The notes beneath the pieces are model-generated. The model saw only the letters and a list, made by a program, of their open reading frames with translations, was not told the DNA's origin and searched no databases. Source: Granulicella sp. (GTDB lineage Bacteria; Acidobacteriota; Terriglobia; Terriglobales; Acidobacteriaceae). From it: 49,005 nucleotides of DNA. Where the stretch lies: assembly GCA_003138795.1 (NCBI GenBank), contig PLHC01000076.1, forward strand, positions 1-49,005, in the 5' to 3' direction. Shown here piece by piece: positions 1 to 49,005 of the stretch (positions are counted from its first letter, which is position 1; every line of letters starts with the position of its first letter). The translations under genes and the position numbers were made by a program.

Positions 1-456
1 TTTGAAATGCGATTCCCCTGTCTTTTCCCGGCACCTTCTTTGCAATGTTGAACTGGCCGCCAATTGCGGATGCGGCGTCGAAAAGGGTCACCTCGAAGCC
101 ACGTTGCGCGGCCGTTGTGGCAAAGCTTAGACCGGCAGGGCCGGCCCCAACCACCGCAATCCGGTGACGCGTCGGCGACGGAGTCACCTTGAGCAGGGTT
201 TCATGACAGGCACGCGGATTCACGAGGCAGGAAGTGATCTTGCCGGCGAACGTATGGTCCAGACAAGCCTGGTTACATCCAATGCAGGTGTTGATCTCAT
301 CCGCCTTACCTTGTTCGGCCTTTCGCACAAAAAGGATCGGCCCCTCGCGTGCCCGCACCAAATCGCGCAACGACTCGGAGCCCTCGTCCGAATGCCGCTG
401 CCCAATTGCGCAACAGCTATTTGCAGCTGCGTTGCCGGGAACAGTTAACGACTACC
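1..456 (-). pseudogene. 3' part of a 2,4-dienoyl-CoA reductase (FadH / old yellow enzyme-NADPH oxidoreductase) family gene, lacking the N-terminal TIM barrel; runs off the left edge
   Basis: Manual minus-strand translation gives FVRKAEQGKADEINTCIGCNQACLDHTFAGKITSCLVNPRACHETLLKVTPSPTRHRIAVVGAGPAGLSFATTAAQRGFEVTLFDAASAIGGQFNIAKKVPGKDRGIAFQ, with the FeS-cluster cysteine region and an FAD GxGxxG motif. The same-strand upstream DNA is occupied by another gene, so the ~330 aa N-terminal domain is absent. Confidence 0.7.
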
Positions 457-993
457 GAGGGGAAAGCGATTGCGGATTTCGTAGCGAGAACCGGTGGTTC
501 CCAGTAAGCTTTCGTAGAGTATAAATTCCTCGGCAATAAATTTGGTGAAGGTTGGTTGGCGGTGAATCCTGCTCTTCAGTTCACGGAGTTCTGGGCCGCG
601 GCCTACGCCTTTGCCGCGGGCGAGCGTGATGTGCGGATGGTAGAGACGCGACTCGGGCACGTACCCGCACAGGGCAGTCGCCGCTGTGACGCGTTGATGG
701 AGGGAGAGTAGTTCGGGAGTGAGCCTGACACTGGCACTGAAGATCCCGGCGCGGTCGAAGAAGCCTAATGCCTCAAGCTGTATCGTAACGGGCGGCGAAC
801 GTAAGTCACGAAGCCGTGCGGCTAGGCACGTATATGCTTCCGGGCCAGTGTTGCCCAGAAACTGCAGCGTGATGTGCCACGATTCTGGCGCTGCCCAGCG
901 CAGCCCATCTTCCCTGGATTTAAGCCACGCCGAGGCTGCCGAGAGCTCGCCGATTACTGTAGTCGTCAAGGAAATCCCGATAAACAGACGCAT
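445..993 (-). CDS. thpR: RNA 2',3'-cyclic phosphodiesterase (2'-5' RNA ligase family, ThpR/LigT)
   Basis: MRLFIGISL start and paired HxT motifs (HITLQFLG and HPHITLARG). Confidence 0.9.
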   Translation of the reverse strand: MRLFIGISLTTTVIGELSAASAWLKSREDGLRWAAPESWHITLQFLGNTGPEAYTCLAARLRDLRSPPVTIQLEALGFFDRAGIFSASVRLTPELLSLHQRVTAATALCGYVPESRLYHPHITLARGKGVGRGPELRELKSRIHRQPTFTKFIAEEFILYESLLGTTGSRYEIRNRFPLGSR

Positions 994-1380
994 ACGAAGA
1001 TAGTCTCAGAAGATGGTAGTCATTCGTGGAGAGAGCGTTAAGAAGTCGGGGGTCGTCTTGGTTTGAGGCGGGCGTAATCCGGAGCGATGTTCGAACAAAC
1101 CTCTTTCAAGCGCCTAATTCTATGGGCGGTTCTACTCCATGTAAGCCCATGGTTATCCGCTAGGTCTCGGTCTCCGATCAGATGCATCTGCCGGAGTTTA
1201 ACGATACCTTTGCCCCATCCTGGGGTGGGCGACGATTTGGGTTACATCATCCGTGTTCATGGTCACGAGTTCAACAACCGGTAGAGCGGTCGAATACGTC
1301 AATGGATACCAAGGGGCATAGATTCAGTAACCTACGGTCCTGCACACAGGCTAAAAAGTAGCAGCTTCTTTGGCTAGGTT

Positions 1381-1470
1381 CGATAATTCATCAACGGCAC
1401 CCCACAGGTGGACCGCTTCCGCGCGCCGTGCACCTGTGGCGTAAAGAGTCATCAGAGAATCAAGTCGCCT
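1381..1470 (-). pseudogene. Possible tyrosine recombinase/integrase remnant
   Basis: The minus-strand ORF contains DSLMTLYATGARRAEAVHL, resembling the LMTLYATGxRRAE catalytic-Arg box of phage-type integrases. No intact flanking domains. Confidence 0.4.
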
Positions 1471-1814
1471 AGAATCTTTCGATTGCGGCGATATCAGAGG
1501 ATTGGTACTGATATATGGGCTTGTATCCACTTTAGCTAGTCTCGGAAGAGTTATGACACGTAGCGAGGCCGCAGCTGTCCTAAAGTGCGAGGCGGCAACC
1601 ACGAGCACGAGTACCTGCGACATACAGCAGTTGTAGTGCGTCGTGCTACGTGTCGTATGACACACCTTAGCAACCCTCAGCGGTGTAGCATCTCAGTGTG
1701 AAGCTCCGAGTCATGTTCGCGACGGTGTATGGCAATGCTCCTTTTGCCCGGGACGAGTGGAAACACCGTAGAGCATCCCGTGTCGCTGTAGCCGAGTTGT
1801 ATACTTCATCCAGG

Positions 1815-2171
1815 ATGCGTCGTTTCCCCACACTTGTCGCTATCATTCTCCTCTTGTTCGCTGGAGCGCCAATGCTCGCATGCGTTAGCGGAAGCACGCT
1901 GATGCATGAGGAGAAGGCCTGCTGCCGCGCCATGCACGGGCACTGCGGTGACATGGAAAAGATGGGATGCTGCCGTAACGAAGGCAAGACAGACAACCTT
2001 CCGCAGCTTCCGAGTTCGGCGCCGATCACAGACCTGCAGTGGATCACCGTCTCAAAGCTCGCAACTGTACCGGATGCCGTTCTGCTAAATTCGATGGTCC
2101 TGCATAAGGCCCCCGATGAGCATTCGCCGCCGGGACTCCAGATCGCCCGAACCACCAATCTCCGAATCTGA
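1815..2171 (+). CDS. Small secreted Cys/His/Met-rich protein encoded ahead of a metal efflux operon (likely start within ORF 1698..2171)
   Basis: MRRFPTLVAIILLLFAGAPMLACV signal-like N-terminus followed by HEEKACCRAMHGHCGDMEKMGCCRNEG. Confidence 0.6.
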   Translation: MRRFPTLVAIILLLFAGAPMLACVSGSTLMHEEKACCRAMHGHCGDMEKMGCCRNEGKTDNLPQLPSSAPITDLQWITVSKLATVPDAVLLNSMVLHKAPDEHSPPGLQIARTTNLRI

Positions 2172-2252
2172 TCCACTCCTATCTCGCACTTCGTTCGAGC
2201 TACGCACGCGTACGCTCGTTTCCGAACTGTACTAGAGACAGGAGATTGCTCC

Positions 2253-3512
2253 ATGAAGGTGGCCTTGTACTGGACCGCCGCATTGGTGCTCGCAGCCGGC
2301 ATCCTCGCATCCGCAGAGGACATGCCCGCAAAGTCGACGCCACTTGCCCAACTAATCGCCGAAGCGGAGGCGAACAATTCACAGATTTCCGCCGCAGACC
2401 ATTCATCGAAGGCCGCAACCTACGTTGCCCAGCAGGTTACGACCTTACCTGACCCGCAGTTCACCGTGCAGCAACTCAGCGTTGGAAGCCCCAGGCCTTT
2501 TGCCGGATTCAGCAACAACAACTTTGCGTACATCGGATTCGGCGCATCACAGGATCTTCCTTATCCCGGCAAACTGCGGCTCAAGGGTGAAGTTGCCGAC
2601 CGGCAGGCGGACACGCAACATGCGCAAGCGGACCAGTTGCGCTCGCTCGTGGACGAACAGGTCAAGCTCGTGTACCTGCGATTGGCCTATAACGGCGCAA
2701 CCGTTGCCATTTTGCAGAAGAACGATGCAGTACTTCAACCACTCATCGAATCCGGGCTGTCGCGATACAGCGTCGGGCAGGGAAGCCAGGCAGAAGTCCT
2801 GCGAGCTGAGTTGGAGCACACCAAGCTTCTGCGGGAAATCACCATGCACCATCAGGAGATGGGGCAGCTTCAGGCCGACCTCAAACAACTGCTGCATCGT
2901 TCTCAAGACTCAGAGGACATCACTCCCGAGCAGCTTTCGGCAACACCGCTGCGCTACACCTCTGAGGAACTGCAAGCGCTCGTTCAAGACCACAATCCTT
3001 CAGTGCATACGGATGTTAGTGCTGTTCAAAAGCAAGCCGCACAACTGAAGTCGGCGCAGCGCGATGGCAAACCAGACTTCAATATCGCCTATATGTTCCA
3101 ACAAACCGGCGCGGACTTTCCTGACTATTACATGCTGACCCTCAACATGAAACTGCCCCGGCATAAGCGAGCAGAAGGTGAAGTAGAAGAAGCGACGGAA
3201 ATGCTGCATGGGTCGAAGCAGGAGCTTGACTCCCAAATGCAGCAGCAACTCGCGGAGGTCCAGAAGCAATACGTCGCTGCCACGACCACGGAGAAGTTAT
3301 TGAAGGAATATCAAGAAGGATTAATTCCCCAGTCACAAGCTGTCTTACGCTCCGAGGAGGCGGCCTACCAATCGAACAAACAGCAGTTCGCGCCCGTGCT
3401 TTCCTCGCTGCTCGATGTGCTGTCATTTGAGCACGATTATCAGCAGGCGCTTCTCGATCATGAAATAGCGCTGGCACACCTCGAAACGCTGACAGGAGCA
3501 ACAATCCGATGA
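2253..3512 (+). CDS. TolC family outer membrane efflux protein (CusC/CzcC-like)
   Basis: Signal peptide, two OEP-like repeats with long coiled-coil segments, and adjacency to an RND adaptor and pump. Confidence 0.85.
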   Translation: MKVALYWTAALVLAAGILASAEDMPAKSTPLAQLIAEAEANNSQISAADHSSKAATYVAQQVTTLPDPQFTVQQLSVGSPRPFAGFSNNNFAYIGFGASQDLPYPGKLRLKGEVADRQADTQHAQADQLRSLVDEQVKLVYLRLAYNGATVAILQKNDAVLQPLIESGLSRYSVGQGSQAEVLRAELEHTKLLREITMHHQEMGQLQADLKQLLHRSQDSEDITPEQLSATPLRYTSEELQALVQDHNPSVHTDVSAVQKQAAQLKSAQRDGKPDFNIAYMFQQTGADFPDYYMLTLNMKLPRHKRAEGEVEEATEMLHGSKQELDSQMQQQLAEVQKQYVAATTTEKLLKEYQEGLIPQSQAVLRSEEAAYQSNKQQFAPVLSSLLDVLSFEHDYQQALLDHEIALAHLETLTGATIR

Positions 3513-5080
3513 ACAAGTACATCGTGCGCACTTCGCTATTTTGGATCGTAGCTCTTGCAGTGGTCGTTGGCGTCATTGCTTACCGATCCCATTTACGGCA
3601 GCAGCCAGTTCTCCATTCAGACGATGTTCAACCGCTTGCGTCCGGCCCTTCACCACAAGCGGGAAACAGCACGGTGACACCTTCGCAAAAGATGGAAATG
3701 CCGCTTGTGCCCGTACAACTCAGTGCAGATCAGATGCAAACCATCGGAGTAAAGACCGGCACGGTTGAGTACCAGCAACTAACCGACGATATCCGGGCAA
3801 CAGGCACCGTGGCCACCGATGAACGCCTTATTTCCTACGTGCAGGTCCGCTTCCCCGGATACATCCGCAAGGTCTTTGCCAATGCCACTTATCAATACAT
3901 CAAGAAAGGCGATCCTCTTTTCACGGTCTACAGTCCTGACCTCGTCGCTACGCAGCAGGAATATTTGTTGGCCCGCCAGAATCAGAAGGCCATGAGTTCC
4001 AGTACCCTCGATGGCGTTGCTTCCGGAGCGGCCTCTCTTTCCGCGGCAGCGGAGCAGCGGCTACAACAATGGGAGATACCCTCCAGTGAGATCGCAAAGC
4101 TGAAATCGAGTGGTAAGGTCATGTCGGACCTGACGATCGACTCGCCAGCATCGGGATACATCACAGAGCGCAATGCACTTCCGAATATGTACGTCGATCC
4201 CAGCACCCGCTTGTACACGGTCGCCGATCTCTCGCGTGTCTGGGTGAACGCGCAGGTGTTTCAGAATGATGTCGGCAGACTGAAGCCTGGAGATAGCGCC
4301 GCGATCACGGTGGATGCTTATCCCAACCGAACCTTTTCGGCGCACATCGAAGACATCCTCCCGCAAGTGGACATGGCGACACGTACCGTGCTGGTGCGGC
4401 TTTCTGTCAGCAATCCCGGAGTCAAGCTCAAGCCGGGCATGTTTGTGAACGTAGACCTGAAATCCGCTTTGGGACGGCAGCTTGTTGTGCCGGCATCCGC
4501 GATCTTTCAGACTGGCACACGGCAGTTAGTCTTCGTCAATCACGACAATGGAAGTCTTGAGCCAAAGGATGTTGTTCTCGGTCCGCAAGAGGGCGACTCC
4601 TTCGTCGTTCTAAAAGGACTCGAAGCTCATCAGCAGATCGTTACATCCGCCAACTTCCTGCTTGATTCGGAGAGCCAGTTACAAGCGGCTGCCGGTTCCA
4701 ACGCTCCGCCGTCACCCGGCGCCGGCAATACAGCTCAGCAACAAACAGGACAGCCGGCGTCAACGGTGAATATCGATTTCACGATCGCCCCCAATCCACC
4801 GCAGAAGGGGCCGAACACCCTGCACGTAAAACTCACTGCCAATGGCAACCCTGTTTTCGGAGCGGACGTCGGCGTGACCTTCTTCATGCCTGCAATGCCT
4901 GCAATGGGCATGGCGGCAATCAAAAAGACTGCACAGCTCACTCCGAAGGGGAATGGCTTGTACGAAGGCCAAATCAATATTGATTCCACTGGAACGTGGG
5001 ACGTAACGACTGTTGTGCAGCAAAACGGTCAGAACGTCGCTACGAAACAACTGCGCGTGAACGCCGAAGGAGGGAGGTGA
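3509..5080 (+). CDS. cusB: Efflux RND transporter periplasmic adaptor subunit (CusB-like) with a C-terminal FixH/YtkA-like domain
   Basis: VRFPGYIRKVFANATYQYIKKGDPLFTVYSPDLVATQQEYLLA, the MFP barrel-sandwich signature; the C-terminal ~110 aa form a separate beta-rich module. Confidence 0.88.
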   Translation: MNKYIVRTSLFWIVALAVVVGVIAYRSHLRQQPVLHSDDVQPLASGPSPQAGNSTVTPSQKMEMPLVPVQLSADQMQTIGVKTGTVEYQQLTDDIRATGTVATDERLISYVQVRFPGYIRKVFANATYQYIKKGDPLFTVYSPDLVATQQEYLLARQNQKAMSSSTLDGVASGAASLSAAAEQRLQQWEIPSSEIAKLKSSGKVMSDLTIDSPASGYITERNALPNMYVDPSTRLYTVADLSRVWVNAQVFQNDVGRLKPGDSAAITVDAYPNRTFSAHIEDILPQVDMATRTVLVRLSVSNPGVKLKPGMFVNVDLKSALGRQLVVPASAIFQTGTRQLVFVNHDNGSLEPKDVVLGPQEGDSFVVLKGLEAHQQIVTSANFLLDSESQLQAAAGSNAPPSPGAGNTAQQQTGQPASTVNIDFTIAPNPPQKGPNTLHVKLTANGNPVFGADVGVTFFMPAMPAMGMAAIKKTAQLTPKGNGLYEGQINIDSTGTWDVTTVVQQNGQNVATKQLRVNAEGGR

Positions 5081-5081
5081 C

Positions 5082-8000
5082 ATGCTCTCCAGAATCATTG
5101 ATGTCTGCGCGCGGAATCGCTTTCTGGTCCTCACCTTCGTCCTTCTCCTGACCCTTGCAGGCATCTGGTCGCTGCAGCATGTGCCGCTGGACGCGCTGCC
5201 GGATATCTCAGATGTGCAAGTAATCGTGCACACGAGTTGGGCAGGCGAGCCGCCCGACGTCATCGAAGATCAGGTGACCTACCCGATTGTGACAAGCCTT
5301 CTGGCTGCGCCTCACGTCAAAGCTGTACGCGCGCAGACCATGTTCGGCGATTCCTACGTCTATGTCGTCTTTCAGGACGGCACAGACTTGTATTGGGCGC
5401 GTTCACGCGTGCTCGAATACCTGCAGCAGATCAGCGGCCGGCTGCCTGCCGACGTGCATCCGGCCATCGGTCCGGATGCAACAGGAGCTGGATGGGTCTT
5501 CGAGTATGCCATCGTCGACAAGAGCGGAACGCATAGCCTCGCCGACCTGCGCAGCTTGCAGGACTGGCACCTGCGCTATGCGCTGGAGACCGTGCCCGGC
5601 GTCTCCGAAGTAGCGAGCATCGGCGGCTACGTTCGCCAGTACCAGGTTCAACTCGATCCGAATAAACTGCTTGCCTACAACATCCCGCTTTCGACTGTGA
5701 TCGACCGCGTGAAAGCCAGCACCAACGAGGTCGGGGGAAGGGTTCTGGATCTAAGCGGAGCGGAGTACATGATCCGCGGGCTCGGCTACCTGCATTCGTT
5801 GAACGATCTTGAAACCGTTGCAGTGGGCAGCAAAAACGGTACACCGGTATTGCTGCGCGACCTGGGAACGGTCTCCTTTGGCCCAGACATTCGCGAGGGG
5901 GTTGCCGAGTGGAACGGCGAAGGGGAGACGGTTGGTGGCATCGTGGTCATGCGGCAGGGCATGAATGCACTGAACGTAATCAAAGGAGTAAAAGAAAAGC
6001 TTCGCGAAATTGCTCCGTCACTCCCGCCCGGCGTTCAGATCCTTCCGGCATACGACCGCTCCGGCCTGATTCAGGATTCAATTGCCACGCTTCAACATGA
6101 TCTGGTGGAAGAGGCCATCATCGTGAGCCTGGTCATCGTGGTCTTTCTTTTCAATTTCCGCTCCGCACTGATACCGATACTGGCGCTGCCCATTGCTGTT
6201 CTCATCTCCTTCATCCCGATCTACCTGTTGGGTGTCAGCGCCAACATCATGTCTCTCGGAGGTCTGGCCCTCGCAATTGGCGTATTGGTCGATGCGGCAA
6301 TCGTCATGGTCGAAAATGGCTACCGCCATCTATCGGATCGGCAGCAGTCAGACAAGATACCTGTGTCCGAACCGGAGCGGCAAGAGATCCTGATTGGCGC
6401 CGCGAAGCAGGTTGGCCCGGCACTCTTCTTTTCGCTACTCATCATCGTGGTTTCCTTCCTCCCCGTCTTTCTGCTGGAAGCACAGGAAGGCCGGATGTTT
6501 CGTCCGCTGGCGTGGACGAAGACGCTCGCCCTGGCGTCGTCCTCGATTCTTGCGATAACACTGGTCCCGGTATTGATGGTGCTTTTCATTCGCGGGCGAC
6601 TGCGACCGGAGAGCGCCAACCCCTTCTCACGGTTTACGCAGGCGATCTATCTCCCCGTGCTTCGCTTTTGCCTGAAATACCGCAAGCTGACCATCGCGAT
6701 CAATCTGATCTTCCTGGCTGCAACACTTCCTATCGTTTTCAAGCTGGGGAGCCAGTTCATGCCTCCTCTGTATGAAGGCTCTGCGCTCTACATGCCCACT
6801 GCGCTTCCCGGTATTGCGATTGACCAGGCGAAGGTTCTGTTAGAAAAACAGGACGCGATTCTGCGCTCATTCCCGGAGGTCGTCAGCGTCTTCGGCACGG
6901 TCGGACGTTCTGACAGCGCCACGGACAACGCACCTCTCGACATGTATGACACCACAATCATGCTCAAGCCGCGCGAGCAGTGGCCGCCCGGCATGACCTA
7001 CGAGAAGCTGATTCAGGAGATGGACGCCAAGTTGCAGTTTCCCGGCCTCTCCAACACTTGGACGAGCCCGGTCGAAAACCGGCTGGACATGGAATTAACG
7101 GGCATCAAGACGCCTCTCGGCATTAAGGTACAGGGGCCTAATGTCGATGGCATCGACCGACTCGCCACACAGATACAGAGCGTCTTGTCAGCGATGCCAC
7201 AGGTAAGCTCGATCTTCGCGGAACGCATCTCTCAGGGCTTCTATGTCAACGTACAGCCGGATCGAGAGGAAGCGGCCCGTTATGGTCTTAGCATCGCTGA
7301 CATCCAGACAGCGGTAGCGTCGGGAATTGGCGGGCAAGACATCGCGGAGAATATCGAAGGACGCGAACGCTATCCAATCAATGTGCGTTATTCCCAGGAT
7401 TTCCGGGATAGCGTGGATAGGATGAGAGACGTATTGATTGCGACACCATCCGGCGCGCAAATTCCGCTCGGACAGGTAGCGCGTATCTCGTACTCGAGCG
7501 GCCCGGCGATGATTCGCGATGAAGATGGTCAACTTACCGGCTATATCTATCTCAACCTCAAAGGCGCGGACTACGGGGGGTTTGTAGATGCAGCGACTCG
7601 AAAACTCCACAACCAGATTTCACTGCCGCCCGACTACAACTACAAATGGTCTGGCGAATATGAATTCGAGTTGCGCGCAAAGGAACGGATGAAACTCATC
7701 CTGCCCGTCGTCTTCTTTACCATCTTCCTTCTGCTCTACATGATCTTTCATTCCGTCGCAGAGTCCGTCGTGTTGATAATCCCCACGATCTACGCCATGA
7801 CAGGCGGTCTGCTGCTGCAATGGATACTTGGTTACAACTTCAGCGTTGCGGTATGGATCGGCTACATTGCTCTGTTTGGCATCGCGGTGGAGACCGGTGT
7901 GGTCATGGTGGTCTATCTCCATGAAGCCCTGGAACACCGCTTGCAGCAGGGCTCCATTCTCAACAACGCCGACATCGAAGCTGCTGTCATCGAAGGCGCA

Positions 8001-8231
8001 GTGCAACGGCTGCGTCCCAAGTTGATGACTGTCACGGCAGTGCTTGCCAGTCTTGTCCCAATCCTTTGGTCGTCCGGTATCGGCTCCGATGTGATGAAGC
8101 CGATCGCCGCACCTATTGTGGGCGGCATGATTACCTCGACCATTCACGTCCTCATACTGGTTCCCGTGTTCTTCGTCATGATGAAGGAACGGGCACTGCG
8201 AACCGGCAAATTACACGCGAAGCGCGTGTGA
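5082..8231 (+). CDS. cusA: Heavy-metal efflux RND transporter, CusA/CzcA family
   Basis: 1049 aa; AIGVLVDAAIVMVEN TM4 motif, LYMPTALPGIAIDQAKVLL, NRLDMELTGIKTPLGIKVQGPN, and C-terminal TM repeat. Confidence 0.93.
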   Translation: MLSRIIDVCARNRFLVLTFVLLLTLAGIWSLQHVPLDALPDISDVQVIVHTSWAGEPPDVIEDQVTYPIVTSLLAAPHVKAVRAQTMFGDSYVYVVFQDGTDLYWARSRVLEYLQQISGRLPADVHPAIGPDATGAGWVFEYAIVDKSGTHSLADLRSLQDWHLRYALETVPGVSEVASIGGYVRQYQVQLDPNKLLAYNIPLSTVIDRVKASTNEVGGRVLDLSGAEYMIRGLGYLHSLNDLETVAVGSKNGTPVLLRDLGTVSFGPDIREGVAEWNGEGETVGGIVVMRQGMNALNVIKGVKEKLREIAPSLPPGVQILPAYDRSGLIQDSIATLQHDLVEEAIIVSLVIVVFLFNFRSALIPILALPIAVLISFIPIYLLGVSANIMSLGGLALAIGVLVDAAIVMVENGYRHLSDRQQSDKIPVSEPERQEILIGAAKQVGPALFFSLLIIVVSFLPVFLLEAQEGRMFRPLAWTKTLALASSSILAITLVPVLMVLFIRGRLRPESANPFSRFTQAIYLPVLRFCLKYRKLTIAINLIFLAATLPIVFKLGSQFMPPLYEGSALYMPTALPGIAIDQAKVLLEKQDAILRSFPEVVSVFGTVGRSDSATDNAPLDMYDTTIMLKPREQWPPGMTYEKLIQEMDAKLQFPGLSNTWTSPVENRLDMELTGIKTPLGIKVQGPNVDGIDRLATQIQSVLSAMPQVSSIFAERISQGFYVNVQPDREEAARYGLSIADIQTAVASGIGGQDIAENIEGRERYPINVRYSQDFRDSVDRMRDVLIATPSGAQIPLGQVARISYSSGPAMIRDEDGQLTGYIYLNLKGADYGGFVDAATRKLHNQISLPPDYNYKWSGEYEFELRAKERMKLILPVVFFTIFLLLYMIFHSVAESVVLIIPTIYAMTGGLLLQWILGYNFSVAVWIGYIALFGIAVETGVVMVVYLHEALEHRLQQGSILNNADIEAAVIEGAVQRLRPKLMTVTAVLASLVPILWSSGIGSDVMKPIAAPIVGGMITSTIHVLILVPVFFVMMKERALRTGKLHAKRV

Positions 8232-8269
8232 TTGTCTTGAACCATCAACCTGAATTAAAGGAGATATAA

Positions 8270-8596
8270 ATGCGTCGCTTACTCGCAGTCATCACTCTCA
8301 CATTAGTTTCTTCCGCATCGTTGGTCTACGCGCAAAGTCAGCAGGCGTTCCGAGGAGTCGTTACCGATTCGATGTGTGGTGCTCATCACATGATGAGCAA
8401 CGTCACTGCCGCCCAATGCACACGAGAATGTCTCAAGCGCGGCGCGGATGCTGCCCTGCAGAGCGGGGATAAGCTCTACACCCTGAAAGGCGATAAAGCT
8501 CAATTCGACAAGTGGGCTGGCCAAAGTGTGACAGTGGAAGGGAAGCTATCCGGAACCAACCTAACAGTGGAGGCCATCACGGGGTCGTCCAAGTGA
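8270..8596 (+). CDS. Small secreted protein with conserved Cys/His motif (unknown function, linked to the efflux cluster)
   Basis: Signal peptide MRRLLAVITLTLVSSASLVYAQ; GVVTDSMCGAHHMMSNVTAAQCTRECLKRGADAALQSGDKLYTLKG; RBS-like aaggag upstream. Confidence 0.75.
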   Translation: MRRLLAVITLTLVSSASLVYAQSQQAFRGVVTDSMCGAHHMMSNVTAAQCTRECLKRGADAALQSGDKLYTLKGDKAQFDKWAGQSVTVEGKLSGTNLTVEAITGSSK

Positions 8597-8609
8597 ACGC
8601 GGTAACTAG

Positions 8610-8799
8610 GGAGTCTCTGCACAAGTTCACCGTCCACAGCCTGATTGATTAAACTTGTGGTCAGGGGTGAAGGACGATGAAGCAGCAGAGTTTGGCGTCA
8701 CAGGTGGGGTTTGAGAAGTATGGCCGTAAGAGTCGCCGTGAGCTGTTTCTGGACGAGATGGAGCAGATAGTTCCGTGGTCAGCGCTGGAGTCGCCCTAA
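8610..8799 (+). mobile_element. Truncated left end of an IS5-like element with the N-terminus of its transposase (ATG 8677, stop 8797-8799)
   Basis: Translation from 8677 gives MKQQSLASQVGFEKYGRKSRRELFLDEMEQIVPWSALESP*, resembling IS5-family transposase N-termini (KSRRExFLxEMExVVPWxxLE). It is cut after ~38 aa. The upstream gagtctctgcacaagttc resembles an IS end. Confidence 0.7.
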
Positions 8800-8800
8800 T

Positions 8801-10939
8801 CTACTGCGGCGTTGCCGTGCTTGAAGTCGGGCTTGTGCTTGAACCCGGACCAGGGCTTATATCCGGGCTTGTGCTGGAACCTGGACCGGAGCGGATGGCA
8901 GCAATGCGTCGGCTGGAGATCTGCATTCGTCCGGTGCGCACGATATGTGGAGTGATCGTGATCAGGAGCTCCGTTGAATCTTTCTCCCTGTCCTGATCGG
9001 TACCCTGAAAGCCGGGTAGTTCGCTTAGGCCGGGCAGGCCGGTGAGCGCCTTCGTCTCGGTCGAGCTAACGAGTGTGGCTAGCATTGCAGTCTGCCCAGC
9101 AGGAACCGTAATGGTCGATGTGAGAGCGCGGTTGTTCAGGATGGGAATGCTGTTGATGCTGCTACCGGCCAGGGCTTCAATCTTCATGTCTAGCGCCAGC
9201 GAAACCTCATCGCTGTGGAGGATTTGTGGCGTCATCTTCAGCGTGATGCCCAGATCCTCAAACTGGAACTGCGGCACGGTCACGGAGCTGCTCCCCAAGT
9301 ATTGTGAGAGTAGCGAGCTAACGCTGGTTCCGTTGATGTTGAGACCGGAGAGTGAGGAGGCAAGCGTGCTGCTGACGCCTGAGCTATACGTCGCTGTGAC
9401 GACGGGATACCGCGTGCCCGCACGAAAGGTCGCGGGCTGGCGGTTGCTGGAGCGGATCTGTGTGGCGTCGAGCAGGCGCACGTCGCTGGAGTTCAAGGCC
9501 AGTTTGAAGCTTGAACTCGAACCTAGGAAGAGACCGGCGAGGGTGAGGCCGCCGCCGAAGGTTCCGAGCAGGTTGGTGTACTGCGACGCGGTGACGGTGC
9601 CCGAGGCGACGAGAAAGCCAACTTCGGTGATGAGATTCTGCAGCGGGCTGCCATTCAGCGTGAGAAGGCCTCCGGCGATGGCCTGATTGATAAGCGACTG
9701 GTTTGCGCTCACCAACGATTGTGCCTCCGACGCTATGCTGAAGATGCCCGCCGAACTTGGGAGGACGGCTCCGATGTTATTGTCGATTGTCTTATCGAGC
9801 TCGTAGAGAGTGACATCGAAGAGCACCTCGGGGTCGCCGTCGAGCATGTCGTCGTAGATTGCATTGACCTGGCGGAGGACATTCACGTCACCACGCAGAA
9901 GCATGTAGCCGCCGGTGGCACTGGCGGTTACCTCCTTGATGTCGAAGATATTGCGGGCTAGGTTGGCGAGCTCTTGCATCTCGTCATTGGTGCGACCGGG
10001 AAGATAGATCGTCTCCTCAACCTGCGGCATTAGGGTGTTACGGTTCTCCTGTGTGTCTGTGGCGATGAGCACGGTTTTGGGCTGGACGGGTACGGCGAAG
10101 ATATGCGCCGCGATACCGAGGACGCGGGTTGCGTCGGCGAAGGTTGCATCATCCATGTCGAGGCTGAGAGGAGCGCCGCCAGATACGGATGAGTCGAAGC
10201 TTACGGTGATGCCATAGAGGCTATAGAGATTTCGAATGACGCCCTGGGGGTCTCCATGGAAATGCACGTTGCGTTTGCCGGCAAGGGGGGCAAGTTCAAC
10301 TGGACCGCTGAGTGTGGAGGCGATGTCCTGCGCAGGAAACTTCATCGGGTCGATGCTTGAGTAGAACAGGCCGGGTTTGTTGCCTGTCTTTGGATGGTTC
10401 GATACAGGAGTTGCACCGGTGTCGAAATGCTGAGCGACGATGCGGTTGTCCGGATCCAGGGTGTGCGCTTGGGCGAGCAGTGAATTGCCACGTGCCGTGT
10501 CACCGAGAGAGCGGGCTTTTGATGCCCCCTGCACGAGTTCGGTGACGTAGTTTTCGCGAGTGACGATGAGTGCGAGCGCGTAGTCGCGATTGTTTGGGTT
10601 CAAATGTACGGCCTGCTCGAAACAGCGCTCGGCAGCGGCTAAATTTTTATGCTCGATTTGTTTTGCGCCTTCAAGATAGGCGTCGTCAGCCTCACGAGCC
10701 TGCTTGGCTGAGATGGGAGTTGCGGCGGACTTGGATTGAGGCTTGGATGTAGGTGCTGACGGCTGGGCCGGGATGGTTCCAGCAGGAATACTGGCAGGGC
10801 TGTCGGCGGGGCTGCTCGTTTGAGCGCGAACGGATGCCGCATGAAAGCTTGAAGCAATGAGGAAGGGTAAGCCCAATACTGCGGTTCGGGCCATGCTGCT
10901 GGGCCCGCGTGGCCTGCGCGATTGGGATGGGCGGAGCAT
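8801..10939 (-). CDS. Secretin-domain protein (type II/III secretion system secretin family) with an N-terminal TPR-like region
   Basis: AAERCFEQAVHLNPNNRDY TPR-like segment, STN/N0-like region, and secretin core ITLKMTPQILHSDEVSLALDMKIEAL...PAGQTAMLATLVSSTETKALTGLPGLSELPGFQ. Confidence 0.85.
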   Translation of the reverse strand: MLRPSQSRRPRGPSSMARTAVLGLPFLIASSFHAASVRAQTSSPADSPASIPAGTIPAQPSAPTSKPQSKSAATPISAKQAREADDAYLEGAKQIEHKNLAAAERCFEQAVHLNPNNRDYALALIVTRENYVTELVQGASKARSLGDTARGNSLLAQAHTLDPDNRIVAQHFDTGATPVSNHPKTGNKPGLFYSSIDPMKFPAQDIASTLSGPVELAPLAGKRNVHFHGDPQGVIRNLYSLYGITVSFDSSVSGGAPLSLDMDDATFADATRVLGIAAHIFAVPVQPKTVLIATDTQENRNTLMPQVEETIYLPGRTNDEMQELANLARNIFDIKEVTASATGGYMLLRGDVNVLRQVNAIYDDMLDGDPEVLFDVTLYELDKTIDNNIGAVLPSSAGIFSIASEAQSLVSANQSLINQAIAGGLLTLNGSPLQNLITEVGFLVASGTVTASQYTNLLGTFGGGLTLAGLFLGSSSSFKLALNSSDVRLLDATQIRSSNRQPATFRAGTRYPVVTATYSSGVSSTLASSLSGLNINGTSVSSLLSQYLGSSSVTVPQFQFEDLGITLKMTPQILHSDEVSLALDMKIEALAGSSINSIPILNNRALTSTITVPAGQTAMLATLVSSTETKALTGLPGLSELPGFQGTDQDREKDSTELLITITPHIVRTGRMQISSRRIAAIRSGPGSSTSPDISPGPGSSTSPTSSTATPQ

Positions 10940-10968
10940 GATCTGCTGGTTTAGACGCGTGAACGCGG

Positions 10969-11316
10969 CTAACGTCCGCCGGAGACGATTTTCAAGTCCG
11001 GGCGAGCTGTCCGCGCCGGGCGAACTGACGTTGGCGGACGGCGTACGCCCTGCCGTATCTGCGTAGAATCCATGCCGAGCTCGGAGAGTGTGCGGCTGAG
11101 CGTGTTTCGATGCATGCCGAGTTCTTCAGCGGCTTTGCACTGATTGCCGCGGTGACGCGAAAGAACCTCGAGGAGGTAGTGCTTCTTAAACTCGCGCACC
11201 GCGTCGGTGTAAGCGATACCAGCGGCGTGCATCTGGAGGACGAGGTTGTCGAGTTCGCGTTTCAATCGCGGAGGCTTCCTTTTGTGGAATTGACGTGGAC
11301 CCTGGTTGGGAACCAA
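10969..11316 (-). CDS. Fis-type helix-turn-helix DNA-binding protein
   Basis: FKKHYLLEVLSRHRGNQCKAAEELGMHRNTLSRTLSELGMD matches the Fis/HTH_8 pattern. Confidence 0.8.
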   Translation of the reverse strand: MVPNQGPRQFHKRKPPRLKRELDNLVLQMHAAGIAYTDAVREFKKHYLLEVLSRHRGNQCKAAEELGMHRNTLSRTLSELGMDSTQIRQGVRRPPTSVRPARTARPDLKIVSGGR

Positions 11317-11324
11317 CTATGTGC

Positions 11325-11879
11325 TTACTTCTTAGTTTGCGACGAGAGGCCGTGCTTGATCCAATCGGGTGTCGTGTGCTTAATGCGATTTAGGCCATCA
11401 AGCACACGCAGTCTGAGATCGGAGGGCATGACGAAGGATACAGCATGAGCGGCCCGAAGAAAATACGGTGCGAGATGAGAATTTTGAATCCAGGGGGCGG
11501 TGGGCAGAAAAGCGGTGACGGCGAGCAAGAGAACGACGCCCAGAATCGCACCGCGAAGCAGGCCGAAGAGTGCGCCGAGGAGGCGGTCGGCAAAGCCCAT
11601 GCCGACGGCTGAGGCGGTGTGGCGGAGGAGCTTGCCGATGAGGCTCGCAATGATCATAGTGCCCGCCAGAATCAGCAGAAATGCCGCAAGCTGAGCGATT
11701 TGCGGCGAGTTGATCAGGCCTTTGAGGTCCACCGCAAGGCTGCAGTAGAACCAGCAGGCGAAGAGGAAGCCGAGGATGAGTCCGCCGAGGGCGAAGGCCT
11801 CTTGAAAGAAGCCGCGCATCACCGCCCGGACCACCGAGTAGGCGAGCAGGATGGAGAGTAGCCAATCGAGTGGGTTCAT
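11325..11879 (-). CDS. CvpA family membrane protein
   Basis: MNPLDWLLSILLAYSVVRAVMRGFFQEAFALGGLILGF, typical CvpA N-terminus; four hydrophobic segments. Confidence 0.85.
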   Translation of the reverse strand: MNPLDWLLSILLAYSVVRAVMRGFFQEAFALGGLILGFLFACWFYCSLAVDLKGLINSPQIAQLAAFLLILAGTMIIASLIGKLLRHTASAVGMGFADRLLGALFGLLRGAILGVVLLLAVTAFLPTAPWIQNSHLAPYFLRAAHAVSFVMPSDLRLRVLDGLNRIKHTTPDWIKHGLSSQTKK

Positions 11880-11881
11880 GG

Positions 11882-15814
<3,933 letters not shown>

Positions 15815-16141
15815 AACCTCTTCTACGGGTGGGCGTTTTGCCCAGTATCCGTGATCTGGCTGGTCGTTTGACAAGCCACTAGGTCGAATCGTAAGCGGCA
15901 GGGAGGTTGGAATCAACGCGGAATTGGGTGCAGATGGAAGGATGTTGTGGATAAGGGCGGTCGAATCCAATTGCGAAGAAGAAAGTGGTAGAGGTTGCGC
16001 GGGGGCAACGCCATTTCTATAATCTGCATCATCCCCCTTATCTCCCTGGTACGGGGCGGGTTTACATTCGTGGCGCACGATCTGCGCTAATCTTGAGAAA
16101 TAGATTTAGAAACAGACGCATCTCTCCGAGGAGTTCTCTTT

Positions 16142-17416
16142 ATGAAGAAGGTCGTACTTGCTTCGCTGCTGGCTGTGGCCGGCGCGGTACCATCAGCGTC
16201 TCTCACGTTCGCCCAGCAGCCGGTAGCCAGCGGTGTTCAAATGTCTGCCGATGAGTACGCGGCATATAACAATGCCAACACGCAGACCACGGCGGCAGGT
16301 AAGGCTGCAGCGTTCGAGGCGTACCTCAAGGCGTATCCGAGTTCAGCGGTGAAGCAGGATGTGCTGAACCAGATCCTGTTTGCCGATAGCCAGACCGGCG
16401 ACCAGGCAGCCACGGTAAATGCTGCGGACCGGCTGCTTGTCATCGATCCGAACAACCTGCGGGCACTGACCTTCGAGGTTTACTACCGCCGTGCGGATGC
16501 CGATAAGCTGACCGATCCGGCAACGAAGCAGGCAGCACTGGACAAGGTTGCCACGTATGCGCAGCAGGGCTTGAATGCGGCAGCGCCGAAGGATGTTTCC
16601 GATGCCGACTTTGCCAAGTTGAAGGAAGCGACAGCGCCGACGTTTGAGAGTGCCATTGCTGACGACGACCTGACGAAGAAGGACAATGCGGGTGCAATCG
16701 CAGCCCTGAAGAAGGAGATTGATGGCGATCAGGCGGACACATTGAAGGCGAGCCCTGTGCTGCAGGATGTGTACGTGCTGGCGCAGGTGTACTACACCTC
16801 AACGCCTCCAGATTATCTGAACTGCGCGTGGTATGCGACGCGTGCTGCAGCCTTCGCCCCAGATGCGTATAAGCCCACCATCCAGCCCCTGGCGACCTAT
16901 TGCTATAAGAAGTACCACGGCAGTGCGGACGGCTATGCGGCTATGCAGACTGCGGTGCTGACGAACCTCGATCCTCCAGCGGGATTCACGGTGAAACCTG
17001 CGCCCAAGCCTGAGGATATTGTCACGAACCTGATTGCGACGACGCCGGATCTGGCTTCGCTGGCGATCAGCGACAAGGAGTTTGTGCTGCAGTATGGCAG
17101 GCAGGCCGATGCGGACAAGGTGTTCGATACGATCAAGGGTAAGTCTGTGGAGTTGCCGGGTGTCGTGATCGCCGCTACAGCGGATTCGCTACAGCTTGCG
17201 GTGTCCGATGATGCGGTCCAGGGCAAGACGGCGGACTTCACCTTCACGATGAAGGAACCGCTGAAAACCGTTCCTAATGTTGGAGATAAGATCACTCTCG
17301 TTGGTACGTATGCTTCGTACACACAGACGCCGCTGATGATTTCGATGAGCGACGGTGCGATTGTGCCGAAGAAGGCGGCGCCGGTGCATCACCCGGTGCA
17401 TCACACCAGCCACTAG
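16142..17416 (+). CDS. Secreted TPR-like protein of unknown function with a His-rich C-terminus
   Basis: Signal peptide MKKVVLASLLAVAGAVPSASLTFAQ, helical repeats, C-terminus APVHHPVHHTSH, RBS upstream and terminator downstream. Confidence 0.8.
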   Translation: MKKVVLASLLAVAGAVPSASLTFAQQPVASGVQMSADEYAAYNNANTQTTAAGKAAAFEAYLKAYPSSAVKQDVLNQILFADSQTGDQAATVNAADRLLVIDPNNLRALTFEVYYRRADADKLTDPATKQAALDKVATYAQQGLNAAAPKDVSDADFAKLKEATAPTFESAIADDDLTKKDNAGAIAALKKEIDGDQADTLKASPVLQDVYVLAQVYYTSTPPDYLNCAWYATRAAAFAPDAYKPTIQPLATYCYKKYHGSADGYAAMQTAVLTNLDPPAGFTVKPAPKPEDIVTNLIATTPDLASLAISDKEFVLQYGRQADADKVFDTIKGKSVELPGVVIAATADSLQLAVSDDAVQGKTADFTFTMKEPLKTVPNVGDKITLVGTYASYTQTPLMISMSDGAIVPKKAAPVHHPVHHTSH

Positions 17417-17437
17417 AGCGAATATAGTGCTCAATCG

Positions 17438-17465
17438 AAACGGCCTCCTTCGGGAGGCCGTTTTT
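17438..17465 (+). terminator. Rho-independent terminator of the 16142..17416 gene
   Basis: aaacggcctcc-ttcg-ggaggccgttttt: stable tetraloop hairpin followed by T-tract. Confidence 0.93.
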
Positions 17466-17605
17466 CTGTGATTTGCGGGGGAATTGGGGAACACTCAACC
17501 GCGTTTCGTGCTGCGCGACGACATGTACAGCTATGTTTCGTGACGCCCGTGCGTGGCGATGGGCGGATGGCACCAGATCTGGTGTAGCCGGACGGATGAG
17601 TTCGG

Positions 17606-20401
17606 TCAGGGAGTCGGGTTGCTGTCCAGGAGGTTGACGAAGAGGCGGTAGGCTCCGGGGACGGCTTCGGGGAGCTGGCGGTAGAGGGCGAAGGCGCAGT
17701 AGGTCCAGCGGCCCTGTCTGCCTGAAGCGCTGCCAAGGGGGGTGGTGATGAGGCCGCCCTGCTGGGGGATCTGGGCCGCTGTCTCGGGGCCTCCGGGGTC
17801 GTGGGTTTCGGTGAGGGCGGTGTAGTGGGGGTCCCAGGTTTGGAGGAAGCCGTGGCCGCGCTCTTCGATCCAGTTGTTGAAGTCGGCCGGAGTGATGAGG
17901 TTGGGGGTGGTGAGGAGTGGGGCGGTGGGATCGAGGAGTTGGACGGGGTCGGTTTCGTCGACGACCTTTTCGGCGTTGCCGAGGGTGAGGGGGTAGGGGG
18001 CGTCGGCGGCGGTGAACTCGGCGGTCTGGTATTGGACGAGGACGTTGCCGCCGGAGCGGGCGTAGTCGAGCAGGGCTGCTGTGGGTGCGCCGTGGAGGTC
18101 GGGGTGGGCGGCGTAGGTGCGGACTCCGAGGATGATGGTGTCGAATTGTGCGAGATTTTCGGGTGTGAGGTCGGCGACGGTGAGGAGCTCGGGCTGGAGG
18201 CCGATGGAGGCGAGGGCCTCGGGGACGGCGTCGCCGGTGCCGGGGAGATAGGCGATGCGGTGGTGCTGCGGCAGCTTCAGGTCGACGGGGACGATGCGTG
18301 TGGTGGCGGGGGTGTAGTAGTTGGTGGAGATGAGGCCGGGGTAGCCTACGGGGCGGAACGATTCGCTGAAGGTGCGGTGGTCGGGGGTCTCGGCGGTGAC
18401 GTGGAAGATTTGGGGTTGGGAGAAGGGGGCGGTGGGGTGAACGTAGAAGTCGATGAAGTGGTCAGTCTTTGTGGATGGAGTCGTGGCTGCCCTGGCTTCG
18501 ATGGTCCAGTTGTGGGGGGACTGGACATTGATGTTGGCGGAGGTGGAGGAGGTGGTGCGGAGGGTGGCGGTGAGTTTGACTTTGGACTGACCGAGGGGAA
18601 AGATGGTCGCTGCCGGGCTAGAGGCGATGGAGAAGGGTGGGATGATGCTGACGGGTTGAGGGCCGTCGTGGACGATGCGGCCGACTGTGATCTCTGCTCC
18701 CTGATAGTCGACCGATGCCCAGGCGGTCAGTGGTGAGGGCGTTGCGGGGGCGTTGCGCAGGGCGGGATCGCGGAGTTCGTAGAAGGCTTGTTCGATGTTG
18801 TCGCGATAGAAGTAGGGCTGCGTGATGGGGGTCATGTGGTCGGATGGAATCTGCCCCATGCGTTCGAGGGGCCTGGATGAGGACAATTCAGGAGTGATTG
18901 AGCCAGAAAAGCCCTGGCTCTGATCCCAGCCTGCGCCATCGATCCGCATTTGGTCGAACTTTACGGTTTCGGTAGAGGATTCGGTTAGAACTGTCTTGAG
19001 TACGGGCGAAGAACTCGCAACCAGATCGCTTGACCGTGCCATGGCATCGACTGAAAGGCCGAGGGCGAGGACGAGTGCGTCGTTGAGTTGGACGCGCTTG
19101 ATGCGGAGTTCGTGGAGGACGTTTTGTTTTTGGTCTGGAGGGAGGTTTAATAGCTCGGTGCTGTGAATCAACCTGTTGAGAAAGCCCAGCGCGGAGGCGA
19201 GGGGAGGTGCGGTCGCCTCGGGATGGTCTGGGGTGAAGAGCTTTTGCGCGGTGGCGATTTCGGCTGCGATGACGTGGAGGGTTGCGCGGAGGTTGGTGCG
19301 GGCTGAGGCGGTGTCGGGGGCCAGATCGGCGATGCCTTCGATGCTGGTGTCGATGCCGTCGAAGAAGGTGGCGTCGTGCTGCTTCTGTTTATCGGCCGGG
19401 AGGACAGAGCCGTAGAGGTGGTAGCTGATGTCGAAGGCGCCTGGGGGCGGGATGCGCATGTTGCCGCCGATCTGCGACTTTTGCAGGCCGAGGCCGATGC
19501 GGGCGAACTCGACGTAGCTGCAGGGTGGGTCGGAGGGATTGTCGGAGAGGATCGGGTCGGTGTTGCCTTCGTGGACGACGATGTCGACGGAGGGGACGGT
19601 GGTGGTGACCTCTCCGGTGACGTAGTTGGTGAAGCGCGCGGGGGTGTACTGGTTGGTGGCGTAGTCGAAGAGGCCTTGCGGCGTGATGGCCTGCATGGGG
19701 ACGCGGGCGTAGACCTTGAGCGCATGCCAGGGCAGGAGGCCTGCGGCTATCTGGTCGGGGAAGACGTTGGGGTCGGCGGCAGCCTTGAAGACCTCTTGTG
19801 CGATCTGGCCGGAGACCTGGTGTTGGCCGTGGCCGTCGGTTACGCCCCCTATGAAAACAGAGGCTATGACCAGTGGGCGATAAAGGCGGACGGTGCGGAC
19901 GGCGTCATAGAGGACGCGGTCGTGGCCCCATTTGGCGAAGGATTCTTCCTTGGTCTTGGAGAAGCCGAAGTCGACCTCGGTGCCGAAGAACTGGTCGGCG
20001 TCGAAATAGTGATCGGCGGAGAGGAGTTCCTGGGTGCGGAGGAGGCCGAGGGCGTCCTCGAAGTCGCCAGTGACGGCGTTCTGGCCGCCTTCGCCGCGGT
20101 TGAGGGAGAGGTCGGCGACGCGGACGCCGAGGCCGCGGGAGTAGAGGGTGAGCATGCCGCCGTCTTCGTCGTCGGGGTGGGCGACGATGAGCAGGAGAGA
20201 GGCGCGGGTGTTGAGCTTGCGGAGAAGCTGCTGAAGGCCGCGCGCGCCCTGGTCGATGGGGAGTTCGCGACCGTCGATGGGGGTGACGCGCTCGCCGCGC
20301 AGGTTCGCGGGGTCGGTGAAGGTGGCCTGCGCGCCGGCTTGTTGGGCGATGGAGGTGGCGGAGAGGCAGAGCGTGAGAGCTAGAGCGGCAACGAACTTCA
20401 T
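17606..20401 (-). CDS. PIG-L (LmbE-like) deacetylase family secreted protein
   Basis: Signal peptide MKFVAALALTLCLSATSIAQ; LLIVAHPDDEDGGMLTLYSRGLGVRVADLSLNRGEGGQN; GHGQHQ. Confidence 0.88.
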   Translation of the reverse strand: MKFVAALALTLCLSATSIAQQAGAQATFTDPANLRGERVTPIDGRELPIDQGARGLQQLLRKLNTRASLLLIVAHPDDEDGGMLTLYSRGLGVRVADLSLNRGEGGQNAVTGDFEDALGLLRTQELLSADHYFDADQFFGTEVDFGFSKTKEESFAKWGHDRVLYDAVRTVRLYRPLVIASVFIGGVTDGHGQHQVSGQIAQEVFKAAADPNVFPDQIAAGLLPWHALKVYARVPMQAITPQGLFDYATNQYTPARFTNYVTGEVTTTVPSVDIVVHEGNTDPILSDNPSDPPCSYVEFARIGLGLQKSQIGGNMRIPPPGAFDISYHLYGSVLPADKQKQHDATFFDGIDTSIEGIADLAPDTASARTNLRATLHVIAAEIATAQKLFTPDHPEATAPPLASALGFLNRLIHSTELLNLPPDQKQNVLHELRIKRVQLNDALVLALGLSVDAMARSSDLVASSSPVLKTVLTESSTETVKFDQMRIDGAGWDQSQGFSGSITPELSSSRPLERMGQIPSDHMTPITQPYFYRDNIEQAFYELRDPALRNAPATPSPLTAWASVDYQGAEITVGRIVHDGPQPVSIIPPFSIASSPAATIFPLGQSKVKLTATLRTTSSTSANINVQSPHNWTIEARAATTPSTKTDHFIDFYVHPTAPFSQPQIFHVTAETPDHRTFSESFRPVGYPGLISTNYYTPATTRIVPVDLKLPQHHRIAYLPGTGDAVPEALASIGLQPELLTVADLTPENLAQFDTIILGVRTYAAHPDLHGAPTAALLDYARSGGNVLVQYQTAEFTAADAPYPLTLGNAEKVVDETDPVQLLDPTAPLLTTPNLITPADFNNWIEERGHGFLQTWDPHYTALTETHDPGGPETAAQIPQQGGLITTPLGSASGRQGRWTYCAFALYRQLPEAVPGAYRLFVNLLDSNPTP

Positions 20402-20453
20402 GGGATTAGCTTCGCATAGAGCGGGCTGCGATGGGCGCGGTAGACTTGGCGGG

Positions 20454-21905
20454 ATGGAAACCATGGCGCCGCAGCTCGAACGATCGTTGACGTTGCGCGG
20501 TGCAGTGACTCTGAATCTGCTGGACATGATCGGCGTCGGGCCGTTCCTGACGCTGCCGCTGCTGCTGGCAACGATGGGTGGGCCGCAGGCGATGCTGGGG
20601 TGGGTGTTGGGCGCGGGGCTGGCGGCTTGCGATGGGTTGGTGTGGGCCGAGTTGGGCGCGGCGATGCCCGAGGCGGGGGGGACATATCACTATTTGGCGG
20701 AGATGTTTCCGGGTGGGCTGGGAAGATGGTTGAGCTTTTTGTTTGTGTTTCAGCTGTGCTTCTCGGCTCCGCTGTCGGTGGCAAGTGGATGCATTGGGCT
20801 GGCGCAGTATGCAGGGTTCCTGGCGCCGGGGTGGGTGTCGCAGGGGGTGGTGCATGCGCTGCATGTTGGGCCGTACAGCTTTGGCGTAAGCGCGGGGCGA
20901 GCGACGCTGGTGGCGATCGCGGCCGTGGTGCTGGCGGTGGTGTTGCTGTACCGCAGGCTGGCGAAGATGCGTGGGCTTTCGACGGCGCTGCTGGTGGTGG
21001 TGCTGGGGACGATTGGATGGTCGATGGTGACCGGTCTGCTGCATGGGCATATCGCGCGGGTGGTGGCGTTTCCGGCCGGGGCCTGGCGGCTCGATCACGG
21101 GTTCTTTGTGGGGCTGGGGTCGGCGATGTTGATTGCGACGTACGACTACTGGGGCTACTACAACGTGACGTTTCTGGGCGGTGAGACGCGCGATCCGGGA
21201 AGGACGATTCCGAGGGCGGTGCTGGTATCGATTGGGATTGTGGCAGTGCTGTATCTGGGGCTGAATGCGAGTGTGCTCGCGGTGATGGGTGCGCCGGCGA
21301 TCGTGGCGGCGCAGGGCGTGGAGGCGCGGCGGGCGCTGCTGTCGGAGATGATGCGCGTGGCGTATACACCCGCGTTCGGGGCGCATGCGGCGTTGTGGCT
21401 GGGAAGGCTGGCGGCGGTGCTGGTGATGGTGACCGCGTTTGCGAGCGTGTTCTCGCTACTGCTGGGGTACTCGCGGATTCCGTTTGCAGCGGCGCGGGAT
21501 GGGAATTTCCCGGCGGTGTTTGGACGGCTGCATCCGACGCGAGGGTTTCCGTATGTGTCGCTGCTGACGTTGGCAGGGGCGGCTTGTGTGTTTTGCTTCT
21601 TCTCGTTGGCAGATGTGATTGCGGCGCTGGTGGTGCTGAGGATCCTGCTGCAGTTTGCTCTGCAGCATATTGGGGTGATTGTGCTGCGCATTCGAAGGCC
21701 GGAGATGCGAAGGCCGTTTCGGATGTGGCTGTATCCGCTGCCACCGTTGCTGGCGCTGGTGGGGTTTGGGTACATTGTGGTGTCGAGGCCGAATTTTGAT
21801 CGGGAGCTGCTGCTGGTGGGGTTTGTTGTGGTGGCGGGAACAATCGTGTTTGCGGGGAGGCTGCTAGGGGCGTCCGCCAGGAGTGCGAGAACGAATGTAG
21901 GCTAA
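20454..21905 (+). CDS. APC family amino acid permease
   Basis: [38 protein letters not shown], ~12 TM segments, [13 protein letters not shown] motif. Confidence 0.88.
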
Positions 21906-21943
21906 ACGAGAGGCTTCGGGCTGCGTCCTATGGAAGAGAGGAA

Positions 21944-22912
21944 TTGATTATGCTGTTGCGGACAGGGGCTGAGATTCCGTCGTCGGAGATTACGCCGAAA
22001 GAGCTGTATGAGGCGTTCCAGGCCAACCGCCGGAGCGTGCTGACGGGGCTGGGTGCGATGGGCGTTGCGGCGGCGGCGGCCGGATTTCCGAGGATGGCAG
22101 CCGCAGAGACCAAGCTGAATAACCTGGTCGAGACGAAGTATGCGGTTCCGGATCGCGCGACGACTCCTGAGGCGAAGGCGAAGAGCTACAACAATTTTTA
22201 TGAGTTTGGCGAGGACAAGAGCGACCCCGCGAAGAACGCTCACACGCTGCGGACGCGGCCGTGGAGCGTGAAGGTGGAGGGGTTGGTGCAGAAGCCGCGG
22301 ACGATCGATGACGATACGATCGCGGGCTACCGGCCGATGGAGCAGAGGGTGTATCGCTTCCGGTGCGTGGAGGCGTGGTCGATGGTGATTCCGTGGGATG
22401 GGTATCCGCTGGCGGAGTTTATCAAGGCGATGGATCCGCTGCCGAGTGCGAAGTATGTGCAGTTTATTTCGCTTGCTGACGGCAAGCAGGAGTTGCTGCC
22501 GGGCGGCATCGAGTGGCCGTATTCGGAGGGGTTGCGGATGGATGAGGCGATGAATCCGCTGACGTTGCTGACGTTTGGATCGTATGGAGAGACGCTGGCG
22601 AATCAGCAGGGAGCACCGATTCGCGTGATCGTTCCGTGGAAGTATGGGTTCAAGTCGGCGAAGTCGATTGTGACGATACGGTTTGTCGATAAGCAGCCGC
22701 CGACGACGTGGAATGAGCTGGCGGCGAATGAGTATGGGTTTTATTCGAATGTGAATCCGAGTGTGGACCATCCGCGGTGGTCGCAGGCGCATGAGCGGCT
22801 GTTGAATTCGAACACCATCTTTCCGAAGTATGTGCCGACGCTGATGTTCAATGGCTATGGAGACCAGGTCGCGTCGATGTATGCGGGGATGGATTTGAAG
22901 AAGAATTATTAA
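21944..22912 (+). CDS. msrP: Protein-methionine-sulfoxide reductase catalytic subunit MsrP (molybdopterin, Tat-exported)
   Basis: [28 protein letters not shown] (twin Arg), [41 protein letters not shown]. Confidence 0.95.
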
Positions 22913-22915
22913 GGC

Positions 22916-22949
22916 AGAGTGTAGAGGATAGAGTGTAGAGGATAGAGTG
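22916..22949 (+). repeat. 14-bp tandem repeat (agagtgtagaggat x2 plus partial third copy)
   Basis: agagtgtagaggat agagtgtagaggat agagtg read directly in the msrP-msrQ gap. Confidence 0.9.
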
Positions 22950-22983
22950 GGGCGCTGCATGGGCGGCGCATAAAATTGAGCCT

Positions 22984-23688
22984 ATGCCGAGTCGAGCGAT
23001 TCCTTATTTGAAGGCTGTGGTGCATGTGCTGTGTCTTTTGCCGGCGCTGTATCTGCTCCAGATGTATCGCAGCGGCGCGCTCGCGGCGGAGGCCGATCCG
23101 ACCAATTTCATTACGCACTTCACGGGGAACTGGGCGCTGTGGCTGCTGCTCGCGGACCTGGCGATTACGCCGGTGCGGCGGGTGCATTCGGCGCTGAGCT
23201 GGCTGGTGCGGTTTCGGCGGATGGTGGGGTTGTACGTTTTCTTTTATGCGACGCTGCACCTGCTGACGTACGTGCTGCTTTTTAGCGGATACGATATCGC
23301 GGCGGCGATCGACGGAGTGCGGGCGGGGCATCTGGCGGAGCCGTGGACGCAGTTGAAGCTGATTTGGCCGACGATGCTCGATGATTTGAAGAAGCGGCGG
23401 TTTATCCAGGTGGGATTGGCGGCGTGGGTGATGCTGCTGACGCTGGCGGTGACGTCTCCGCAGCGGGTGCTGCGGGCGATGGGTGGGAGGAACTGGAAGC
23501 GGCTGCATCGGCTGATCTATGTGGTGGGAATTGCAGCGTGTATTCACTTCTGGTGGCTGGTGAAGACGGGCGTGCGGACGCCGTGGGAGGTGACCGCGGT
23601 GCTAACGGTGCTGCTTCTGGTGCGGCTGGCGTATTCGATACGAAGGCGCGCCAAGACAGTGAAGACAGCCGCAGTGGCCGGTGCTTAG
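22984..23688 (+). CDS. msrQ: Heme-binding membrane subunit MsrQ
   Basis: NWALWLLLADLAITPVRRV, RRMVGLYVFFYATLHLLTYVLL, WKRLHRLIYVVGIAACIHFWW; directly follows msrP. Confidence 0.93.
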   Translation: MPSRAIPYLKAVVHVLCLLPALYLLQMYRSGALAAEADPTNFITHFTGNWALWLLLADLAITPVRRVHSALSWLVRFRRMVGLYVFFYATLHLLTYVLLFSGYDIAAAIDGVRAGHLAEPWTQLKLIWPTMLDDLKKRRFIQVGLAAWVMLLTLAVTSPQRVLRAMGGRNWKRLHRLIYVVGIAACIHFWWLVKTGVRTPWEVTAVLTVLLLVRLAYSIRRRAKTVKTAAVAGA

Positions 23689-23745
23689 GAACGGCTAGAT
23701 TAGCGATTGAAAAGGGCGGGCGGAAGTGCGGCTGCGAACCTGATG

Positions 23746-23787
23746 GCAGGTCCTTCGACTCCACTGCGCTCCGCTCCGGATGACAGA
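23746..23787 (+). repeat. Intergenic repeat-like sequence (gcaggtccttcgactccactgcgctccgctccggatgacag)
   Basis: Resembles a family of dispersed tccttcgactccgctgcgctccgctcaggatgaca sequences I recall from bacterial intergenic regions; copy number not testable here. Confidence 0.45.
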
Positions 23788-23816
23788 GTAGAGGTGAGGC
23801 GGAAGAGGCTGGAGCG

Positions 23817-24548
23817 CTACTCGGTGACGCCTTCGAACATGTCGGTGGATTGGGTTGCGGGTTGCGGAACGATGGATGCGGCTAGAGCGTAGTGTTCTTC
23901 CTGGCCATGCTGCTCGAAGATGGGACGGGCCCGCTCCATGAGCGGGGTCTGCGAGGTGTGCGCGCGCATGGCGTCCTGCTTGCAGAGGAAGACGGAGCGG
24001 ATGTCGAGGGTGAGGGTCCAGGGTGCGGGTATGTGGCGCGGGCGACCGTCGACGAAGAAGTTGTAGGTGAGGTAGTAGAGGCGCTGCGGTTGATAGAGGT
24101 CGCCGAGGGCGGGATAGCGCTTGGGCGAGCCGGCCCAGTGGAAGGCGGCGGTGGTTGCGGCGGAGGCAACGGTGTGGTCGGCGTGGGTGTTGAGGCCGCC
24201 GTCGCCGCCGAAGGTGATGATGGCGTGCGGGCGAATGCGGCGAATGCGTTCGACGAGCTTGGCGGCCATCTCGGAGAGATTGGCGAACTCGAGCTGGCCG
24301 TCCTGAAAGTCGAGGAGTTCGTGGTGGTGGACGCCGAGGATTTTACAGGAGGCGGCGAACTCGGCGCGGCGCAACTCGCCAAGCTCCTGGGGGGAGGAGG
24401 CGGAGCCGCGATAGGAGCCGGCCTGGCCGTCGGTGAGGCAGATGACGCTGGTTTCGACGCCACGCTCGGCGGCGAGGGCGAGGGCTCCGCCGAAGGCAAA
24501 GCACTCGTCGTCGGGGTGCGCGGTTACGCATAGAAGCCTCAGTCCCAA
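23817..24548 (-). CDS. PIG-L family deacetylase (cytoplasmic; bacillithiol/mycothiol-deacetylase-like)
   Basis: LLCVTAHPDDECFAFGGALALAAERGVETSVICLTDGQAGSYRG; GLNTHADHTVAS. Confidence 0.88.
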   Translation of the reverse strand: MGLRLLCVTAHPDDECFAFGGALALAAERGVETSVICLTDGQAGSYRGSASSPQELGELRRAEFAASCKILGVHHHELLDFQDGQLEFANLSEMAAKLVERIRRIRPHAIITFGGDGGLNTHADHTVASAATTAAFHWAGSPKRYPALGDLYQPQRLYYLTYNFFVDGRPRHIPAPWTLTLDIRSVFLCKQDAMRAHTSQTPLMERARPIFEQHGQEEHYALAASIVPQPATQSTDMFEGVTE

Positions 24549-25339
24549 GTTGTATCCTCCTTAACGATTGTCTGGGTTTCATCGAGGGCGTCTTCGTCAA
24601 GGAAGAGGTCGCCTGCCTCAATACGGGCGTCAAGCGCGGCGCTGGGGTCGGGGCCCAATGCCGCGGCAACCGGGGCGAAGCTCATGCGATGGAGTGGGCA
24701 GGGGCCGTGTTCGACGAGGGCTCTGCGGTGTTCGGGTGTGGCATAGCCTTTGTGCGCAGCGAGACCGTATTGGGGGTGGAGCACGTCGAGTTCGCGCATG
24801 AGGGCGTCACGATGGACCTTGGCGATGACCGAGGCGGCGGCGATGGAGAGCGAGAGCGAGTCGCCGTAGAAGATGCGGGTCTGGGCGCAGGGATGATCGA
24901 TGCGCATGGCGTCAATGAGCAGGTGGTCGGGTGCGACGCTGAGGCGCTCGACGGCGACGAGCATGGCGAGGCGGGAGGCCTGGTAGATGTTGAGGCGATC
25001 GATGGTCTCGGCGTCGACTTCGGCGATCGCAAAGGCGATGGCAACCTTGCGGATCTTGCGATCGAGGCGCTCGCGCTGCTCGCGGGTGAGCTGCTTGGAG
25101 TCTTTGAGACCCATGCGGGCGAGGATTCCGATCTTCGCAGGGAGAATCACGGCGGCGGCGACGACGGGGCCGAAGAGCGCACCGCGACCGACTTCGTCGA
25201 CGCCGGCGATGATGCGGTAGCCGTGGTAGCGCAGGGCTTGCTCCGGCGCGTCGGTGCAGATGAGTTGCTTGAGCATCTGCTGCTTGGCGGTGGCTTTGGT
25301 GACGCCGTCGACGGTAGGAATGTGGAAGAGCAGGGCCAT
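24539..25339 (-). CDS. rnhB: Ribonuclease HII
   Basis: IAGVDEVGRGALFGPVVAAAVIL, LKDSKQLTREQRE, IAAASVIAKVHRDALM, HKGYATPEHRRAL. Confidence 0.95.
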   Translation of the reverse strand: MALLFHIPTVDGVTKATAKQQMLKQLICTDAPEQALRYHGYRIIAGVDEVGRGALFGPVVAAAVILPAKIGILARMGLKDSKQLTREQRERLDRKIRKVAIAFAIAEVDAETIDRLNIYQASRLAMLVAVERLSVAPDHLLIDAMRIDHPCAQTRIFYGDSLSLSIAAASVIAKVHRDALMRELDVLHPQYGLAAHKGYATPEHRRALVEHGPCPLHRMSFAPVAAALGPDPSAALDARIEAGDLFLDEDALDETQTIVKEDTTWD

Positions 25340-25444
25340 CGTTATGCGAGTGAGGGTCGCACCTTTGAGTGTAGCGGATGACCGGGCTGGTCGGAAGATG
25401 GATGAATTTAGAGCAGAAAAAGTGAGAACAGCCGCAATCAGGAC

Positions 25445-25483
25445 ACAGAGAAGAGGCGACCCAATGGGTCGCCTCTTCTCTGT
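25445..25483 (-). terminator. Perfect 18-bp-stem hairpin downstream of rplS (no U-tract)
   Basis: acagagaagaggcgaccc-aat-gggtcgcctcttctctgt inverted repeat. Confidence 0.6.
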
Positions 25484-25503
25484 TAATGCTGAAAGTTGGT
25501 GGT

Positions 25504-25860
25504 TTACGCGGTGCGCTCGACCTCGCGCAGACGGGCAGCCTTGCCGCGCAGGCCACGGAGGTAGAAGAGCTTCGAGCGACGCACCTGGTAGGAGCGGATC
25601 TTCTCGACCTTGTCGACGACCTTGGAGTTGTAGGGGAAGATGCGCTCGACACCCTGGCCGAAGCTCATCTTGCGGACGGTGAAGGAACCCTGCGGGCCCT
25701 TCTTACAGGCAATAACCATGCCCTCGAACGCCTGCAGACGCTCTTTGTCGCCCTCTTTGATCTTCACCTGCACGCGAATCGTATCGCCAGGGGCGAAGTC
25801 CGGGAGGTCGGTCCGCTGAAGCTTGTCAGCGAGTTTCTGCATAATCGGATGGATAGACAT
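25504..25860 (-). CDS. rplS: 50S ribosomal protein L19
   Basis: [78 protein letters not shown]. Confidence 0.98.
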
Positions 25861-25944
25861 GATTGATTCCTTACGTAAAGTCGCAGGATCAAGTTTACAT
25901 GAGATTGGGCGGATTTGCAGCTGATTTCCACATGTGAAATAGGT

Positions 25945-26778
25945 TCAGGCAGGCGGTTGGTAGCCGAGCGTTGCGAGGAACTCGCGGTCCTCGTCGGAGA
26001 TGTCGGCTGCAGCAAGGAGGTCGGGGCGGTTGGCGAGGGTTTTGGCGAGCGCTGCCTGATGGCGCCAGCGGCGGATGGCGAGGTGGTCGCCGTTGCCGAG
26101 AGGCTCGGGGATGGGAACGCCGAGGAATTCGGCGGGGCGGGTGTAGTGGGGGTAGTCGAGCAGGCCGCCGGAGCCGTGGGTGGAGCGGGGTACTCCGGCT
26201 GCGGTCATGGTGTCTTCGGGGCGATCGCCTTCGCCGAAGCTTTCGAATTTTGAGGAGTCGGCGTGGCCGAGGACGCCGGGGAGCAGGCGGACGACGGCGT
26301 CGAGGATGACGGCTGCGCCGAGCTCGCCGCCGGAGAGGACGTAATCGCCGATGGAGAGTTCCTCGTCGCAGAGGAGCTGGCTGACGCGCTCGTCGACGCC
26401 TTCGTAGCGGCCGCAGATGAGAACGACGCGATCGAGGGTGGCGAGACGGCGGGCGGTTGCCTGCGTGAAGCGCTTGCCCTGCGCGGAGAGAAGAATGACG
26501 GTCTCGCGGGTGGTGTCACGGGTGGGCTTGGGAGTGAGATTGAGGGACTCGAGGCACTCGAAGATGGGCTGGGCCTTGAGAACCATGCCCTCGCCACCGC
26601 CGAAGGGACGGTCGTCAACGGTGCGGTGGCGGTCGTGGGTGAAGGCGCGGAGGTCGTGGGTGTGGGCGCTGGCGAGGCCGGTGCGCAGGGCGCGCGAGAC
26701 GACGCCATGGCCTAGGATGCCCTGATCGGGCGGGCTGCCGAAGAACTCCGGAAAGATGGTGACGATGTCGAAACGCAT
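25945..26778 (-). CDS. trmD: tRNA (guanosine(37)-N1)-methyltransferase TrmD
   Basis: MRFDIVTIFPEFF, DDRPFGGGEGMVLKAQP, LICGRYEGVDERV, SIGDYVLSGGELGAAVI. Confidence 0.97.
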   Translation of the reverse strand: MRFDIVTIFPEFFGSPPDQGILGHGVVSRALRTGLASAHTHDLRAFTHDRHRTVDDRPFGGGEGMVLKAQPIFECLESLNLTPKPTRDTTRETVILLSAQGKRFTQATARRLATLDRVVLICGRYEGVDERVSQLLCDEELSIGDYVLSGGELGAAVILDAVVRLLPGVLGHADSSKFESFGEGDRPEDTMTAAGVPRSTHGSGGLLDYPHYTRPAEFLGVPIPEPLGNGDHLAIRRWRHQAALAKTLANRPDLLAAADISDEDREFLATLGYQPPA

Positions 26779-26914
26779 AGGACAGAGACGAGTGTACGAC
26801 GCGGGCTACTGCGGGGCGTCAGGGGAGAAGGAGATTGCCTGCGGGAAGGACAGAAAGCGAAGCCAGAGCAACAATACGAGCAGAAGCAGATTCTTCCCTT
26901 TGCGGTGCTGCGGG

Positions 26915-27571
26915 TCAGGAGGACTGGTTTTCAGCGTTCGATGACAGCTCTTCAGCGTTCGGAACAGTGTCCAGCAGGCCTTCGGGGAGATGCATGGTGA
27001 TGCGGCGCGCGGCGATGTCGACGGATTCGAGCCACGCGAGCACGAAGGGAATGAGGACGGGCTCGGGGGCTTCGGCGGGGGGCGGTGTGGGGAGGGGGAG
27101 CTCGACGGCGAGGAGGGGCGCGGCGTCTTCCAGCCGGGTTCGGCCATCGGGGCCGGTGGCAAATTCGACATCGACGACGGTGCCGACGGGGATGTCCGCG
27201 TTGTAGAGCGTGCAACCGACGAGATCGCCGACGAAGAAGGTGTCGGGGTCGAGCGTGGGGAGCTGGTCGGCGGCGATCAGGAGCTGCTTGCTGGCCAGGG
27301 TCTCGGCGTCGGAGATGCTGTCGCAGCCGGAGAGCTTGAGGACGATGCGGCCCGCGTTCTTGCCGGTGGGAAACCAATGCTCCTCGATGTGGATGGTCGA
27401 GGAGCCGGGCTCGGGCGAGGTTGCGTTCGGGGCCACGAGGAAGAGGTCGCGGTTGGCGGCGAAGATGTCGGGGAGGTCGCTGAGGGGTTCGGCGAGGAGC
27501 TCACCACGGCGACCTTGAGGGCGCAGCAGACGTGCGAGTGGGAACCAGCCGGATTTTGAGATGCCGTTCAA
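26915..27571 (-). CDS. rimM: Ribosome maturation factor RimM
   Basis: LARLLRPQGRRGELLAEPLSD and FVGDLVGCTLYNADIPVGTVVDV (PRC-barrel); gene order rpsP-khpA-rimM-trmD-rplS. Confidence 0.93.
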   Translation of the reverse strand: MNGISKSGWFPLARLLRPQGRRGELLAEPLSDLPDIFAANRDLFLVAPNATSPEPGSSTIHIEEHWFPTGKNAGRIVLKLSGCDSISDAETLASKQLLIAADQLPTLDPDTFFVGDLVGCTLYNADIPVGTVVDVEFATGPDGRTRLEDAAPLLAVELPLPTPPPAEAPEPVLIPFVLAWLESVDIAARRITMHLPEGLLDTVPNAEELSSNAENQSS

Positions 27572-27640
27572 CGCGGTATGCCTCTTGCCGTTTATCTCTA
27601 TCAGGAAACGCTAAAGAAGAGGCCGAGATGCGACCGGGCT

Positions 27641-27961
27641 TCAGACCTTCTCCTGGTCTTCATGCCCGTGATTACTCCGACCGGCTTCGACGATGTCGAG
27701 CGAGAAACGGCACTGCAGTTTCATGCTGGCAGCACCGAGAATGGTGCGGAGCGAACGCGCAGTGCGTCCCTGCTTGCCGATGACCTTCCCAATATCGCCG
27801 GGCGCAACGTGAAGGCGGAGAACCGTGGCATCCGGACCGGTCAAGACTTCGACCTTGACCGCATCAGCATCGTCCACGAGGGCCCGAGTGATTTCAGTCA
27901 TTAGGGTTTGCATTTCGGAGACAGCAAAGTTGCTGTCCGGCAGCTCTGTGGAATCAGTCAC
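27641..27961 (-). CDS. khpA: KH domain RNA-binding protein KhpA
   Basis: LRLHVAPGDIGKVIGKQGRTARSLRTILGAAS, the KH GxxG motif; operon context. Confidence 0.92.
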   Translation of the reverse strand: MTDSTELPDSNFAVSEMQTLMTEITRALVDDADAVKVEVLTGPDATVLRLHVAPGDIGKVIGKQGRTARSLRTILGAASMKLQCRFSLDIVEAGRSNHGHEDQEKV

Positions 27962-28216
27962 TCGTACACCTCAGGGAGTAATACGCCGGCACCAGTACCG
28001 GGGAGCCGCTTCTCTTGAGTGGAAGGGTCTCGCCGGTTACCGCATTGAGGTGTCTCGCAAATCAGGGTAAATAGTCCGAATGTTTAGAGCCCGAGTTCTA
28101 CGATGAACTTCAAAACGGAGGTGTTGGCTTGAGGGGAGTGTACTGCAACTTGCCAGATTTCGCGATACTCTTTGGGGTTCGGGTGAAGGTCCCTAAAGGT
28201 CACGCCAAGTGGTTAC

Positions 28217-28492
28217 CTAGGCCATAGGAAATGCTTCAGGCTCGGCTGGAGCAGCTACGGGCTGATGCTTGGCGAGGAGCTTTCCGACGGTCTCGGAGAG
28301 TTGGGCGCCCTTGGAGGTCCAATAATCGACGCGGTCGCGCTTGATATCGACGCTGGCGGGGTTGGTGCGGGGGTTGTAGGTGCCAACCACCTCGACCGAA
28401 CGGCCGTTGCGGGCGCGGTCCTTTTCGATGACAACGACGCGGTAGTGGGGCTGCTTACGGGCGCCAACGCGCGCCAAACGAATCATCAACAC
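28217..28492 (-). CDS. rpsP: 30S ribosomal protein S16
   Basis: MLMIRLARVGARKQPHYRVVVIEKDRARNGRSVEVVGTYNP. Confidence 0.98.
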   Translation of the reverse strand: MLMIRLARVGARKQPHYRVVVIEKDRARNGRSVEVVGTYNPRTNPASVDIKRDRVDYWTSKGAQLSETVGKLLAKHQPVAAPAEPEAFPMA

Positions 28493-28954
28493 AGGGTAGA
28501 TCCTCTCAGAAAAGCATAAATGTGTTCAGGGTTGCCGACGGGGTCCTGGATTGCCCTGGATGCCACGATCGACACAGCCGACGGACGAAGAAGTCCGAAC
28601 ACCTAAGTATCGCGGATTTCGGCATCTTCTGCAATGGCAGAACACCATTTTCTGCGACGGTTTCGGTGCAAAACGCTTTCAGTGTCGCGCCGGAGAAGGC
28701 AGTGGAGGACCTGGTTGCAGCGCACGGCCAGGCAGATCCTTCGTGGAGAACGCCGGAAACGCCTGGTAGGAACGCACAGATAAGAGCAGATGCAGCGGTC
28801 TTGACGGACTCCCGGATGGATGGATCGGGGTGTCGCGTCAGTCGCCGTGGAGGCGGCGGAGAGTATAGGTGAAGATCGTTCAAATCGGAAACACAACCTA
28901 ATCAATAGGCCAGGGCCTCTGAGTAGAAGTGGAAGATGAAGATAAGGAGGCCAC

Positions 28955-29671
28955 ATGACACGGGAGTATCACAAGTGGTTCTCCTCCGCGCCTGGGCGCG
29001 ATATGGAGATGCTGGTATTTGGGCATGGTGGCCTGCCGGTAATCGTGTTTCCGACGTCGCAGGGACGGTTCTATGAGTTCGAGGATCGCGGGATGGTGGG
29101 AGCGATCGAGGACAAGATTGAGGGACGGCGGGTGCAGTTGTTTTGCGTGGACTCGGTCGATGGGGAGAGTTGGTACAACCGCGATGTTCCGCCACGGGGG
29201 AGGATCGCGCGGGAGGTGCAGTATGAGAACTATGTTCTGCACGAGGTCGTGCCGTTTGTGCGGCATCGCAACCATCGGCCGCACCTGGGGGCGATCGGCT
29301 GCTGCTTCGGTGGATATCATGCGGTGAATATCAGCCTGCGGAATCCAGATGTGTTTACGGGCTGCCTGTCGATGAGCGGTGCGTTCGACTTGAAGAGCCT
29401 GGGGTTGCTGAACGGATATTACGACGATGATTGCTACTTCAATCTGCCGATGGATTATCTGCCGAACCTGTCGGATGCGGGGATTCTGGACCGCATGCGG
29501 CATAACACGTATGTGTTGGCGGCGGGCACGCATGACCCGTGCTGGAGAGACAACGAGCAGCTGGCTGCAGTGATGCGGGCGAAGGGGATTCCGGTGCGGC
29601 TGGACGTGTGGGGCGATAATGCGCGGCACGATTGGCCGTGCTGGCAGCGAATGGTGCAGGTGTATCTGTGA
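28955..29671 (+). CDS. Esterase/alpha-beta hydrolase family protein
   Basis: MTREYHKWFSSAPGRDMEMLVFGHGGLPVIVFPTSQGRFYEFEDRGM; GCCFGGYHAVNISLRNPDVFTGCLSMSG. Confidence 0.82.
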   Translation: MTREYHKWFSSAPGRDMEMLVFGHGGLPVIVFPTSQGRFYEFEDRGMVGAIEDKIEGRRVQLFCVDSVDGESWYNRDVPPRGRIAREVQYENYVLHEVVPFVRHRNHRPHLGAIGCCFGGYHAVNISLRNPDVFTGCLSMSGAFDLKSLGLLNGYYDDDCYFNLPMDYLPNLSDAGILDRMRHNTYVLAAGTHDPCWRDNEQLAAVMRAKGIPVRLDVWGDNARHDWPCWQRMVQVYL

Positions 29672-29984
29672 AAGCGGGAAGTACGAAGCCGGAAATGTGA
29701 AGTGCAGCCGCCGAATGGCCAGGATCGAACGGTGCCTGTTGAGCGTGAAGAAGATTGGCGTGTGGTTCGGCACGGGGAACAGTTCCCGGTGTGCGCTGGC
29801 CACTCGTTGGGGGGTGAAGGGATTATCGCCGAGTTTGTGAAGGTGGGTGGTGGATCGTCGGGTCTGGTGCTGGTATCGGCGCATGTGCCTTGTGCAAATG
29901 AATGAGCCACGCGGGAGCAGGTGTGCAGTAGAATTCTTGCGTAACAACTAACTATTTTGTTGCAGTACCTGGAAGGAGGGTCGG

Positions 29985-30311
29985 TTGACTGTTTTATACC
30001 GATCGTTCAAAAGCATTCCGGTGCGTGTAGCCGTGCGCTTTCCATTGCATCTGGAGATCGTGCTGGGCACAGGCGAGCGCCAATACCAGGCTGTTACTGA
30101 AGATGTGTCCGCCAGCGGGGTGCTCTTTGCTGCGGATGAACTGCCGGCGATTGGGACCGAAGTCGAGTTCGAGGTAAAAATGCCGGCAGCGATTATGGGC
30201 GGGATTAACGATGTGCTGCTCCATTGCGCCGGGCGCATCGTCCGACATCAACGAACCGCAGGCAAGACGATGGCGGCGGCGGTCATCGATGAATACTTTT
30301 TTCGAGGCTGA
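29985..30311 (+). CDS. PilZ domain-containing protein
   Basis: RVAVRFPLHLEIV...TEDVSASGVLFAADELPAIGTEVEFEV...AGRIVRH, a PilZ-like fold signature. Confidence 0.75.
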   Translation: MTVLYRSFKSIPVRVAVRFPLHLEIVLGTGERQYQAVTEDVSASGVLFAADELPAIGTEVEFEVKMPAAIMGGINDVLLHCAGRIVRHQRTAGKTMAAAVIDEYFFRG

Positions 30312-30317
30312 GTAATT

Positions 30318-31082
30318 ATGAGTGATGAGTTGGCGGCAAATGTAGAGGAGTTCGCGCCGGCAGAAGGTGGTTCCAGCAGTATTCGGGTTATTCTTGCGGA
30401 CTCCCAGGCGATCTATCGCGTTGGGATGAGGAAGGTGTTTGCGGTCGAGGATGATATACGCGTTGTGGCACAGGCCGAGACGCTGGAGAACCTGTACGCG
30501 GCGTTGCAGCGCTTTCCGACGGACATTGTGGTGCTTGAGGGCCATCTGATCGCCGGAACAGTGGATGCGATTCCCGATTTTATGCGGCGGGCTCCGAAGG
30601 CCAAGCTGATTGTGCAGATATCTTCGAGCGATGAGAGCAATACGGTCGAACTGTTCCGGCGTGGCGTGCGCGGGGTTGTGCCGCGATCGATCTCGCCGGA
30701 CATGCTGGTGAAGTGTGTGCGCAGGGTCGCGGAAGGAGAGACGTGGATCGACAACCAGTCGATCGGCTGGGTGATCGATGCGTATCGCGAGCAGGCGTCG
30801 ATGCTGACGAATCCGCGTTCGCAGCCGCGGCTCTCAGAGAAGGAACTGGCGATCATTGCGTGCATTACGCGGGGCATGCGGAATAAAGAGATTGCCTACC
30901 AGGTCGGGACGACGGAGCAGGTGGTGAAGAACTATCTGCGGAAGATCTATGACAAGCTCGGCGTTGCAGACCGGCTGGAACTGGCGCTTTATTGCCTGCA
31001 CCACAAGATTCTGCAGTCGCATGCGGTAGCTGCGGAGGTTCCGTTTACGGATCCGGGGATTCCGCTTCGTGCGAAGCTGTAG
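30318..31082 (+). CDS. LuxR/NarL-type response regulator with atypical receiver domain
   Basis: LSEKELAIIACITRGMRNKEIAYQVGTTEQVVKNYLRKIYDKLGVADRLELALYCL (GerE HTH); N-terminal receiver-like domain. Confidence 0.88.
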   Translation: MSDELAANVEEFAPAEGGSSSIRVILADSQAIYRVGMRKVFAVEDDIRVVAQAETLENLYAALQRFPTDIVVLEGHLIAGTVDAIPDFMRRAPKAKLIVQISSSDESNTVELFRRGVRGVVPRSISPDMLVKCVRRVAEGETWIDNQSIGWVIDAYREQASMLTNPRSQPRLSEKELAIIACITRGMRNKEIAYQVGTTEQVVKNYLRKIYDKLGVADRLELALYCLHHKILQSHAVAAEVPFTDPGIPLRAKL

Positions 31083-31097
31083 CGACGCACTGAGGGT

Positions 31098-31385
31098 GTG
31101 ATTCCGGTGCACCTGAATGAGTTGGCGCCGCCGGCGGTGGGGGCTGTGTTTCCCGGAGTGGCGTATCAGCCTGGTAACCTGCTTGCGTCGCGAAACAGTG
31201 TCTTTCAGACGGGGATTGCGGCGCACTTCTGGTTCCCGGTGGAGTTTGGGGTGATCCACGAGCGCGGGGCGATCAAGGTGTATGGCAGCGGGCTGGTTTC
31301 GTCGCATGGCGAGTGCACGCATGTGGTGGAGTCGTTCGACCAGATCTACGAGGCGGCAAAAGAGGCGGAGTCGCGGCTGGGTTGA
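31098..31385 (+). CDS. Short protein resembling the C-terminal catalytic segment of biopterin-dependent aromatic amino acid hydroxylase (truncated)
   Basis: AAHFWFPVEFGVIHERGAIKVYGSGLVSSHGECTHVVES resembles the PAH YWFTVEFGLIxExGxLKxYGAGxLSSxGE block. No HxxxHExxGH segment in the ORF. Confidence 0.5.
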   Translation: MIPVHLNELAPPAVGAVFPGVAYQPGNLLASRNSVFQTGIAAHFWFPVEFGVIHERGAIKVYGSGLVSSHGECTHVVESFDQIYEAAKEAESRLG

Positions 31386-31396
31386 TGGGGCGTTGT

Positions 31397-31425
31397 TTGA
31401 CGGCTTGGGGGTGCGCGGCTACGCT
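31397..31425 (+). promoter_or_regulatory. Sigma70-like promoter TTGACG-N17-TACGCT
   Basis: -35 TTGACG 31397-31402, 17-bp spacer, -10 TACGCT 31420-31425; 6 nt to the ATG at 31432. Confidence 0.55.
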
Positions 31426-31431
31426 TGAGAG

Positions 31432-31506
31432 ATGAGTCTTTCGCGCATCGCAGCTTGTTGTCCTTGTCCCGGCCTTGAGGCCTCGGACGCTGCTGCTCGA
31501 AGATGA
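31432..31506 (+). CDS. Candidate leader peptide MSLSRIAACCPCPGLEASDAAARR with a Cys-Cys-Pro-Cys cluster (not in the supplied ORF track)
   Basis: ATG...TGA 24 codons read directly; Cys codons TGT TGT CCT TGT at 31456-31467; upstream of sulfite reductase operon and followed by an intrinsic terminator. Confidence 0.65.
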   Translation: MSLSRIAACCPCPGLEASDAAARR

Positions 31507-31531
31507 GCAAATGCTGAGAGTTACCCCGAGT

Positions 31532-31564
31532 GCCCACGAATGATCTCGTGGGCCTTTGTTTTTT
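31532..31564 (+). terminator. Rho-independent terminator/attenuator between leader peptide and sulfite reductase
   Basis: GCCCACGA-atgatc-TCGTGGGC followed by ctttgtttttt; lies in the leader immediately before the downstream CDS. Confidence 0.8.
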
Positions 31565-31567
31565 GAG

Positions 31568-33313
31568 ATGGATTGGAGAAACCCGTTGAGCGAAGCCGTT
31601 AACCCTGGTACGAGTGCCGTTGCAGTGAAAGAGACGAAAGCGCAGAGGTCTGAACGCCTGAAGCGCGAGAAGAATCCGTGGGCGGCTTGGGACGAGGTGC
31701 GGCAGTTTGCGCGCGCGGGCCGCGGGAGCGTGCTGCCGGAGTGGGCTGAGTTCTACTTTAAGTGGTGGGGAGTCTATTCGCAGGGCGATGGTGTGGGTGT
31801 GACGGGCGGAGTGGGCGGCGTAGGCAAGGCTACTGAATATTTCATGATGCGCATTGGGCTGCCGAATGGGCTGCTGACGGCGAAGCAAGTGCATGCGATC
31901 GCAGACATCACGGCGAAGTATGCGCGTGGTGTGGCGGACATTACGACGCGGCAGAATATTCAGCTGCACTGGCTGACGATTGAGAAGCTGCCGGAGATTG
32001 TGGAGGCGCTGACCGAAGTTGGGTTGTCGCCGAAGGGAGCTTGCGGCGATGTGGTGCGTAATGTGACCGGATGTCCTCTGGCTGGGCGGGATGGCCATGA
32101 GTTGCTGGATGCGTCGCCGCTGGCGGTGGAGGTGGCGCGTTTGCTGACGGCGAATCCGGAGTTTTATAACCTGCCGAGGAAGTTCAAGATCTCGGTGACG
32201 GGTTGCCCGATCTGGTGCAGCTATCCGGAGATCAACGATGTGGGGTTGACCGGCCTGAAGCGTGTGAAGGATGGCAGGGGGGAGGTTGGCTATAGCCTGC
32301 GCGTGGGCGGAGGGCTTTCGGCCGAGCCGCATCTTGCGGTGCGGTTGAATGTGTTTATTCCGCAGGACAAGGCGCTGGATGTGGTGAAGACCGTGTGCGA
32401 GATCTTCCGCGAGCAGGATGCGCTGCGTGAGAGCCGGACGCATGCGCGAATGAAGTATCTGTTTATGCGCCATGGATGGACGGCAGAGTCGATGCTCGCG
32501 GCGATTGAGGAGAAGCTTGGGTACAGGTTCGATCCGGCTGAAGAAGGGCCGGTTGCGGATGATGTGTATCGCGACCATGTAGGCGTGCACAGGCAGCGGC
32601 AGGAGGGGCAGAGCTACGTAGGAGTGACGGTGCTGAATGGCCGGCTGAACCCGGAGCAGCTTCATGCGCTGGCAGCCTTGTCCGAGACGTACGGAGACGG
32701 GCATCTGCGCGCGACGATTGGGCAAAATATCGTGCTGGTGAATATTCCGAATGCGAAGACACAGGAGCTGGTGGAGAAGATCGTCGCGCTGGGGTTGCAG
32801 GTTGAGCCGTCGGTGTTTTATCGCGGTGCGGTGGCTTGTACGGGAACGGAGTTTTGCAAGCTGGCGATCGCGGAGACGAAAGGGTTTGCGAAGTGGCTTG
32901 TCGGGGAGATGGAGGAGCGGCTGCCGGAGTTCGATCAGCAACTGCGGCTGCATGTGACGGGCTGCACGAACAGTTGCGGACAGAGCTGGATTGCGGACCT
33001 GGGGCTCGAGGGTAAGAAGTTGAAGAAGGACGGCAAGATGGTCGATGCGTTCTACTTCTGCGTCGGCGGCGCTGTTGGTGAGTATGCAGGGATTGCGCGG
33101 CAGATCGGGTATCGTGCGGCTGCGGAGGATTGCCCGGAGGCGATCGAGCGGTTGCTGCGTGGGTATCTCAAGCAGCGCCGTGAGGGCGAGAATCTGCGCT
33201 CGTACTTCCGGCGCACCAGCGATGAGGATCTGAGGGTGCAGCTTGCGGGAGGTGTCGTGGAGCTGGTGGAACGCGATCCGTCGCCGGGACGCGTTCCCAG
33301 CAATATTGGCTAA
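31568..33313 (+). CDS. Nitrite/sulfite reductase family protein (siroheme/4Fe-4S; probably assimilatory ferredoxin-type). Start could be TTG 31586
   Basis: VRNVTGCPLAGRDGHELLDASPL, CTGTEFCKLAIAETKGFA, LHVTGCTNSCGQSWIADLGLEG siroheme/FeS motifs. Confidence 0.92.
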   Translation: MDWRNPLSEAVNPGTSAVAVKETKAQRSERLKREKNPWAAWDEVRQFARAGRGSVLPEWAEFYFKWWGVYSQGDGVGVTGGVGGVGKATEYFMMRIGLPNGLLTAKQVHAIADITAKYARGVADITTRQNIQLHWLTIEKLPEIVEALTEVGLSPKGACGDVVRNVTGCPLAGRDGHELLDASPLAVEVARLLTANPEFYNLPRKFKISVTGCPIWCSYPEINDVGLTGLKRVKDGRGEVGYSLRVGGGLSAEPHLAVRLNVFIPQDKALDVVKTVCEIFREQDALRESRTHARMKYLFMRHGWTAESMLAAIEEKLGYRFDPAEEGPVADDVYRDHVGVHRQRQEGQSYVGVTVLNGRLNPEQLHALAALSETYGDGHLRATIGQNIVLVNIPNAKTQELVEKIVALGLQVEPSVFYRGAVACTGTEFCKLAIAETKGFAKWLVGEMEERLPEFDQQLRLHVTGCTNSCGQSWIADLGLEGKKLKKDGKMVDAFYFCVGGAVGEYAGIARQIGYRAAAEDCPEAIERLLRGYLKQRREGENLRSYFRRTSDEDLRVQLAGGVVELVERDPSPGRVPSNIG

Positions 33314-33338
33314 GGAGTTTCGGTATGAGGCATTCCCG

Positions 33339-33989
33339 ATGAGTTTGTTTCCGATCTTTCTGAAGCTTGCGGCGCGGCCATGCGTGGTGGTGGGCGCGGG
33401 GAATATTGCGGCGTCGAAGATTGAGAGCCTGCTGATTGCGGAGGCGAGCGTGACGGTGATTGCGCCGGAGGCTCTGCCGCGCGTGCGGGCGTGGGTGGAG
33501 GCGGGCGAGCTAACGTGGCACCAGCGGGCGTATCGGCAGGGGGATCTAGGTGGTGCGTTTCTCGTGGTTGCGGGAACAGCTACGCCTGCCGTGAACCGCG
33601 CGGTGTATGCGGAGGCGAGTGCGGCGGGGATTCTGTGCAATGCGGTGGATGATCCGCCGTTCTGCGACTACTACTTTCCGTCGGTGGTGCGGAGAGGCGA
33701 GTTGCAGATTGCAATCTCGACTGCGGGGGAGAGCCCGGCGCTGGCACAGCGGCTGAGGAAGGAGATCAATGCGCAGTTGCCGCTGGATACGGGTGAGTGG
33801 CTGATGGAGCTGGGACGTCTGCGGCGTGAGGTTACGGCTGTGGAGCCGGTTGGCGAGGAGCGAAAATTGTTGCTGCATGAGCTGGCGCAGCGCGAGGTGT
33901 GCGGGTATGCAGGGTGTCCTTCGCGGATGAGGGCACAGCAGCATGCGCGGGAGCATGGATTCCTTCCGGCTAAGGAGATTGCTGGATGA
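33339..33989 (+). CDS. Precorrin-2 dehydrogenase/sirohydrochlorin ferrochelatase (CysG N-terminal/Met8-like)
   Basis: MSLFPIFLKLAARPCVVVGAGNIAASKIESLLIAEASVTVIAPEA; FPSVVRRGELQIAISTAGESPALAQRLRKEI. Confidence 0.93.
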   Translation: MSLFPIFLKLAARPCVVVGAGNIAASKIESLLIAEASVTVIAPEALPRVRAWVEAGELTWHQRAYRQGDLGGAFLVVAGTATPAVNRAVYAEASAAGILCNAVDDPPFCDYYFPSVVRRGELQIAISTAGESPALAQRLRKEINAQLPLDTGEWLMELGRLRREVTAVEPVGEERKLLLHELAQREVCGYAGCPSRMRAQQHAREHGFLPAKEIAG

Positions 33990-34786
33990 GCTTCGCGGCG
34001 AAAGGGACAGTCTATTTGGTGGGCGCGGGGCCGGGCGATCCGGAGCTGCTGACGGTGCGTGCGCTGCGGCTGCTGGAGACGGCGGATGTGGTGTTGCATG
34101 ATGACCTTGTGCCGGAGGAGGTGCTTGCACTGGTGCATCGTCATGCGCTGATTACGAGTGTGGGCAAGCGCTGTGGACGGCCGCGGATTACGCAGGCGGG
34201 GATCCATACGCTGATGATCGAGTCGGCAAGGGCGGGGCAGTCGGTGGTGCGGCTGAAGAGTGGCGACCCGCTGGTGTTTGGGCGAGCGGGCGAAGAGATT
34301 GCTGCGCTGCGAGCGGCGGAGATTCCGTTTGAGGTGGTTCCGGGCGTGACGGCGGCGTTCGCGGCAGGAGCGGCGCTGGCGCTGCCTCTGACGGATCGCA
34401 AGAGTGCGTCGAAGCTGATCTTCTGCACCGGACATCATGCTGCGGAGAAGATAGGCGCGAGGCCGATCTGGAGTGGGACCCTGCCCGAGGATGCGACGCT
34501 GGTGGTGTATATGCCGGGTCGCGATATGGCAAGGATCGCGCGGGAGCTTCGGGAGGCGGGTGTGGGTGAGGATGTGGCGTGCTGCGCGATCTCGCACGCG
34601 GCTACGTCGCGACAGAGTTATGCGGCAGCGATGCTGGGGGAGCTGCCGGAGTTGGTGTGCGGACCCGCGCCGCTGCTGCTGCTGATTGGGCGAGCAATGC
34701 AGGGACTGCTCGATGCAGATGGAGTGGATGCGGCTGCGTTGACGGTGATCGACGAAGCTGCGGCGGAGATGCGTGGAGAGAGTTAG
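33986..34786 (+). CDS. cobA: Uroporphyrinogen-III C-methyltransferase
   Basis: VYLVGAGPGDPELLTVRALRLLETADVVLHDDLV; VRLKSGDPLVFGRAGEEIAALRAAEIPFEVVPGVTAA. Confidence 0.95.
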   Translation: MSFAAKGTVYLVGAGPGDPELLTVRALRLLETADVVLHDDLVPEEVLALVHRHALITSVGKRCGRPRITQAGIHTLMIESARAGQSVVRLKSGDPLVFGRAGEEIAALRAAEIPFEVVPGVTAAFAAGAALALPLTDRKSASKLIFCTGHHAAEKIGARPIWSGTLPEDATLVVYMPGRDMARIARELREAGVGEDVACCAISHAATSRQSYAAAMLGELPELVCGPAPLLLLIGRAMQGLLDADGVDAAALTVIDEAAAEMRGES

Positions 34787-35871
34787 TGCTTCGGCGCGGA
34801 CTCGTTGAGTAATTGCACGAGGTAGTTCTGCCAGACTGCGGCCTGGGTGTGGGTGCCGTGGCCGCGCGTCTGGTCTGAGATGGGGATGAGGACGAACTGG
34901 GCGTGGGGCATGGTGTGGACCATCTTTTCGGCGATGCCTAGCTCGGGTGGGTTGATGAAGTCGTCGGCGGAGTTGATCCACATGACCGGTACGGTGATGC
35001 GGTCTAGGTCCTGGCTGGGATCGTAGTTGCGTGAGGCGTCGACGTAGTAGATGAGGTTGTTGGCGTCGGTTGCGGCGACGGTGCGGGCGAGGACTTGGTC
35101 TACGTAGGCTTCGGCTGTTGCGCGTGTGGGCTCCTGCTTCTGCATGACGAGCGGTGCTGAGCCCATGATGAGGAGCATCTCGTTGGCGGTGCGGAGGCCT
35201 TCGATGGGCTCGGTGGTGTAATCGCCATTCTTCCAGACAGGATCGCGTTCGATATTCTCGATGGCCATGTAGCGCATCATGCGGTTGCGGCCGGCGATCG
35301 GTACGGGCAGGCAGGCGAGTGGCATGAGCGCGTCGGCGAATCCGGGGTAGGTCTCGCCCCAGACGAAGCTCTGCATGCAGCCCATGGAGGTTCCGAGGAT
35401 GAGGCGGACATGATCGATGTGCAGACCGTCGAGAAGCATCTGGTGCTGCGAGCGAACCATGTCGTCGTAGTCGTAGTGGGGGAACTTCATGCACAGGCCA
35501 TCGGAGGGTTTGGAGGCTTCGCCCTGGCCGATGTCGTCGGGGAAGATGAGAAAGTAGTGGGTGATGTCGAGGGGCTGGCCGGGGCCGAAGAGCACGGTGG
35601 AGAACTGCGGCGCGAAGAGCGAGTGTGCGCTGCCGCCGGTGCCGTGCAGGAGGAGGACGGCATTGTCAACGCGGCCGGAGGCGTCGCGGTGCGGCGTGCC
35701 GAGGGTGAGGTAGTGGAGCTTCAGTTCGGGGAGGGATTCGCCGGAGCCGAAGTGGAAGTCATGCGCGATGTAGTTGCCTGGCGTGCCGGTGTAGGCGGGC
35801 GTGGATGCGGTCTGGGCGCTGACGCACGAGGCGCATACAAGGAGAGTTGCTAACCAGAGGGACCGATGCAT
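34783..35871 (-). CDS. Secreted alpha/beta hydrolase (MetX/homoserine acetyltransferase-like fold)
   Basis: Signal peptide; ALLLHGTGGS-like core, LILGTSMGCMQSFVWGETYPGF nucleophile elbow. Confidence 0.85.
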   Translation of the reverse strand: MHRSLWLATLLVCASCVSAQTASTPAYTGTPGNYIAHDFHFGSGESLPELKLHYLTLGTPHRDASGRVDNAVLLLHGTGGSAHSLFAPQFSTVLFGPGQPLDITHYFLIFPDDIGQGEASKPSDGLCMKFPHYDYDDMVRSQHQMLLDGLHIDHVRLILGTSMGCMQSFVWGETYPGFADALMPLACLPVPIAGRNRMMRYMAIENIERDPVWKNGDYTTEPIEGLRTANEMLLIMGSAPLVMQKQEPTRATAEAYVDQVLARTVAATDANNLIYYVDASRNYDPSQDLDRITVPVMWINSADDFINPPELGIAEKMVHTMPHAQFVLIPISDQTRGHGTHTQAAVWQNYLVQLLNESAPKH

Positions 35872-35897
35872 CGAAGACTCCTGTGTTGAGATGAGAA

Positions 35898-35925
35898 GGA
35901 CGCGAACGGTGATGCGTTCGCGCCC
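35898..35925 (-). terminator. Hairpin downstream of the M61 peptidase gene, weak U-tract
   Basis: ggacgcgaacg-gtgatg-cgttcgcgccc, 11-bp stem with one GU. Confidence 0.55.
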
Positions 35926-35936
35926 TTTGGTTGTGG

Positions 35937-37862
35937 CTACCTGGTTGTGGCTGCGGCGGGTGCTGCGGCTGGGGGTTTGGTGAGGGGAGTGGTGATCTCG
36001 TCGAGGTAGTCTTTGGTTCCTTCGACGCGGACCATTGCGGGGTAGCGCTCGCCGTCGTGGTAGTCGATGCTGACCGGGGTGATGTAGCTCTCGGACTGCA
36101 CAAGGAGGTGGATGGGGTCCTTGCTGGATTTGGCTGCGATGATGGCTTGCTGCAGCGCGTCGGCGGAGAAGACGCGACCGTTGATAGCGATGAGCTTCTG
36201 GCCGGGGGCGAGCTTGGCCTGGTCGGCAGGGCCGCCCCAGCGGACGTCGCGGATGGTGCCGTCGTCTTCGATCTGCAGGCCGAGGGAGTACCAGACGTTG
36301 GGACCGCCGTGACTGAGCCGACTGCTGCGCATCACCGTGGCCATGGACTCGGTGGGGTGATCCTGGTAGATGAGCTTGTAGCCGCCGCGCTCGATGCCGG
36401 CGAGATCGGCGTGGGGGTTGATGAGGTCGACGCGGTCGTGGAGGAAGCCGGCCCAGTCGTACTTGACGACCTCGTTGAGGTTGGTGATGAGCTCGGCGCG
36501 GTTGTAGTTGACGATAAGCGGGCCGGTGTTTCCGTCCTTGCCGAGGAAGATGTGGAGGAAGTCGGTGAGGGACTTCTGATCGTTGGTGAGCTCGCGGATC
36601 TTAGTGTCGGCGTCAAGCCAGAGGAGTTCGCCCTCCTGGTAGTAGTCCTGGCCGCGGCGCCAGTTGGACCAGGCGGGGTCGTCGTGGCGGAGGATACTGG
36701 CGGCGATGGCCGTGTCTTCGGTGGGGCGCCAGATGCGACCGGACTTGTAGTCGAGCTGCGCTGCGGAGGCGGCGAGCAGGTCGCGGTAGGCGGCCTGCGA
36801 CTTGAGGCCGGAGCGCGCGGCGAGAACGTTGCCGAGGTACTGGGTCATGCCCTCATACACCCAGAGCAGCGAGCCCTGCTGCATGGTGGCGAAGTCAGGC
36901 TGGTAGAGGTTGTAGGGGCGGCGATACTTGCCGTTCCAGGAATGGGTGAACTCATGGGAGAGCAGGTCGGCCTCCGGCAGTTGGTGCTGCTGGGTGGAGA
37001 AGGCCTTTTCGCCGACGCCGTTGTCGGAGGACTGGCCGTGCTCGAGGCCTTCGCCGCCAGCGATGTCGGAGAGCGTGAGCAAGAAGTGGTAGACGTGATA
37101 GTGGCGCGAGTTGTAGGCTGCGCCGGTTTCGCGGACGAGGTTGGAGATTTCGGCGAGGAGGTCGGGGCGAAGGTTGGAGTCGTTGGGCTCGTCGGAGACG
37201 ACGTCGATGAAGTGCCTGGGGGTGATCTCGGGAGCGAGGGCGAACTCGTGGAAGTACTCGCCGGCGATGACGGGCGAGTCCTCAAGCTGCTCGACGTTGG
37301 TGGTCTCAAATTGCGTGGTTCCGCCGACTTTTGCGTTGGGATCGTAGGGTGCGGCGGGGGTGAGGGCGGTGCCGATGCCCCAGCCGGCGGGGACGGTCAC
37401 ACTGGGCTGGATGGGGATGTCGCGGACGGGGGTGTTCGCCGGGTAGAGCAGGAGCTTCTCCCACTCGAGGACGGCGATCTTGTCGTCGGCGCGGGAGGTG
37501 ACGATGCAGTCGAGGTGGGCGTGGAGGGTGGTGACGCCGGCGGGGACATCGACGTGGAACTCGTAGAGGTTCTCGTCGTCGCGGCGCCAGGGAAGGGTCT
37601 TCGTCTCGCCTCCGGGGCCCTTGACGGAGAAGACGACGCCGGTGATGTCGGCGGCAGGGCCGGTGGGGCGGTGGTCGCCGGGGATCCATTCGGGGGTGAT
37701 GAAGGTGTTGGGACCGGGCTTTACGGGCAGGTCAATCTCGGCGTGGTAGAGCTCGCGCGGGGCCTCGGTGAGGTCGGCGGTGATGCGGATCGGGGTCTGG
37801 TTGAAGGCGGGGAGCGTGAGGGCAATAATTGCGGCGGCGAGGAGCAATGGCTTGCGGAGCAT
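35937..37862 (-). CDS. M61 family (glycyl aminopeptidase-like) metallopeptidase with PDZ domain
   Basis: LLSHEFTHSWNGKYRRPYNLYQPDF (HExxH variant HEFTH), VYEGMTQYLGNVLAARSG, C-terminal PDZ. Confidence 0.92.
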   Translation of the reverse strand: MLRKPLLLAAAIIALTLPAFNQTPIRITADLTEAPRELYHAEIDLPVKPGPNTFITPEWIPGDHRPTGPAADITGVVFSVKGPGGETKTLPWRRDDENLYEFHVDVPAGVTTLHAHLDCIVTSRADDKIAVLEWEKLLLYPANTPVRDIPIQPSVTVPAGWGIGTALTPAAPYDPNAKVGGTTQFETTNVEQLEDSPVIAGEYFHEFALAPEITPRHFIDVVSDEPNDSNLRPDLLAEISNLVRETGAAYNSRHYHVYHFLLTLSDIAGGEGLEHGQSSDNGVGEKAFSTQQHQLPEADLLSHEFTHSWNGKYRRPYNLYQPDFATMQQGSLLWVYEGMTQYLGNVLAARSGLKSQAAYRDLLAASAAQLDYKSGRIWRPTEDTAIAASILRHDDPAWSNWRRGQDYYQEGELLWLDADTKIRELTNDQKSLTDFLHIFLGKDGNTGPLIVNYNRAELITNLNEVVKYDWAGFLHDRVDLINPHADLAGIERGGYKLIYQDHPTESMATVMRSSRLSHGGPNVWYSLGLQIEDDGTIRDVRWGGPADQAKLAPGQKLIAINGRVFSADALQQAIIAAKSSKDPIHLLVQSESYITPVSIDYHDGERYPAMVRVEGTKDYLDEITTPLTKPPAAAPAAATTR

Positions 37863-38003
37863 CGTTGGGAGGGCCTCTCTGAACAGCTGGAATGCAGGTG
37901 TACCTGAGGATACGTGAGCGGCTCACGACAAGACGCAGTTGCTGGAGAAATAGGGGTACCCGGTCTTGATGTCTTGACAGGGATTTGTGGACGGGTGGTC
38001 AGG

Positions 38004-38046
38004 GACCCCACCCATGTCGCGATGAAGCTGCGCCATGGGTGGGGTC
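38004..38046 (+). repeat. REP-like palindrome
   Basis: GACCCCACCCATG-tcgcgatgaagctgcgc-CATGGGTGGGGTC; perfect 13-bp arms with inner CGC/GCG pairing. Confidence 0.75.
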
Positions 38047-38061
38047 ACCCGGACTACCGGT

Positions 38062-38613
38062 CTAGAGGGCCTGTTCGATGGCGGAGATGATGCGGGGGTC
38101 GTTGGGGGGTGTGTCGGGGGCGAAGCGGGCGATGACGTTGCCGTCGCGGCCGATGAGGAACTTTTCGAAGTTCCAGAGGAGCTCGGGAAGCGGGTTGGGC
38201 GCGGGAAGGCCTTTGGTGGCGGCGAATGTGGTGAGTTTTTCGCGGAAGGGGCCGGTGACGACGTGCTCGGGCGCGGCGGCGATCAGGGCGGCATAGAGGG
38301 GGTGCTTGTCGGGGCCGGTGACGGCGATCTTGGAGAAGAGGGGGAAGGTGACGGGGTAGTCGAGGGAGCAGAAGGTGGCGATCTCCTGATCGGTGCCGGG
38401 CTCCTGACCGGCGAAGTCGTTGGCAGGGAAGCCGAGGACGAAGAGGCCGCGATCTTTGTATTGCTGGTAGAGAGCTTCGAGGGCGGTGTACTGCGGGGTG
38501 AGGCCGCACTTGGAGGCGACGTTCACGATGAGGAGAACCTTGCCGGCGTAGTCGGCGAGGGTGGCGGGAGTGCCGGAGATGGTAGTGAGCGGGATCGAGG
38601 TGAGGGTGGACAT
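38062..38613 (-). CDS. Glutathione peroxidase family protein
   Basis: KVLLIVNVASKCGLTPQYTALEALYQQYKDRGLFVLGFPANDFAGQEPGT; LLWNFEKFLIGRDGNVIARF. Confidence 0.95.
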   Translation of the reverse strand: MSTLTSIPLTTISGTPATLADYAGKVLLIVNVASKCGLTPQYTALEALYQQYKDRGLFVLGFPANDFAGQEPGTDQEIATFCSLDYPVTFPLFSKIAVTGPDKHPLYAALIAAAPEHVVTGPFREKLTTFAATKGLPAPNPLPELLWNFEKFLIGRDGNVIARFAPDTPPNDPRIISAIEQAL

Positions 38614-38753
38614 GGGGATAGTTTAGCGGAATGGCTGGAAGACTTCCGGAATATACGGGGCGCGGTACGGATGCTGTGCTGGTTTCTGGAGTTGACCGTT
38701 ATTCGGGAACAAGGGAGGCGCGGTGCAGCCGTGCGGCTTTGTCCGTCGGACGT

Positions 38754-39896
38754 CTATGGAGCATCTTCTACTGGGTGAACGTCGAAGGCAGCATCTGACG
38801 CTCCGAAGTATCGATTGCGTATCCAGAAGGCGACATTGACGAGGCCGATGAGTGCAGGCACCTCAACCAGAGGACCGACGACCCCCACGAACGCCTCGCC
38901 GGAGTTGATCCCGAAGACGGCAACGGAGACTGCAATCGCCAGCTCGAAGTTGTTGCCCGCCGCGGTAAAGGACAGCGTTGCCGACTGCGCGTAGTTCGCG
39001 CCCATCCGCTTGCCCATCCAGAAGCTCACCAGGAACATCACAGCGAAGTAGATGACCAGCGGCACAGCAATCCGAATCACATCCAGCGGCAGCCTGACGA
39101 TTAAATCGCCTTTCAATGAGAACATGACGAGAATTGTGAACAGTAGCGCTATAAGCGTCAGGGGACTGATGCGTGCGATAAAGCGGGTCTGATACCACTC
39201 CTCCCCCTTCGCTCGTAAAAGCACTAGCCGGGTAAGGAATCCAGCAACAAATGGAACTCCCAGATACAGTCCAACGCTCCTGGCGAGTTGGCCGATGCTG
39301 ATGTGGACGACACTGCCCTGCAACCCCAACCACCGGGGAAGAATTGTGATGAAGACCCAGGCGTAGAGGCTATAGAACAGCACTTGAAAGATGCTGTTGA
39401 GAGCTACCAGGCCGGCAACATAGTCGGTGTCTCCTTCGGCGAGTTCGTTCCAGACCAGCACCATCGCAATGCATCGAGCGATGCCGATGAGAATGAGGCC
39501 GCGCATGTATGCTGGCTCGCTACGCAGGAAGAGAACAGCGAGCCCAAACATCAGCAGCGGCCCGACCAGCCAGTTCTGCACAAGAGAGAGGCCGAGTACT
39601 CGTTTGTTGCGGAAGACTTCGCCGAGCTTCTCGTAGCGGACCTTTGCCAGCGGCGGAAACATCATGATGATGAGGCCGATCGCAATCGGAATGTTCGTCG
39701 TGCCGGCCTGGAAGCGGTTAACAAACGCAGCCGAGGACGGAACGAAGTGGCCGATGGCTACGCCAATCGCCATCGCCAGAAAGATCCAGAGCGTCAGAAA
39801 ACGGTCCAGAAATGAGAGGTGCTTGCGTGCGGCAGGCGCGCAGATTCGCCCTTGTGCGGTGGGAGCAGTGGACATACTTATCGAGCCTCGCAGCAA
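38754..39896 (-). CDS. acr3: Arsenite efflux transporter, ACR3 family
   Basis: [89 protein letters not shown]. Confidence 0.96.
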
Positions 39897-40288
39897 ACTT
39901 CTGTGATCGCCGTTGGCAAGGGGGCGCCTTCGAGACTGGTGAACTTCTCAGGGGAGCAGCAGGCCTTCGAGAGCTTTGCCCTGTCCGCCTGCATTGCCCG
40001 ATCCTCTCTTAGCCAATCAAGCGTCTGGCGGAGAATCTGCGCGGCGCCGATGTGCGGCGGCGTCACGATGCGGTAGTGCATCCACTTGCCTTCGCGTCGA
40101 GCCGACACGATCCCGGCACTGCGGAGATAGGCCAGATGGCGGGAGATCTTCGGCTGCGGATGGCCAAGAATCTCCACGAAGTAGCAGACGCAGAGCTCCT
40201 GCTCGCCGATCAGGTTCAAGAGCCGCAGACGCGTGTTGTCGCCGAGCGCCTGGAAGAATCGTTCGACATTGAAGGTCCGTTTCGCCAT
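39878..40288 (-). CDS. arsR: ArsR family transcriptional repressor (true start 40288 inside the listed longer ORF)
   Basis: [65 protein letters not shown]-terminal CC pairs. Confidence 0.95.
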
Positions 40289-40306
40289 GCTCCTAATATA
40301 TGCGCA

Positions 40307-40335
40307 TTGACGTATGTGTGGAAGGGAAATATATT
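40307..40335 (+). promoter_or_regulatory. Promoter of arsM operon: TTGACG-N17-TATATT
   Basis: -35 40307-40312, 17-bp spacer, -10 40330-40335. Confidence 0.65.
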
Positions 40336-40353
40336 TGTCTAGACACATATATT
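40328..40353 (+). promoter_or_regulatory. Candidate ArsR operator, 26-bp near-perfect palindrome overlapping the -10 box
   Basis: AATATATTTGTCT|AGACACATATATT; 12 of 13 positions are symmetric. Confidence 0.7.
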
Positions 40354-40364
40354 GGAGGATCGCA

Positions 40365-41297
40365 ATGACAGAACAGCTACTCGATTCGGTGAAGGCGAAG
40401 TATGGAGCGGTCGCGGAGAGCTTATTGTCGAGTGACCATGCGGGCGTAAAGGCCGTGGCGGAGGCGTTTGGATACACCGCCGATGAGTTGACCTCGATCC
40501 CTGCCGCGGCGAACATGGGGCTCTCCTGCGGCAATCCCACGGCGACTGCGCACCTGAGGCCAGGTGAGGTGGTCGTCGATCTTGGCTCCGGCGGCGGTCT
40601 GGACGTATTCCTTGCGTCGAAGCAGGTGGGTCCGGAGGGTCGCGCCATCGGCATCGATATGACGCCCGCCATGATCGAGCGCGCGCGCGCGAACGCCGAG
40701 GCTGGCGGATATAGCAACGTCGAGTTTTACCTTGCGACCATCGATAAACTTCCGCTGCCAGACGCCTCTGTGGACTGCGTCATCAGCAACTGCGTTCTCA
40801 ACCTTGCTCCGGATAAGCCTGCCGTCTTTCGCGAGATTGCTCGCGTGCTCAAACCCGGTGGACGGCTGGCGGCGAGCGATATTGCCTTGAAGACAGAGTT
40901 GCCGGAAGCGATCGCTTCGAGCCTGGCCGCATACGTCGGCTGCATCGGCGGAGCAATCCTTATCGAGACGTATTGCGCAGAACTGCTCAAGGCTGGATTC
41001 TCCAACGTTGCAATCGTGGACAGTGGGGTGGACCTGAACGCGTATGCCAAGGTGGAGAACCAGTCCGCATGCTGCTCGCCGGCGATGGACTCCGCGGTGC
41101 CTTCTGTGGAGGTGCCGGGCGCGTGTTGCGCATCGGCCCCCGACGCGGCCACGCTTCACGCGGACCTTTCAGCTCTGCTGTCAACCTATGACGTGAATGC
41201 GGCCGCCGCCAGCGTGAAGGTTTACGCTATCAAGCCAGCCGAAAAAGCCTGCTGCGGTTCAACGTGTTGTGCGCCAGCGAAGGAGGCCAATGCCTAA
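40365..41297 (+). CDS. arsM: Arsenite S-adenosylmethionine methyltransferase
   Basis: [68 protein letters not shown]; Cys-pair-rich C-terminus. Confidence 0.95.
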
Positions 41298-41739
41298 TGT
41301 GCTCTTTCTGTGCACCGGCAATTCTTGCCGTAGTCAAATGGCGGAGGGCTGGTTGCGCCATCTGGCAGGTGACCACTTCAACGCGCAAAGTGCCGGACTT
41401 GAGCCGAGCGCACTGAATCCTCTCGCGGTTGAGGCCATGCGAGAGGTCGGGATCGATATCTCTGGACAGCGTTCCAAAAATGTAACCAGCTTTCTGGGTC
41501 AGCATTTCCCGTACATCATTACCGTTTGCGACCGCGCACGAGATTCTTGCCCGATCTTTCCTGGCATTTGCGTGCGCGAGCATTGGCCGATTGACGATCC
41601 TGCGAACGCCGAAGCCTCCCATGACGAGCGGATGCAGGTCTTTCGGACTGTGCGCGATGAGATGGGCGCACGAGTGCGCGGTTTCATCGAGGCGTATAGC
41701 GATCACCCAACCATGCCTCAATCCAGGAGAGCCGAATGA
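41290..41739 (+). CDS. arsC: Arsenate reductase, LMW-PTP-type (thioredoxin-coupled family)
   Basis: [40 protein letters not shown]; overlaps end of arsM. Confidence 0.92.
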
Positions 41740-42140
41740 AGACCTATATCTTCGCCTGCGTTCACAATGCAGGCCGCTCTCAGATGGCAGCCGCGTTCTT
41801 CAACCAGATGGTTGATCCGGCGAAGGCTCGTGCTGTCTCCGCGGGAACGCAGCCCGGTGCGCAGGTGCATCCGGTTGTGCTCGATGCGATGAGCGAAGTT
41901 GGCATCGACCTCGGCTCCGCCAAGCCGCAAAAGCTTACCGATGAGCTGGCCCGTGACGCTCAAATGCTCATTACGATGGGCTGCGGCGAAGACTGTCCCT
42001 ACGTTCCGGGCCTCCGCCGTGATGACTGGCCTCTTCCCGATCCCAAAGGCCGTCCGATGGATGAGGTGCGCAAGGTGCGGGATGAAATCCGCAGCCGGGT
42101 GGAGAGACTGGTGATGTTGGAAGGGCTTAGCCGGGTATAG
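41736..42140 (+). CDS. Second LMW-PTP-type arsenate reductase, divergent from the first
   Basis: [62 protein letters not shown]. Confidence 0.9.
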   Translation: MKTYIFACVHNAGRSQMAAAFFNQMVDPAKARAVSAGTQPGAQVHPVVLDAMSEVGIDLGSAKPQKLTDELARDAQMLITMGCGEDCPYVPGLRRDDWPLPDPKGRPMDEVRKVRDEIRSRVERLVMLEGLSRV

Positions 42141-42341
42141 CTCTTTCGCGTGCATTCCTGGCTCATTGAGACCGCGCGATCGTTGGTCAGAGAGGGGTGG
42201 GGGTGTGGGCGGGGATGCGGTGGATTATTGCAGTACGTTTGCGCCGGGTTGATTGGGTATCCTTATTAGGTGGATGGTCAGAGGTCGGTGACACTGTCGA
42301 TGATGCATAGCTGCTGCATAGCACTGCATAGGCTTCGAGGT

Positions 42342-43196
42342 ATGAAGCGCTGCGGGGCTGTTCTCGTTTTGGGCGTGCTGGGCACGGGGTTGGCAACGGG
42401 GGAGAGGGCGCAGACGGGGACGACGGCGACGCTGGATCCTGTCGCGCTGGTGCGCCGGGCGGTGCAGCACAGGCTGGATGCGGAAAAGAGTCATCGGCCG
42501 ATGCGGTATCTGCTGCTCAAGAGAGACGGGCAGCGCGAGACGACCAAGGAGATTATCGAGACGAAGGATGGCGACGTCGCGCGGCTGATCGCGATCGATG
42601 GCAAGCCGCTGAGCACCATGTCTGATCGAGCGGAACTGAACCGTTTGGATACTCTGGCTGCGTTTCCGGAGCTTCAGGAGCGTCGGCACAAGAGTGAGCT
42701 GAAGGATGCGGCGCGCGTCGACCACTTGATGAGCCAGCTGCCGGAGTCGGAGCTGTACCAGATGGAGGGAATCGTTCCGTGCGATGCGGGGCGTTGCTAC
42801 CGACTGAGCTTCAAGCCCAATCCGCGGTTTGTTCCGCCGGACATAGAGTCGGATCTTCTGCGTGGTTTCGTGGGCGAGGTGTGGATCGATCAGGCGCAGG
42901 AGCGGCTGACAAGGCTGGATGCTCACGTGGTTGCGAATATTGATTTTGGGTTTGGGATTCTTGGCAAGGTGAATAAGGGCGGAACGGTTGTAATGAAACA
43001 GACGGACGTTGGCGGGAACGATTGGGAGCTGACGGGACTGAAACTGAAGTTAACGGGGAGGGCGCTGATGGTGAAGGCGCTGAATATTCAGATCGACGAA
43101 GAGACCAGCCACTATTCCCCGGTTGCGCCAGGCATCGGTTACAGGGACGCGATCCAGATGTTGAAGAGGCCGGAGACGGTAGAGCCATTGCGGTAA
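42342..43196 (+). CDS. Exported protein of unknown function
   Basis: Signal-like MKRCGAVLVLGVLGTGLATGERAQ; beta-rich body. Confidence 0.65.
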   Translation: MKRCGAVLVLGVLGTGLATGERAQTGTTATLDPVALVRRAVQHRLDAEKSHRPMRYLLLKRDGQRETTKEIIETKDGDVARLIAIDGKPLSTMSDRAELNRLDTLAAFPELQERRHKSELKDAARVDHLMSQLPESELYQMEGIVPCDAGRCYRLSFKPNPRFVPPDIESDLLRGFVGEVWIDQAQERLTRLDAHVVANIDFGFGILGKVNKGGTVVMKQTDVGGNDWELTGLKLKLTGRALMVKALNIQIDEETSHYSPVAPGIGYRDAIQMLKRPETVEPLR

Positions 43197-43335
43197 AAGC
43201 CAGCGCGGCAGGAATAGCGCAGTAGCGCCACGCAGCAGGGGGTAGCTGTGTAGAGTTTTGAGGCGGAGTTCGCTGCCGAGTGCGAGCTCGTTGCGCTACG
43301 CTGAGCATCCAAGTGGGAAGAGAGGTGCGGAGAGC

Positions 43336-44934
43336 ATGCGTGGCGGTGTGCGGATGCTTCGATATCTTTTCGATCGCAACGAGGGTGTTCGGGATCACCT
43401 GGTCGCGCGCTGGCTGTTTCTGCGGGCGGTGGGAGTGATTTACTTTTCGGCGTTCCTTGCGCTGTTGTTTCAGATCAGGGGAATGATTGGGTCGCAGGGG
43501 ATTCTGCCCGCGGGTGAGTATCTGCAACGGCTGCATCAGTTTGGTGTGCTGAGGTTCTGGTATGCGCCCACGCTGCTGTGGGTGTCGAGTGGGAATCATG
43601 CGCTGATGGCGCTGAGCTGGGTGGGACTGATTGCTGCGTTGTTGGTGGTTGGAAATGTGGCTCCGCGGGCGGCGCTGCTGGTGTGCCTGGTGTGCTTCCT
43701 TTCGTTCATTGCGCTGTCGCAGGACTTTGGGCAGTATCAGTCGGATGGGATGCTGCTGGAGGCAGGGTTTCTGGCGCTGTTCGTCGCGCCGACGGGGCTG
43801 TGGCCGGGGTGGGGGCGGCGGTGTCTGCCTGCGCGCGCGGCGATGTTTCTGCTGCTGTGGGAGTGGTTCCGGATTTACTTCCAGTCGGGCGCGGTGAAGC
43901 TGCTGAGCGGAGATCCGACGTGGCGCAACCTGACCGCGATGTATGAGTACTACCAGAATGGCCCGCTGCCGACGTGGATCGGATGGTATCTGCAGCAGTT
44001 GCCGCATTGGTTCCAGAGGGCGACGGCGGGCGCGACGCTAGGGATGGAGCTGGTGCTGGTGTGGATGGCGCTTCTTCCACGGCGCTGGCGGATTGCCTGC
44101 TTCTGCATTGTTACGGTGTGGCAGATTGGCGTGATCGCGACGGCGAATTATGCGTTTTTGAACTACCTGGTGCTGGTGCTCGCCGTGTTTCTGCTGGATG
44201 ATATGGCTCTCCTGCGGTTTGTTCCGCGGAGATGGCGCGGGGGAGTGGTGGGGGGTGAGGGGTCGCCGCCGCTGCACGAGGACGGCATAAGTGCTGTGAG
44301 GCCTGGGACGCGGTGGGCGGGGGTTCGGGTCGCGGTGACGGCGGTGGCGTTGACGTGGATTGGCTATGCGACCACGGCGCAGTTGGTGGAGATGTTCTGG
44401 CCGGAGGCGCCGCTGCCGAATGCTCCGGTGGCGGCGCTGGAGCCGTTTCGTGTTGCGAATGCGTATGGGCTGTTCGCGGTGATGACGCCGCATCGGTATG
44501 AGATTGAGTTTCAGGGATCGAATGATGGGCAGACGTGGACGCCGTATCTGTTTCGGTACAAGCCGCAGGATGTAAGGGAACGGCCGGGGATCTATGCGCC
44601 GTATCAGCCGCGGTTCGATTGGAACTTGTGGTTTGCTTCGCTGACGTCATGGCAGCAGGCGCCGATTGTGCCGCTCACGGAGGAGCGGTTGCTGGAGGGC
44701 GATCGCGATGTGCTGGGGCTGTTCCGGGGGGATCCCTTTGCGGGGCAGCCTCCGCGGATGGTGCGCGCGGTGCTGTGGCAGTACTGGTTCAGTACACCGG
44801 AGGAGAAGCGAACGCAGGGCGCGTGGTGGCGGCGGGAGCTGCTGGGGACCTATGCGCCGACCGTGGAGCGGCTGCCGGATGGGCGGTTTGCGGAGACGGA
44901 AGCTCCGACGCTGGATGGGCCGCCGCAGCCCTGA
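43336..44934 (+). CDS. Lipase maturation factor family membrane protein
   Basis: VARWLFLRAVGVIYFSAFLALLFQIRGMIGSQGILPAGEYL; FQSGAVKLLSGDPTWRNLTAMYEYYQNGPLPTWIGWY; C-terminal W-rich domain. Confidence 0.92.
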   Translation: MRGGVRMLRYLFDRNEGVRDHLVARWLFLRAVGVIYFSAFLALLFQIRGMIGSQGILPAGEYLQRLHQFGVLRFWYAPTLLWVSSGNHALMALSWVGLIAALLVVGNVAPRAALLVCLVCFLSFIALSQDFGQYQSDGMLLEAGFLALFVAPTGLWPGWGRRCLPARAAMFLLLWEWFRIYFQSGAVKLLSGDPTWRNLTAMYEYYQNGPLPTWIGWYLQQLPHWFQRATAGATLGMELVLVWMALLPRRWRIACFCIVTVWQIGVIATANYAFLNYLVLVLAVFLLDDMALLRFVPRRWRGGVVGGEGSPPLHEDGISAVRPGTRWAGVRVAVTAVALTWIGYATTAQLVEMFWPEAPLPNAPVAALEPFRVANAYGLFAVMTPHRYEIEFQGSNDGQTWTPYLFRYKPQDVRERPGIYAPYQPRFDWNLWFASLTSWQQAPIVPLTEERLLEGDRDVLGLFRGDPFAGQPPRMVRAVLWQYWFSTPEEKRTQGAWWRRELLGTYAPTVERLPDGRFAETEAPTLDGPPQP

Positions 44935-44972
44935 GCTCTTGATACAGCCGCCCTGAGCTCTTGATACAGCGA
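44929..44972 (+). repeat. 22-bp direct tandem duplication over the lipase maturation factor stop codon
   Basis: ccctgagctcttgatacagccg followed by ccctgagctcttgatacagcga. Confidence 0.9.
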
Positions 44973-45064
44973 CGGGACGCTGACGCTGAGCCAGATGTGT
45001 TGGTGGAGGGGATGGTGTGGAGTGGGGTCACGGACGAGTGTTGCGATGGGTGTGATACTAGGGC

Positions 45065-46651
45065 GTGGCTATGGAATCGAACGTTCAAGGTAGAGATTTG
45101 GGGCGTGGAGGCCGTTGGCTTGTGGGCCTGCTGCTGGTTTTGAGCGCGGCGTTTTATGTTGTGGGGTTTGTGCATCTGCGGGCAGACTTTCCGAACGGCT
45201 CGCCCTGGATGGACTGGTCGAAGATGACCGATGAGGGGTGGTATGGCGGGGCGGCCATCCACCACTTTGTGCAGGGGAACTGGTATCTGCCGGACTCGTT
45301 CAACCCGGTGGTGGCGATGCCGGTGTGGCCGGCGATGCTGGGTGCGTGGTTTGCAGTGACTGGCGTGAGCATGATCGCGGCTCGGACGCTGACGATGCTG
45401 CTGTATGGGGTGTCGCTGGTGCTGCTGTATCGCGTGGCCTGGCGGGCGAGGCCGGGACGGCTGGCGGCGGTCGTTGTGCTGCTGACCGTGATCAATCCGT
45501 TCTGCTATGCGTTCAACCGGCTGGCGTTGCTGGAGCCGGTGACGGTTTTCTGGATGATGCTGGCGCTGTGGCTGGCGGGGGAGACGAGGCGCGAGGATGC
45601 GCTGAGACAGGTGCTGCTTGGGGTGGTGGTGTGCCTGCTGGTGCTGATCAAGATGACGGGTATCGCGCTGGTGCCGGCGGTGCTGTACCTGATGTGGGCG
45701 AGGTTGGGGTGGCTGGGTCTCCGTGGACTTCGGCGGCGTGGAGTGGCCGCGGCGGCGGTCGTTGTGGGAACGGCAGCGGTGCTGTGGATGGTATATATGC
45801 GGCTGGCCGTGAGGCCGCATTACCTAGCGGACTATAGGTTGCTGTTCAGCATCAATGCGTACCGCGTGCATTTGAGCATCGTGCCGAAGATGGCGTGGGT
45901 GACGCTGCGGGATGGCGGGTGGATCAACCCCGTGCTGCTTTGGGTGGCGGTGGTGGTCGGCGTGTTGTCAGTGGTATGGCTGCGCGAGTTGTGGAGGGTG
46001 CCGCAGTTTGGGGCTTCGGTGATCGCGATTGTGGGACAGATGGCGTATATCGGCTACCACACGAACTTCCAACCGCGATACTACCTGGTGATCGCGATGC
46101 CCCTGGTGCTGGTGATCGGGCTGGGTGTGGCGGCGATGTGGGACAGGCGCAGGTCCTGCGCGGACGGCGAGAGGCTTCGCTCGCCCGTGCCTGGTGGGGC
46201 AGCCGCGCGGTGGGCGGGGGCGGTGCTGGCGGGAGTGGTCGTGGTGGCTGCGGTGGGGATGGTCGCGCAGACGGTGGGCTATGTGCTGCATCCGGATTAC
46301 AGTTTTTGGGAGGCGGCACAGGGCATTGCGGCGATCATCAATGCGGATGGCGATGCGGATGGCAGCGCGCAGGCGGATGGAGGCGCGAAGCCGGTGCTGG
46401 TCTCGGATAGCGGCGATGATCTTACCCTGTGGACGGGAGTGCCGGCGATCTGCGAGAGCATTAGAGTGCACGGGCTGGATGCGATGTTGAACAGGTATAA
46501 GCCGGGGTGGTACGCGGCGTGGCCGGGGTGGGAGGACAAATCTATCCAGGAGATGGGGAAAAGGTACCGGCTAGATGAGGTGGCGCGATACCGGGTGTTC
46601 GACGACCCGGGGCGGCAGACGCTGGTGCTGTATAAGCTGACGCCGCGATAG
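45065..46651 (+). CDS. GT39/ArnT-like glycosyltransferase, polytopic membrane protein
   Basis: DEGWYGGAAIHHFVQGNWYLPDSFNPVVAMPVWPAMLGAWFAVTGVSMIAART; multiple TM helices. Confidence 0.75.
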   Translation: MAMESNVQGRDLGRGGRWLVGLLLVLSAAFYVVGFVHLRADFPNGSPWMDWSKMTDEGWYGGAAIHHFVQGNWYLPDSFNPVVAMPVWPAMLGAWFAVTGVSMIAARTLTMLLYGVSLVLLYRVAWRARPGRLAAVVVLLTVINPFCYAFNRLALLEPVTVFWMMLALWLAGETRREDALRQVLLGVVVCLLVLIKMTGIALVPAVLYLMWARLGWLGLRGLRRRGVAAAAVVVGTAAVLWMVYMRLAVRPHYLADYRLLFSINAYRVHLSIVPKMAWVTLRDGGWINPVLLWVAVVVGVLSVVWLRELWRVPQFGASVIAIVGQMAYIGYHTNFQPRYYLVIAMPLVLVIGLGVAAMWDRRRSCADGERLRSPVPGGAAARWAGAVLAGVVVVAAVGMVAQTVGYVLHPDYSFWEAAQGIAAIINADGDADGSAQADGGAKPVLVSDSGDDLTLWTGVPAICESIRVHGLDAMLNRYKPGWYAAWPGWEDKSIQEMGKRYRLDEVARYRVFDDPGRQTLVLYKLTPR

Positions 46652-46947
46652 GTGTGGGTGGCGAGTGGAGAGCATGACGGAGCGCTTTGCGTACCTGAAG
46701 GGAACGAGCGCTTCGGCAATTCGCGCAGGTGGGACGGGGCAGCCGTCGGAGTTCTGGCTCTAGCGGTTTCGTCGAATCTTCGCCGGCGAGGTTTATTGGG
46801 GTGAATAAGGAAGCTGTAAGGAAGTAATAAGGGAACTGTCAAAAGCTTTCGGGAAAGGATTGACAGAAGTGTCGTAGGATATCTATCGGTGCGCTCAATG
46901 CGAATAGCGGCCAGTCGTGGTAGATAGTAGGGGATTTTGCGAGGGTT

Positions 46948-48828
46948 ATGAAGCTTTTTGACGTACTGTTTGGCCGGCCGTTAGCTACCAGTGAGGAACA
47001 GGCAGAGCATATTGGTCCGGCTTCAGGTATCCCAATCTTCGGATTGGATGGACTGACCAGCGCGGCGTACGGCCCCGAGGCAGCGATGGCGCTGCTGATT
47101 CCTTTGGGATTCTGGGGTGTGCAGCACTATCTGCTGCCGATCTTTGGGTTCATCCTTACGCTGCTGACGATCCTTTATTTCAGCTATAGGCAGACGATCC
47201 AGGCGTATCCGAACGGCGGTGGGTCGTATACGGTGGCGAGCGAAAACCTGGGCGATACGGCCGGACTGTTTGCGGCTGCGGCGCTGATGATCGACTACAT
47301 TCTGACGGCCGCGGTGGGCATTTCGGCGGGCGTGACGGCGCTGGTGAGCGCATTTCAGTGGCTGCACCCGCACCAGTTGCTGCTGTGCCTGGTCATCCTG
47401 GCAGGGATTGCGCTGGTGAACATGCGCGGCGTGAAGGAGACCGGCGCGATCTTCATGCTGCCGACGATCCTGTTTGTAGGGACCCTGCTGACAACGATCG
47501 GTGTAGGCGTTTACCAGACCTGGATTACGCATGGACATCCGACGGCGGTAGCTGCCCCACCGCCGCCCGTGGACAATCCGCTCCATGGTCTTACGGGATG
47601 GCTGCTGGTGTATCTGCTGCTTAAGGCGTTTTCGAGCGGATGCGCAGCGATGACCGGTGTCGAGGCGGTATCGAATGGTGTTACGGCCTTCAAGGAACCA
47701 CGCAGTAAAAATGCTAGCCATACGCTGACCGTGATTATCGGGATCCTGATCATACTGCTGTGGGGACTGAGCTATGTGGCGCGGTCGTATGGCGTGACGG
47801 CAATGGACCCAGACGCCACCAATTACCAGAGCGTTCTGTCGATTGTGGTGGCGGCGGTGTTTGGGCGCGCATGGTTCTACTTTCTTACGATGGGCGCGGT
47901 GCTGGCGGCGCTGTCCTTCAGCGCGAACACGGCATTTGCGGACTTTCCGCGTATGGCGCGTGCGATTGCAAGTCAAGACTATCTGCCCCATGTGTTTATA
48001 TTGCGTGGCCGCAGGCTGCTGTTCTCCCACGGAATTTATGCGCTGACCGGATTTACGGCAGTGATCCTGATCATCTTCGATGGTGTGACCGACCGGCTGA
48101 TTCCGCTGTATGCGATTGGCGCGTTCCTGGCCTTTACGCTGAGCCAGGCGGGGATGGTGAAGCACTGGCACAAGACGTTGGACGCTTCGAACCGGCACGC
48201 GAAGATGTTTATCAATGGATTGGGGGCGGTGGCTACAGCCGTCACGCTTTGCATCCTGCTGCTGTCGAAGTTTTTGGAGGGCGCCTGGGTGACGGCGATC
48301 CTGGTACCTCTGCTGATCGCCATCATGATGGGGGTGAAACGCCACTACACGCGGGTGCGCTCGGAGACGATCGACCCGACGCCGCTCCGGCTTACCGGGC
48401 TCGAGCCGCCGATCGTGGTGATCCCGATGGCCGGGTGGGACAAGGTGACCGAGAAGGCGATGCGGTTTGGGATGCAGCTGAGTCCGCTGGTGAAGGTGGT
48501 GCATGTGGACTCGGACGATTCGGATGCGCTGGGCAAGGTGTGGGAGCAGATGGTGCTGATACCGGTGCGTCAGCACAATATGGCCGTGCCGGAGTTGGTG
48601 ACGGTGAAGAGTTCCTATCGCAACATCCTCTCACCCCTGATCGACTATGTGATGGAGCTGGAGGAAGAGTTTCCGGGGCGGAAGATCGCGGTGCTGCTGC
48701 CGGAGTTGGTGGTACGGCACTGGTGGGAGTATCTGCTGCACGGCCAGCGCGTGCAGTTGCTGAAGCTGCTGCTGCTGCTGAAGGGAAATCAGCGGATCGT
48801 GGTGGTGAATATCCCGTGGTATTTGTGA
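46948..48828 (+). CDS. APC superfamily permease with C-terminal cytoplasmic domain (KimA/YdaO-like architecture)
   Basis: FGLDGLTSAAYGPEAAMALLIPLGF, YPNGGGSYTVASENLG, ~12 TM, then ~150 aa soluble domain. Confidence 0.85.
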   Translation: MKLFDVLFGRPLATSEEQAEHIGPASGIPIFGLDGLTSAAYGPEAAMALLIPLGFWGVQHYLLPIFGFILTLLTILYFSYRQTIQAYPNGGGSYTVASENLGDTAGLFAAAALMIDYILTAAVGISAGVTALVSAFQWLHPHQLLLCLVILAGIALVNMRGVKETGAIFMLPTILFVGTLLTTIGVGVYQTWITHGHPTAVAAPPPPVDNPLHGLTGWLLVYLLLKAFSSGCAAMTGVEAVSNGVTAFKEPRSKNASHTLTVIIGILIILLWGLSYVARSYGVTAMDPDATNYQSVLSIVVAAVFGRAWFYFLTMGAVLAALSFSANTAFADFPRMARAIASQDYLPHVFILRGRRLLFSHGIYALTGFTAVILIIFDGVTDRLIPLYAIGAFLAFTLSQAGMVKHWHKTLDASNRHAKMFINGLGAVATAVTLCILLLSKFLEGAWVTAILVPLLIAIMMGVKRHYTRVRSETIDPTPLRLTGLEPPIVVIPMAGWDKVTEKAMRFGMQLSPLVKVVHVDSDDSDALGKVWEQMVLIPVRQHNMAVPELVTVKSSYRNILSPLIDYVMELEEEFPGRKIAVLLPELVVRHWWEYLLHGQRVQLLKLLLLLKGNQRIVVVNIPWYL

Positions 48829-48845
48829 GGGACTTGATGTGAAGC

Positions 48846-48870
48846 ACGCCGCTCCGTGATGGAGCGGCGT
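48846..48870. terminator. Hairpin between convergent permease and cysteine desulfurase genes
   Basis: acgccgctcc-gtgat-ggagcggcgt; weak T-rich flank. Confidence 0.65.
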
Positions 48871-48876
48871 TGCTGT

Positions 48877-49005
48877 TTATGCCAGCGAACGCAGGCGGGC
48901 GACGGCGGCGGGGATGATGTCGAGTGCGCGGTCGATCTCGTCGGCAGTGGTGAGGCGGGAGAGGGAGAGGCGCAGGCTGGAGCGGGCCTCGGCAGGGGTG
49001 AGTCC
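48877..49005 (-). CDS. 3' end of a cysteine desulfurase (NifS/IscS-like class V aminotransferase), truncated by window edge
   Basis: Minus-strand translation GLTPAEARSSLRLSLSRLTTADEIDRALDIIPAAVARLRSLA*. Confidence 0.75.
   Translation of the reverse strand, partial: GLTPAEARSSLRLSLSRLTTADEIDRALDIIPAAVARLRSLA

Follow-up and report, generated by a model that had tools for sequence, protein, structure and literature searches.

A conserved Cys-Cys leader and intrinsic terminator as the probable cysteine-responsive attenuator of a sulfite reductase–siroheme operon in Granulicella

What governs expression of the sulfite reductase–siroheme operon in soil bacteria such as Granulicella sp. is a question raised by the short stretch of DNA which precedes it. 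A first-pass annotation of the window (the whole 49,005-nucleotide stretch of contig PLHC01000076.1 analysed here) had proposed a cysteine-responsive transcription attenuator at this position. Sequence comparison, drawing on a leaderless-type promoter, conserved Cys-Cys codons, a terminator, the content of the operon and a pairing which co-varies within the genus, indicates that the leader is real and conserved. Positions 31397–31565 very probably constitute a cysteine-responsive transcription attenuator of the operon, and from the same features we infer the response to cysteine itself. The elements to which we refer below are as follows.

31397–31402, plus strand: -35 element TTGACG, a 5/6 match to TTGACA, with a 17-nt spacer to the -10 element.
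31420–31425, plus strand: -10 element TACGCT (TANNNT), 6 nt before the leader ATG.
31432–31506, plus strand: leader peptide ORF of 24 codons (MSLSRIAACCPCPGLEASDAAARR), predicted to be leaderless, with ATG at 31432 and TGA at 31504–31506; kept upstream of orthologs.
31456–31461, plus strand: candidate control codons TGT TGT (Cys9-Cys10), at 31456 and 31459; invariant in 26/26 genus leaders.
31465–31467, plus strand: TGT codon for the third Cys (Cys12), kept less strictly than the pair, with Cys in 17/26 genus leaders.
31471–31480, plus strand: putative antiterminator 5' strand (GGCCUUGAGG), from folding and a partner-swap test; its first nucleotide lies 12 nt downstream of the T which opens the second TGT.
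31524–31534, plus strand: putative antiterminator 3' strand, from folding; shares its last 3 nt with the start of the terminator stem.
31532–31553, plus strand: intrinsic terminator stem-loop, GCCCACGA-atgatc-TCGTGGGC, then CTTTGTTTTT; CCCAC/GTGGG invariant in 26 genus leaders.
31554–31565, plus strand: U-tract of the terminator, read from the sequence.
31586–33313, plus strand: siroheme-dependent ferredoxin sulfite reductase (NirA/SirA family; PF01077/PF03460; closest solved structure 1zj8, NirA).
33339–33989, plus strand: CysG N-terminal domain (siroheme synthase, N-terminal; TIGR01470 above cut-off).
33986–34786, plus strand: CobA, uroporphyrinogen-III C-methyltransferase (TIGR01469 above cut-off).

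The 24-codon ORF and its three Cys codons lie exactly where they were originally described. The position at which the region had been said to begin is also a real one, being the first nucleotide of the -35 hexamer; the promoter to which that hexamer belongs, and the leaderless prediction which follows from it, had been missed. Given the spacing of TACGCT, transcription is expected to begin at or adjoining the A of the leader ATG, and the leader mRNA is thus predicted to be leaderless, with no need of a Shine-Dalgarno sequence. This prediction, made from the position of the -10 element, concerns a promoter whose parts recur among orthologs: a TTGNNN hexamer at 17 nt in most of them, and TANNNT at 6–9 nt upstream of the start codon in 28/29 leaders. 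Leaderless genes have been predicted to make up about 13% in Acidobacteria (PMC3160421).

The terminator was likewise found precisely where the first-pass annotation had put it. The reductase coding sequence had been placed only a few nucleotides beyond it, and here the annotation must be amended. The mechanically assigned start (31556) falls within the U-tract, whereas the plausible start, judged by reading frame and a Shine-Dalgarno sequence (GGAG, 31575–31578), is the TTG at 31586, 32 nt past the terminator stem. The content of the operon, reductase followed by CysG N-terminal domain and CobA, is upheld by the family matches listed above. The closest solved structure, 1zj8, is M. tuberculosis NirA, and its PDB name is nitrite reductase. 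We take this protein to be a ferredoxin-dependent sulfite reductase, and the substrate of the enzyme considered here is presumably sulfite rather than nitrite. A NirA/SirA-type reductase together with siroheme genes fits the synthesis of the amino acid proposed to be sensed by the leader. On either side of this region, a 95-aa ORF at 31098–31385 matches biopterin-dependent phenylalanine hydroxylase (PF00351) over the enzyme's C-terminal part only and is apparently a truncated remnant, similar sequence occupying the same place upstream in several relatives. An alpha/beta hydrolase gene related to homoserine O-acetyltransferase MetX (NF005071; 34783–35871, minus strand) is convergent with cobA and overlaps its end by a few bases.

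Close orthologs of the reductase were present in 27 of 28 genus genomes, our own included, and 26 of these retained upstream DNA; the contig of the 27th ends just inside the terminator and was left outside the count. All 26, again including our own, carry a short ORF with TGT-TGT, whose start codon follows a TANNNT by 6–9 nt, and a terminator before the reductase gene, the CCCAC/GTGGG stem lying 25–55 nt downstream of the leader stop codon. A covariance model (R1) matched the leader in 26 of the 28 genomes and found two extra copies; as it was built from the same leaders, its recovery counts mainly for those two copies. One relative has a second, orphan copy of leader and terminator (locus L080, 4231–4363, minus strand; MSFLPTALCCLRLGIEALASAAG), followed by an apparent separate promoter and a TIM-barrel gene. 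The original proposal had staked itself on conservation of the reading frame and Cys codons: both are conserved in the genus and the family, along with promoter and terminator.

Searching the regions upstream of reductase orthologs, as had been suggested, revealed a Cys-Cys short ORF followed by a terminator at most loci. Among 78 Acidobacteriaceae loci, which included Granulicella, Edaphobacter, Terracidiphilus, Acidipila, Paracidobacterium, Silvibacterium and many MAGs, 64 passed a strict scan for a leaderless -10 element and Cys-Cys, and 62 of these had a terminator. A relaxed scan of the 14 which failed showed 11 to have a Cys-Cys ORF and terminator behind a weaker -10 element. At the remaining three of the 78 reductase loci neither scan found a Cys-Cys ORF with a terminator; one is that of Terriglobus roseus DSM 18391, where no Cys-rich leader lies upstream of the sulfite reductase ortholog and where the leader has apparently been lost or replaced. 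Leaders in other genera of the order are of the MCCCP-, CCCRC- and CGCCC- types; in the neighbouring family the reductase is preceded by the polycysteine ORFs MFTTSQAMCCCPFL, MSHAKRNSAPCCCRCS and MLHAATMACCCRCRHSLPA. A polycysteine ORF and terminator also lie upstream of a more distantly related reductase in other genera. Relatives of the reductase from the phylum's other classes showed no leaderless Cys-Cys leader upstream.

Codon choice within the leader is also constrained. The Cys-Cys pair is encoded by TGT in 52 of 52 codons across the genus, while the remaining Cys codons in these leaders are divided between TGT (19) and TGC (15). In the reductase genes TGT accounts for only 12% of Cys codons (41, against 298 TGC), and its enrichment among all leader Cys codons relative to those genes is pronounced (Fisher, 7e-39). 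The Ala codons neighbouring Cys-Cys differ chiefly at the third position, the pattern expected of coding sequence. These patterns fit selection for the less-used codon TGT at a sensing position, although UGUUGU might conceivably act as an RNA sequence rather than as codons.

Before turning to mechanism, explanations other than transcription attenuation deserve consideration. Were the ORF a non-regulatory accident in the gap which separates the upstream gene's terminator from the operon, a terminator at this point would not be odd, given that the phenylalanine hydroxylase remnant ends at 31385. Conservation of promoter, codons and terminator across many genera contradicts such an accident, however, as does the rarity of the arrangement. 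We scanned both strands of the whole window for TANNNT, 5–8 nt, ATG or GTG and a short ORF with Cys-Cys, and the leader was the sole leaderless ORF of this kind; 588 kb of dinucleotide-shuffled window sequence yielded six, none with a terminator. We therefore regard coincidence as having a negligible chance of being correct. Only marginally more credible, and still very improbable, is a functional Cys-rich microprotein which binds metal or takes part in redox chemistry, with the terminator merely insulating the operon. Cys-rich peptides can bind metal and the ORF is conserved, but outside the Cys-Cys pair the peptide varies freely, both in its residues and in its length (15 to 32 aa), a synonymous codon is maintained, and the location of the ORF ahead of sulfur genes does not change.

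A closer competitor, albeit an improbable one, is translational attenuation of the mycobacterial kind, in which the position of the ribosome on a polycysteine ORF governs access to the reductase ribosome binding site, with the hairpin playing a subsidiary part. PMC13236596, citing Canestrari 2020, describes mycobacterial polycysteine leaderless ORFs in these terms, and many cysD leaders in the genus, discussed below, have no obvious terminator. Against this, a stem and U-rich tract occur in nearly every sulfite reductase leader, and the gap separating the terminator from the point where the reductase match begins varies between a few and about 120 nt, a spread which leaves no constant pairing with the ribosome binding site.

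Under transcription attenuation, the reading we prefer, the leader would operate as follows. Transcription would start from the leader ATG and a ribosome would initiate on the leaderless mRNA. With sufficient Cys-tRNA it would clear TGT-TGT and enter the following sequence, after which the GCCCACGA/TCGTGGGC hairpin and U-tract would stop transcription. With Cys-tRNA scarce, the ribosome would pause at the TGT codons, and RNA beyond its edge (from 31471) could pair with 31524–31534 before the second arm of the terminator was made, delaying or blocking the terminator and allowing polymerase to read into the operon. Both ribosome stalling and dependence on cysteine we infer from the layout of these elements.

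Several observations bear on the proposed pairing. The putative antiterminator 5' strand starts roughly at the expected edge of a ribosome paused on the second TGT, and when the leader is folded without the terminator 3' arm the region after the Cys codons pairs back on the stretch before and into the 5' arm. In a partner-swap test across the genus, leaders paired more strongly with their own partners than with those of other species (z -6.2, against -1.2, sd 1.0, for shuffled, composition-preserving controls), and the long-range helix showed matched changes (CUUGGGG/CCCCAAG, CCUGGGG/CCCCAGG and CUCAGGG/CCCUGAG); a stricter 7-nt pairing test gave a p of only 0.02. In the swap test outside the genus a reversed control scored equally high, and RNAalifold recovered no consensus antiterminator from the region without the terminator 3' arm, where the sequence alignment slips. 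On these comparisons a long-range, antiterminator-like pairing co-varies within the genus.

Whether this pairing functions as an antiterminator is the weakest step of the proposal, and we put its chances at about even. Equilibrium folding with a ribosome on the Cys codons did not favour antitermination, the probability of the terminator remaining near 1 in 25/26 genus leaders. The genus helix occupies about 2.6 nt of the terminator 5' arm, no more than does shuffled upstream sequence, and in 8 of the 26 members it covers less than 1 nt, abutting the arm without overlap. In other genera the overlap was 5.6 nt with a stalled ribosome and 2.8 nt with one at the stop codon (shuffled, 4.5 nt). In both sets, more of the arm was covered with the ribosome at Cys than at the stop codon, a direction which, in these folding models, agrees with attenuation. 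Since the terminator prevails at equilibrium also when the ribosome is stalled, any antitermination would need to be a kinetic effect, with the switch acting during the brief interval before the second terminator arm exists. In classical attenuators such as trp, terminators are also more stable than antiterminators.

Other sulfur genes may be governed in a similar manner. Much of the genus has a leaderless short ORF at about -260 from cysD. Some of these leaders are Cys-rich (MKGVYCCCQCFSCCCC and MANCRICACVLNCNCCCCLAYSSGCICR, the latter with a terminator-like hairpin downstream and a non-canonical -10 element), while a second type reads RIARCPxQxG. In our own genome the ORF at about -262 from cysD (locus L119, G000:C77) is MGNFSQRIARCPGQSGIR, whose one Cys codon is TGT; its R[IV]ARC motif, kept in many relatives, resembles RIAACCPCP of the window leader. 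One genus member has a polycysteine leader (MKPSHAAALCCMPCRMLCCAGVCMA) and terminator before a PF03601 gene, of a putative sulfate exporter family (locus L081, 267–420), and 30 loci upstream of cysK showed no Cys leader. We lean slightly towards a Terriglobia-wide cysteine regulon built on leaderless Cys leaders with TGT as sensor, independent of the actinobacterial systems, in which the reductase would be controlled through termination and the cysD operon through a second, partly terminator-free leader.

No Rfam family matched the leader region at gathering or permissive thresholds, and an NCBIfam scan of the leader peptides gave no match. As of 2010, hardly any of the attenuators predicted in Acidobacteria had been linked to a function (PMC2965389), and among the papers we searched none described a cysteine attenuator in Acidobacteria. 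The leader offers a family-wide, testable example in which a cysteine leader peptide is combined with an intrinsic terminator, and brings attenuation together with predicted leaderless translation in a second phylum. It also suggests selection of a rarely used synonymous codon as sensor. Sulfur assimilation would, very probably, switch on only under cysteine shortage.

The nearest known relatives are the mycobacterial polycysteine leaderless sORFs (Canestrari et al. 2020), which, as reported in the citing literature, share the leaderless ORF with a Cys run before sulfur assimilation genes and act as cysteine-responsive attenuators. That system belongs to another phylum and is described as translational (PMC13236596), whereas nearly all members of the Acidobacteriaceae leader have an intrinsic terminator; the leader is for this reason filed as a variant, rather than a member, of the mycobacterial attenuators. 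Seliverstov et al. 2005 (PMC1262725) reported candidate cysteine leader peptides in Mycobacterium, Propionibacterium acnes and Bifidobacterium (B. longum), likewise short ORFs with runs of Cys codons before cys operons. Those Cys codons lay near the stop codon, no conserved candidate terminator hairpin was present and the mechanism was left open; the terminator described here is the very element whose absence left the actinobacterial leaders unexplained. The trp, leu and his attenuators similarly combine end-product codons, alternative RNA pairing and an intrinsic terminator before the first structural gene, but they are led by a Shine-Dalgarno sequence, while the Acidobacteriaceae leader has a predicted leaderless start, is directed at cysteine and, in the genus, has only partial overlap between antiterminator and terminator. 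Set against these systems, the leader is a terminator-bearing variant of the cysteine leader peptides, in a phylum other than Actinobacteria.
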